From contig NZ_LZRN01000034.1 in NCBI RefSeq assembly GCF_001678675.1, positions 1 through 45,993 on the forward strand: DNA of 45,993 bases, in the 5' to 3' direction. The notes beneath the pieces were generated by a model. That model ran no database searches. It was not told the DNA's origin and worked only from the letters and a program-made list of their open reading frames with translations. Below are positions 1 through 45,993 of the stretch, one piece after another. Each line of letters opens with the position of its first letter. Position 1 is the stretch's first letter. The position numbers were made by a program, and so were the translations under genes. The DNA comes from Gelidibacter algens (lineage in GTDB: Bacteria > Bacteroidota > Bacteroidia > Flavobacteriales > Flavobacteriaceae).

Positions 1-167
1 GAAACTAACCTCACGTTTTTCAATTAAAAATGAACTTTAAAAACAGGAATTAGAGCAACAAAAGATAAGGTGCTAAAAAGTGCATAGAGGATGTTGAAAA
101 AGATATTGAGATAGGCCCATTTTTTATACGGAATAAGAAACCGGTAAAACTTTTTTAAATACTCCAT
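1..167 (-). CDS. ABC exporter (MsbA-like), 5' end only, apparently frameshifted
   Basis: The reverse strand starts with ATG at 167, directly after the TAA of the phosphohexomutase (168-170), so the two genes are transcriptionally coupled. The reading begins MEYLKKFYRFLIPYKK and continues through a hydrophobic segment (NIFFNILYALFSTLSFVALI), which resembles the N-terminus of flavobacterial MsbA-type lipid/peptide exporters (first transmembrane helix). After 47 codons a TAA occurs at 24-26. A second frame stays open from there to the window edge (FLIEKREVSF), and one extra T in the T5 run at about 26-31 would join them. This could be a genuine frameshift or a sequence error. The window ends before the ATPase domain, so the family call rests on the N-terminus and on gene order. 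Confidence 0.5.
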
Positions 168-1895
168 TTAGATAAGGTTCATGTCTTTTACGATGGCGTT
201 AATTTTATGCTGCAGTTGGGCATCCACATTTGAAAATTGGTCAATAGAGGATAACGGTGCATTAACACTCATATAAAATTTTATTTTAGGCTCTGTACCG
301 CTTGGTCTCAGTGCTATTTTACTACCATCTTCGGTATAATAAATAATGACGTTTGATTTTGGGATACTGATCTCCTCTTCTGTATTGTTAATAAAGTTTT
401 TAGCTTTTGAAAGTTGGTAATCCTCAATGCGAGTCACTTTAGAACCGTTGATTTCCTTTAAGGGGTTCTCTCTGGCGTCAACCATCATTTTTTTGATTTC
501 TTGAGCGCCGTCCATCCCTTTCTTTGTGATCGACACCAAATGTTCCTTGTAAAGACCATGAGCCACATATAATTGTAGTAAAGTCTCAAAGAAGGAACTG
601 CCATCAGTTTTTGCCTGAGCAGCAATTTCGCAGGCCAGTAGGGTAGAGGTCACTGCATCTTTATCACGCACAAAATCGCCCACCATAAAACCAAAGCTTT
701 CTTCGCCACCACCAATAAAGTCGAGCTCAGGAAAATCCTTGATCATCTTGGCAATCCATTTAAATCCGGTCAAACCCTCTTTATATGCAACATTGTATGA
801 TTTTGTCAAGACTTCCACCATGGGTGTAGAAACAATAGTTGAGCCTACAAACTCATTGCCATCAATCTTACCTTGTTTTTTCCATTGTTTCAAAAGGAAG
901 TCAGTCATGACCACCATAGCTTGGTTGCCATTGAGGATGACCATTTCACCTTTCAAATTTCTAACGGCAACACCTAATCGGTCGCAATCAGGATCGGTAC
1001 CAATTACGATATCAGCGTTAACTTTTTCCGCAAGTTCCAAAGCCATCTTTAAGGCTTCCGGTTCTTCAGGATTGGGCGATTTTACGGTTGGGAAATCGCC
1101 ATTTGGAACCTCCTGTTCTTTAACGAGATGGACGTTTTTATAACCTGCACGTTTTAGTGTTTCAGGAACCGTTGTAATAGAAGTGCCATGAAGTGAGGTG
1201 AACACAACGGTCAAGTTGTCTTTGGCTTCCTGACTTGTAAAGTTTCCGTTTTTAACTGATGCGTTAATAAATGCCTCATCCACTTCTTTAGCAATCATAG
1301 TGATGAACTTATCTTTAGCTTCAAATTTGATTTCAGAATAATCCAAACTGTTTATTTTCTCCACAATTTCTGCATCCTGAGGCGGTACCAATTGTCCACC
1401 ATCTTGCCAATACACCTTATAACCATTGTATTCTGGAGGATTATGGGAGGCAGTTAATACAATACCACAATGGCAGTCCAAGTATCTTACTGAAAATGAT
1501 AGTTCTGGCGTGGTGCGTAAGTCTTCAAATAAAAAGACCTCAATGTCATTTGCTGAAAAGACATCAGCGACCACTTTAGCCAAGGACTTGCTATTATGGC
1601 GACAATCATAAGCTATCACCACTTTAGGCGTTTCATTTGGAAATTGCTCGTGCAAGTAATTGCTCAAGCCTTGAGTATTTCTTCCCAAAGTATATTTGTT
1701 GATACGGTTGGTGCCAACGCCCATAATACCGCGCATGCCACCGGTACCAAATTCTAGATCCTTATAAAATGCTTCCTGGATTTCTTTAGGTTGAAAAGCG
1801 ATACTGTCCTTAATCTTATTTTGGGTCTCCTCGTCAAAGGTTGGGGTTAACCAAGCATTGATGCGTTCTAAAATTTTTGGTTCAATGTGAATCAT
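168..1895 (-). CDS. Phospho-sugar mutase (phosphoglucomutase/phosphomannomutase family)
   Basis: Cytoplasmic enzyme interconverting hexose 1- and 6-phosphates, which feeds nucleotide-sugar and envelope polysaccharide synthesis. The 575-residue protein has all four alpha-D-phosphohexomutase signatures: the phosphoserine loop TASHNP (Ser150), the Mg-binding loop DPDCDR (301-306), the sugar-specificity loop GGEESFG (396-402) and the C-terminal phosphate loop [12 protein letters not shown] (about 530). The length fits the PgcA/PGM2-like subgroup usual in Bacteroidota. It lies in an operon downstream of a family-2 glycosyltransferase (80 bp gap) and abuts the following ABC exporter (stop and start adjacent). 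Sugar specificity (glucose or mannose) cannot be told from sequence. Confidence 0.95.
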
Positions 1896-1975
1896 GGCGT
1901 TGTGGTTATGAGTTATAGTACAAAAATAAACAATTCGACAACTGTTAACTTGATATGGGCTATTAATTTGATGGA

Positions 1976-2923
1976 TTAGAAGTTCACTTCATCATTGATG
2001 AGGTACCGTTTTTTGTCTTCTTTGTTACGTAAAATAATTTCACCCAAAAAACCAGCAATAAAAAACTGAGTTCCGATAATCATGGTAGATAGGGCAATAT
2101 AAAATTGTGGGCGTGCCGTTATAAGGCGCCCTGAAGTGTTTAAAAAGAGTTTGTCAATACCGAGATAAAGCGTAAATCCGAACCCAATAAATAACATGAT
2201 CACACCCAGCGCACCAAAGAGATGCATTGGCCGCCTTGCAAAACGCGAAATAAACCAAATGGTCAATAAATCCAGAAATCCGTGAATAAACCGGTTTATA
2301 CCATATTTTGTAGTCCCATATTTTCGAGCTTGATGGAGCACAACTTTTTCACCAATATTTGAGAACCCTGCATTTTTGGCCAACACAGGAATGTAACGGT
2401 GCATTTCACCATTGACATCTATATTTTTGACCACATCAAGATTGTAAGCTTTGAGTCCGCAGTTAAAATCATTCAATTTTACCCCAGAGGTTTGGCGTGC
2501 TGCCCAATTGAATAATTTGGAAGGTAAATTTTTTGAAATCACAGAATCATAGCGCTTTTTCTTCCATCCTGATACCAAGTCATAATGCTCATTGGCAATC
2601 ATTTGATAGAGTTCCGGGATTTCTTCTGGATTGTCCTGTAAGTCCGCATCCATGGTAATGACCACCTCACCTTTTGCTTTGTCAAATCCTGCGTGAAGCG
2701 CTTGGGATTTACCAAAATTCCGTAAAAAACGAATTCCTTTGACATTGCTATCCTTTTGGGATAACTGTTGAATCACATTCCATGAATCATCGGTACTGCC
2801 ATCATCAATAAAGATGATTTCATAAGAAAAATGATTGGATTGCATAACCTTTGCAATCCAATCATATAATTCAGTTAACGATTCCTGTTCGTTGAGTAGT
2901 GGTATGACTACTGATATATTCAT
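1976..2923 (-). CDS. Family 2 glycosyltransferase, DPM/GtrB-like, membrane-anchored
   Basis: Predicted to move a sugar from a nucleotide donor to a polyprenyl phosphate or related lipid on the inner face of the membrane. The N-terminal GT-A fold has DDGSTDDSW (40-48) and the metal-binding DADLQD (92-97). Two C-terminal hydrophobic helices follow (about residues 234-258 and 270-296), the arrangement of GtrB/ArnC-type undecaprenyl-phosphate glycosyltransferases. The 315-residue length is normal. It sits between a DUF4199 membrane protein (46 bp upstream) and the phosphohexomutase (80 bp downstream), all on the minus strand, which suggests one envelope operon. Donor and acceptor are not determinable. 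Confidence 0.92.
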
Positions 2924-2969
2924 CTAAGTGAGTTCAATAGGTGATGTTTAAAAAAGTAGCGAAATTAAT

Positions 2970-3497
2970 TTAGCTCAATTTTGTTTCTTTTTTCATTATT
3001 AAACCGCCAATAAGAGCATAAATGAGACCAAAAAGAGCACTGAGTGCAATCCAAAAAGCACCCATAATCGCAGGGTTTGTAAACATTTCAACAAACTTCA
3101 TTCCCTGATCTACCATCTCTTGGGTCATATCAGGATTTTGTTCAAGCATATTGTCCCTAGCGACATCCTTCATTTGGTTCACAAAATCTGGATCAATGAT
3201 GTAATTAAATATTAAAGAATAAATTACGAAAACAATAGCACTTATAACACCAATTAATACACCAACTTTAAGTGCTTCACTTAAGGTCAGAAGGCTGGCA
3301 TTTCGTTTTTTGTACTGAGAAATAGCATAAAATATGACAACAGGAAAAATAATATAGTAGATTGCTGTAGGCCATTGCGCACCCTCCAAAGCTAACCCTG
3401 TCACATAGGCGATGACACTGATGACGACCATAACAAGGCCTAAAATCACGCCATAATTAATTGCAAATTTGCCTGGGGCAAGTTTTTGTGTTTCCAT
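2970..3497 (-). CDS. DUF4199 domain membrane protein
   Basis: Small integral membrane protein of unknown function, 175 residues. Hydrophobic segments lie at about 13-35, 43-62, 78-101 and 145-170, giving four predicted helices, with a polar stretch between the third and fourth rich in D/N/M/Q. The pattern and gene neighbourhood (directly before a DPM-like glycosyltransferase) match the DUF4199 family of Bacteroidota. It is the first gene of the operon, and a TAnnTTTG promoter box lies 39 bp upstream. A role supporting the glycosyltransferase is inference from linkage only. Confidence 0.8.
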   Translation of the reverse strand: METQKLAPGKFAINYGVILGLVMVVISVIAYVTGLALEGAQWPTAIYYIIFPVVIFYAISQYKKRNASLLTLSEALKVGVLIGVISAIVFVIYSLIFNYIIDPDFVNQMKDVARDNMLEQNPDMTQEMVDQGMKFVEMFTNPAIMGAFWIALSALFGLIYALIGGLIMKKETKLS

Positions 3498-3535
3498 AAT
3501 AGTTGGTTTAATTAGTTTATTTGTTAGTTAGTAAG

Positions 3536-3543
3536 CAAATATA
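3536..3543 (-). promoter_or_regulatory. Possible -7 box for the DUF4199-glycosyltransferase operon
   Basis: On the reverse strand this reads TATATTTG, an exact match to the Bacteroidota -7 consensus TAnnTTTG, 39 bp before the DUF4199 ATG. No convincing -33 TTTG lies at about 19 bp spacing, so the call is tentative. Confidence 0.45.
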
Positions 3544-3690
3544 GGAAAACGTTACAATTTATTAAGACATAAGTGTGAATCTCATTTTAAAGACATCGAA
3601 AATTCGTCCTTTATAATTATTAATTTGAGCACTGCATATTCGATAAAACTTTTGACTTACAATTAAATGAGAAAAATAAAACCAAATGTA

Positions 3691-3720
3691 TTGCACAAAT
3701 GGAAAAAATACTTAAATTTG
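3691..3720 (+). promoter_or_regulatory. Promoter of rpmE (L31)
   Basis: TTG at 3691-3693 and TAAATTTG at 3713-3720 are separated by 19 bp, matching the Bacteroidota sigma-ABfr pattern (-33 TTTG, -7 TAnnTTTG). The L31 start codon follows 37 bp downstream. Confidence 0.7.
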
Positions 3721-3757
3721 CACTTCTAAAAATTGAACGTTATTAAAGTATTTAGAG

Positions 3758-4009
3758 ATGAAAAAAGGTATACATCCAGAAAATTATAGACTAGTAGCAT
3801 TTAAAGATATGTCCAATGAAGACGTGTTTTTAACAAAATCTACAGCAGATACAAATGAAACGATTGACGTTGACGGTGTTGAGTATCCACTTGTAAAGAT
3901 GGAGATTTCAAGATCATCTCACCCGTTTTATACTGGTAAATCGAAGTTGGTAGATACGGCTGGTCGTATTGATAAATTTAAAAATAAATACGCTAAATTT
4001 AATAAATAA
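3758..4009 (+). CDS. rpmE: 50S ribosomal protein L31, type B
   Basis: Structural protein of the large ribosomal subunit. The 83-residue sequence starts [20 protein letters not shown] and contains [22 protein letters not shown], the standard L31 core. It has no CxxC zinc motifs and carries the internal insertion of the type B (YkgM/L31-2) form. In many bacteria type B L31 is the zinc-independent paralogue induced by zinc starvation, but in Flavobacteriia it is often the only form; the window cannot show which holds here. It is monocistronic, with a clear promoter upstream and a strong terminator downstream. Confidence 0.97.
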
Positions 4010-4028
4010 TTTAGTGTCCAAGATATTG

Positions 4029-4061
4029 AAAGCCTTCAGAATTGTCTGAAGGCTTTTTTTG
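4029..4061 (+). terminator. Rho-independent terminator of rpmE
   Basis: A perfect 12-bp stem (4029-4040 pairing with 4045-4056) closes an ATTG loop and runs into a T-tract. It starts 20 bp after the L31 stop codon. Confidence 0.92.
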
Positions 4062-4128
4062 TTTTCTAGAAATAACTTATTTTTGGATCGATAATTTGAG
4101 TTATAGTTAGGAGAAACCTTCTAGCTAT

Positions 4129-4149
4129 TAACTTGTAACTTCTAACTTC
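4129..4149 (+). repeat. Heptamer tandem repeat, 3 units (TAACTTG, TAACTTC, TAACTTC)
   Basis: Three uninterrupted 7-bp units end three bases before the ATG of the GlmU-like gene. It is the smallest of four period-7 arrays in the window and does not share the GTCNNNN form of the other three. Confidence 0.65.
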
Positions 4150-4152
4150 AGT

Positions 4153-5328
4153 ATGAACTACATTCTTTTCGACGGTCCCTCTAGAAATAATCTTCTCCCC
4201 TTCACCTATACGCGACCGGTTGCCGATATTAGAATTGGAATTTTAACCATTCGTGAAAAATGGGAAATTCATCTGGGTTGCACCACCACAACCATTACTG
4301 AAGATTATCTTTCTGAAAAGTTCCCAATGGTAGAAATGGACGAGAATGTCATGATCAATGCGTCCTATTTGCCTACTATTGAATTGGTAGAACTTGTAAT
4401 GAATTTGGGAGAGAACCAAGCTATTTTTAAAGATGAAGATGTCATTGCATTTTTTACTAAAGACGCCCAAAAAGATATCGATTTTAATGCTTTTGAAGCG
4501 ATTGAATATCACGGGAATGCCCTTAAATTAGAACACACTTGGGATATTTTCACGAAAAATGGAGAGGCGATTCAAGAAGATTTTGATTTAGTTACAAAAG
4601 GAAGGACGTCACAGCCCATTCCGTCCAGCAACAATATCATAGCAGCCCATAACATTTTCTTGGAGGAGGACGCAATTTTAGAATTTGCGACGCTTAATGC
4701 CAGCAATGGCCCAATTTATATTGGTAAAGATGCCGAAGTTATGGAAGGTGCTATGATTAGAGGACCTTTTGCTATTTGTGAGCATTCGGTAGTCAAAATG
4801 GGTGCTAAGATTTATGGACCCACCACCGTTGGACCATATTGTAAGATAGGAGGTGAGGTCACCAATTCCGTACTTTTTGCTTATAGCAATAAGGGGCACG
4901 AAGGGTATTTGGGCAACTCCGTTATTGGAGAATGGTGCAATTTGGGTGCAGATACCAACAATTCCAATCTCAAAAATAATTATGCCGAGGTAAGGATTTG
5001 GGAGTATACTACTGAAAGTTTTGCGCGTACCGGGCTGCAGTTTTGTGGACTTATGATGGCCGATCATAGTAAATGCGGCATCAATACTATGTTCAACACG
5101 GGTACGGTCGTGGGCGTGAGTGCCAATATCTTTGGAAGCGGTTTTCCGCGTAATTTCATACCTAGCTTTAGTTGGGGAGGACCTGGAGGATTTACAACAT
5201 ATTTGACTAAAAAAGCATTTGAAGCAACAGCGGTTGTGATGTCCAGACGTCAATTGGAGTTTACAGAGATAGACAAAGCAATCTTGGAACACATTTTTGA
5301 GATCAGTAAAAAGTTTAGAAGAGATTAA
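4153..5328 (+). CDS. GlmU-like sugar nucleotidyltransferase / left-handed beta-helix protein
   Basis: The 391-residue protein has a divergent N-terminal nucleotidyltransferase-like domain (MNYILFDGPSRNNLLPFTYT; about 1-180) and a C-terminal hexapeptide left-handed beta-helix (about 185-340; repeats such as IYIGKDAEVMEGAMIRG and MGAKIYGPTTVGPYCKIGG). It matches the Bacteroidota family often annotated as an alternative GlmU or glucose-1-phosphate thymidylyltransferase, proposed to make UDP-GlcNAc for peptidoglycan and LPS. The canonical LAAGxGTRM signature is replaced by LFDGPSRNNLLPFT, so catalysis by the usual loop is not shown directly. The start is immediately preceded by a 7-bp repeat. It is probably monocistronic. 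Confidence 0.85.
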   Translation: MNYILFDGPSRNNLLPFTYTRPVADIRIGILTIREKWEIHLGCTTTTITEDYLSEKFPMVEMDENVMINASYLPTIELVELVMNLGENQAIFKDEDVIAFFTKDAQKDIDFNAFEAIEYHGNALKLEHTWDIFTKNGEAIQEDFDLVTKGRTSQPIPSSNNIIAAHNIFLEEDAILEFATLNASNGPIYIGKDAEVMEGAMIRGPFAICEHSVVKMGAKIYGPTTVGPYCKIGGEVTNSVLFAYSNKGHEGYLGNSVIGEWCNLGADTNNSNLKNNYAEVRIWEYTTESFARTGLQFCGLMMADHSKCGINTMFNTGTVVGVSANIFGSGFPRNFIPSFSWGGPGGFTTYLTKKAFEATAVVMSRRQLEFTEIDKAILEHIFEISKKFRRD

Positions 5329-5439
5329 GATTTAAATTCCAAACTACTAAATTTTGGTTCACACTTCTTTTTAGTGCTCTTAAAATTATAAATTCTTCTC
5401 AGTAGTACCCGATATTGGTAGTATTTTCAAACATTTACG

Positions 5440-5447
5440 TAACTTTG
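5440..5447 (+). promoter_or_regulatory. Possible -7 box upstream of mtaB
   Basis: TAACTTTG matches TAnnTTTG. A TTG at 5415-5417 lies 22 bp upstream, slightly further than the usual 19. It would give a leader of roughly 95 nt before mtaB. Confidence 0.45.
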
Positions 5448-5550
5448 CCCTTCCCATTCCAATAACAAAGTAAAAATCAATTTTACTTATAAAATTGCTG
5501 CTGATTTTCTTTAAAATAAGCTGCTGTTTTTAGGAAATGAAGACTGTATT

Positions 5551-6891
5551 ATGAAAAAGAAAGTAGCATTTTATACCTTAGGTTGTAAACTGAATTTTTC
5601 AGAGACTTCCACCATTGCCAGAAGTTTTACCAATGAAGGTTTTGATCGTGTAGAGTTTAATGAAGTAGCAGACATTTATGTGATAAACACCTGCTCTGTT
5701 ACAGATAATGCTGATAAGCGCTTTAAATCTATCGTAAAACAAGCACAAAAGGTCAATCCAGATGCTTTTGTGGCCGCTGTTGGCTGTTATGCACAATTGA
5801 AGCCTCAAGAATTGGCGGATGTAAATGGTGTTGACTTGGTACTTGGTGCTACAGAGAAATTCAATTTGACTAGCTATATTAATGAGTTGATCAATAATCC
5901 TGTGCGTAATAGAGGTACAGGTGAAGTGCATTCTTGTGAGATTGAAGACGCTGATTTTTATGTAGGGAGTTATTCCATTGGTGATAGAACTCGTGCATTT
6001 TTAAAGGTTCAGGACGGTTGCGATTATAAATGTACTTATTGTACGATTCCATTGGCCCGTGGTATTTCGCGTAGTGACACGATGGAAAGCGTGATTAATA
6101 ATGCAAAAGAAATTGCCGCTCAAAACATCAAAGAAATTGTGTTGACGGGGGTCAATATTGGCGATTATGGCAAAGGAGAATTCGGCAATAAGAAGCACGA
6201 ACACACCTTTTTGGATCTGGTTACAGAATTGGATAAAGTAGAAGGTATTGAACGCTTGCGCATCTCATCCATAGAGCCCAACTTGCTCAAAAATGAGACA
6301 ATTGACCTAGTTTCAAGATCGAGAGCATTTGTGCCTCATTTCCATATTCCATTACAGAGTGGCAGTAACGACATTCTCAAAAAAATGAAACGTCGTTATA
6401 TGAAAGAACTTTATATAGATCGTGTTTCAAAAATAAAAGAAGTCATGCCGCATGCCTGCATTGGTGTGGACGTTATTGTTGGTTTCCCTTCAGAGACCGA
6501 TGTTCATTTTTTAGAAACCTATAACTTCTTAAACGCGCTTGATATTTCCTATTTGCATGTCTTTACCTATTCTGAGCGTGATCATACTGAAGCTGCAGTT
6601 ATGGAAGGTGTGGTGCCAAAAAAGGTTAGGGCAAAACGCAGTAAAATGTTGAGAGGACTCTCTGCTAAAAAACGTCGTGCATTTTATGAAAGCCAATTGG
6701 GAAGTACGCGGACTGTTTTGTTTGAAAGTGAAAATAAGGCTGGCTATATTCATGGATTTACTGAGAACTACGTCAAAGTAAAAACACCATGGAATCCAGA
6801 TTTGGTGAATACGTTGCATGACATTGAACTTACTAAAATTGATGATGATGGTATTGTGAGATTTGAATTTGTAGGTGTATTACTGCGCTAA
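5551..6891 (+). CDS. mtaB: tRNA t6A37 methylthiotransferase MtaB
   Basis: Radical-SAM enzyme that converts t6A37 to ms2t6A in ANN-decoding tRNAs. The 446-residue protein has the UPF0004 N-terminal domain with three cluster cysteines (Cys12 in TLGCKLNFSE, Cys48 in INTCSVTDNADKR, Cys79 in VGCYAQL) and the radical-SAM CxxxCxxC motif (Cys157, Cys161, Cys164 in CDYKCTYC). A C-terminal TRAM-like region follows from about residue 375. The KLNFSE/CSVT signature distinguishes MtaB from MiaB and RimO. It uses the ATG at 5551 and stands alone on the plus strand. Confidence 0.96.
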   Translation: MKKKVAFYTLGCKLNFSETSTIARSFTNEGFDRVEFNEVADIYVINTCSVTDNADKRFKSIVKQAQKVNPDAFVAAVGCYAQLKPQELADVNGVDLVLGATEKFNLTSYINELINNPVRNRGTGEVHSCEIEDADFYVGSYSIGDRTRAFLKVQDGCDYKCTYCTIPLARGISRSDTMESVINNAKEIAAQNIKEIVLTGVNIGDYGKGEFGNKKHEHTFLDLVTELDKVEGIERLRISSIEPNLLKNETIDLVSRSRAFVPHFHIPLQSGSNDILKKMKRRYMKELYIDRVSKIKEVMPHACIGVDVIVGFPSETDVHFLETYNFLNALDISYLHVFTYSERDHTEAAVMEGVVPKKVRAKRSKMLRGLSAKKRRAFYESQLGSTRTVLFESENKAGYIHGFTENYVKVKTPWNPDLVNTLHDIELTKIDDDGIVRFEFVGVLLR

Positions 6892-7014
6892 ATTACATAT
6901 AATGAATTATAATCTGTTTTTCATCTGACTTTTTGGCTATTTGACCTATTTTTTTTAGAAGACGATACGTTATCTATAATTTTGAGGTTGTTCCTTATCT
7001 AACTAAGATTATTA

Positions 7015-7521
7015 ATGAAAAAATCATTGTGCCTGCTTTTTCTTTCTGTTTGTTTTTTTGTCTGTTCAGCCTGTTCAAAGGACGATGTCAAAAACCCAAT
7101 TATCGGGAACTGGAAATTAACAGCATGGTCCATTGAGATTCCTTTCAACTTAAATAATGATGCCACATTTAGCACTAATCTTTTGGATGAAACGACTTGT
7201 GAAGTTAATGAGATTTTGAGGTTTGATACAAATGGGCTGGTGACTTCCAATGATACGTTCAACCCTGAACTTAAAGTCCGCTTGAAGGATGGCACTTCTG
7301 ATGTTTATATGATAACAGAAACCTGTGCCGAGGGTGCTATTGGTTTTGCAACTGAATACAATCAAGTCAATGATCAAAGTATTGGCTTTAATGGAGTGGT
7401 TGCAGTGGTGACGGGAACAAAGTTGACCGTAGTGTATGAAGGTGCTATTAAAGTTTATAATGAAGCACTAACAGAAATTATAGCTAAAAAGGACTTGACG
7501 TTGGTTTATGAGAAAAAATAA
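7015..7521 (+). CDS. Lipocalin-like lipoprotein
   Basis: Predicted outer-membrane or periplasmic lipoprotein of 168 residues. The N-terminus has a Lys-Lys start, a hydrophobic core and a lipobox (FVCSAC, Cys20) followed by SKDD, a common Bacteroidota lipoprotein start. The mature part begins with NPIIGNWKLTAWSI, the G-x-W motif of lipocalin-like domains, and continues as beta-rich sequence with Cys residues that could pair (CEVNE, ETCAEG). Ligand and function are unknown. It is followed by a hairpin terminator shared with the convergent GNAT-like gene. Confidence 0.75.
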   Translation: MKKSLCLLFLSVCFFVCSACSKDDVKNPIIGNWKLTAWSIEIPFNLNNDATFSTNLLDETTCEVNEILRFDTNGLVTSNDTFNPELKVRLKDGTSDVYMITETCAEGAIGFATEYNQVNDQSIGFNGVVAVVTGTKLTVVYEGAIKVYNEALTEIIAKKDLTLVYEKK

Positions 7522-7542
7522 GCCACACTAAACATAAAAAAT

Positions 7543-7571
7543 TATCCAAAGTTAGCTTTGGATATTTTTTT
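7543..7571 (+). terminator. Terminator after lipocalin-like gene
   Basis: A 9-bp stem (7543-7551 with 7556-7564), loop TTAG, then a T7 tract. It lies between convergent genes and may also serve the minus-strand gene ending at 7585. Confidence 0.85.
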
Positions 7572-7584
7572 AGTCAATCAAAAA

Positions 7585-7881
7585 TTATATTCTGATTCCC
7601 ACAGGAAGCATCTTTTTATACTTTCTGTTTCTCCTTATAAACTTAGCTATTTCAGGACTGGTAGGAACAACACTAATGTTACGTTCAGAGATATTTTCAA
7701 ACACTAAGGTTAAAAAATCATTCTCAAATTCTTCAGAGGTAATGCCTTCAGGGATTACCAATTTAGTTAAGAAAATCTTACGATCTTGGAGTGAATACTC
7801 AATTTTAGCCATGTCGTCTTCAACTTTAAGCTCAAATTGACGTAAGAAGTCATTGTCAACTAATTCTGCTGCATCAATCAT
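7585..7881 (-). CDS. GNAT-like protein (YjdJ type), acetyl-CoA loop not conserved
   Basis: A 98-residue protein with the layout of the short YjdJ/Gtn-type GNAT family (PF14542-like): strands around AKIEYSLQDRKIFLTKLVIP, then a helix, then SVVPTSPEIAKFIRRNRKY, equivalent to the family's C-terminal VxPxCPFVAxYIRRHPEY. The acetyl-CoA pyrophosphate loop (R/Q-x-x-G-x-G), expected after the VIP strand, is replaced by EGITSEEFEND (about 45-55), and the conserved Cys in the CPF motif is Ser. It may therefore be a non-catalytic homologue. It is monocistronic. A reverse-strand TAAATTTG box at 7952-7959 could be its promoter. The family call rests on motif resemblance. Confidence 0.6.
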   Translation of the reverse strand: MIDAAELVDNDFLRQFELKVEDDMAKIEYSLQDRKIFLTKLVIPEGITSEEFENDFLTLVFENISERNISVVPTSPEIAKFIRRNRKYKKMLPVGIRI

Positions 7882-8095
7882 ATTAATATATTTAATTTAT
7901 TTCAACGGTTGGAAGGGTGCGGTGACTACATTTTTATATAGCTTTGTGCGACAAATTTACGAAAAATTACTATAGCATTCGGTTTATGGACTGTTAAATA
8001 CTTAGGAAATAAACCTTTACGGCCGCTATAGAAACTCATGATTTTGCTGTGTTATAAGGGCATTAATGTTTTTAGTCATAATTTGAAAATAGCAA

Positions 8096-8764
8096 ATGGA
8101 ACAAGATATTATACCAATATATCTCATGCCAGGAATGGCCGCAAAGCCGACAATTTTTGAACGCATCAGGTTGCCTGAAGATCAATTTAAAATCTACTGG
8201 TTGGAATGGATGATCCCAGAAACCAATGAAAGTTTCGAGCACTATGCAAAACGGATGATCGAAAAGATTACACATGAAAATCCAGTGCTTTTGGGCGTGT
8301 CATTTGGTGGGGTATTGGTACAGGAAATGAGTAAACATATGAAGGTCAGGAAACTCATTGTGGTAAGCAGTATCAAATCTCGTCATGAACTTCCTAAACG
8401 GATGAAGGTTGCTAAGTTTATGAAGGCTTATAAGTTTGCGCCCACACAATTGCTTTCCAATTTAGACGTTCTTAAAAAATACGCTTTCAATGATACCATT
8501 GCCAAACGCATCGATCTTTACAAAACCTATCTTGCCGTAAATGATAAACGCTATCTGGATTGGGCATTGAAAGAAATGTTGCTTTGGGACCAAGAAAAAC
8601 CTATTGCTGATACCATTTATATTCACGGGGATAATGATGCCATTTTCACCAATTCCTGTCAAGGAAACTGTGTTGTGGTAAAAGGAGGCACACATATTAT
8701 GATCGTTACAAAATACAAGTGGTTTAATAAAAACCTCCCAGCTTTAATAGCAGGATCAAATTGA
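8096..8764 (+). CDS. Alpha/beta hydrolase
   Basis: A cytoplasmic serine hydrolase of 222 residues, with no signal peptide. The nucleophile elbow is GVSFGG (Ser69). IYIHGDNDAIF supplies the acid (Asp) and KGGTHIMIV the histidine, so the triad order is standard. The N-terminal YLMPGMAAKPTIF resembles the oxyanion-hole strand. The sequence is close to small Bacteroidota hydrolases of unknown substrate. The lytic transglycosylase gene follows after 43 bp in the same direction and may be co-transcribed. Confidence 0.85.
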   Translation: MEQDIIPIYLMPGMAAKPTIFERIRLPEDQFKIYWLEWMIPETNESFEHYAKRMIEKITHENPVLLGVSFGGVLVQEMSKHMKVRKLIVVSSIKSRHELPKRMKVAKFMKAYKFAPTQLLSNLDVLKKYAFNDTIAKRIDLYKTYLAVNDKRYLDWALKEMLLWDQEKPIADTIYIHGDNDAIFTNSCQGNCVVVKGGTHIMIVTKYKWFNKNLPALIAGSN

Positions 8765-8807
8765 ATACTATTCAATTATTTTTTTACATTTATAAAAAAT
8801 TCAGAAA

Positions 8808-9737
8808 ATGAAAACTATTAAGAATTTACTAGCCATCGTGGGGCTGGTCAGCATTTCAGGATTGTTCATATTTGCGGTACAAAAACCTGCAGATAAGGAC
8901 GTGGAGCCAGAAGAAATAATGATCAATGATTATAATGTATACGCTCTTAAATTACCTGATGATTTAAATTTTGCAGGAGAAAAGGTGCCGTTATCAGATC
9001 CTGATGTTTACGAACGTATGGATAAGGAGCTTTTAGTGAACACCTATTGGCAATCTAATGGTCTATTGATGTTTAAGCGCGCCAAAAAATACTTCCCAAT
9101 TATTGAACCTATTTTGAAAAAGCATGGCATCCCAGATGACTTTAAGTATTTGGCAGTTATTGAAAGTGGGTTGACAAACGCCGTATCTCCAGCGGGAGCA
9201 AGAGGTGTTTGGCAAATTATGCCAGAAACAGGAAAGGAAAATGGCTTAGAAGTCAATGAAAATGTGGATGAACGTTACCACTTGGAAAAAGCTACAGAAG
9301 TGGCCTGCAAATATTTATTACAATCAAAAAATAGTTTAGGCTCATGGACCTTGGCGGCGGCGGCTTATAATGCTGGAAATACTGGAATGTCAAGACGCTT
9401 AAAAGAGCAAGATGTCAGTGACTACTACGATTTGTTATTAGGAGAGGAGACCGGGCGTTATATATTCAGGATTGTAGCTTTGAAAGAAATTTTAAAGAAT
9501 CCAAAAACGTATGGGTTTAACTTTCAAGATGCTGATCTTTATAAAAATATTCCAACATTCACTGTTATGGTGGATAAAGAGGTGACTAATTTTGCTGCCT
9601 TTTCCAAAGAATATGGTATCAACTACAAAATTCTTAAAATTCATAATCCATGGTTGAGAGAAGCGCATTTAAATAATCGATCAAGAAAACAATATATGAT
9701 TGAGATTCCTGAAAAGGGATATTATTCCAAACCTTAA
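8808..9737 (+). CDS. Lytic transglycosylase (SLT/MltD-like)
   Basis: Peptidoglycan-cleaving enzyme, 309 residues, exported or membrane-anchored through an N-terminal hydrophobic segment (about 5-24). The SLT domain lies at about 100-240, with catalytic Glu119 in AVIESGLTNAVSPAGARG, then VWQIMPETG and AAAYNAGN, the three conserved lytic-transglycosylase motifs. No LysM repeat is recognisable at the C-terminus, although family members often have them. Its TAA overlaps the ATG of cardiolipin synthase by one base (TAATG), so the two are translationally coupled, both serving envelope maintenance. Confidence 0.92.
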   Translation: MKTIKNLLAIVGLVSISGLFIFAVQKPADKDVEPEEIMINDYNVYALKLPDDLNFAGEKVPLSDPDVYERMDKELLVNTYWQSNGLLMFKRAKKYFPIIEPILKKHGIPDDFKYLAVIESGLTNAVSPAGARGVWQIMPETGKENGLEVNENVDERYHLEKATEVACKYLLQSKNSLGSWTLAAAAYNAGNTGMSRRLKEQDVSDYYDLLLGEETGRYIFRIVALKEILKNPKTYGFNFQDADLYKNIPTFTVMVDKEVTNFAAFSKEYGINYKILKIHNPWLREAHLNNRSRKQYMIEIPEKGYYSKP

Positions 9738-11194
9738 TGGGTGACTTCATTTCCAATAATATATGGGTTATTGTTATAACTGTTAATTATCTTTTAGTCA
9801 TTTTAGCAGCATTTACAGTGCTTACCAAAAATTTGAATCCAACCAAAACGATATCCTATATTATCGTTTTGGTTTTTTTTCCATTTTTCGGACTTGTTGT
9901 CTACTACCTCTTTGGTCAGGAATACCGAAAAAATAAAATCTTCAACAGAAAACATATTCTCAATCAAAAATTGATTGCTGATGTCAGTAAACGCCTTAAG
10001 CCTGATAAACAGGAAATCACCGATTTAGAACACGATCTTCTCAATGAGAAAATCAAACTTGTAAAGCTGCTCCACAGCAGTCCAAACGCACCTTTGACGA
10101 CGTTTAATGATGTCAAAATCATTAAAAATGGAGAACATAAGTTTAAGATCCTTTTAGAGGATTTGAAAAAAGCCACAATGCACATTCATATGGAGTACTA
10201 TATTCTCCGTGATGATAAAATAGGAACGAAAATTATTGACATTTTATGTGATAAAGCCAAGGAAGGTGTCAAAGTAAGACTGAGCATAGACGATGTAGGC
10301 AGCAGCGTTTCAAGAAAAAATAAGAATAGGATGGAGGAGAGTGGTGTGGAATGGCATCCGTTTATGCCTGTTCTATTTCCTGGATTCACCGGTAAGATGA
10401 ACTACAGAAATCACCGTAAGATTGTGGTCATTGATGGGCAAATAGGATATATTGGTGGCATTAATGTTTCAGATACTTACGTCAATTATGAGGGCACCCC
10501 CCATTATTGGAGAGATACCCATTTGCGAATTGTTGGCGAATCTGTAAAGTCCTTACAGATCCATTTCTTAATGAATTGGGAGTTTGTGTCCGGCCGTAAT
10601 ATTAAGATTGAGGAGAGCTTTTTCCCGAAGGAAGATTGCAAAGAGAGTGTCGCTATGCAAATTGCGGCAAGTGGTCCAGATACAGATTGGGCCAATATCA
10701 TGGAGGTTATTTTTACGGCCATTGTCACTTCAGAGAACTATGTGTTTTTGACAACGCCTTATTTCATCCCTAATGATCAAATCATTACAGCGTTGCAAGT
10801 GGCTTCAAAAAGTGGCGTAGATGTTAGGCTACTTATTCCTAAAGAATCTGATTCCTGGACAGCAAAACACGCTACCAACTCCTATATCGAGTGTTTATTG
10901 GAGGCTAATATTAAAATCTATAGATATCGCAAAGGGTTTATCCATGCCAAAACAATAGTTATTGATGATGTGTTTTGTACCGTGGGGACCACCAATATAG
11001 ATTATAGGAGTTTCAATATCAACTTTGAAATCAATGCGATTATCTACAATACAGATAAAAGTCTGGAGCTTAAATCGCACTTTTTTGAAGATTTAGAAGA
11101 CAGTGAGCTCATTGATCAAGAACGATGGATGAACAGACCTAGAATCGAAAAATTCAAAGAATCTTATTGCAGACTTTGGGCACCATTGCTCTAA
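9737..11194 (+). CDS. cls: Cardiolipin synthase
   Basis: Inner-membrane phospholipase-D-family enzyme that makes cardiolipin from phosphatidylglycerol. The 485-residue protein has two N-terminal transmembrane helices (about 8-29 and 40-59) and two HKD motifs: His226, Lys228, Asp233 (NHRKIVVID) and His403, Lys405, Asp410 (IHAKTIVID). This is the full ClsA-type architecture and normal length. The start overlaps the preceding transglycosylase stop by one base. No terminator is seen on the plus strand; the hairpin downstream is oriented for the opposite gene. Confidence 0.95.
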   Translation: MGDFISNNIWVIVITVNYLLVILAAFTVLTKNLNPTKTISYIIVLVFFPFFGLVVYYLFGQEYRKNKIFNRKHILNQKLIADVSKRLKPDKQEITDLEHDLLNEKIKLVKLLHSSPNAPLTTFNDVKIIKNGEHKFKILLEDLKKATMHIHMEYYILRDDKIGTKIIDILCDKAKEGVKVRLSIDDVGSSVSRKNKNRMEESGVEWHPFMPVLFPGFTGKMNYRNHRKIVVIDGQIGYIGGINVSDTYVNYEGTPHYWRDTHLRIVGESVKSLQIHFLMNWEFVSGRNIKIEESFFPKEDCKESVAMQIAASGPDTDWANIMEVIFTAIVTSENYVFLTTPYFIPNDQIITALQVASKSGVDVRLLIPKESDSWTAKHATNSYIECLLEANIKIYRYRKGFIHAKTIVIDDVFCTVGTTNIDYRSFNINFEINAIIYNTDKSLELKSHFFEDLEDSELIDQERWMNRPRIEKFKESYCRLWAPLL

Positions 11195-11240
11195 TCTTCT
11201 AAGTGGCGTCTTGTTATTTCTTGGATGTCCAAAATGGTGC

Positions 11241-11276
11241 AAAAAAAACCTATTGATGTTTATGCATTAATAGGTT
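11241..11276 (-). terminator. Terminator of the TPR gene (minus strand)
   Basis: A 12-bp stem (11247-11258 with 11265-11276, one G-T pair) closes a 6-nt loop and, read on the minus strand, runs into a T8 tract. It begins 22 bp after the TPR gene stop. Confidence 0.85.
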
Positions 11277-11298
11277 AATCAGTTTCACAAATCAATAT

Positions 11299-11863
11299 CT
11301 AGCGTCTTCTTCCTTGCCTGTTTCCGCCGTAATGTTGGTTAGGCATCTGCGCTTTTTTCATGCTGTCTTTCATCATCTTAATCTGATCGGCCAACATGTT
11401 GCGTTTATCTAATTTTTGAGCTTCGTTCAACAATAATTTAGCCTCCTGAGGACGACGTTTGCTAAATGCGATTCCGGCAAGATTTAGTTTTGCCATAGCC
11501 ATATCATGATCCATTGCCAGCCCAAATGTTAAGGCCTTTTTAAAATATTTTTCGGATTCATTCATATTGGTCTGAGACACCATGATGCCGTGAAGATAAT
11601 TGTAATAGCCTTCTTGTTTTTTAACCAAAGCACTAGAAGGATTTTTGATTTTGTCTAACCAGCGCTTTGCACCAGGAAAATCTTGTTTTCTTAATCTTAA
11701 AAATGCCAAAAGGATAAATTCGTTTTTAAAATAAAGAAACACAAAAATTAGTGGACAACAAAATAAGCATGATGCCATTACCAATATTATTTTCAGTGAA
11801 TTGATAAACGGCAAAAGCCAATATTAAAGCAGTAATTACGAGTTTTATATTTTTATTGTACAT
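11299..11863 (-). CDS. TPR-like membrane protein, 5' end frameshifted
   Basis: The long frame covers 11299-11814 and encodes a basic, helical protein with tandem TPR-like units (ESEKYFKKALTFGLAMDHDMAMAKLNLAGIAFSKRRPQEA, about residues 70-135 of that frame) and a Gly/Arg-rich tail. The first 19 residues of that frame (ending CLFCCP) look unnatural. A second frame starting with ATG at 11863 reads MYNKNIKLVITALILAFAVY then IGNGIMLILLS, a proper membrane anchor that should join FVFLYFKNEF. Removing one G of the GG at 11753-11754 fuses them into a protein of about 187 residues with two N-terminal helices. It lies 2 bp downstream of a broken lipoprotein gene. Function is unknown; whether the frameshift is real or an error is unresolved. 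Confidence 0.7.
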
Positions 11864-11865
11864 GA

Positions 11866-12070
11866 TTAATTTAATGGTTTATAAGTAATTGTAGATGTTA
11901 TTTTATTGGGTATGGTCATGTTTGCCGCACGTATTTTGGTGTCTCCATAATAAACACCTTCAACGGTTATAGTTGTGAGCAGCCCTGTTGTTGAATTGGC
12001 GTCAATGCTTGTTTTTGGTTACCTGTTGGCACCATCATAAAATAACAAGCAAAAAAGTACATGCTTTCAT
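11866..12070 (-). pseudogene. Remnant of a short lipoprotein gene
   Basis: On the minus strand ATG at 12070 opens MKACTFLLVIL, a signal-peptide-like start, followed by an in-frame TGA and then WCQQVTKNK. Removing one A from the A5 run near 12017-12021 continues into an open, beta-rich C-terminal reading (TSIDANSTTGLLTTITVEG to TITYKPLN) that ends with TAA at 11866-11868, two bases before the next gene's ATG. The tight spacing and coherent C-terminus suggest a once-functional gene of about 68 codons now carrying one nonsense and one frameshift change. The family is not recognised. Confidence 0.4.
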
Positions 12071-12234
12071 AAATCGTATTGATGTGTCTTTTTAAAAATT
12101 AACAAAGAAACTAATTTTTTTTAAGTTGACATTCATATTTTAGCTTATAAGTCAAGTCTTGCTTATATTCTTTATCCCTATTTTGGACATCAAACAGTAA
12201 GATCAAAATTTCATAAAAATTTTTTAAAATTAGA

Positions 12235-12265
12235 TTTGCCAGAGTAAAAAGTCTTTGTATATTTG
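12235..12265 (+). promoter_or_regulatory. Promoter of rpmH
   Basis: TTTG at 12235-12238 and TATATTTG at 12258-12265 are 19 bp apart, an exact fit to the Bacteroidota -33/-7 consensus. The L34 gene starts 70 bp downstream. Confidence 0.8.
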
Positions 12266-12335
12266 CCCGCAGTTTTGGGGAGAGAATCCAGACAATATTT
12301 TAGACTATATAAGATTATTTTAAAGATATAAGACA

Positions 12336-12497
12336 ATGAGTAAAAGAACGTTTCAACCATCGAAAAGAAAGAGAAAAAACAAACACGGTTTTAGAGAAAG
12401 AATGGCTTCCGCTAATGGTAGAAAGGTTCTTGCACGTAGAAGAGCAAAAGGAAGAAAGAAACTATCTGTATCTTCAGAAACAAGACATAAAAAATAA
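12336..12497 (+). CDS. rpmH: 50S ribosomal protein L34
   Basis: A 53-residue, very basic ribosomal protein: [19 protein letters not shown] followed by [23 protein letters not shown], the diagnostic L34 signature, and a short tail ending TRHKK. It is the usual Bacteroidota length, a few residues longer than the E. coli protein. It has a clear promoter and its own terminator. The common neighbours dnaA and rnpA are absent here, which is normal for Flavobacteriia. Confidence 0.97.
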
Positions 12498-12519
12498 TGA
12501 TTAACAATTGTTGATATTT

Positions 12520-12551
12520 AAAGGTGTTACTTAGGTGTAGCGCCTTTTTTT
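12520..12551 (+). terminator. Terminator after rpmH
   Basis: An 11-bp stem (12520-12530 with 12537-12547, two G-T pairs), 6-nt loop TTAGGT and a T-tract. It ends before the chosen carB ATG and makes a TTG start at 12550 unlikely. Confidence 0.85.
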
Positions 12552-12594
12552 GTACCCAAATCCTATTTATTTTTGCAACACAAAATCCATCATA

Positions 12595-15447
12595 ATGCCT
12601 AAAAACAAAAACATCAATTCTGTACTTATTATTGGCTCAGGACCAATCGTTATCGGACAAGCTTGCGAGTTTGATTATGCTGGCACCCAAGCCTTACGCT
12701 CACTTCGTGAAGATGGCATAGAAACCATACTCATCAATTCAAATCCGGCAACCATCATGACAGATCCAACTATGGCTGATCATGTTTATTTATTGCCGCT
12801 CACTACAAAATCAATTATTAAAATCTTGAAAGAACATCCACAAATTGATGCTGTTTTACCAACAATGGGGGGGCAAACAGCACTGAATTTATGTATTCAG
12901 GCAGATGAAAAAGGCATCTGGGATGATTTTGGTGTAAAACTTATTGGTGTTGATATCAATGCCATAAATATTACTGAAGATAGGGAAGAGTTTAGGGAGT
13001 TGATGCTCAAAATCGGTATTCCGATGGCCCCTCAAGCCACCGCAACATCCTATTTGGAAGGTAAAGAAATTGCTCAGGAGTTTGGTTTTCCTTTGGTGAT
13101 TAGAGCTTCCTTCACACTTGGTGGAGAAGGTGCTTCATTTGTGCATACAGAAGGTCAATTTGATGAAATGCTGACCCGTGGTTTAGAAGTTTCTCCTATC
13201 CATGAGGTGATGATCGACAAAGCTATGATCGGATGGAAGGAGTATGAATTGGAGCTCTTGCGCGATAGAAATGACAACGTTGTTATTATTTGTGCTATTG
13301 AAAATATGGACCCAATGGGCATCCATACGGGAGATTCTATTACTGTGGCACCTGCAATGACATTGTCTGACACTACCTACCAGCGCATGCGTGACATGGC
13401 TATCCATATGATGCGCAGTATTGGTGATTTTGCCGGAGGTTGTAATGTTCAGTTTGCGGTGAGCCCTGATAAAAATGAAGATATTATTGCCATTGAGATC
13501 AATCCGCGTGTATCCCGTTCTTCTGCCTTGGCGAGTAAGGCTACAGGATATCCTATCGCAAAAATTGCTGCAAAATTGGCCATTGGTTATAATTTGAACG
13601 AATTGAGCAATCAAATAACAAAATCTACTTCGGCATTATTCGAACCAACTTTAGATTATGTGGTCGTAAAAATCCCACGTTGGAATTTTGATAAATTTGA
13701 AGGTGCTGATCGAACTTTGGGTCTGCAAATGAAATCGGTAGGTGAAGTGATGGCCATTGGGCGCTCCTTTCAAGAGGCACTCCATAAGGCAACGCAATCT
13801 TTGGAAATTAAACGTAACGGACTAGGAGCTGATGGGAAAGGTTATAAAGACTATGATCAGGTTATAGATAAGCTGACACATGCCAGTTGGGACCGTGTGT
13901 TTGTGATTTATGACGCCATTCAAATGGGAATTCCGTTGAGTCGCATCCATGAAATTACAAAGATTGATATGTGGTTCTTAAAGCAATATGAAGAATTATA
14001 CCACCTTCAAAAAGAAATTTCAACCTTTACCATTGATACTATAGAGCGCGATTTATTGCTTGAAGCGAAGCAGAAAGGCTATGGCGACAGACAAATAGCA
14101 CATATGTTGAATTGTTTGGAAAGTCAAGTCTATAAAAAACGTGATGAACTCAATGTCAAGCGTGTTTATAAATTGGTAGATACGTGTGCTGCTGAGTTCA
14201 AAGCACAAACACCGTATTATTACTCTACTTTTGAAAACGACATGGAGTCTCCAGACGGCACCCGCACATCAGCCAATGAGAGTGTGGTGTCTGACAAGAA
14301 AAAGATTATTGTTTTAGGCTCAGGGCCTAACCGAATTGGACAGGGTATTGAGTTTGATTATTGCTGCGTCCATGGAGTTATGGCAGCTTCAGAATGTGGT
14401 TATGAAACCATCATGATCAATTGTAACCCTGAAACAGTATCTACAGATTTTGATATCTCTGACAAGTTGTATTTTGAACCTGTTTTCTGGGAACATATTT
14501 ACGACATTATTCGTCATGAAAAACCAGAAGGTGTTATTGTGCAGTTAGGTGGCCAAACGGCTTTGAAACTGGCAGAAAAGTTAGACCGTTATGGCATTAA
14601 AATCATTGGAACAACTTATAAGTCGCTCGACTTAGCTGAAGACAGAGGCAGTTTCTCAAAATTATTGCAAGAAAACAATATTCCTTATCCAGAGTTTGAT
14701 GTTGCTACCACGGCAGATGAAGCCTTGGCAATTTCAGATCATCTTGGTTTCCCTATTTTGGTACGCCCTTCTTATGTACTTGGCGGCCAAGGGATGAAAA
14801 TCGTGATCAATAAAAACGAATTGGAGGAGCATGTTGTGAATTTATTGCGAAGAATGCCAAACAATAAATTACTGCTAGATCATTATTTGGATGGTGCCAT
14901 TGAGGCGGAAGCTGATGCTATTTGTGATGGAGAAAATGTTTACATTATCGGTATCATGGAGCATATTGAGCCTTGTGGTGTTCACTCTGGTGATAGTAAT
15001 GCCACCTTGCCACCATTTAATTTGGGTGAGTTTGTGCTGCAACAGATAAAAGATCATACTAAAAAAATTGCGCTGGCTTTAAACACTGTAGGCCTGATCA
15101 ACGTTCAATTTGCTATTAAGGATGATGTTGTGTACATCATTGAGGCTAACCCAAGAGCATCCAGAACCGTACCTTTCATTGCTAAGGCATATAAAGAGCC
15201 CTATGTAAACTATGCCACAAAAGTGATGCTGGGCGAGAATAAAGTGACCGACTTTAACTTCAACCCACAATTGGAAGGTTTTGCGATTAAGCAGCCGGTG
15301 TTCTCTTTTAACAAGTTTCCTAATGTGAACAAAAAACTGGGACCAGAAATGAAAAGTACTGGTGAAAGCATCTTGTTTATTGATAATTTGAAGGATGATG
15401 AGTTTTACAATTTGTACTCTAGACGTAAAATGTATTTGAGTAAATAA
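12595..15447 (+). CDS. carB: Carbamoyl-phosphate synthase large subunit
   Basis: Makes carbamoyl phosphate for pyrimidine and arginine synthesis, with CarA supplying ammonia from glutamine. The ATG at 12595 (MPKNKNINSVLIIGSGP) is preferred because the upstream TTG at 12550 lies in the rpmH terminator; this gives 950 residues. Two homologous ATP-grasp halves are visible: the first begins VLIIGSGPIVIGQACEFDYAG, the second IIVLGSGPNRIGQGIEFDY (about residue 543), each with HSGD/HTGD and EINPR/EANPR metal-site motifs. E. coli CarB is 1073 residues. Here the protein ends soon after the second synthetase domain (NLYSRRKMYLSK), so the C-terminal MGS-like allosteric domain is essentially missing. carA is not in the window. 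Confidence 0.96.
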   Translation: MPKNKNINSVLIIGSGPIVIGQACEFDYAGTQALRSLREDGIETILINSNPATIMTDPTMADHVYLLPLTTKSIIKILKEHPQIDAVLPTMGGQTALNLCIQADEKGIWDDFGVKLIGVDINAINITEDREEFRELMLKIGIPMAPQATATSYLEGKEIAQEFGFPLVIRASFTLGGEGASFVHTEGQFDEMLTRGLEVSPIHEVMIDKAMIGWKEYELELLRDRNDNVVIICAIENMDPMGIHTGDSITVAPAMTLSDTTYQRMRDMAIHMMRSIGDFAGGCNVQFAVSPDKNEDIIAIEINPRVSRSSALASKATGYPIAKIAAKLAIGYNLNELSNQITKSTSALFEPTLDYVVVKIPRWNFDKFEGADRTLGLQMKSVGEVMAIGRSFQEALHKATQSLEIKRNGLGADGKGYKDYDQVIDKLTHASWDRVFVIYDAIQMGIPLSRIHEITKIDMWFLKQYEELYHLQKEISTFTIDTIERDLLLEAKQKGYGDRQIAHMLNCLESQVYKKRDELNVKRVYKLVDTCAAEFKAQTPYYYSTFENDMESPDGTRTSANESVVSDKKKIIVLGSGPNRIGQGIEFDYCCVHGVMAASECGYETIMINCNPETVSTDFDISDKLYFEPVFWEHIYDIIRHEKPEGVIVQLGGQTALKLAEKLDRYGIKIIGTTYKSLDLAEDRGSFSKLLQENNIPYPEFDVATTADEALAISDHLGFPILVRPSYVLGGQGMKIVINKNELEEHVVNLLRRMPNNKLLLDHYLDGAIEAEADAICDGENVYIIGIMEHIEPCGVHSGDSNATLPPFNLGEFVLQQIKDHTKKIALALNTVGLINVQFAIKDDVVYIIEANPRASRTVPFIAKAYKEPYVNYATKVMLGENKVTDFNFNPQLEGFAIKQPVFSFNKFPNVNKKLGPEMKSTGESILFIDNLKDDEFYNLYSRRKMYLSK

Positions 15448-15501
15448 GAATCGGAACGTCAGTTTTTATAATAAACTGAATTTTTAAATAAATCTTATGA
15501 A

Positions 15502-15532
15502 AGCCATCAACCGTTACGTTGATGGTTTTTTT
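15502..15532 (+). terminator. Terminator after carB
   Basis: An 8-bp stem (15504-15511 with 15518-15525), loop CGTTAC and a T7 tract, 55 bp after the carB stop and next to the convergent DUF3307 gene. Confidence 0.85.
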
Positions 15533-15538
15533 ATGGCA

Positions 15539-16243
15539 TTATCTGATGCCGATTAAATAGAGTAGGCCAATTAAAATGGCAATCCCAAAACTTATCAATG
15601 TTCCAATTAAGATGTATTCTGTCAGCTTACGCTCTTTTGATTCTTTTAAATCGCCAAACCTAAATACAGATTTTGCGGTAATTAAAAAGCCAACGGCTTC
15701 CCAATGATCTAAAATCACAAACACAAACACCAAAATGCGTTCTAAAATTCCAATGTACTTTCCCGCATCTTTAAGCGATTCATTACCTTCTGTAAGCTTT
15801 GAAATATTCCATTTTAAAAAGATGGACTTCATGATAATAGATACGGGTAGCGTTAAGAATAAGATAGCGGTGAGTAATATTAGAGTGCTGTCTGTAAAGA
15901 TGCTACCTAAAGAGACATCATTAGCTATAAAAATCCAATAGACGGCTACAATGACTAAAAGATGGAATAATTGATCTAAAAAGAACAACAGTCGCTTTGT
16001 TTTTTTATTTTGAAGGATGAGTTTTAAAGCGTCAATAGCAAAATGGGAAAGGCCCACGATGAGTATGATTGGCCATTGTGAGAGATCCCAAAGGATAATA
16101 AAGAGTAGCGCTATATGGATGAGTACATGCAAATAAAGTTTTGGTGATCTCAGTTTTCGTTTCTCCTTTTCTTTGACCCAAGAAGTAGGTTGCAGGAAGA
16201 AATCACCAATAAGATGAGCGAGTATGAGTTTTATAAGTATCAT
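15539..16243 (-). CDS. DUF3307 membrane protein
   Basis: Integral membrane protein of 234 residues with about six hydrophobic helices. The N-terminal motif LILAHLIGDFFLQPTSWVKEKEK and the LHVLIHIALLF segment are the hallmarks of DUF3307, whose conserved His and Asp residues lie in or near the membrane. Its biochemical function is not known to me. The start overlaps the satD stop by four bases (ATGA), so the two are translationally coupled. SatD and DUF3307 are recurrent neighbours, so it is probably the effector or partner of a SatD-regulated unit. Confidence 0.85.
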   Translation of the reverse strand: MILIKLILAHLIGDFFLQPTSWVKEKEKRKLRSPKLYLHVLIHIALLFIILWDLSQWPIILIVGLSHFAIDALKLILQNKKTKRLLFFLDQLFHLLVIVAVYWIFIANDVSLGSIFTDSTLILLTAILFLTLPVSIIMKSIFLKWNISKLTEGNESLKDAGKYIGILERILVFVFVILDHWEAVGFLITAKSVFRFGDLKESKERKLTEYILIGTLISFGIAILIGLLYLIGIR

Positions 16244-16866
16244 GCCTGTAAGGGTGTTATTTTTTGTTGGTAAAGTTTTTCCAATTGCATAATAACGTCC
16301 AAATGCGCGCGTTTTTGTCTGCTGCTCACTGCATTTTGATTGATGCCCAAGCGTTGGCCAAGTTCTTCTTGGAGCGCCTGGGGTTGCTCTATGTACAGTT
16401 TTACGATTTCGGCAGAATTAGAGGTCCAATGATCCATAATGGTCAAGGCTAATTTGAAGTACAAATTGAGGTCTTGATCCAATTGCGCGTCGGTGGTTTT
16501 TATTTTAAGGTTGACTTTTTCTTTTTTTAACTGCTCTAAAGTTTCACCAGAAAACTGAAAAGCCTCTCCGTTAGACTCCACAACACTATTGCCGCTAAAC
16601 GTTTTTTTGCCAATCCCTATGGCAATACGTACATCCAAGCCTTTTATGGTTTTTATACAGGCTTTAATATAGATGGCAGTTTTAAGACTGTCGGCAATGT
16701 TTGACGACTCCAATTGAAAGCTGTCGCCTCTATAGATGTTCCATTGCGATTTGTTCTGCGAGCACGCTGTCAACGCTTCCTTTAAAATCGAAAGCCATTC
16801 CTCAGAATTTTTGATTGATCTTGATCTGATAATATCTCCTGTCAATATACTTGTCATAGCAACCAA
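16240..16866 (-). CDS. SatD-family protein with C-terminal HTH
   Basis: A 208-residue protein of the SatD family. The N-terminus SILTGDIIRSRSI and the YRGDSFQLE motif resemble nucleotide-cyclase-like/SatD folds. IAIGIGKK and SNGEAFQFSG follow. The C-terminal part (about 165-195, EELGQRLGINQNAVSSRQKRA) is a clear helix-turn-helix, so it probably binds DNA. The start could be 16866 or the ATG three codons later (MTSILTGD), which fits the family better. It is first in a two-gene operon with DUF3307. The AAGTGATA repeats immediately upstream are a plausible operator, which suggests autoregulation. Confidence 0.8.
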   Translation of the reverse strand: MVAMTSILTGDIIRSRSIKNSEEWLSILKEALTACSQNKSQWNIYRGDSFQLESSNIADSLKTAIYIKACIKTIKGLDVRIAIGIGKKTFSGNSVVESNGEAFQFSGETLEQLKKEKVNLKIKTTDAQLDQDLNLYFKLALTIMDHWTSNSAEIVKLYIEQPQALQEELGQRLGINQNAVSSRQKRAHLDVIMQLEKLYQQKITPLQA

Positions 16867-16867
16867 T

Positions 16868-16990
16868 TTAGTGATACTCTTGATGATCTCTTACAAACGT
16901 GATAAATCATATTATCATCTATTTAAGTGATAAACATAAATATCACTTTATTAAGTGATATTCAAATATATTGCTTATTTACGAGATAAA
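16868..16990 (-). promoter_or_regulatory. AAGTGATA repeat cluster, probable operator of satD-DUF3307
   Basis: The 128-bp gap between satD and the thioesterase contains AAGTGATA at 16925-16932 and 16953-16960, its complement TATCACTT at 16941-16948, and shorter copies GTGATA at 16871-16876 and 16899-16904 with TTATCAT at 16912-16918. Together these form inverted and direct repeats close to the satD start codon. The HTH in SatD makes it the natural candidate binder (inference). Confidence 0.6.
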
Positions 16991-16994
16991 CAAA

Positions 16995-17561
16995 TTAAGG
17001 TAGCATCACCTTAACTTTATAAGTTTCTAAAATATGCATGTAATCATTTGGCGAAAAATCTCTTTCTTCGAATTCTTTTCGTCGCAATTGCTTCATTTCA
17101 ATACGTTTCAAACACTTCAAAAAGCGTCTGATTTCCTGTTTGTCGTTCAAGATCAATCCTGGCACTTCAACAGAATTTCCATCATCATCTTTGGCTACCA
17201 TCGTAAAGTAAGAAGAGTTACAATGCTTTTTTACGCCAGTTCTAATATTCTCAGCTTCCACACGAATGCCCACCACCATAGAGGTGTTGCCAACATAATT
17301 AATAGAGGCTTTCATGGTCACCAACTCACCAATTTCAATCGGATTTAAAAAATCGACCGTATCTACAGAAGCCGTAACACAATAGGCTCGGGAATGTTTT
17401 GAAGCACATGCAAAAGCAATCTGATCCATTAAATTGAGAATATATCCCCCGTGGATTTTTCCGTTAAAATTAGAATTGGACGGTTGCATCAATTCTGAAA
17501 TTAAGATTCTGGAGTCATCTACTTTTTTGTATTTTTTTTCGTCTTCCATATTATTCATCAT
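16995..17561 (-). CDS. Acyl-CoA thioesterase (YciA-type hotdog)
   Basis: Cytoplasmic hotdog-fold thioesterase of 188 residues, predicted to hydrolyse acyl-CoA. The motif GKIHGGYILNLMDQIAFACASKHS holds the conserved HGG and the catalytic Asp on the hotdog helix. VTASVDTVDFLNPIEIGELV and NYVGNTSMVVGIRVEAENI match the YciA/BACH family. A C-terminal extension of about 50 charged residues (KCLKRIEMKQLRRKEFEERD) goes beyond the minimal domain. The start is ambiguous: ATG at 17561, 17558 or 17549. The first two overlap the rmuC stop; the last sits one base after it. It is translated with rmuC. Confidence 0.9.
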   Translation of the reverse strand: MMNNMEDEKKYKKVDDSRILISELMQPSNSNFNGKIHGGYILNLMDQIAFACASKHSRAYCVTASVDTVDFLNPIEIGELVTMKASINYVGNTSMVVGIRVEAENIRTGVKKHCNSSYFTMVAKDDDGNSVEVPGLILNDKQEIRRFLKCLKRIEMKQLRRKEFEERDFSPNDYMHILETYKVKVMLP

Positions 17562-18936
17562 CTATAGCACGTTTCAAAAGATTTTCGTTTTGTTGTTTAC
17601 TGGCTTTTGCACCAAGCGTTTTTAGGTTCTCTACACGTTTGATCAAATTGCCTTTTCCTGTCAATTTCAGCATCGCACTTTCATATGATTTTTGAACGGT
17701 GCCTAATTGATTGCCAACCTTGATCAATTCTTCAGTTAAATTTACGAAAGAGTCATACAACCGCCCCGCCTGTGTGGCAATTTCTATAGCATTTGCCTTT
17801 TGTTTTTCGTTTTGCCACATACTATCAATCGTTTTCAACACAGCAAGCAGTGTAGTAGGGGTGACAATAATGATATTTTTCTCAAATGCATCACTGTACA
17901 ACGCTGGATATTCCATAGAGGCAATGGCAAAAGCAGATTCGATGGGGATGAATAGCAGCACAAAATCAGGACTTTCCATCTCATAGAGTTGATGGTAATT
18001 TTTATCACCCAACTCACTCACGCGTTTTCTAACTGATAACAGATGGTTTTTTAAGTGGGTGGCGCGTTCTGATTCATCGACTTCATTGATGTAGCGCTCG
18101 TAAGCTACCAATGACACTTTTGAATCTACAATCATTTTTTTGTCACCAGGTAAAGAAATAACCACATCTGGAAGTACCCGTTTGCCTTCTTCCGTGGTAA
18201 AACTTTGTTGGATAAAATATTCACTGTCTTTTTGAAGACCACTGCGTTCCAGAACACGTTCCAACACCAATTCTCCCCAATTTCCCTGCATTTTGGTATC
18301 GCCTTTTAGGGCTTTGGTTAAATTGGAGGTTTCTTTACTCATCTGTTCATTGAGCTCTTTTAAACCAATAATCTGACGCCGCAAATCAGCACTTCTAGTA
18401 ATATCTTCCTTATTGGTTTCTTCCACGCGTTTCTCAAAATGTTGAATTTTTTCTTGCAAAGGTTTTAAGATGGCATCAATGTTTTCTTTATTCTGCGTTG
18501 TGAACTTACTCGATTTTTCATCAAGAATCCGGTTGGCTAAATTTTCAAATTCCTTCGAAAATTTTTCCTGTAATTTTTCAACTTCTGCCTTTTGTTCCTG
18601 ATTTTTCAGAGCTAGATTTTCAAAGTCCGAATTTTTACGGGTCAATTCAGTGTTGAGAAATTCTTTTTCAGCGCGGATGCTTTCACGATCCTCTTCTATT
18701 TTATTGAAGGCCTCTCTCATACTAATGAGCTGCGCTTCATTTTTTTTCTCTATTTTTTGAACTTCTGTAACATAGTGTGTCTTTGAATCTTGGAGCTGCT
18801 GCTGAATATTCAAAATACGTTCTTCCAGCGCGCTCTGTTCGCCTTTACTTTTAAGTTTAGAAAGGGTAATGCCAATATAGACGCCAATTCCGCCAGAAAT
18901 TAATATGGAAATGATGAGGATAATGCTGTCGTTCAT
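17551..18936 (-). CDS. rmuC: DNA recombination protein RmuC
   Basis: RmuC limits recombination at inverted repeats and is a predicted nuclease. The 461-residue protein has an N-terminal transmembrane segment (about 3-22), a long coiled coil (about 28-215) and the conserved RmuC domain (about 215-420) with GNWGELVLERVLERSGL, LPDVVISLPGDKKMIVDSK and LFIPIESAFA. Asp/Glu/Lys residues in DVVISL and IVDSKV resemble the endonuclease-like core. The length is typical. The stop overlaps or adjoins the thioesterase start, indicating an operon. Confidence 0.95.
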   Translation of the reverse strand: MNDSIILIISILISGGIGVYIGITLSKLKSKGEQSALEERILNIQQQLQDSKTHYVTEVQKIEKKNEAQLISMREAFNKIEEDRESIRAEKEFLNTELTRKNSDFENLALKNQEQKAEVEKLQEKFSKEFENLANRILDEKSSKFTTQNKENIDAILKPLQEKIQHFEKRVEETNKEDITRSADLRRQIIGLKELNEQMSKETSNLTKALKGDTKMQGNWGELVLERVLERSGLQKDSEYFIQQSFTTEEGKRVLPDVVISLPGDKKMIVDSKVSLVAYERYINEVDESERATHLKNHLLSVRKRVSELGDKNYHQLYEMESPDFVLLFIPIESAFAIASMEYPALYSDAFEKNIIIVTPTTLLAVLKTIDSMWQNEKQKANAIEIATQAGRLYDSFVNLTEELIKVGNQLGTVQKSYESAMLKLTGKGNLIKRVENLKTLGAKASKQQNENLLKRAIDDE

Positions 18937-19263
18937 TTATAATTTCGATTTAATCAAAGATAGATTTTTTAGCTTGAAGTTGGAAGGATGAAATACGAAG
19001 TTAAGTGTAGTTCACTATATAGTATTGACCTCTTTTTTTTTAACCATTCCTTTTGAAATAGTTAGATAGGAGCTCTCTGTGTATTCTTTGTGCACCTTTG
19101 CGTAATGGCTATTTCGATTGTAAGAAAATGCATCACACAAGAGGTTTTTCGCAGATTTCACGGATTTTCACGGATTCTTAGTTAAAACCTTTACAAACCT
19201 AAGTGAGTTGACATCTCTTATTTCTTTCATGCGTTTTATTAAGAGTTTACAGTTGAACGCCAA
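18937..19263. other. Intergenic region without a gene; short direct repeats
   Basis: The 327-bp gap separates the rmuC start from the importer ATPase stop. It holds the rmuC -7 box near its left end. At 19083-19104 and 19150-19180 it holds stretches of the kind scattered between genes in many Bacteroidota genomes: TTTGTGCACCTTTGCGTAA and a near-duplicate GATTTCACG/GATTTTCACG/GATTC. No credible ORF or hairpin terminator was found. Confidence 0.5.
18955..18962 (-). promoter_or_regulatory. Possible -7 box of rmuC
   Basis: The reverse strand reads TATCTTTG, matching TAnnTTTG, 18 bp before the rmuC ATG. No good -33 element was found. Confidence 0.5.
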
Positions 19264-20058
19264 CTACTTTCTAACTCTAAAACTCCCTGTTTTTTCATCA
19301 AACGCAATCAAATCTTCAGGAAATAGGGTATTAAAAGTGCCTTTGGAAATCAATTTGCATGGTGTCCCTGAAACGACCTCATTTTTGCTCATCACAATCA
19401 TGGTATCACATAACTGAATGGCCAAGTCAATTTCATGGGAAGAGAATAAAATGGTCTTTCCCGTTTCTTTGGCTAATTTTTGAAGCAATTTTAAAATGTA
19501 TGCTTTGTGGTACATGTCCAGATGCGTGGTTGGTTCATCAAGAATAATCAAATCCGTATCTTGAGCCAAAGCCCTTGCAATCATCACTTTTTGAAGTTGG
19601 CCATCACTCAACTCAAAACATTTTTTCTCTCTAAGGAAATCAATATTGGTTTGTTGGAGCGTCTTTTCAATAACCACAAGATCTTCTTGAGATAGGTTAC
19701 CTACCCAATTGGTATAAGGTTGTCGGCCTAATGCCACCAGCTCAAAAACGGAAAGGTTTTTTGAGGCAATCTGCTCTGTTAAAACAAGGCTCAATTGTTT
19801 TGCTAATTCAACAGAGGTATAGTCCAATATAGATTTAGAGTTGATGTAAATCTCCCCTTGAAGCGGTTTTTGAACATTGGTCAACGTGCGCAAAAGAGTC
19901 GATTTTCCAATACCATTCGCACCCACCAAACCGACGAGTTGCCCTTTTTGTAAGGCGATATTTATAGAACCCGCTACAATATTGGCCTCTTTTTTGGACG
20001 CATACCCAACGGAAAGATTTTTGGTTTCAAGGACGATATGTTGTTCTACTTTTGTCAC
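19264..20058 (-). CDS. Iron-chelate/cobalamin-type ABC importer ATPase
   Basis: Cytoplasmic ATPase of a type II importer, 264 residues. Walker A is GANGIGKS (46-53), the signature LSDGQLQKVMIARAL and Walker B DLIILDEPT, with the switch His in LFSSHEID. The signature reads LSDGQ instead of LSGGQ, which is common in the FecE/BtuD/FhuC subfamily. It is the third gene of the minus-strand set of binding protein, permease, ATPase. A 5 x 7-bp repeat lies in the 61-bp gap to the permease. Whether the cargo is a siderophore, heme or B12 cannot be decided. Confidence 0.92.
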   Translation of the reverse strand: MTKVEQHIVLETKNLSVGYASKKEANIVAGSINIALQKGQLVGLVGANGIGKSTLLRTLTNVQKPLQGEIYINSKSILDYTSVELAKQLSLVLTEQIASKNLSVFELVALGRQPYTNWVGNLSQEDLVVIEKTLQQTNIDFLREKKCFELSDGQLQKVMIARALAQDTDLIILDEPTTHLDMYHKAYILKLLQKLAKETGKTILFSSHEIDLAIQLCDTMIVMSKNEVVSGTPCKLISKGTFNTLFPEDLIAFDEKTGSFRVRK

Positions 20059-20073
20059 GACTTCACGAATTTT

Positions 20074-20108
20074 GTCTATTGTCTATTGTCTATTGTCTAT
20101 TGTCTATT
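20074..20108 (+). repeat. Heptamer tandem repeat, 5 perfect units of GTCTATT
   Basis: Five identical 7-bp units fill most of the gap between the importer permease (stop at 20120) and ATPase (start at 20058) genes. It is the only perfect array among the four period-7 arrays in the window and could vary in length by slippage. Confidence 0.9.
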
Positions 20109-20119
20109 TTGTCACATTT

Positions 20120-21109
20120 CTAAAAAAACATCTTCCGTTTTCTAACCAAGAGCCAGATCACCACTGGTGCTCCAACCAATGAGGTGATGGCATTAATAGG
20201 CAAGGTGTAATCGCTTGTTGGCAATTGCGCAATACAATCGCAAATGAGCATTACTATAGCTCCAAACAAAAACACCGCTGGTAATAAGGTTTTATGGTTG
20301 GAGGTATGAAAAATTTGGCGTGTCATGTGCGGAATTGCCAACCCTATAAAAGCAATCGGGCCAGCAAAAGCAGTTATAGTTCCTGCCAATAAGCTTGTAG
20401 CGATGATGATGATTAATCTACTTTGTTTTAATTTAAGGCCTAAACTTTTTGCATAGTTCTCACCTAGTAATAAGGTGTTCAATCCTTTAATGGAGGCGAT
20501 GGCCATCAAAATTCCTACAAGATAAATTAAAAAGAAAATGAAAAGTTCATGCCAAGATAAGTTGCCCAAACTACCAAAGCCCCAAAATATATACTGTTGC
20601 AACTCTTCCGCAGAACTAAAATAAGAGAGAACGCTCACCACGGCAGAGGTAATACTTCCAAACATCAGACCTATAATTAAAATAGCCATTGTGTCTCTTA
20701 CTTTTGAGGACACAATCATAACCGCCAATAACACCAAGAAACTTCCTAAACTTGCAGCCACAACCACGCTCCATTTCGATACCAATACACTTGCAAATAC
20801 GCCCCCAAAAATTCCAGATCCCAAAATAACCAAAGCCACGCCTAAGCTTGCGCCAGAACTAATCCCCAACACAAATGGTCCAGCCAAGGGGTTCCTGAAT
20901 AAGGTTTGCATGAGTAGCCCAGAAATTCCTAATCCTGATCCCACCAAAATGGCGGTAAACGCTTTTGGTAAGCGATAATTTTGAATGATATATTCCCAAG
21001 ATTCATTGTCAATGCCGCCAATAAGACTCTTGAAAATTTCTTTTGTAGGGATTGAAACAGACCCTAAACTGATATTCACAAAAAAACAGATGACCAACAC
21101 TATGGACAA
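20120..21109 (-). CDS. FecCD-family ABC importer permease
   Basis: Membrane permease with about ten helices, 329 residues, of the FecCD/BtuC family. Family motifs include NYRLPKAFTAILVGSGLGISG near the N-terminus, NPLAGPFVLGISSGASLG, and GPIAFIGLAIPHMTRQ with the cytoplasmic coupling region. The start is uncertain. No ATG is available; TTG at 21109 is the first standard start but leaves a short N-terminal helix. The frame stays open upstream to about 21139 (reading INIHFCILSIVLV), with ATA where an ATG would be expected (21128-21130). It works with the lipoprotein upstream and the ATPase downstream. Confidence 0.9.
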   Translation of the reverse strand: MSIVLVICFFVNISLGSVSIPTKEIFKSLIGGIDNESWEYIIQNYRLPKAFTAILVGSGLGISGLLMQTLFRNPLAGPFVLGISSGASLGVALVILGSGIFGGVFASVLVSKWSVVVAASLGSFLVLLAVMIVSSKVRDTMAILIIGLMFGSITSAVVSVLSYFSSAEELQQYIFWGFGSLGNLSWHELFIFFLIYLVGILMAIASIKGLNTLLLGENYAKSLGLKLKQSRLIIIIATSLLAGTITAFAGPIAFIGLAIPHMTRQIFHTSNHKTLLPAVFLFGAIVMLICDCIAQLPTSDYTLPINAITSLVGAPVVIWLLVRKRKMFF

Positions 21110-21210
21110 TATACAAAAATGAATATTTATAATTAGTGCTCAATCAGTTTTACATTTTTTGTTATCAAGGTTGGAATTATCGGGAGAGGAATACACTTAA
21201 TTTAAATCCT

Positions 21211-22356
21211 TTATTCTAAGCGTTCAAAAAAGAAAGTGTCGTAATCCTTTATGAGTTCTGGATGACAAATTTTGATTAAATCTTTTAAAACCAGGTCAGG
21301 TCGTGCCATACCAAGTTCATAGTAGAGAACACCACCTGTGGCTCCTGCTTTATTCACAAATGAATAGACGTTTTTGGTCTCAAATGCTTTGAATTTAGTA
21401 TAATGTGTATTGGCTTTTTCAATGGCTTCAAGGCTGCTGTAATAGGAAGGGTTTATCCAAATGTCAGCATCTTTTGCTTTGTCAAGAACCGTCTCAAAAT
21501 TCAAGGCCAAACTTCCGCTTCCAGTAGTGTCACTCCATAAATAATCCACATTGGCGTCTTTTAGCAATTGCGCTTCCGGACTTGTACCATTGGGCAAGTA
21601 CCAAATATCTTTATGCATGGCACCACTTAAAACCGTGGGACGTGATGTGACTTCCGAAGCTAATTTTTTAGCTTCTAAATAATCGGTTTCAATAGTGTTA
21701 AAAATAGTATCGGCTTCTTTTTCCTTGTTATAAAGTACGCCAAAAAACTTAATCCATTCGGCTTTGGCTAAAGGAGATTTTTCAACCCAATCGCCATTAT
21801 AGATTACCGGAATTCCCGCTTTTTGAATGTTTTCAAAAGTCTTGTTATTGCCGTCAATTCCAAAACCTATCACCAGTTCTGGTCGCAGTTCTAAAAGCAC
21901 TTCTGTATTGATGCTTTCGTTTTTGCCCAATTCTCTAACCAATCCCTTATCGATTAAAGCCCTTGTTTTTTCAGAAGACACATAATCTGTATCAGGAAAA
22001 CCTACCAAGGTATTTTGGACATTCAATAGTTCCAAACCAGGAATGTGAGTGGTAGAGGTGACCACAATTTTTTCAATTGGTGTTATTAAAATCGCATCAA
22101 AATCGTCTTTGTTCAAAGTGATTTTTGGTGCCATTTCTTTACTGATCAATGCATAGCGAAAAGTCTGTTCAGATTTGGGCCAAGGATTTTTGATCTCCAA
22201 CACCTTAAAATCTTGATAGTCCTGAATAGAAAAGCCTTCAGCGTAAGAAATTGAAACGTTTTCAGTAGGGGTTGACGGTAGTGGCGCGTTTGAACGCTTG
22301 TCTTCTTTACAGGTGAGAAGTACTAAAAACAGTACTAAAAGGGATAGTTTTTTCAA
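21211..22356 (-). CDS. Periplasmic binding lipoprotein of the importer (TroA/BtuF-like)
   Basis: Substrate-binding lipoprotein, 381 residues. The signal MKKLSLLVLFLVLLTC has a lipobox Cys16, followed by charged KEDKRSN. The mature protein has the helical-backbone class III binding-protein layout: VVTSTTHIPGLELL and VGFPDTDYVSSEKTRALIDKG in the first lobe, LELRPELVIGFGIDGN before the linker helix, and WYLPNGTSPEAQLLKDANVDYLW in the second lobe. It is first in the operon with permease and ATPase. No TonB receptor is adjacent and no cobalamin riboswitch was recognised upstream, so the ligand stays open among iron-siderophore, heme and B12. Confidence 0.9.
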   Translation of the reverse strand: MKKLSLLVLFLVLLTCKEDKRSNAPLPSTPTENVSISYAEGFSIQDYQDFKVLEIKNPWPKSEQTFRYALISKEMAPKITLNKDDFDAILITPIEKIVVTSTTHIPGLELLNVQNTLVGFPDTDYVSSEKTRALIDKGLVRELGKNESINTEVLLELRPELVIGFGIDGNNKTFENIQKAGIPVIYNGDWVEKSPLAKAEWIKFFGVLYNKEKEADTIFNTIETDYLEAKKLASEVTSRPTVLSGAMHKDIWYLPNGTSPEAQLLKDANVDYLWSDTTGSGSLALNFETVLDKAKDADIWINPSYYSSLEAIEKANTHYTKFKAFETKNVYSFVNKAGATGGVLYYELGMARPDLVLKDLIKICHPELIKDYDTFFFERLE

Positions 22357-22445
22357 AGTCTTAATTTTTCACTTCAAAAATAAGATTATTTAATTGAAAT
22401 TGGCTTCAGTTCAAAAAGATTCAAAATCGGTATCGCTTTAATAGT

Positions 22446-22565
22446 TTACAGTTTGTGCATTAAAATTTTTAATTTAGAAACAAGTCCTGGAATGCTTATA
22501 GCTTCATCTGTGGCGATACCCGCCCAATTGTATCCTTGAAGGAAAAAATATGCAATATGAATTTG
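22446..22565 (-). pseudogene. Coding-like 39-codon segment without a start
   Basis: Between the binding-protein gene and the PAS gene the minus strand has an open stretch ending in TAA at 22446-22448. It reads with protein-like composition (FFLQGYNWAGIATDEAISIP then GLVSKLKILMHKL). A TGA at 22566-22568 precedes it and there is no ATG before residue 35. It may be the 3' remnant of a gene once upstream in the importer operon. The family is not recognised and chance remains possible. Confidence 0.3.
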
Positions 22566-22649
22566 TCAAAAATTAAAATTACCTTTGCAGAATTCCTTTC
22601 TAGTCTTCATTGAAGTGAGGAGGCAATAAAACATAAAAATAATGAAGCC

Positions 22650-23213
22650 ATGACAAAGAAACTAGCAGGAATGATGGGCCTTGATATTTATCTTTCATCG
22701 ATGAAAGAACATGATATGGATCCAGCTGATTATGAAATGAATTCTAATCTTTCACTGATGCCCTTATTAAGTTGGGATATTTATAATGCACATTATTTCT
22801 CCAGATTACAGGAATTTCAAAGAACTCAAGACATCTTGAAAGTTGAGGCTTTAGGACAAAAACTAAACTGGACGTCCAATATCAACGACCTTTTTAAAAA
22901 TGAAGAATTTGAAGCGATCCTGGTGACTGATTTAGATCAGAAAATTATTTGGGTAAACGATGGTTTTACTGAAATGACAGGATACACCAAAACTGAAGCC
23001 TTACGGAAAACACCTCGATTTTTACAAGGTCCAAAATCTTCATCAGAAACAAAAGACAGGATCAGACAGAAGTTATCAGGGATAGAGCCTTTTACTGAAG
23101 TTATCATCAATTATAAAAAGAATCGTGATCCTTATAAATGTGAGGTGAAAATATTCCCATTGTACAATGAGGAAACTACACATTTCATGGCCTTGGAAAG
23201 ACGCGTGGTATGA
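22650..23213 (+). CDS. Single-PAS-domain protein, LOV-like without the photoactive cysteine
   Basis: A 187-residue soluble protein. Residues about 1-75 are a helical N-cap; residues about 80-187 form a PAS domain (EAILVTDLDQKIIWVNDGFTEMTGYT). The region RKTPRFLQGPKSSSETKDRI (119-138) aligns with the flavin-binding GxNCRFLQG of LOV domains, but the adduct-forming Cys is Pro122 and the neighbouring Asn is Thr121. There is no output domain. The stop overlaps the ATG of a thioesterase gene by four bases (ATGA), which couples the two. A sensor or partner role for the thioesterase is inference. A TAnnTTTG-like box (TACCTTTG) lies at about 22579-22586. Confidence 0.85.
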   Translation: MTKKLAGMMGLDIYLSSMKEHDMDPADYEMNSNLSLMPLLSWDIYNAHYFSRLQEFQRTQDILKVEALGQKLNWTSNINDLFKNEEFEAILVTDLDQKIIWVNDGFTEMTGYTKTEALRKTPRFLQGPKSSSETKDRIRQKLSGIEPFTEVIINYKKNRDPYKCEVKIFPLYNEETTHFMALERRVV

Positions 23214-23593
23214 CCTTAGAAGAACGCAAGGAACTTTCAAAAACCACTATATTTAAAGCTGTATTTCCTAATACAACCAACCATTATGACACGTTGTTTG
23301 GTGGTACAGCAATGCAATTGATGGATGAAACGGCTTTTATTACAGCCACACGTTTTAGCAGGCAGCGTATGGTAACTGTTAGCAGTGATAAAATAGATTT
23401 CAAAAAACCAATTCCGGCAGGAACTATTGCTGAACTTTCAGGAAAGGTAACTTATATTGGCACCACCAGTTTAAAGGTGCGTGTGGATATTTATGTCGAG
23501 GAAATGTACTCCTTGTCTCGGGAGAAAGCCGTTTCTGGAGAATTTACTTTTGTAGCGATTGATGAACACAAAAATCCGATTACGATTATATAG
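23210..23593 (+). CDS. Acyl-CoA thioesterase (hotdog), second paralogue
   Basis: A compact 127-residue YciA/BACH-type thioesterase: HYDTLFGGTAMQLMDETAFITATRFS has the active-site helix with GG and Asp, and VTVSSDKIDFKKPIPAGTIAEL is the following strand pair. It lacks the charged C-terminal extension of the other thioesterase at 16995-17561. It overlaps the PAS gene by four bases and is followed by a strong terminator, so PAS plus thioesterase form a two-gene unit. Confidence 0.9.
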   Translation: MTLEERKELSKTTIFKAVFPNTTNHYDTLFGGTAMQLMDETAFITATRFSRQRMVTVSSDKIDFKKPIPAGTIAELSGKVTYIGTTSLKVRVDIYVEEMYSLSREKAVSGEFTFVAIDEHKNPITII

Positions 23594-23622
23594 ATTGGCA
23601 AACTATTTACAAAGTTTAGACA

Positions 23623-23650
23623 AAAAAAACCGCTTTTCAGCGGTTTTTTA
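23623..23650 (+). terminator. Bidirectional terminator between thioesterase and S41 protease
   Basis: AACCGCT (23628-23634) pairs with AGCGGTT (23639-23645) around loop TTTC, flanked by A- and T-runs on both sides. It sits between convergent genes and can serve both. Confidence 0.9.
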
Positions 23651-23659
23651 AGTTAAGTA

Positions 23660-25135
23660 TTATTTCAAATTCTGAAAGAGCTGACTGTTATCTTCCAAAT
23701 CGATATACATTTCATTATCCAATATTTTAATATCAACGCGATCTTTTAATGGAATAAGATTTCTGTCTACAGAAGGGAATGAACGGCCACTTCCAGTAAT
23801 GTCAGCTATCGCCTTTGCCAAAAATGGTTCTGACGGTTCGCCCAAAACACCTAGATTGTTTACACTTTCTCTAATTCTAAATTGCTCTACAGCACTTTGT
23901 AAACCAGTTGGATCAACCGGCGCATCATTTTTATTTGTTGACAAAGCCACTAAAGGTTGCAGGGCATAGGTGTGGTTTGGATTAGCATTTTGACGAGAAA
24001 AGTTGGGAGAATCATATAAGGTTATTGAAGCTTGTGATTTTCCAGTAGTTCTATCCCCAATTTGAACGACATCAATATAAGGAGAAAGACTATTTATGAT
24101 CAACTCACTTGCTGATGCTGTTCTGTCAGTGGTCAAAACATACACCTTGTCTAAATTTAAAGAATTGATGGTTCCTCCAACTTCAGAAGCATTGTTTTTA
24201 AAATTAAAGAGGGTGTTTTCAGACTGTAAATTTTCATTGTAAACAAGTTTAGAAAAAACCTGACCATTAAACTGACCTGTAATCATACTTCCTAAAAGAG
24301 AAGCTGTGTTGACTGAACCGCCACCATTATATCTCAAATCTAAAACCAAATGTTGTACCCCTGCAGTTTTAAATTGACCAAAAGCATCATTCAATTGTGA
24401 ATCATAAGTTCTTGTAAAACTATTATACATTAAGTATCCAATTTTAATTCCATTAACTTCTAAAACTTTAGAAATATAAACTGGGTTTTCATTATATGGG
24501 ATTTTGGTCAGTGTTGCTTTATCAGAGGTAGATTCTATACGATCATCCTCAGGAGCTGCAGTGCCGTTAGTGTTGTAAGTGGCAAAGTTTAGCGTATAAG
24601 TATCAGTGCTTAATAGCGCACCAAAATTTTCTACGGTCATGGGCACACCACCAATAGCATTGAAAATTTGTCCGCGTTTCACACCCGCAGCGCTTGCTTC
24701 GCTATCGTTCAAAACTAAACGGATAAGCCCAAAAACAGCATTTGGGTTTTGAGGTTGTCTGTAAAAATTAAATTCGAGACCATTACTTTTAAAAACACCT
24801 TGAAACTGTTGTTCTAGAGCAATATAATCTGGTGTTATAAAACTAAATCGGTCAACAAGCTCCCTTTGGTAAATGACACTTTCAAACAATTCTTCAGGCT
24901 CAGAGAACCCGTTTAGGTAAGCAGTGTAGGCTTCATCGGAAGAGAATCGATCGTCTGCTAAATTTGGAATTTGCTCCTTGTAGAGATAAAAAATGTTCAT
25001 TGCTTTCCAAACAAAATCATTAATCTCGTTGTCAATAACAGCAACAACAACTGGATCATCATCCTTATCTTTAGAACAGCTGGTATTGAGGCTAAATACA
25101 ACAAGTGCGATCAGGGCAATCTTTAAAATTTTCAT
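23660..25135 (-). CDS. S41-family (C-terminal processing-like) peptidase lipoprotein
   Basis: Predicted surface or periplasmic serine protease of 491 residues. The signal peptide ends in a lipobox (FSLNTSC, Cys20) followed by SKDKDDD. A helical N-terminal part leads to a PDZ-like region (about 110-195, LVLNDSEASAAGVKRGQIFNAI) and the S41 catalytic core: LVLDLRYNGGGSV (263-275), TDRTASASELI with nucleophile Ser343, and Lys366 in TGKSQAS as the dyad base. The substrate is unknown. It is transcribed away from the ECF sigma operon across a 153-bp gap, so shared regulation is possible but not shown. Confidence 0.93.
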   Translation of the reverse strand: MKILKIALIALVVFSLNTSCSKDKDDDPVVVAVIDNEINDFVWKAMNIFYLYKEQIPNLADDRFSSDEAYTAYLNGFSEPEELFESVIYQRELVDRFSFITPDYIALEQQFQGVFKSNGLEFNFYRQPQNPNAVFGLIRLVLNDSEASAAGVKRGQIFNAIGGVPMTVENFGALLSTDTYTLNFATYNTNGTAAPEDDRIESTSDKATLTKIPYNENPVYISKVLEVNGIKIGYLMYNSFTRTYDSQLNDAFGQFKTAGVQHLVLDLRYNGGGSVNTASLLGSMITGQFNGQVFSKLVYNENLQSENTLFNFKNNASEVGGTINSLNLDKVYVLTTDRTASASELIINSLSPYIDVVQIGDRTTGKSQASITLYDSPNFSRQNANPNHTYALQPLVALSTNKNDAPVDPTGLQSAVEQFRIRESVNNLGVLGEPSEPFLAKAIADITGSGRSFPSVDRNLIPLKDRVDIKILDNEMYIDLEDNSQLFQNLK

Positions 25136-25288
25136 AGGTTTTCTTTTGGTATATAATACTAATGAGGTTTATTGAACGCTAAATTTACTCACATTATTGT
25201 AAAATAAAAATTATTTGTAACAAAACTGAACTTGCTTCGTCGTAAGTGTAGAAACAGGTTTAACTCACTTGTTTAAAAACCAACCATA

Positions 25289-25798
25289 ATGACACAGACT
25301 GATTTTGTAAAATTGGTAATGCCTTTGAAGGATAAAGTCTTTAGACTGGCAAAGCGCCTTTTAGTTTCCAATGAGGAAGCTGAAGACGCCACACAAGAGA
25401 TTTTATTGAAGTTATGGAACAATAGAAAAAAGATTGAAGAGTATAAAAATGTAGAAGCTTTTTCAATGACAATGACCAAAAATTTGTGTTTGGACCGATT
25501 GAAATCTAAACAGGCACAGAACTTGAAAATTGTCCATAGTAATTATCAGGATCATAATGTGTCCTTACAGAAACAGGTTGAAAACAATGACAGTGTCAAC
25601 TGGGTTTCTAAAATTATGGACGGGCTTCCAGAACAACAAAAAATAATTGTGCAGCTCCGGGATATTGAAGATTATGAATTTGATGAGATTGCAAAGATTT
25701 TGGAAATGAACGAAACCGCAGTGAGAGTAGCCCTCTCAAGAGCAAGAAAAACTATAAGAGAAAAATTGACTAATAAACATAGCTATGGCCTTAGATAA
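25289..25798 (+). CDS. ECF-type RNA polymerase sigma factor
   Basis: A 169-residue sigma-70 family protein. Region 2 is visible as EEAEDATQEILLKLWNNRKKIEEYKNVEAFSMTMTKNLCLDRLK (about 30-73). Region 4 is visible as MDGLPEQQKIIVQLRDIEDYEFDEIAKILEMNETAVRVALSRARK (about 112-155), with an HTH. It has no regions 1 or 3, hence ECF. The downstream gene overlaps it by 14 bp and encodes a single-pass protein with anti-sigma features, the usual pairing. The target regulon cannot be read from the window, but the two DUF4252 genes behind it are the obvious candidates. Confidence 0.93.
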   Translation: MTQTDFVKLVMPLKDKVFRLAKRLLVSNEEAEDATQEILLKLWNNRKKIEEYKNVEAFSMTMTKNLCLDRLKSKQAQNLKIVHSNYQDHNVSLQKQVENNDSVNWVSKIMDGLPEQQKIIVQLRDIEDYEFDEIAKILEMNETAVRVALSRARKTIREKLTNKHSYGLR

Positions 25799-26288
25799 TA
25801 TAGAACAACTTTTAGAAAAGTATGACAATGCTGAAACAACCTTGGCTGAAGAAGCACAGATTAGAGACTATTTTGCACAGGACGATATTCCTGCACATCT
25901 AGAATCTTATAAACTATTGTTTCAATATGTGTCGCATACAAAACAAGAACAATTTACCAAACACGTTCCATTACAAACTAAACGCACAAAAGTGTATCAA
26001 TGGATTTCTGTTGCTGCGGTAGCGGTTCTTATGTTGGGCGCCTATTTTCAAGTGAATCAAATGAATCAAAAAACAACATTGGACGATTTGAATCATGAAC
26101 AATTGATGGCCTACAACCAAACCATGGCGGTATTTAGCCTAGTGTCTTCAAAGTTTAATGAGGGTACTGATAATTTAAGTGCTTTAAACTTGGTGTCTTC
26201 TAAATTAAATGAAGGTGCTGAAAACCTAATTCACCTCAAAGAATTTAACGAAACAACAAACAAAATTATTAAAACAAGTAACAGATAA
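25785..26288 (+). CDS. Probable anti-sigma protein with one transmembrane helix
   Basis: A 167-residue protein overlapping the sigma gene by 14 bp. Residues 1-65 are acidic and helical (IEQLLEKYDNAETTLAEEAQ), as in cytoplasmic anti-sigma regions. A hydrophobic helix lies at about 70-88 (WISVAAVAVLMLGAYFQV), followed by an extracytoplasmic tail. The tail has an imperfect internal duplication, LVSSKFNEGTDNLSALN and LVSSKLNEGAENLIHLK (about 118-150). No zinc-binding HxxxCxxC motif is present. The anti-sigma role is inferred from position and topology. Confidence 0.75.
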   Translation: MALDNIEQLLEKYDNAETTLAEEAQIRDYFAQDDIPAHLESYKLLFQYVSHTKQEQFTKHVPLQTKRTKVYQWISVAAVAVLMLGAYFQVNQMNQKTTLDDLNHEQLMAYNQTMAVFSLVSSKFNEGTDNLSALNLVSSKLNEGAENLIHLKEFNETTNKIIKTSNR

Positions 26289-26300
26289 AATAGAAAAATT

Positions 26301-26927
26301 ATGAAAAAATTAAATAATCTTCGCACCTATCTCCACAAGGCGAGCAGCACGAGTAAGAAAACAGTCGTTTTATTGGCTATTATGATTGCACCAATGGTGT
26401 CTTTTGGACAAAGCTTTTTTGATAAATATGAGTCCATGAAAGGCGTGACCTCAGGAGTGATCAGTCAAAAGATGTTTAAAATGATTGCCACTATTGACGT
26501 TGATCTTGATGATCCGGAAGCTCAGGGCTTTTTAAATATGGTGAAAAAAATTGAGAGTATTAAAGTATTGAGTACTGGAGACAAGAGTATATCGTCAAGT
26601 TTGGCCGCTGATGCAGAAAAATATATTGGCAGCTCAAAATTGGATGAATTGATGCGCTTTAAAGACGGTAACCAAACGGTGAAGTTTTACGTCAAAGAAG
26701 GACGTGATGAAAATCATGTTAAAGAATTGCTGATGTACATCAATGGGTTGAAAGAATTAACCAAAGACGCCAACATTGAAATCAATGGTGAGAAAAGAGA
26801 AATTGAAACCATCGTCGTCTCTATTATTGGCGATGTAGATTTGAGAGAGATTTCAAAAATCACCAGTAAAATGAACGTTCCTGGTGGACAGCATCTTGAG
26901 AAAGCAAGTAAAGGTAAAAAGCAATAA
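26301..26927 (+). CDS. DUF4252 protein (exported)
   Basis: A 208-residue protein with a cleavable signal peptide (TVVLLAIMIAPMVSFGQS, about 21-38) and a DUF4252 body (SFFDKYESMKGVTSGVISQKMFKMIATID and VKFYVKEGRDENHVKELLMYINGL, ending near VVSIIGDVDLREISKITSKM). The extended N-region before the signal core is long; an internal start cannot be excluded. It is third in the sigma operon (12 bp after the anti-sigma stop). Function is unknown. The family is recurrently linked to ECF sigma factors in Flavobacteriia, to my knowledge. Confidence 0.85.
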   Translation: MKKLNNLRTYLHKASSTSKKTVVLLAIMIAPMVSFGQSFFDKYESMKGVTSGVISQKMFKMIATIDVDLDDPEAQGFLNMVKKIESIKVLSTGDKSISSSLAADAEKYIGSSKLDELMRFKDGNQTVKFYVKEGRDENHVKELLMYINGLKELTKDANIEINGEKREIETIVVSIIGDVDLREISKITSKMNVPGGQHLEKASKGKKQ

Positions 26928-26929
26928 TC

Positions 26930-27475
26930 ATGAAATCATTAATCAAAAATCTAACAGTAGTGATGCTCTTGGTCGTAACACTTCACAGTTGCGATCAAGG
27001 ACCATCATTGCAACGGTACTATGTTGACAACCAAGAACGAGCGCAGTTCCTTTCTATTGATATTCCGATAAGTATGTTGAATCTTGATAAAACGCAACTG
27101 ACGGCAGACCAAGAGGACGCTTACAAATCCATTCAAAAACTGAATATGTTGGCTTATAAGATGAAGCCAGATAATATAACGGACTATGAAAAAGAATTGG
27201 CAAAGGTGAACACCATTTTGGACGATCCGAAGTATGAAGAACTAATGCGAGGTGGCAACCCCGAAGAAGGTAAATTTATAATTAAAATTTTGGGAGAAGA
27301 AGATGACGTTGAAGAATTTATCTTATTTGGAACTATCGACACTAAAGGTTTTGCTATAGTAAGGATTTTGGGAAACGATATGAACCCCAATAAAGTAATG
27401 ACCTTAGCTTCCGCACTGGACAAAGCCAATATTGACGATTCACAGATCAATCAATTTACGGAGTTTTTTAAATAA
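26930..27475 (+). CDS. DUF4252 lipoprotein, second paralogue
   Basis: A 181-residue lipoprotein: signal VVMLLVVTLHSC with lipobox Cys21, then a body with the same fold signature as the previous gene (FLSIDIPISMLNLDKTQLTADQEDAYKSIQKLNML and FIIKILGEEDDVEEFILFGTIDTKGFAIVRILG). It starts two bases after the preceding stop, so the two are co-translated. The pair is one exported and one lipid-anchored copy, so they may act together at the outer membrane or periplasm. No biochemical role is known to me. Confidence 0.85.
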   Translation: MKSLIKNLTVVMLLVVTLHSCDQGPSLQRYYVDNQERAQFLSIDIPISMLNLDKTQLTADQEDAYKSIQKLNMLAYKMKPDNITDYEKELAKVNTILDDPKYEELMRGGNPEEGKFIIKILGEEDDVEEFILFGTIDTKGFAIVRILGNDMNPNKVMTLASALDKANIDDSQINQFTEFFK

Positions 27476-27590
27476 AATTTAAAAGCCCTTGAGATTATTA
27501 AACAAATGCGGTTGGTTTAGTATACTAGTTGAATCCATTTTCTAAATGAGTAAATCAATGCATATTTGAAACCAGGCATTTTCAATCTTA

Positions 27591-27628
27591 AAAATCACCC
27601 AATAAACTTCAGGTTTTTGGGTGATTTT
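27591..27628. terminator. Bidirectional terminator after the DUF4252 operon and small membrane gene
   Basis: A 12-bp inverted repeat (27591-27602 with 27617-27628) around a 14-nt loop, with T-runs on both sides. Its right arm overlaps the last codons of the minus-strand small membrane gene (stop at 27609-27611). Confidence 0.8.
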
Positions 27629-27794
27629 CGTTTTTATATAACTGGACAGCTGTGTAGATCAGGACAATGCCAAACGTTCCAAAAAGTAAAATCTTGACGA
27701 TAACATAATCGAGGACATCAAAAATAGCGGCACACAGAAAACCTAAACAAATAATCCCTGTAAGTGCACGTCCTATAAAGTCTGTTTGGTTCAT
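27609..27794 (-). CDS. Small two-helix membrane protein
   Basis: A 61-residue hydrophobic protein with two predicted helices (about 10-27 and 31-52) and a charged tail (KNENHPKT). Its ATG lies three bases after the purB stop, so it is the second gene of the purB transcript. It resembles the short YgaP/DUF2892-type membrane proteins in size and GRALTGIICLGFLC-like start, but the match is weak and I leave it unnamed. Confidence 0.65.
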   Translation of the reverse strand: MNQTDFIGRALTGIICLGFLCAAIFDVLDYVIVKILLFGTFGIVLIYTAVQLYKNENHPKT

Positions 27795-27797
27795 CTA

Positions 27798-29141
27798 CTA
27801 TATTCCTGTGTAGTTGCTAGGTGTAATCTGTTTAAGTTCTTCTTTGATTGCATCAGGAACTTCTAAGGTATTAATAAAATCAGAAATGGACCTTTGATCA
27901 ATTTTTGTGTTGGTCCTGGTCAGGCCTTTCAAAGCTTCATATGGGTTTGGATAGGCTTCCCTTCTTAAAATGGTTTGGATAGCTTCTGCAACCACAGCCC
28001 AATTATTTTCAAGGTCTTCTTTAAATTTAGGGGCATTCAATACCAATTTATCCAAACCTTTTAAGGTGCTTTTGAAACCAATAAGAGTGTGTCCAAAAGG
28101 TACGCCCACATTTCTCAATACCGTGCTGTCTGTTAAATCACGCTGTAACCTAGATATAGGCAGTTTTGCAGACAAGTGTTCAAAAATGGCATTCGCCATT
28201 CCTAGATTACCTTCACTATTTTCAAAATCAATAGGATTAACTTTATGGGGCATGGCGCTACTGCCAACCTCTCCAGCTTTTATTTTTTGCTTAAAGTAAT
28301 CCATAGACACGTAGGTCCAGATATCTCTATCCAAATCAATAAGGATGGTATTGATCCGTTTCAGGGTATCAAATAACGCGGCCATATGATCGTAATGCTC
28401 AATTTGAGTGGTAGGGAAAGAGTGGTGTAAGCCTAATCTTCCTTGGACAAAGGCTGTCCCGAACGCTTTCCAATCAATCTTTGGATATGCCACTTTATGG
28501 GCATTAAAATTTCCGGTGGCACCGCCAAATTTAGCCGCACTAGGGATGTCATTCAGTAAATTGAACTGCTCTTCCATACGCACTGCAAAAACCAAAATTT
28601 CTTTTCCTAAGCGCGTAGGAGAGGCAGGTTGCCCATGTGTGCGCGCCAACATAGGGATGTCAGCCCATTCTTCAGATAGCGCTTTTATTTTTTTGACAAC
28701 ATTCGTGTATTCGGGAACATAAACATCATTCATCGCCTCTTTGATACTTAGCGGAATAGCGGTGTTGTTGATGTCCTGTGAGGTCAATCCAAAGTGGATA
28801 AACTCTTTATAGGGGTTCAGATTGAGCTTGTCAAATTTCTCTTTGATGAAATATTCAACAGCCTTTACATCGTGGTTGGTTACTTTTTCAATGTCTTTAA
28901 TGGCAAGCGCATCTTCCGTTGAAAAGTCCGTGTAGAGGGCTCTTAAATTTTCAAAATTTGAAGCGTTTAGATCTTTGAGTTGTGGCAATGGCAATTCGCA
29001 TAAAGCAATAAAATACTCGATTTCTACTTGAACGCGGTATTTAATGAGTGCCTCTTCTGAAAAATAATCAGCTAAACTGTTGATCTTGTTTCTGTATCTT
29101 CCATCAATAGGGGAGATGGCATTTAAAGATGATAATGACAT
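27798..29141 (-). CDS. purB: Adenylosuccinate lyase
   Basis: Catalyses two fumarate-releasing steps in purine synthesis (SAICAR to AICAR; adenylosuccinate to AMP). The 447-residue protein carries the superfamily signature GSSAMPHKVNPIDFENSEG with the flexible-loop catalytic Ser, THGQPASPTRLGKE with the catalytic His, and the N-terminal LNAISPIDGRYRNK typical of E. coli-type PurB. The length is normal. It is transcribed with the small membrane gene behind it. A TAnnTTTG box lies 35 bp upstream. Confidence 0.97.
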   Translation of the reverse strand: MSLSSLNAISPIDGRYRNKINSLADYFSEEALIKYRVQVEIEYFIALCELPLPQLKDLNASNFENLRALYTDFSTEDALAIKDIEKVTNHDVKAVEYFIKEKFDKLNLNPYKEFIHFGLTSQDINNTAIPLSIKEAMNDVYVPEYTNVVKKIKALSEEWADIPMLARTHGQPASPTRLGKEILVFAVRMEEQFNLLNDIPSAAKFGGATGNFNAHKVAYPKIDWKAFGTAFVQGRLGLHHSFPTTQIEHYDHMAALFDTLKRINTILIDLDRDIWTYVSMDYFKQKIKAGEVGSSAMPHKVNPIDFENSEGNLGMANAIFEHLSAKLPISRLQRDLTDSTVLRNVGVPFGHTLIGFKSTLKGLDKLVLNAPKFKEDLENNWAVVAEAIQTILRREAYPNPYEALKGLTRTNTKIDQRSISDFINTLEVPDAIKEELKQITPSNYTGI

Positions 29142-29175
29142 TGGTTGTGCTGTTTTGTTGAATTTAAAGAAGCTG

Positions 29176-29183
29176 CAAAGATA
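29176..29183 (-). promoter_or_regulatory. Possible -7 box of purB
   Basis: The reverse strand reads TATCTTTG, an exact TAnnTTTG match, 35 bp upstream of the purB ATG. Its position within the 5' extension of the opposite reading frame supports the later DUF1028 start. Confidence 0.55.
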
Positions 29184-29243
29184 GGAAAGAAAGTTAGAAG
29201 CTTGAATTTGAAATTCACTATCTTGGGATTAAATTTTAAAACC

Positions 29244-30224
29244 ATGTACAAATTAGTAGTGATCATAGCAGTCTTATTGGTACAACCTTTATTGGCGCAA
29301 TCCTATAAGAAATCAGAACCTTTTACACATACGTATTCTATTGTTGCGAGAGATTCCGTTACGGGAGAGATTGGAGCAGCAGTACAAAGTCATTGGTTTA
29401 ATGTTGGTTTTGTTGTCATTAAAGCTGAAGCGGGTGTTGGTGCTGTGGCTACACAGTCGTTAACCAATCCTAGCTATGGCCCAAAAGGTTTGAACCTAAT
29501 GAAACAAGGGCTGTCTCCTCAACAAGCCTTGGACGCTCTGCTAGCCAATGATTCAGGAGAAATGTATCGACAGGTGGCCTTTATAAACGCAAAAGGTGAA
29601 GTGGCCACACATACAGGAAGCCTATGTATTGCGGAAGCTGGACATAGACAAGGCAAGAATTTTTCGGTGCAAGCCAATATGATGCTCAACAATACTGTTT
29701 GGGATGTTATGGCAACAGCTTTTGAAACCACAAAGGGCACACTTAGTGAACGTATGTTGGCTGCTTTAAAAGCGGCTCAAGCCGAAAAAGGAGACATAAG
29801 AGGGAAGCAAAGCGCTGCAATTTTAATCGTTAAAGGTGAAGCCACTGGAAATTATTGGGAAGATACCATAATGGATTTAAGAGTAGAAGATAGCAATACT
29901 CCGATTGCTGAATTGGAACGTTTGGTAAAGATTCATAAAGCTTATGATTATATGAACAAAGGGGATTTGGCAATGGAAGTTGGCGATTCAAAAAAAGCTG
30001 AAGAACTGTATTTGAATGCACAAAAACTCTTTCCTGATAATCTCGAAATGCAATATTGGTACGCCATTAATTTATTGAACAATAAAGACTATGAAAAAGC
30101 GAAACCTATTTTGGCATCTATCTTTAAAAAAGATCCAAATTGGAAAACACTCATGTCGCGCTTGGTGAAAAGTAAGCTGCTGGTGATTTCTGATGATGAA
30201 CTGGAACAGGTTATGAAGCTTTAG
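29244..30224 (+). CDS. DUF1028 (Ntn-hydrolase-like) protein with C-terminal TPR
   Basis: Exported protein of 326 residues. The ATG at 29244 (MYKLVVIIAVLLVQPLLAQS) gives a proper signal peptide. A longer frame from 29145 would add 33 non-signal residues and overlap the purB promoter, so it is rejected. DUF1028 spans about 25-225: THTYSIVARDSVTGEIGAAV, GVGAVATQSLTNPSYGPKGL and MYRQVAFINAKGEVATHTG are its signatures. The family is Ntn-hydrolase-like with uncertain substrate. The C-terminal 90 residues form TPR-like helices (DYMNKGDLAMEVGDSKKAEELYLNAQKLFPDN), a fusion seen in some Bacteroidota. It stands alone. Confidence 0.88.
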   Translation: MYKLVVIIAVLLVQPLLAQSYKKSEPFTHTYSIVARDSVTGEIGAAVQSHWFNVGFVVIKAEAGVGAVATQSLTNPSYGPKGLNLMKQGLSPQQALDALLANDSGEMYRQVAFINAKGEVATHTGSLCIAEAGHRQGKNFSVQANMMLNNTVWDVMATAFETTKGTLSERMLAALKAAQAEKGDIRGKQSAAILIVKGEATGNYWEDTIMDLRVEDSNTPIAELERLVKIHKAYDYMNKGDLAMEVGDSKKAEELYLNAQKLFPDNLEMQYWYAINLLNNKDYEKAKPILASIFKKDPNWKTLMSRLVKSKLLVISDDELEQVMKL

Positions 30225-30526
30225 AAAGCATCAGGATAGGAGGCCGCTCTGAACTCTGCATATTAAACTCCCTTTCTAAAATGATTACCAATCCGGGATG
30301 AATACACGTAAAATCTTGTCCCAATAAATAGAGGGTTGGTTCTCCTCACACATGAATTCAAAAACCCACGCAGCTCTACTCGATAATTTATCATCCACCA
30401 TAAGTGAATATCCAATAATTCTGGAATCAACTCAGGCTGAGATAACAACAAACTTGCCTATTTTAAACTGTTGGCACGTGAGTGGTCTACATCATTTAAT
30501 TCGGTGTAAAGTTGAACTGTAGTCAC
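30221..30526 (-). pseudogene. Decayed purB-associated helical protein gene
   Basis: Reading the minus strand across frames gives a coherent but broken protein. From GTG at 30526: TTVQLYTELNDVDHSRANSL, then an in-frame TAG, then LLLSQPELIPELLD; a second frame continues LMVDDKLSSRAAWVFEFMCE; a third ends QDFTCIHPGLVIILEREFNM. From memory this order matches a family of about 180-residue helical proteins usually encoded beside purB in Flavobacteriaceae and sometimes mislabelled adenylosuccinate lyase (LYxxLNxVDHSR..., KxSxRAAWVFEFMC, IHPxLxxILExxF). At about 300 bp it lacks the central half and carries at least one nonsense and two frame changes. It lies upstream of purB with DUF1028 in between. 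Confidence 0.65.
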
Positions 30527-30563
30527 TTGTTTTTATTATTTTTAGAACCTAAAATTAATCAAA

Positions 30564-31037
30564 ATGAAAATTTTTAAAAGCATAGTGCTAGTTATGTTGT
30601 TAGTATTTATAGTCGCACAATTTTTTGGTCCTGAAACAAATGAAGGTACTATAGCCTCTTTTGAGCCTTTTTTGAAAGAAACCAATCCACCTAAAAAGGT
30701 GGCTAATATTCTTAAGGAAACTTGCTTTGATTGCCATAGTGATGTTACGCGCTATCCATGGTATGATAAAATAACACCTGTAAATTATTGGTTGGCAGAT
30801 CATATTGAAGAAGGAAAGAAAGAGTTTAATGTTTCTGCTTGGGACAGCTATTCCACTAAAAAGAAAGACCATAAATTTGAAGAACTTATTGAGATGGTTG
30901 AAAAACGAGAAATGCCACTTGAATCCTATACCTATACACACTCAGAAGCTAACTTGACAGATGAACAAATAGCAGCAGTAGCAGATTGGGGCAAAAAAGT
31001 AAGAATAAAATATAGTTTGGAGCCAAAACCTCAATAG
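30564..31037 (+). CDS. Heme-binding domain protein
   Basis: A 157-residue exported or membrane-anchored protein: an N-terminal hydrophobic segment (about 5-22), then the heme-binding domain (haem_bd type) with CFDCHS (Cys54, Cys57, His58), which attaches c-type heme, followed by TRYPWYDKITPVNYWLADHIEEGKKEFN, the diagnostic family signature. The C-terminal helix LTDEQIAAVADWGKKVR is typical. The electron-transfer partner is unknown. The gene is followed six bases later by the 16-unit heptamer array. Confidence 0.9.
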   Translation: MKIFKSIVLVMLLVFIVAQFFGPETNEGTIASFEPFLKETNPPKKVANILKETCFDCHSDVTRYPWYDKITPVNYWLADHIEEGKKEFNVSAWDSYSTKKKDHKFEELIEMVEKREMPLESYTYTHSEANLTDEQIAAVADWGKKVRIKYSLEPKPQ

Positions 31038-31043
31038 CTTTAA

Positions 31044-31155
31044 GTCGGCAGTCGGCAGTTGGCAGTCGGCAGTTGGCAGTCGGCAGTCAGCAGTCAGCAG
31101 TCGGCAGTCGGCAGTCATCAGTTATCGGTCATCAGTCATCACTCATCAGTCATCC
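31044..31155 (+). repeat. Heptamer tandem array, 16 units (GTCGGCA then GTCATCA variants)
   Basis: Sixteen consecutive 7-bp units with no insertion or deletion (112 bp). Units 1-10 are GTCGGCA, GTTGGCA or GTCAGCA; units 11-16 are mainly GTCATCA with GTTATCG, CTCATCA and GTCATCC. The period is strict while positions 4-5 vary between blocks. It starts six bases after the heme-binding gene stop and ends 25 bp before the glycosyltransferase GTG. Confidence 0.95.
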
Positions 31156-31180
31156 ATCCAACTAGTTAATTCGTGAATTC

Positions 31181-32416
31181 GTGGTAACCAAAAAACTATT
31201 AATCATCGGCCACGTCTGGCCAGAGCCAAAAAGTTCTGCTGCAGGAAGCAGGATGATGCAACTTATTGAAGCCTTTCAAAAGGAGTATTATGAAATTATT
31301 TTCGCAAGTGCTTGTGCCAAGAGTGATAAGGCTTTTGATCTTTCTGAGATTGGAATTGTGCAGTCAACTATTGAAATGAACCATACCAGTTTTGATCATT
31401 TTGTAAAAAGCGTCAATCCTGATGTGGTACTTTTTGATCGGTTTATGACGGAAGAACAATTTGGATGGCGCGTTGCTGAACATTGTCCGCGCAGTTTGAG
31501 GGTTCTTGATACTGAAGATTTGCATTGCTTGCGTAAAGGCCGACAACAGGCTTTTAAAGATGGGGTTGAATTTGATCAGTCCTATCTTTTTAATGATTTT
31601 TCAAAGCGTGAGATTGCGAGTATATATCGTTGTGACCAGTCTTTGATTATCTCTGAGGTGGAGATGGCCTTGTTGAAAAACGTTTTCAACGTTCCCGAAG
31701 AGTTGCTGTTTTACTTGCCTTTTCAGCTAGATAAAATTTCTGAAGAAACCATTTCAAACTTACCGTCTTTTGATGAGCGAAAGGATTTTATCACCATTGG
31801 TAATTTTCTTCACGAGCCCAATTATAATGCTGTTCTATATTTGAAAGAAGCAATTTGGCCCTTAATCAAACAACAACTCCCAAGTGCCCGATTGCACATT
31901 TATGGCGCTTACGCCTCTCAAAAAGTGACTCAATTGCATCATGAAGCTAGCGGATTTTTAATCAAAGGTTATGCTGAAGATGTGCATGAGGTTATGGCGA
32001 ATGCCAAGGTGTGTTTGGCACCGTTGCGTTTTGGAGCTGGCCTTAAAGGAAAATTAATAGATGCTATGTTGGATGGCACACCTTGTGCGATGACGTCTAT
32101 TGCTGCGGAAGGTGTTTTTGGGACATTGGAACCTAATGGCTTTGTTGAGGACGACGCTGAATCATTTGCTAAAAAAGCGATTTTACTTTATCAAAATGCA
32201 TCTTTGTGGAAAGAGAAACAACAACACGGATTCAAAACCCTTAACGTCCGTTTTGATAAGGCCAATTTTCATGATCTATTTTTTAATACTTTAAATGATA
32301 CGGTTTTGAAGCTTCAAGAACATCGGCATAAAAACTTTACAGGACAAATGTTACAACACCATGCGCTGCAGTCTACCAAATACATGAGCAAATGGATTGA
32401 AGCGAAGAATAAGTAA
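31181..32416 (+). CDS. Glycosyltransferase family 4-like
   Basis: A 411-residue GT-B glycosyltransferase. The N-terminus KKLLIIGHVWPEPKSSAAGSRM is a Rossmann first strand with the acceptor loop. The C-terminal half has KVCLAPLRFGAGLKGKLIDAMLDGTPCAMT, the usual E/G-rich nucleotide-sugar-binding region of GT1/GT4, though Asp replaces the common Glu of the EX7E motif (IDAMLDG). The only plausible start is GTG at 31181; the next ATGs (MMQLIEAF) would remove the first strand. That GTG is the end of a direct repeat AATTCGTG-AATTCGTG next to the heptamer array. The product is probably an envelope or exopolysaccharide sugar; specificity is unknown. Confidence 0.85.
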   Translation: MVTKKLLIIGHVWPEPKSSAAGSRMMQLIEAFQKEYYEIIFASACAKSDKAFDLSEIGIVQSTIEMNHTSFDHFVKSVNPDVVLFDRFMTEEQFGWRVAEHCPRSLRVLDTEDLHCLRKGRQQAFKDGVEFDQSYLFNDFSKREIASIYRCDQSLIISEVEMALLKNVFNVPEELLFYLPFQLDKISEETISNLPSFDERKDFITIGNFLHEPNYNAVLYLKEAIWPLIKQQLPSARLHIYGAYASQKVTQLHHEASGFLIKGYAEDVHEVMANAKVCLAPLRFGAGLKGKLIDAMLDGTPCAMTSIAAEGVFGTLEPNGFVEDDAESFAKKAILLYQNASLWKEKQQHGFKTLNVRFDKANFHDLFFNTLNDTVLKLQEHRHKNFTGQMLQHHALQSTKYMSKWIEAKNK

Positions 32417-32465
32417 AAGCATTTATTCTCTTAAATCTTTCAGAACAGACCAACACATAAAATCT

Positions 32466-33416
32466 TTAATGACCATTTTCCAAAATATAATCGGCAAATA
32501 GATTTTGGGAATCTGTCAATCTGTCGATGATTTTTAATGACGATTCTCCCAAAATCCCTTTCATAATGTAGTCATTGTATTTTCTACTGGTTTCCGTTTG
32601 GATTTTTTCATTTTTGGCAAAGGTGAAGGTTTTATTTAAACTTCTGATAGCAACAGTTTGATCTTTGGTGCTTACTAAAAAACTTCTTGCTATCCCTTCT
32701 TGTTCTATGTATTCCGGTTGGTGGGTAAAGCTATTAAGGTCAAAGTTAGCATCAAGCTCTTTGTTGATTCGAGTTAGCAGGTTGAGGTTAAAGCGCTTGG
32801 TAATGCCTTGCGCATCATTGTATGCCGGCAGTACGATGCTTTCTGATTTTATCAAATCGACGCCCAAAAGCACTCTATCACCCACTTTAAGATTATCACT
32901 CAACTTCTGAATAAATTCTTTGGCGCGTTCATCTGGCAGATTTCCAATATTTGAACCTAGAAACAATACTACTATTGGGTGTTCTGACTGTTTTAAATCG
33001 GCCAAAACATTAAAATAATCACCTTGTTTTGGGGTGATCCTCACCGTTGGCAATTCAGCGTTTACGGATGCCTTTAAATGCTTGAGCGCATTTTTTGAAA
33101 TATCAATAGGCATATATTCAAAGTTATAGTTCTGATCATCCAACGCTTTTAATAGTTGTTTAGTCTTTGTGCCATCACCTGCGCCCAATTCTACCAATTC
33201 AAAAAAAGTAGAAGGATTAAGCTTTAAAACTTTGATCAGCTCCTGACTTTTATTCTTGAAAATGTCAAATTCTGCCTTGGTAAGATAGTATTCAGGCATT
33301 TTCATGATTTCTACAAAAAGTGCATCTCCAATTTCATCATAGAAATATTTAGACGGTAATGTTTTATTCTGTGCACTGAGACCAAGATCAATGTCTCTTT
33401 GGAAGTTGTTGTTCAT
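32466..33416 (-). CDS. egtD: L-histidine N-alpha-methyltransferase EgtD
   Basis: SAM-dependent enzyme that trimethylates histidine to hercynine, the first step of ergothioneine synthesis. The 316-residue protein has the EgtD-family N-terminal region (LPSKYFYDEIGDALFVEIMKMPEYYLTKAEF, about 22-52), SAM site ELGAGDGTKTKQLL (about 71-84), IVVLFLGSNIGN, and a C-terminal substrate region (FSVSxK-like RSFLVSTKDQTVAI). It starts three bases after the egtB stop, so the two are co-transcribed. Confidence 0.93.
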   Translation of the reverse strand: MNNNFQRDIDLGLSAQNKTLPSKYFYDEIGDALFVEIMKMPEYYLTKAEFDIFKNKSQELIKVLKLNPSTFFELVELGAGDGTKTKQLLKALDDQNYNFEYMPIDISKNALKHLKASVNAELPTVRITPKQGDYFNVLADLKQSEHPIVVLFLGSNIGNLPDERAKEFIQKLSDNLKVGDRVLLGVDLIKSESIVLPAYNDAQGITKRFNLNLLTRINKELDANFDLNSFTHQPEYIEQEGIARSFLVSTKDQTVAIRSLNKTFTFAKNEKIQTETSRKYNDYIMKGILGESSLKIIDRLTDSQNLFADYILENGH

Positions 33417-33419
33417 ATA

Positions 33420-34571
33420 TTATTTAGCAAGTCTGATTCCTGAAAATTGCCATTGCGATTCTGGATGGAAGAAATTTCTATAGGTAGGTCTGCTATGGCC
33501 TAGTGCCGTAGCTATGGAAGCGCCTCTCAGCACCATTTGATTAATCATGAATTTACCGTTATATTCTCCAACAGCACCTTGTGCCGTCTTAAATTTTGGA
33601 TAGGGCAAATAAGCACTATTGGTCCATTCCCAATGCGTGCCCCAATGGAGTTTTGATGAGGCTGCTTCCCACTCAAATTCTGTGGGTAATCTCAAGCCTT
33701 TCCATTGAGCATAGGCTGCCGCTTCATAGAATGAAATATGGGTTAACATGGCGTTTTCATCAATGCTTTCTAAACCAGAAAAGGTGTAGTGATGCCATGT
33801 ATCATTCACATTTTTCCAATATAGTGGGTTTGATATATGATTATCATTGATCCAGGACCAACCTTCACTCAACCAATATTCTGGATTTTTATACCCATCG
33901 TCATTTATAAAGGCAATAAATTCCCCATAGGTCACTAAATTATTAGAGATTTCAAAAGTCTCCAAGAACACACGATGCACACCCAACTCGTTATCAAAAC
34001 AGAAGTCATCAGACTGATGTCCAATTTGGTAGGTGCCTTCAGGTATTTCTGTCCAACCATTAGCGTTCTTATTGTATCTATTTATGAGATTATTTTTATA
34101 CAGTTGAGGGTATAATGGGTTTAAAGCTAAGGTATGTTTGATATCTGTAATCAACAATTCCTGATGCTGCTGTTCGTGGTTAATTCCTAAAATGGTCAAA
34201 GTTGTCATTTCTTTGTCAGATACTGACCCCAATAATTTAATCATCGCATCATCAACATACGCTCTATACTGATACACTCTTTCAACAGTGGGCCGCGTCA
34301 AGAGTCCTCTGTTATGCCTTTCAATGCGCTCACCTATACTATTGTAATAACTATTGAAAAGAAACCCGAAATTGGTATCAAACACCTTGTATTTTGGTAC
34401 GTACTTTTTTAAGATCATTTCTTCAAAAAACCAAGTTATGTGTGCAATATGCCACTTTGGTGGACTGGCAAAGACAGCAGATTGTGGCGTGTAATCCTCA
34501 ACTTGCAAATGCTTACAAATCATTTCTGTACGTTGGCGTGTTTCAATGTATTTTTCGGTAAGTGTCTTCAT
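33420..34571 (-). CDS. egtB: Hercynine oxygenase / sulfoxide synthase EgtB
   Basis: Non-heme iron enzyme that joins hercynine to cysteine or gamma-glutamylcysteine through a C-S bond. The 383-residue protein has a DinB-like N-terminal domain with iron ligands in KWHIAHITWFFE (His41/His44) and HEQQHQE (His132, His136, Glu138; the HX3HXE motif), and a C-terminal FGE-sulfatase domain (about 175-383, LRLPTEFEWEAASSK and VLRGASIATALGHSRPTYRNFFHP). It is first in the egtB-egtD operon. No EgtE-type C-S lyase or EgtA/EgtC is adjacent. A promoter was not located with confidence. Confidence 0.93.
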   Translation of the reverse strand: MKTLTEKYIETRQRTEMICKHLQVEDYTPQSAVFASPPKWHIAHITWFFEEMILKKYVPKYKVFDTNFGFLFNSYYNSIGERIERHNRGLLTRPTVERVYQYRAYVDDAMIKLLGSVSDKEMTTLTILGINHEQQHQELLITDIKHTLALNPLYPQLYKNNLINRYNKNANGWTEIPEGTYQIGHQSDDFCFDNELGVHRVFLETFEISNNLVTYGEFIAFINDDGYKNPEYWLSEGWSWINDNHISNPLYWKNVNDTWHHYTFSGLESIDENAMLTHISFYEAAAYAQWKGLRLPTEFEWEAASSKLHWGTHWEWTNSAYLPYPKFKTAQGAVGEYNGKFMINQMVLRGASIATALGHSRPTYRNFFHPESQWQFSGIRLAK

Positions 34572-34808
34572 AGTCCTATAAATATAGTAAGGATTTTATA
34601 TTTTCTATGTGAAAATCCCGATAACATACGCATTTTCTTTAAATGAGTTACAGCAAAGACGCGGCTGACAATTGGAATTTCTCAAATTTTTTCTTGGGAA
34701 TTCTTAACAATCGGTTTTTGAAATGGAACTGTATTCGCTCCTTTTAAGAGTTTTATATATATCAATTATCGAAATTAATTATAGTTTTGCAGCTTCAAAA
34801 ATAAACCT

Positions 34809-36446
34809 ATGATTTCAGTCGATAATTTAGCCGTAGAGTTTGGTGGAACTTCTTTATTTAGCGAGGTGTCCTTCACCATTAATGAAAATGACAAAATTGC
34901 CCTAATGGGAAAAAATGGCGCAGGAAAGTCTACAATGATGAAAATTATTGCTGGTGAGCAAAGGGCCACAAAAGGACATGTTCGTTTTCCAAAAGACGCC
35001 GTTATTGCGTATTTGCCGCAGCATTTGCTCACTGAAGACCAGTGCACGGTTTTTGAAGAGGCTTCCAAAGCTTTTGCCCATGTATTTGAGATGCGTGATG
35101 AGATGGAACAGTTGAATAAAGCGTTGGAAACACGAACAGATTATGACTCTGACGACTATATGCAACTTATTCAGAAAGTGTCTGATTTGGGTGAAAAGTA
35201 TTATGCTCTTGAAGATGTCAATTATGATGCTGAAGTTGAAAAGGCTTTGGGTGGGTTGGGTTTTAAGCGCGATGATTTTAGCCGTCAAACTGGCGAATTT
35301 AGTGGTGGGTTTCGTATGCGTATTGAGTTGGCAAAAATCTTATTGCAAAAACCAGATCTGATCCTCTTGGATGAGCCTACCAACCATATTGATATAGAAT
35401 CAGTAATTTGGCTTGAAGATTTTTTGCTCAACAAGGCCAATGCCGTTATGGTTATTTCACATGACAAGGCTTTTATTGATAACATTACCAATAGAACCAT
35501 TGAGGTTACCATGGGTCGCATTTATGATTATAAAGCCAATTATTCCCATTACTTACAATTGCGAGAAGACAGACGTGTACATCAAATAAAGGCACATCAA
35601 GAACAGCAAAAATTTATAGCGGATAACATGGCGTTTATTGAGCGCTTTAAAGGCACCTACTCAAAAACCAATCAAGTTAATTCAAGAGAGCGCATGCTCG
35701 AAAAATTAGAACCTATAGAAATTGATGATATTGACACTTCCGCTCTAAAGTTGAGATTCCCACCTGCGCAACGTTCAGGAGATTATCCCGTAACGGTAAA
35801 GGATTTGTCAAAATCATATGAGCATCACGTGGTTTTTAAAGAGGCCAACATGTCTATTTCAAGAGGAGAGAAAGTGTCTTTTGTAGGACGAAATGGTGAA
35901 GGCAAAAGCACCATGATCAAAGCGATTATGGGTGAAATTGACGTGGAAGGAAAGTGTCATTTGGGTCATAATGTGAAGGTTGGCTATTTTGCACAAAATC
36001 AGGCGTCATTATTAGATGAAGGCTTGACCATTTTCCAAACCGTTGATGAAGTGGCTAAAGGCGATGTCAGAACCCAAATCAAGAATATCCTTGGGCGTTT
36101 TATGTTTAAGGGCGATGATATTGATAAAAAGGTAAGCGTGCTTTCAGGAGGTGAAAAAACACGATTGGCCATGGTAAAACTATTGTTGGAACCCGTCAAT
36201 TTGTTGATTCTGGATGAGCCTACCAATCATCTGGATTTAAAATCAAAAGACGTTTTAAAAGAAGCACTCCTAGATTTTGATGGCACCTTGATTTTAGTAT
36301 CGCATGACCGGGATTTTCTTCAAGGTTTATCGCAAAAAGTATTCGAATTTAAAGAGCAAAGGGTCATAGAGCATTTTGAAACTATTGATGATTTCTTGGT
36401 GAGAAATAGAATAGAAAACTTAAAAGAAATTGATTTACGAAAATAG
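34809..36446 (+). CDS. ABC-F family ATPase (YbiT/EttA-like)
   Basis: Soluble translation-associated ATPase of 545 residues, with two ABC domains and no membrane part. The first ABC has Walker A GKNGAGKS (about 35-42), signature FSGGFRMRIELAKILL and LLDEPTNHIDIESV. A linker of basic residues follows (RVHQIKAHQEQQKFI). The second ABC has GRNGEGKS, LSGGEKTRLAMVKLL and LILDEPTNHLDLKS. These are the Walker/signature pairs of ABC-F factors such as YbiT/AbcF2; a link to antibiotic resistance is not supported. It starts with ATG at 34809. A TAGTTTTG box lies at 34782-34789. Confidence 0.93.
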   Translation: MISVDNLAVEFGGTSLFSEVSFTINENDKIALMGKNGAGKSTMMKIIAGEQRATKGHVRFPKDAVIAYLPQHLLTEDQCTVFEEASKAFAHVFEMRDEMEQLNKALETRTDYDSDDYMQLIQKVSDLGEKYYALEDVNYDAEVEKALGGLGFKRDDFSRQTGEFSGGFRMRIELAKILLQKPDLILLDEPTNHIDIESVIWLEDFLLNKANAVMVISHDKAFIDNITNRTIEVTMGRIYDYKANYSHYLQLREDRRVHQIKAHQEQQKFIADNMAFIERFKGTYSKTNQVNSRERMLEKLEPIEIDDIDTSALKLRFPPAQRSGDYPVTVKDLSKSYEHHVVFKEANMSISRGEKVSFVGRNGEGKSTMIKAIMGEIDVEGKCHLGHNVKVGYFAQNQASLLDEGLTIFQTVDEVAKGDVRTQIKNILGRFMFKGDDIDKKVSVLSGGEKTRLAMVKLLLEPVNLLILDEPTNHLDLKSKDVLKEALLDFDGTLILVSHDRDFLQGLSQKVFEFKEQRVIEHFETIDDFLVRNRIENLKEIDLRK

Positions 36447-36576
36447 GAACTCCTGTTAAATTGTTCCAATAATCTTTAGTTTACATCTGTTTTATCTAAT
36501 TTTTTATTATTAAATTCTCGACTTTAATAATAAAAACATCTGAATTTCAGATTACAGCAATATACACAAGTGTCAT

Positions 36577-37314
36577 ATGATAAAAAACATCACCCTTTTA
36601 ATTAGGAAGTTACGATCATTCTTGAAAGAAAAATTCAAACAATATGATGTCACACTGCCTTATATCATAACTTTTGTGGTTGCGTTGGTAGTTGTTGTGG
36701 GCGGTATTAACTTATTTATAGAACTTACAGAGACTTTAAAGTCGGAATTGTTGGCAGATTATGACCAGCAAATTACTCAATATGTCCTTAGTCACCGTTC
36801 CCCGGCACTTACCAAATACTTTATTTTTGTAACCCATTTAGGCGATGTCTACGGATATCTCATTGTGGTGGGCATTTTTACAGTGGTGTCCATATTTGTT
36901 TTTAAACGCTGGAAATATATCATTCAAATTTTTTTGGTTTTGGCTTTGTCAGCTTTGTCAAACTTGATTCTTAAACGCTTTGTAGATAGGGCAAGGCCCG
37001 GTATTGAGCATATGGTATCTGTTGAAACATTGAGTTATCCTAGCGGACATGCGATGAGTGCGATGGCTTTTTACGGATTTTTGATGTATTTGTTCTATAG
37101 GTTCAAGATCAATGTATTTTTAAAGACAGGCATTATCGTTCTGTTAGGAATTCTTATTTTGAGCATTGGCTTTAGCCGTATTTATCTGGGCGTGCACTTT
37201 CCTTCTGACGTTGCTGGCGGATATATTGCTGGTTTTATATGGGTGGTCTTTTGCGTGCTTCTTTTTAACCTTATTGAAGTTTTTAGAAGAGATCCACAAA
37301 CCACAACTGCATAA
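36577..37314 (+). CDS. PAP2-family membrane phosphatase
   Basis: Integral membrane phosphatase (undecaprenyl-diphosphatase or lipid phosphate phosphatase-like), 245 residues with about six helices. The three PAP2 active-site motifs are present: KRFVDRARP (C1), PSGHAMSA (C2, catalytic His) and SRIYLGVHFPSDVAGG (C3). The substrate, lipid carrier or phospholipid, is unknown. A 19-bp palindrome overlaps its stop codon. It is followed by a 267-bp gap before the T9SS lectin protein. Confidence 0.9.
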   Translation: MIKNITLLIRKLRSFLKEKFKQYDVTLPYIITFVVALVVVVGGINLFIELTETLKSELLADYDQQITQYVLSHRSPALTKYFIFVTHLGDVYGYLIVVGIFTVVSIFVFKRWKYIIQIFLVLALSALSNLILKRFVDRARPGIEHMVSVETLSYPSGHAMSAMAFYGFLMYLFYRFKINVFLKTGIIVLLGILILSIGFSRIYLGVHFPSDVAGGYIAGFIWVVFCVLLFNLIEVFRRDPQTTTA

Positions 37315-37328
37315 GAAGACTTCTTATG
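37310..37328. repeat. 19-bp palindrome across the PAP2 stop, followed by a hairpin
   Basis: CATAAGAAG-A-CTTCTTATG is a perfect inverted repeat with a one-base centre, overlapping the TAA at 37312-37314. A second inverted repeat (GTGAAT 37328-37333, loop CCAA, ATTCAC 37338-37343) begins at its last base. No T-tract follows, so it is not a standard terminator. Confidence 0.6.
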
Positions 37329-37581
37329 TGAATCCAAATTCACTGGTTGCCTTTATAATTTTCAAACAATAAATTTCCTAAAGATGAACAAAATACCATT
37401 GGCGTAAAATTCGCTTTTCTGCCAAAACCCTATGAAGGAAGCTTTGTCTAAATTGAAAGTTAATTTCAAATAGTTGGTGATCTCAAAATTCCCTACTTTT
37501 TATTTGTTACTTTTAAGGCGCCATAAATTAAATACCGCTTTATAGTGTCTAAAAACTCCCTTATTTACTTTTCTTTTTTTC

Positions 37582-40053
37582 TTGTTTTTTGGCAGTGCAT
37601 TGAGTTGGTCACAAAATATACCACCTATAATTGAGGCCAATGGAGACCAGGTGTATTGTCCGTTGACCCAGATTCCTGTAGCTACGGCATTTAATATTAT
37701 CGATCCTGATGACGCGACTCTGTCAGAATTGTTTATTCAAATTTCTACTGGCTATGTCATCAATCAAGATCAATTGCGATTAACTGGGTCACATCCCACC
37801 ATTACCACATCGTGGAATACTGTTGAAGGAAAATTGACACTGGCGGGCGTTGGTAATGCTCCCATAATGCATTCTGATTTGATAAACGCTGTGTTAGAGG
37901 TAGTTTTTGAAAGCACTTCATCTGCAATTTCGGGTGATCGTTTTTTTTCTTTTTCTATCGGCAATGCAAATTATTTGCCTTCAACAGGCCATTATTATGA
38001 GTTTATTCCCTCAATAGGAATCACGTGGAAGGATGCCAAAACCGCAGCCTCCGCATTGAGCTATTACGGAATGCAAGGCTATTTGGCAACCATTGGATCT
38101 GCTGCAGAATCGCAGTTGGCAGGAAAACAAGCCTCTGGTGCAGGCTGGATAGGAGGCACGGATGAAGCAATAGAAGGCGTCTGGAAATGGGCTACCGGTC
38201 CTGAAACGGGAACGATTTTTTGGAATGGCGCCAGTAACGGCTCATCAGCCGCCGGACAATATGCCAACTGGAACGCAAATGAACCTAACAATTTAGGAAA
38301 TGAAAACTATGCGCATATTACGGCTCCTGGAATCGGCATAAGAGGCTCTTGGAACGATTTGAGCAATACAGGTGGCGCGAGTGGCGATTATCAACCAAAA
38401 GGTTTTATTGTGGAATATGGAGGGATGCCAGGAGATCCTGTTCTCGACATTTCTGCCAGTACTAAAATTTCTATAAACGCATTACTCAGCACCACTGGAG
38501 CAGAGCGTTGCGGCTCCGGAACCTTGGTTTTAAACGCAGTTGCACCTCTAGGAGCAGTTGTGCTTTGGTATGCCGCCCCAACAGGTGGCGCGGCATTGGC
38601 ATCAGGCACTAATTTTACAACACCTTTATTATCAACAACCACTACCTTTTACGCCTTGGCTTCTTCTGGTGGCTGCACCAATGGCTCCAGAACTCCGGTG
38701 GTAGCTAGGATTAAAGAAGTGGCCATAATTGCTTCTTCAGTTACCTATAAAAACTGTGATGTAGATGGTATTGCTGATGGACTTACAGATTTCAATTTGA
38801 ACGAAATTGATGCCCTCATAAACCCAACGCATGCGGCTGATCTAAATATTAGTTACCATCTCACAATTGGCAATGCAAATGCAAATTTAGAGGCAATTGA
38901 TCCATCACAATTTAACAATGCTATAGCCTCCACACTTTACGCTCGCGTGGAAAATACTAACGGTTGTTTTGATATTTCAACTGTTGATTTAGAAATTTCT
39001 ACCACATCTTTTCCTAACAATTATCTTCAGGAGTTGGAAACCTGTGATAAGGATACTGTTAATGATGGTTTTCATGTATTTAATTTAAGCGCTACAGCCA
39101 TTGATTTTCTAACTCAATTTCCTACCGGTCAGAATTTAAGTGTGCATTTTTATGAAAGCTTATCAGATGCGCAATTAGATCAGAATGAAATTGAAACGAC
39201 TTCAAACTATAGAAATCAAACGCCATTTTCCCAACGCATTTATGTAAAAGTTGAAAGTGACGATGGTAGTTGTTATGGGGTAGGCCCGCATTTGCAACTC
39301 ACGGTGCAGCCTTTGCCAAATTTTACAGTGGACCAATCGGAAACTTTTTGCTTGAACGGCGCACCAATTGTTTTGGAAACTTATAATCCTGATGACAATT
39401 ACACCTATATATGGACTGATGCTACAAATCAAATCATAAGTACGCAACCTACAGCAACGGTTACTTCGGCAGGTATTTACAAGGTTACTGCAACATCTCT
39501 ATTTGGATGTGAATCCTTACCAAAAACTTTTGAGGTTGTTGGATCTGGAATAGCCACTTTAACTGAAGATAGTATTTCCATTGACGATTTATCTGATACA
39601 AACACTATTACCGTTGACACGAGCACTTTGGGCCTTGGCGACTATGAGTTTTCTTTGGGAAGTATATATGGACCCTATCAAGATTCCCCAATTTTCACGA
39701 ATGTTTCAGTAGGGGTACAAACGCTTTATGTGAACGATAAAAATGGGTGTGGAGTTGCTGAAATAGAGGTTTTTGTGATGGGGTTTCCTAAGTTTTTTAC
39801 ACCTAACAATGACGGGTTCAATGACACTTGGAATTTGAAGGGCTTTCCGGCGCACGTCTCACAAAAATCCTATATCGATATTTATAACCGCTACGGCCTG
39901 TTCTTAAAACGTATTCGTCTGAATGATTTAGGTTGGGATGGTTTTTTTCAGGGAAAATCACTACCGGCAACCGATTATTGGTTTGTGGCATATTTATCAG
40001 ACCAAGATGGTCAAACACGCAATTTTAAAGGCCATTTCAGTTTGTTGCGATAG
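37582..40053 (+). CDS. Secreted C-type lectin-domain protein with T9SS type B sorting domain
   Basis: The open frame from TTG at 37582 encodes 823 residues. After a beta-rich leader comes a C-type lectin domain (about 137-280) with WIGGTD, WKWATGP, NANEPNN (E234, N236) and GSWNDL, so calcium-dependent sugar binding is likely. CHU/Ig-like repeats follow (SGTLVLNAVAPLGAVVLWYA, NVSVGVQTLYVNDKNGCG). The C-terminal region FFTPNNDGFNDTWNL to FKGHFSLLR is the type B (gliding-motility-associated) sorting signal that sends the protein through T9SS. The TTG start leaves only SALSWSQ of a signal peptide. A GTG at 37545 in another frame reads MSKNSLIYFSFFLVF; dropping one T of the T6 run at 37585-37590 fuses it to GSALSWSQ, a normal signal peptide. 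Confidence 0.85.
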   Translation: MFFGSALSWSQNIPPIIEANGDQVYCPLTQIPVATAFNIIDPDDATLSELFIQISTGYVINQDQLRLTGSHPTITTSWNTVEGKLTLAGVGNAPIMHSDLINAVLEVVFESTSSAISGDRFFSFSIGNANYLPSTGHYYEFIPSIGITWKDAKTAASALSYYGMQGYLATIGSAAESQLAGKQASGAGWIGGTDEAIEGVWKWATGPETGTIFWNGASNGSSAAGQYANWNANEPNNLGNENYAHITAPGIGIRGSWNDLSNTGGASGDYQPKGFIVEYGGMPGDPVLDISASTKISINALLSTTGAERCGSGTLVLNAVAPLGAVVLWYAAPTGGAALASGTNFTTPLLSTTTTFYALASSGGCTNGSRTPVVARIKEVAIIASSVTYKNCDVDGIADGLTDFNLNEIDALINPTHAADLNISYHLTIGNANANLEAIDPSQFNNAIASTLYARVENTNGCFDISTVDLEISTTSFPNNYLQELETCDKDTVNDGFHVFNLSATAIDFLTQFPTGQNLSVHFYESLSDAQLDQNEIETTSNYRNQTPFSQRIYVKVESDDGSCYGVGPHLQLTVQPLPNFTVDQSETFCLNGAPIVLETYNPDDNYTYIWTDATNQIISTQPTATVTSAGIYKVTATSLFGCESLPKTFEVVGSGIATLTEDSISIDDLSDTNTITVDTSTLGLGDYEFSLGSIYGPYQDSPIFTNVSVGVQTLYVNDKNGCGVAEIEVFVMGFPKFFTPNNDGFNDTWNLKGFPAHVSQKSYIDIYNRYGLFLKRIRLNDLGWDGFFQGKSLPATDYWFVAYLSDQDGQTRNFKGHFSLLR

Positions 40054-40079
40054 AAGGTGGTAACTAAAAGGTTGAGAAA

Positions 40080-40577
40080 TTATGGCTCAACAGGCTCTTT
40101 TACATCTTTGTCACGTTCCCAACCTTCATGCTGTAGTACAATTTTTTCAAAAGCTATACATGATCGGTTGGCATCAAGTTCTGGTAAGGGTTGATATTCT
40201 GATACCCAACAACGGTAGACTCTGTAGGAGATAACTGGGGTGCCTTGCAAATTGAAAAGCTCAATGACAATATCTTTTTTATAGGTTGCAAGAGACATTG
40301 CAGCATCTGCGCTACTATTGAATACTAAATTGGCCCAATCTTCAAATTCAGTATCATGAGAAAGGCCGCGTTGAAGAGTTATGGGTTCAAAAAAGGTGTT
40401 TCCAGGAGACAATCGAGATGTACTGCTCCCGCCATCACGATGTTGTACCGATTCTGTGGTGCGCTTTAAAGCACTGATAGTTGATACAGCAGCAATATAT
40501 CTTCCATCCCATTTTACTCTAAATTTAAAATTTTTATAAGGATCTAAACGATGGGTATTGACGCTAAACATTGTCAT
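40080..40577 (-). CDS. Orphan contractile-tail tube protein (eCIS/phage-like)
   Basis: A 165-residue protein strongly resembling tail-tube proteins of extracellular contractile injection systems and T4-like phages (TIGR02241/PF06841 type): DPYKNFKFRVKWDGRYIAAVSTISALKRTTESVQHRDGG, then SRLSPGNTFFEPITLQRGLSHDTEFEDWAN, then VISYRVYRCWVSEYQPLPELDAN with FEKIVLQHEGWERD. Normally such genes sit with sheath, baseplate and AAA-ATPase genes, none of which are in the window. It stands alone between a T9SS gene and a sirtuin, both unrelated. It may be a domesticated or relict component, or part of a split locus. Function here is unknown. Confidence 0.85.
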   Translation of the reverse strand: MTMFSVNTHRLDPYKNFKFRVKWDGRYIAAVSTISALKRTTESVQHRDGGSSTSRLSPGNTFFEPITLQRGLSHDTEFEDWANLVFNSSADAAMSLATYKKDIVIELFNLQGTPVISYRVYRCWVSEYQPLPELDANRSCIAFEKIVLQHEGWERDKDVKEPVEP

Positions 40578-40650
40578 AACTGAATATTTTAAATATTAAT
40601 AACATTCTAATATACAATAAGATAGTAATTAATACAAAACTGAACTAATT

Positions 40651-41328
40651 TTAAGTGCTCAATAATCTCATCACCTTTTTGATCCCCTTTGTGGCAGTTT
40701 CAGAAATAACCGTCAAATGACCACGGCTTTCCATTGCGGGTTTTGGATCTATAAAAAATGTTGGTGTCCCTTCGGGCACATAATGCATTAAACTAGCCGC
40801 AGGATACACTTGCATTGAGGTGCCAATAATGATCAACACATCTGCATTGGCGCATACTTCCATCGCTTTGTCGATCATCGGTACAGCTTCTCCAAACCAC
40901 ACCACATGAGGTCTTAATTGATGGCCTTCAGGGCAAGTGTCTCCCAATCTAATATCGTGTTTGTGCTCAAAGCATTCCAAATCATTCACAATAGACCTGG
41001 ATTTTAGCAATTCGCCATGTAAATGGATGACATCGGAACTTCCGGCGCGTTCGTGCAAATCATCCACATTTTGCGTCACAATAGACACTTTATAATCATG
41101 TTCAAGTGACGCCAAAGCAAAATGAGCGGCATTTGGTTGTACACTCAGCAATTGTCGCCGGCGCTGATTGTAAAACTCCAAAACAAGTTCAGGGTTAATT
41201 CTAAATCCTTCTGGCGTTGCAACTTCCATCACATCGTGGCCTTCCCATAAGCCATCAGCATCTCTAAATGTTTTTAAGCCACTTTCGGCACTCATGCCTG
41301 CACCAGTAAGTACAACAATATGTTTCAT
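40651..41328 (-). CDS. cobB: NAD-dependent deacylase (SIR2 family, class III)
   Basis: Cytoplasmic NAD-dependent lysine deacylase, 225 residues. NAD-binding GAGMSAESGLKTFRD (9-23), TQNVDDLHERAGS and the catalytic His in VIHLHGEL are visible. Tyr53 and Arg56 in FYNQRRR form the YxxR motif that in SIRT5/CobB recognises succinyl- or malonyl-lysine, so desuccinylase activity is likely. The usual four zinc cysteines are not all present: CxxH (LECFEH) and CPEGH remain, which suggests a Cys/His site. It stands alone on the minus strand. Confidence 0.92.
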   Translation of the reverse strand: MKHIVVLTGAGMSAESGLKTFRDADGLWEGHDVMEVATPEGFRINPELVLEFYNQRRRQLLSVQPNAAHFALASLEHDYKVSIVTQNVDDLHERAGSSDVIHLHGELLKSRSIVNDLECFEHKHDIRLGDTCPEGHQLRPHVVWFGEAVPMIDKAMEVCANADVLIIIGTSMQVYPAASLMHYVPEGTPTFFIDPKPAMESRGHLTVISETATKGIKKVMRLLST

Positions 41329-41491
41329 AATTCTAATTTTGTTTAGTATGCAACTGTGTAGGCTTTCAATTTATCTGTTGCACCCCTTTCTTAATTCTAC
41401 AAGATACAATTTTCTATGTTTCAATAGTTTTCAAATCCCCTTCTAAACCAATTCCCAAAAGAAATATTGCCTATGGATTATGGAAGCGCAT

Positions 41492-41499
41492 TATCTTTG
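41492..41499 (+). promoter_or_regulatory. Possible -7 box of trmH
   Basis: TATCTTTG matches TAnnTTTG. A TTG at 41467-41469 lies 22 bp upstream. The trmH ATG follows 33 bp downstream. Confidence 0.5.
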
Positions 41500-41532
41500 C
41501 TTTATTATTTTTCCTAAAAATAAACCTTTTCA

Positions 41533-42195
41533 ATGATTGACCTTCAACTTTTAGAGCATTTAGAAACCTACCTCACACCTCAAAGAAAAGCACGGTTTGA
41601 CGCCGTGCTCCCAAATAGGACAAAGCATTTTACCGTGGCTACGGAAGATGTGTACCAATTGCACAACACAAGTGCGGTGATACGAAGTTGTGATGTTTTT
41701 GGCATTCAGGAAGTGCATATCGTTGAGGAGCGAAACTCTAAGCGTATTGATCATGAAATAGCTATGGGGTCTCAAAAATGGGTGGATTTGAAAAGACACC
41801 AAACGGTTAACGCCTGTATCAAAAACCTGAAGCAAAACGGCTATCAAATTGTAGCAACAACACCACACGAAAACGATCAGTTACTTGCAGATTTTGACAT
41901 CACTAAAAAGTCCTGTTTCTTTTTTGGAAGGGAGGCTGAAGGTTTGTCTCAAGAAGTGATAGAAGTCGCTGATTGCTTTTTGAAAATTCCGATGGTAGGT
42001 TTTACGGAGAGTTTAAATATTTCAGTGTCTGCAGCAATTATTTTGCAGGATGTGACCAATAAGCTGCGACAATCTCGTGTCAATTGGCATTTATCAGAAC
42101 ATGAACAGTTGGAAAAACGATTGGATTGGATTTCAAAAACCTTGAAAAGTTATGATGAGATTGTAAACCGTTATTATGAAGAGAAGGGAGTCTAG
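41533..42195 (+). CDS. trmH: tRNA (guanosine-2'-O-)-methyltransferase TrmH
   Basis: SPOUT-fold enzyme that methylates the 2'-O of G18 in tRNA. The 220-residue protein carries the three SpoU motifs: NTSAVIRSCDVFGIQEV (with the catalytic Arg), FFFGREAEGLSQEVIE, and MVGFTESLNISVSAAIIL (trefoil-knot SAM site). N- and C-terminal helices (LEHLETYLTPQRKARF and EQLEKRLDWISKT) match TrmH rather than TrmL. The last four bases overlap the convergent gene's stop. Confidence 0.95.
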   Translation: MIDLQLLEHLETYLTPQRKARFDAVLPNRTKHFTVATEDVYQLHNTSAVIRSCDVFGIQEVHIVEERNSKRIDHEIAMGSQKWVDLKRHQTVNACIKNLKQNGYQIVATTPHENDQLLADFDITKKSCFFFGREAEGLSQEVIEVADCFLKIPMVGFTESLNISVSAAIILQDVTNKLRQSRVNWHLSEHEQLEKRLDWISKTLKSYDEIVNRYYEEKGV

Positions 42196-42968
42196 TTATT
42201 TCTTCTGTTGCTTCTGCTTAATATTTTGTATTCTTCATAACATTCATTAATAGCATCTAAAATTTGAAGATCATTAGCAGTTTGAATGAATTCTCTAGAG
42301 TAGTTGCACTGACTCACAATTTCGTCCAAATCTATCCGGTCCACCTCAAGCAATACCATCAACATTTCACGGTCAAAACGGGACGCCAGTAAGTTTCTGA
42401 TTTCATCGTCTTTTTTCATTTGCTTTAACTTCTGGAGTTCAATAGGTTTTTTCCCGAACATATTGTACAGAAAGTCAGCAGGGTTGAAAATAGCACCTAA
42501 AACCTTATTAACGCCACCTGTACTGGAGCCAGCTTCATAGCCAGCTGTAGACAACCCAGAAATACTGTATCTATAGTTGGTTCTCACGGGTACTTGCCTC
42601 ATGTCAACCTCCAAAAAGCCGGTAAGTCTTAATTGATTGACGACCACCTCTTCCAAGGCAAGGGCGAGCTCAGTCATTTCAATTTTGGTTTCACCAAATT
42701 TCAGCCAGTCATTAGTAACCTTTACCTTAATGGATTTATAGCCTAAAAATGAAAAATGCAAAGTATCGTTGGCTTTTGCTTCAATTTCAAATTCTCCCGT
42801 GCTGCCCGTAGTGGTCCCAATAACCTGATTTAAGTTGACGATATTGACACTCTCCAAAATTTCATTTGTACTGGTGCTGTATACTACACCCTTAACGGCG
42901 GTAGGCTCCTGTGCCAAACTTAGTGAAGAAATAAATAGAAAAGCAGTAAGTACTAGTAGGTGCCTCAT
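42192..42968 (-). CDS. Carboxypeptidase-regulatory-like domain exported protein
   Basis: A 258-residue protein with a signal peptide (LLVLTAFLFISSLSLAQ) and an N-terminal CarboxypepD_reg-like beta-sandwich (about 22-110, VKGVVYSTSTNEILESVNIVNLN and FEIEAKANDTLHFSFLGYKSIKV), the domain that precedes TonB receptor plugs. Here the protein ends after a helical, charged C-terminal region without a barrel (EEVVVNQLRLTGFLEVDMRQVPV to ILSRSNRRNN). It is therefore a stand-alone family member of unknown function. It converges on trmH with a four-base overlap. Confidence 0.8.
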   Translation of the reverse strand: MRHLLVLTAFLFISSLSLAQEPTAVKGVVYSTSTNEILESVNIVNLNQVIGTTTGSTGEFEIEAKANDTLHFSFLGYKSIKVKVTNDWLKFGETKIEMTELALALEEVVVNQLRLTGFLEVDMRQVPVRTNYRYSISGLSTAGYEAGSSTGGVNKVLGAIFNPADFLYNMFGKKPIELQKLKQMKKDDEIRNLLASRFDREMLMVLLEVDRIDLDEIVSQCNYSREFIQTANDLQILDAINECYEEYKILSRSNRRNN

Positions 42969-43101
42969 TGGTTTATTTAAGTGATAAAAGTAAGAAACAA
43001 AACTTAAAATGATGTTGAAATTTTATAATTTTCATATAACATTAACTTTCAGGATCGTGCCCAAGGTACGGCATGTGAGTTCAAGGGTTACACTGAAATT
43101 T

Positions 43102-43146
43102 AAAAAAAAACGAAGAGAAAAGATTAAACCCTTCACTTCGTTTTTA
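43102..43146 (-). terminator. Terminator of the DEAD-box helicase gene
   Basis: AAAACGAAG (43107-43115) pairs with CTTCGTTTT (43136-43144) around a 20-nt loop and runs into a T-tract on the minus strand. The heptamer array lies between this hairpin and the helicase stop, so it would be transcribed. Confidence 0.75.
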
Positions 43147-43151
43147 TATTA

Positions 43152-43214
43152 GTCTTCAATCTTCGGTCCTCGGTCTTCAGTCCTCAGTCTTCGGTCAATA
43201 GACTTCAGTCTTAT
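43152..43214 (+). repeat. Heptamer tandem array, 9 units (GTCTTCA/GTCCTCG variants)
   Basis: Nine consecutive 7-bp units without gaps (63 bp): GTCTTCA, ATCTTCG, GTCCTCG, GTCTTCA, GTCCTCA, GTCTTCG, GTCAATA, GACTTCA, GTCTTAT. It ends two bases before the helicase stop codon (43217-43219) and lies in its 3' untranslated region. Confidence 0.9.
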
Positions 43215-43216
43215 AT

Positions 43217-45085
43217 CTAATCTTTACGTCTTGAACGTTTCTGTCTAGAAAAACTTGAGTCAGCAGCCGATTTTTCACTTGCGCCAGAACGTCTGTCTCT
43301 TCTATTAGGGCCTGAACTTTCTCCAGAACGTCTAGGCTTAGACTCCGAAGTTCTTCTATCACCTCCAGAACGTCTTTCACCGCGTGGTTTAAAATCACCA
43401 CTAGAGCGTCCGCCGCCGCCGCTAGGACGTCTTTTGTTTCTGCTAGTGCCACCGCCTTTGTCTTCACTGACTTCAACATTTACAAAACGACCGTTGTGTT
43501 TATAATCGGTGAAGAAAGCCAATACTTTTTCTTGTAATCCTTTTTCGGTATTAAAGAAGGAGAAGCTATCCTTGACATCCACTTTAAAGACATCATCCCT
43601 TCCAAGATCCATAATATCTTTTAGAAAATCTTTCAGACTCATCCAATCATAACCGTCTTTCTTGCCAACATTGATAAAATAACGGGAAGAATCATCATTG
43701 CCACCGTAATCTCCGCCAAAATCACGACCAGAGTCGCCATCTCTGTCGCTTCCGCGAGACTCAGATACCGATAGGTTTTTTGATTTGTTGTAGTAGTTAA
43801 AGAATCGTGTGAATTCTACTGAGAAGAATTTTTTAATCAATTCATCTTTGGAAGTTTCTTCAAATAATTCGTTAATACTAGTCAGGTATTTATCAATCTC
43901 GTGATTGATTTCAGTGGTATGTATTTTATTTGCCAAAGACATCAACTGTACTTCGCAAATTTCCATCCCATCAGGAATTTCTTTTTTGTCAAAGCTTTTG
44001 TTAATGATGCGCTCAATACTTTTTATTTTGCGCAATTCGCTTTTAGAAACGATAACTATCGAGACCCCTGTTTTACCAGCACGTCCTGTTCTTCCTGAAC
44101 GGTGTGTGTAAGTTTCTATCTCGTCTGGTAATTGATAATTGATCACGTGTGTAATATCATCCACATCAATTCCACGCGCAGCAACATCAGTGGCTACCAA
44201 CATTTGGATTTGCTTTTTACGGAAAGAATTCATGACCATATCACGTTGATTCTGGCTCAAATCACCATGAAGAGCACCAGCATTGTAGCCATCTTCAATC
44301 AATTGCTCAGCCACTTTTTGGGTATCGCGTTTGGTACGACAAAAAATCACCGAGAAAATATCAGGATTAGCATCAGCCAAACGTTTTAAGGCTTGATAGC
44401 GGTCACGGGAATTCACTAAGTAATATTCGTGAGATACCTGATTGGTACTTTCATTTTTGTTACCTACGGTAATCTCAACAGGCGAATTCATGAATTTTTT
44501 CGCAATGTTGGACACTTCTTTCGGCATGGTTGCAGAAAATAACCAGGTGTTTTTGTCTTTAGGGGAATGGGAAAGTATATCAGTGATATCTTCATAAAAG
44601 CCCATATTCAACATTTCATCAGCCTCATCAAGTACGGCAAACTCAATTTTAGAAATGTCAACCATATTACGGTTGATCATATCTTTCATCCTCCCTGGGG
44701 TAGCCACAATAATTTGTGCCCCTCTTTTGACATCTCTTGCTTGGTCGCTAATACTCGCACCACCATAAATAGCGGTAACATTTAGACCTTTGCAATATTT
44801 GCCGTAATTTTTTAGTTCGTTGGTAATTTGTAAACAAAGTTCACGGGTAGGAGAGAGGATCAATCCTTGTGTGGTTCTACTCTCTATGTTGATTTTTTGC
44901 AACATTGGAAAGCCAAACGCAGCAGTTTTGCCTGTTCCTGTTTGTGCCAAAGCCACTAAATCTGTGTCTTTTTCTAATAAAATTGGAATTGCTTTTGCTT
45001 GGACATCACTTGGGGTTTCAAAACCCATGTCAGTAATAGCGCGTAAAAGGTCATCATTAAGACCTAAATCTTGGAATGTGTTCAT
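43217..45085 (-). CDS. DEAD-box RNA helicase with DbpA-type RNA-binding domain
   Basis: ATP-dependent RNA helicase (DeaD/CsdA-like), 622 residues, predicted to act in cold adaptation, ribosome assembly or RNA decay. Motifs: Q-motif region FQDLGLNDDLLRAI, Walker A AQTGTGKT (47-54), DEAD (153-156), FSATMP, and the helicase C part with FCRTKRDT, ATDVAARGIDV and YTHRSGRTGRAGKTG. A DbpA RNA-binding-like domain covers about 470-545 (YFINVGKKDGYDWMSLKDFLKDI), followed by a Gly/Arg/Ser-rich tail (RRPSGGGGRSSGDFKPRGERR) to the end. The leader upstream is about 110 nt, from a TAnnTTTG box at 45199. Confidence 0.95.
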   Translation of the reverse strand: MNTFQDLGLNDDLLRAITDMGFETPSDVQAKAIPILLEKDTDLVALAQTGTGKTAAFGFPMLQKINIESRTTQGLILSPTRELCLQITNELKNYGKYCKGLNVTAIYGGASISDQARDVKRGAQIIVATPGRMKDMINRNMVDISKIEFAVLDEADEMLNMGFYEDITDILSHSPKDKNTWLFSATMPKEVSNIAKKFMNSPVEITVGNKNESTNQVSHEYYLVNSRDRYQALKRLADANPDIFSVIFCRTKRDTQKVAEQLIEDGYNAGALHGDLSQNQRDMVMNSFRKKQIQMLVATDVAARGIDVDDITHVINYQLPDEIETYTHRSGRTGRAGKTGVSIVIVSKSELRKIKSIERIINKSFDKKEIPDGMEICEVQLMSLANKIHTTEINHEIDKYLTSINELFEETSKDELIKKFFSVEFTRFFNYYNKSKNLSVSESRGSDRDGDSGRDFGGDYGGNDDSSRYFINVGKKDGYDWMSLKDFLKDIMDLGRDDVFKVDVKDSFSFFNTEKGLQEKVLAFFTDYKHNGRFVNVEVSEDKGGGTSRNKRRPSGGGGRSSGDFKPRGERRSGGDRRTSESKPRRSGESSGPNRRDRRSGASEKSAADSSFSRQKRSRRKD

Positions 45086-45198
45086 TCGATTTAATAAGTA
45101 TTCGATTATGTTCTTTGGTGTTACAATAGAAGCGAATCGACATACTTAACCTAAACTTCCAGTAACACATCCTCACCTTGAGGAAATTTTTCAAGGGG

Positions 45199-45206
45199 CA
45201 AAGATA
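45199..45206 (-). promoter_or_regulatory. Possible -7 box of the DEAD-box helicase gene
   Basis: The reverse strand reads TATCTTTG (TAnnTTTG match), 113 bp before the helicase ATG. A short inverted repeat CCTTGA/TCAAGG (45175-45180 and 45190-45195) lies at the predicted 5' end of the leader. No -33 element is clear. Confidence 0.5.
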
Positions 45207-45257
45207 CGATTATATATATGAAAAATCCTAATTCTTAAACGATTGATTTATAATAAT

Positions 45258-45833
45258 TTAAGAATTATTTAGAAAATTTATGAGCTGCTGGACAGCTTTT
45301 CCCCGGTGTCCTATGCGGTTTTTTTCTTCTGAAGAGATTTCAGCAAAGGTGTTTTCATATCCTTCAGCTTTGAAGATCGGATCATAGCCAAAACCACTAT
45401 TGCCACTTTTATTCGTGGTAATTTCTCCTTTACAAATTCCGGTAAACGTATGCTGCCGTCCATTCAGTTCTAATGCGATGACTGTTTTAAATTGCGCTTT
45501 CCTATTGGACTGTCCTTTCAGGTTGGAAAGAACTTTCTGGATGTTGTCTTCTGAATTTCGTTGCTCACCAGCATATCGCGCTGAATAGATGCCAGGAGCG
45601 CCATTCAGCGATTCAATTTCCAAGCCCGTATCATCAGCAAAACACTCATACCCATATTTTTTTTTGACATATGCTGCTTTCTGTATGGCATTGCCTTCAA
45701 TTGTTGCTTGCGTTTCAGGAATGTCTTCAAAACAACCAATGTCTTCCAGACTCAGTAGCTTGATGTCTGCAGGAATTAAGCTTTGTACTTCTTTAAGTTT
45801 ATTGAGATTGTTGGTGGCGAAAACGAGTTGCAT
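45258..45833 (-). CDS. rdgB: Non-canonical purine NTP diphosphatase (RdgB/HAM1)
   Basis: Hydrolyses ITP/dITP/XTP to monophosphates and pyrophosphate, keeping deaminated purines out of nucleic acids. The 191-residue protein starts MQLVFATNNLNKLKEVQSL (substrate loop) and contains FADDTGLEIESLNGAPGIYSARYAG with the metal/catalytic Asp67-Asp68, and SGFGYDPIFKAEGYENTFAE and EEKNRIGHRGKA, all family-specific. Length and start are standard. The 160 bp upstream to the window edge holds no recognisable gene; a weak TATCTTCG box is at about 45868-45875. Confidence 0.96.
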   Translation of the reverse strand: MQLVFATNNLNKLKEVQSLIPADIKLLSLEDIGCFEDIPETQATIEGNAIQKAAYVKKKYGYECFADDTGLEIESLNGAPGIYSARYAGEQRNSEDNIQKVLSNLKGQSNRKAQFKTVIALELNGRQHTFTGICKGEITTNKSGNSGFGYDPIFKAEGYENTFAEISSEEKNRIGHRGKAVQQLINFLNNS

Positions 45834-45993
45834 AATATAAAATGTGTTGGGTAAAGCGGCAACGAAGATACTAAATAAAATAGCCCTTACATGTTACGAT
45901 AAGTTTTACAGTATACTTATTTATGTTTAATAACCTAGTTTTCGTAAGTTTAATTAATTTTATCAATTTCAATAGTAAGCCTTTTAATAAGCT

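Follow-up and report, generated by a model that had tools for sequence, protein, structure and literature searches.

The 16-unit heptad array at 31044-31155 (+ strand) of the window, the whole 45,993-bp stretch of DNA analysed here, probably belongs to a genome-wide intergenic heptamer satellite family, whose arrays grow 7 bp at a time through slippage or unequal exchange, with units seeded or exchanged between loci. Period 7 dominates the tandem arrays of the source genome and its relatives, most genomes tested share one unit dialect among their separate loci, and the orthologous gaps of Gelidibacter include both empty sites and arrays whose units have changed while the period is still seven.

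The array at 31044-31155 and its neighbours

The window comes from a draft genome of 4.5 Mb that is split into 140 contigs. Its glycosyltransferase finds its best matches among named genomes in Gelidibacter (81% at the amino acid level), and the source genome is that of a Gelidibacter-like member of the Flavobacteriaceae. The array lies between a haem-binding-domain ORF (30564-31037) and the glycosyltransferase ORF (31181-32416), whose start follows the array end by 25 bp. Its 112 bp comprise 16 heptads in strict register with zero slip, exactly as a preliminary description of this DNA had stated; reading of the sequence and TRF agree on this, the latter reporting two overlapping period-7 rows (31043-31116 and 31084-31154). 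The autocorrelation score is 63 against an array cut-off of 14, and the array has the character of a heptameric SSR, with a 7-nt tandem unit and a length greater than chance. The reported drift from GTCGGCA to GTCATCA is also borne out, as ten GTCGGCA-type units (31044-31113; GTCGGCA x2, GTTGGCA, GTCGGCA, GTTGGCA, GTCGGCA, GTCAGCA x2, GTCGGCA x2) are followed by six GTCATCA-type units (31114-31155; GTCATCA, GTTATCG, GTCATCA x2, CTCATCA, GTCATCC), the last being proximal to the glycosyltransferase. Unit order is non-random, with adjacent units resembling each other more closely than they do when the order is shuffled (P = 0.0024), which supports an origin of the block structure in unit duplication, in line with the expansion of units suggested earlier.

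RNA folding of the whole array gave z = -6.6 on the + (sense) strand and +0.3 on the - strand. The GTCGGCA half is self-complementary as sense-strand RNA via G-U pairs and is predicted to form a long wobble-paired hairpin, and the strong fold arises because GUCGGC self-pairs through wobbles; no strong fold was found by RNA folding of the - (sense) strands of the other two window arrays. Since its cause lies in the GGCA-type units, we read the predicted fold as incidental, though it is located where relatives carry an inverted repeat.

Two further GTC heptad arrays, as previously reported, are present in the window. One, detected by TRF at the junction of FecCD permease and ABC ATPase genes (20072-20108, + strand), has 5.3 units of TTGTCTA (GTCTATT). 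The other is a weaker, degenerate run of nine GTCTTCA-type units (43152-43214, + strand) directly after the stop codon of a - strand DEAD-box helicase gene (43217-45085), where it sits between that stop codon and a terminator-like hairpin read by eye (ACGAAG...CTTCGT plus a T run; 43102-43145, - strand). There is also a weak run of 4.6 CTTCTAA heptads (4118-4149, + strand) just upstream of an ORF at 4153.

Prevalence of period 7

Arrays were detected by scoring self-match at each lag with a cut-off of 14, and the source genome was sampled regardless of repeats through the window and 40 further stretches (829,793 bp in total). This sample contains 18 period-7 arrays and no more than three arrays at any of the other periods between 1 and 30. 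A single first-order Markov resample contained no period-7 arrays and one array at period 30. The preliminary description would have been overturned by a period 7 no commoner than other periods, and the reverse was found. The same preference appears in 80 loci of relatives (10 arrays at period 7, at most two at other periods) and in the 46-47 kb of eight Gelidibacter genomes that are syntenic with the window (eight arrays at period 7, at most two at others, periods 2-30). Among 149 Flavobacteriaceae genomes, 52 contain four GTCs spaced at period 7 (227 sites), against 7 of 149 at period 8, and the period-7 pattern is present in 84 of 198 Bacteroidota genomes. With home-made gene models, 17 of the 18 unbiased arrays lie outside predicted genes.

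A general flanking element common to the arrays was considered and rejected on comparison of their flanks, which revealed no general common sequence, only short pieces shared by some pairs; the conserved ends expected of a mobile element are therefore not seen. Together with the dominance of period 7, this supports the earlier suggestion of a common 7-bp process as opposed to one copied element. Searches of Rfam returned only two sub-threshold, chance-level matches.

Unit wording and genome dialects

The preliminary description took GTC to be the mark of the family, and this has not survived. A GTC or GAC occurs in the consensus unit of only 8 of the 18 unbiased arrays, compared with 10% of random intergenic heptads, with a P value of 0.0002 that assumes independent arrays, which these are not. 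Other units in the source genome include AACATCT, AACACTG, AAACTAG, and AAACAAC, and relatives outside the genus have TCTAACC, TAATCAA, AGTATGA, CTTCTAA, TTCACCA, and CGAATTA; the constant is therefore the period and not GTC. In the same 149 genomes, the backward control CTG gave 401 sites in 79 genomes against 227 in 52 for GTC, and while this control is partly the same arrays read as CAG..., 36 of the 79 CTG genomes are still without a GTC match. GTC as a universal anchor is thus rejected. The related statement that different units share only the period and GTC stands as to the period, fails as to GTC, and is incomplete, as loci also share unit dialects.

Dialects were tested on 139 of 150 listed GTC-conditioned sites (227 in all), the listed sites coming from 40 of the 52 genomes in a listing that leaves out the array-rich genomes G084 and G080; 11 close neighbours or copies were removed by hand, and some pairs 2-7 kb apart were retained. 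For the four free bases, mean likeness over 517 within-genome pairs was 0.578, compared with 0.375 for shuffled labels (maximum of 2000 shuffles, 0.434), and it was 0.574 over 458 pairs when loci were at least 10 kb apart (133 rows; shuffled 0.376, maximum of 2000, 0.435). Omission of the window's genome from the 10 kb-spaced test gave 0.616, and a null that permuted positions with site composition kept gave 0.383 (maximum 0.415). The loci of one genome thus share dialects far above chance, and are therefore not fully independent. Eleven genomes have four or more listed sites; nine of them lean towards a dialect, G027 slightly, and none was found in the other two (G103 and G088). Examples are G023, with GTCATTC at all eleven listed loci, and G078, with GTCGGAA or GTCAGAA among its listed sites.

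Counts in two other Bacteroidota genomes, G273 (57 CTG-anchored heptad sites and no GTC sites) and G329 (151 CTG and 42 GTC), suggest that these carry other strong dialects. In an exploratory analysis, two of six tests made after the pattern had been noticed, 28 distinct units showed an excess of matches at lag 3, a 3+4 half-unit spacing (P = 0.022 for any base, P = 0.007 for C/G).

Growth within arrays

Neighbour likeness was assessed in the 25 of 57 source-genome arrays with at least eight units and at least three unit types. Unit identity drops steadily with distance, from 0.853 for neighbouring units to 0.663 for units eight apart, and shuffled unit order gives 0.756, with none of 2000 shuffles reaching the neighbour value. 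The nearest units are the most alike, so growth was by local duplication, and units vary freely inside single arrays. In six of seven informative arrays of the source genome, units ending in A come before units ending in C, a common order that is a weak sign of common ancestry among composite arrays and hints at their copying.

Gene context of the arrays

Position was analysed with the home-made gene models in 47 source-genome arrays scoring at least 14, a set biased by the 29 that came from loci picked by GTC pattern. Two lie in predicted genes and one is without a neighbour; the remaining 44 occupy 29 tandem, 12 convergent, and 3 divergent gaps, when divergent and convergent gaps account for 23% and 14% of intergenic bp, respectively. 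The convergent excess is repeated in five other genomes (7 of 24 arrays, 15% of bp), where divergent arrays are about as frequent as expected (5 of 24, against 24% of intergenic bp), and the scarcity of divergent arrays (3/44) is therefore claimed for the source genome only. In its tandem gaps, the mean relative position from the stop side is 0.34 (P = 0.002 under uniform placement), and 13 of the 29 arrays are at most 15 bp from the stop codon compared with 4.8 expected, with 5 of 29 equally close to the start side. Arrays nearer the stop number 20 of 29 in the source genome (P = 0.06), 9 of 12 in other genomes (P = 0.15), and 29 of 41 when pooled (P = 0.012), sign tests that are weak when taken alone. 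The stop-side position in the source genome fits tolerance at 3′ ends and might also reflect a 3′ function. Identity of the purine-rich strand with the sense strand, seen in 22 of 29 source-genome tandem-gap arrays, holds for 6 of 12 in other genera and is not claimed.

Turnover among Gelidibacter species

Array sites differ strongly between species in a comparison with eight other Gelidibacter genomes (one genome per species). At the FecCD/ABC junction, three genomes that the tree places as a clade sister to the window genome (G155, G013, and G154) have only 3-4 bp including the stop codon, and among the 30 best Flavobacteriaceae loci, from 50 genomes with a match of 60 searched, 14 junctions measure 5 bp or less. 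Where heptads are present, the units differ: GTCTATT x5 in the window, GTCTGTT and ATCTGTT in G153, GTCTGTT and TTCTATA in G151, and, in G150, TTCTATA giving way to ATCTGTT without a change of register. The junctions of G149 and G152 are wide gaps with what by eye seem to be decayed heptads.

At the site corresponding to 31038-31181, five of the eight relatives (G155, G150, G013, G154, and G152) retain the haem-binding gene without the array. These five have instead an inverted repeat of the AATTCC...GGAATT type, partial in G152, which is also found in Wocania. G149 and G153 carry GTCACCC/GTCATCC/GTCATCG arrays immediately 5′ of the same glycosyltransferase gene, with the haem-binding gene absent there, and G151 has neither the gene nor an array. 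The GTCATCC unit next to the glycosyltransferase in the window resembles the units at this site in G153 (GTCATCC) and G149 (GTCATCG and GTCACCC). The three array carriers are ungrouped in the tree; therefore, there has been repeated gain or loss, or exchange within the genus. Upstream of the glycosyltransferase, inverted-repeat arms are heptad-like in some of the loci L051, L053, L054, and L056 (AAATTCCAAATTCC).

At the third site, the terminator-like hairpin is present in all seven relatives whose gap was read. Inspection by eye found GTC heptads in the same place as the 43152 array in G149 and G153 and traces in G150, and none in G155, G013, G154, and G152.

Origin and maintenance

If the arrays form a heptamer satellite family as proposed, they would lengthen and shorten by whole 7-bp units through polymerase slippage or unequal exchange, and such whole-unit change would spread point mutations locally, so that units drift into blocks with the 7-bp register retained. 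The seven-nucleotide step would have its cause at the level of the polymerase, and the arrays, presumably without a dedicated function, would survive mainly where they do least harm, for instance in 3′ untranslated gaps and operon junctions. Slippage by itself fails to predict dialects common to separate loci, or why the unit is seven and not five, six, or eight. The proposal includes loci that may be seeded from, or swap units with, others, which would give most genomes a dialect. An alternative that puts such movement first, with composite arrays dispersed between loci in a mobile-like manner by ectopic exchange or template switching and slippage secondary, would account for the genome dialects, the single unit class in 4 of the 18 unbiased arrays, the A-before-C order in six of seven informative arrays, and a TTCG-ATCC-ACCC string common to two loci. 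We consider it improbable as the main source, because the flanks lack a general common sequence and because the junction arrays at 20072 keep the NTCTRTW type across species, unlike the GTCNNCN dialect of the genome. Dialects common to separate loci would also follow if the arrays were multivalent RNA or DNA sites near gene ends for a trans-acting binder, the dialect tracking protein specificity; the stop-side bias in the source genome and the 43152 array, flanked by a stop codon on one side and the terminator-like hairpin on the other, accord with this, and excerpts of PMC4679880 propose an RNA-binder for TAACTGA repeats. However, units are free to vary within one array, the operon-junction array is entirely absent from three Gelidibacter, and the purine-strand bias does not extend from the source genome (22/29) to other genera (6/12), making a binder an unlikely explanation.

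A bolder and rather doubtful idea is that conserved Bacteroidota machinery fixes the 7-nt step and spreads the current unit to many gene ends. If true, the arrays would be under active maintenance and would evolve in concert as part of 3′ untranslated regions, with wording that shifts from genus to genus and a register that stays at seven. A repeat-adding reverse transcriptase similar to DRT10 or telomerase would give a fixed unit length with genome-specific wording; excerpts of PMC12632851 describe synthesis of tandem-repeat DNA by DRT10, and the source genome has three RVT_1 matches, one below cut-off. RVT_1 is nevertheless unassociated with the arrays (15 of 52 GTC-array genomes, 24 of 97 genomes without GTC arrays; Fisher P = 0.70), 37 of the 52 array genomes lack a match, with the proviso that RVT_1 may miss divergent reverse transcriptases, and the similarity of neighbouring units points to local copying. 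This origin was rejected as very unlikely. Chance or assembly artefact is less credible still, to the point of being negligible: the assembly is a draft in 140 contigs, two of which share an identical 3,031 bp, yet the Markov resample yielded no period-7 arrays and other assemblies also carry arrays at the corresponding sites.

Relation to described heptamers

The preliminary description knew of no matching element, a view corrected by the literature, as intergenic heptamer arrays have been described, including in Bacteroidetes (PMC4679880, PMC4692102, both consulted as excerpts), and the window array therefore belongs to a described kind. TAACTGA repeats are intergenic tandem heptamers with many copies per Beggiatoaceae genome; they also occur in five Bacteroidetes, including Gramella, Aequorivita, and Elizabethkingia, beside other heptamers, and close relatives may have shorter gaps without repeats (MacGregor 2015, PMC4679880, excerpts). 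GTTATCA, which is TAACTGA on its other strand, is one substitution from the window unit GTCATCA. TAACTGA itself is absent from the units of the 31044 array; as TAACTGA x2 it occurs at one site in the source genome, and 3 of 9 Gelidibacter have such sites. The Beggiatoaceae repeats are dominated by one exact unit and mostly lie within several nt before start codons (PMC4679880, excerpts), whereas the source-genome arrays have many units and are mostly nearer the stop side (20 of 29 tandem-gap arrays).

Xanthomonas and Nostoc carry GGGAATC and GGGGA(C/T)T heptamers, which are intergenic and near ORFs, are scarce between divergent genes, and differ in length and sequence at the same gene pairs in sister species (Rehm 2015, PMC4692102, excerpts). 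As far as these excerpts describe them, the present arrays are alike in being heptameric, intergenic, and near ORFs, in their divergent scarcity in the source genome, and in their variation among sister species. The Xanthomonas and Nostoc units are rich in G and fold into G-quadruplexes in vitro (PMC4692102, excerpts). The 31044 units have at most GG, short of a G tract of at least three per unit; GTCACCC arrays elsewhere in the source genome do have GGG on one strand.

Heptanucleotide repeats of cyanobacteria are known as STRR, and the present arrays are like them as tandem heptanucleotides, by description and not by sequence. The excerpts of PMC4692102 mention heptanucleotides in Calothrix and quote a polymerase-footprint slippage idea for heptamers. 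Over-representation of heptamers, with period 7 the commonest long unit, was reported together with this slippage idea by Mrazek et al. 2007 (via excerpts of PMC4679880 and PMC4692102), which is a survey and does not define a family, and whose top-ten list as quoted in PMC4679880 names no Flavobacteriaceae.

Searches of the openly licensed literature turned up no account of dialects specific to a genome at a fixed period, and such dialects, with unit turnover at fixed period, are apparently new. Why long bacterial simple repeats prefer seven is met in the excerpts of PMC4679880 and PMC4692102 only with a guess at slippage. Many genomes in one phylum with different period-7 dialects, and empty and filled sites in one genus, provide variation that lets slippage, inter-locus exchange, and selection be distinguished. 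The arrays further add length to operon junctions and 3′ ends, and they probably break draft assemblies.

Sequences adjoining the arrays

The sequence AATTCGTG adjoins two of the window arrays, with two copies at 31168-31183, the second overlapping the GTG at which the glycosyltransferase ORF starts, and one at 20064-20071, immediately before the GTG start codon of the ABC ATPase ORF. Its counts in the source-genome sample were 20 for 111,012 intergenic positions and 14 for the 718,494 other positions, and from this intergenic excess it looks like a dispersed intergenic motif. The identical 3,031 bp on contigs C11 and C72 (L158 and L174) carry two heptad arrays and are either a duplicated segment or an assembly copy. 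A GC-rich dispersed sequence of the GCCTGCC...GGCAGGC type recurs in gaps, some of them beside arrays, and was seen in L145 near 11344, in G153 and G150 (site 43197), and in G152 (site 31038).
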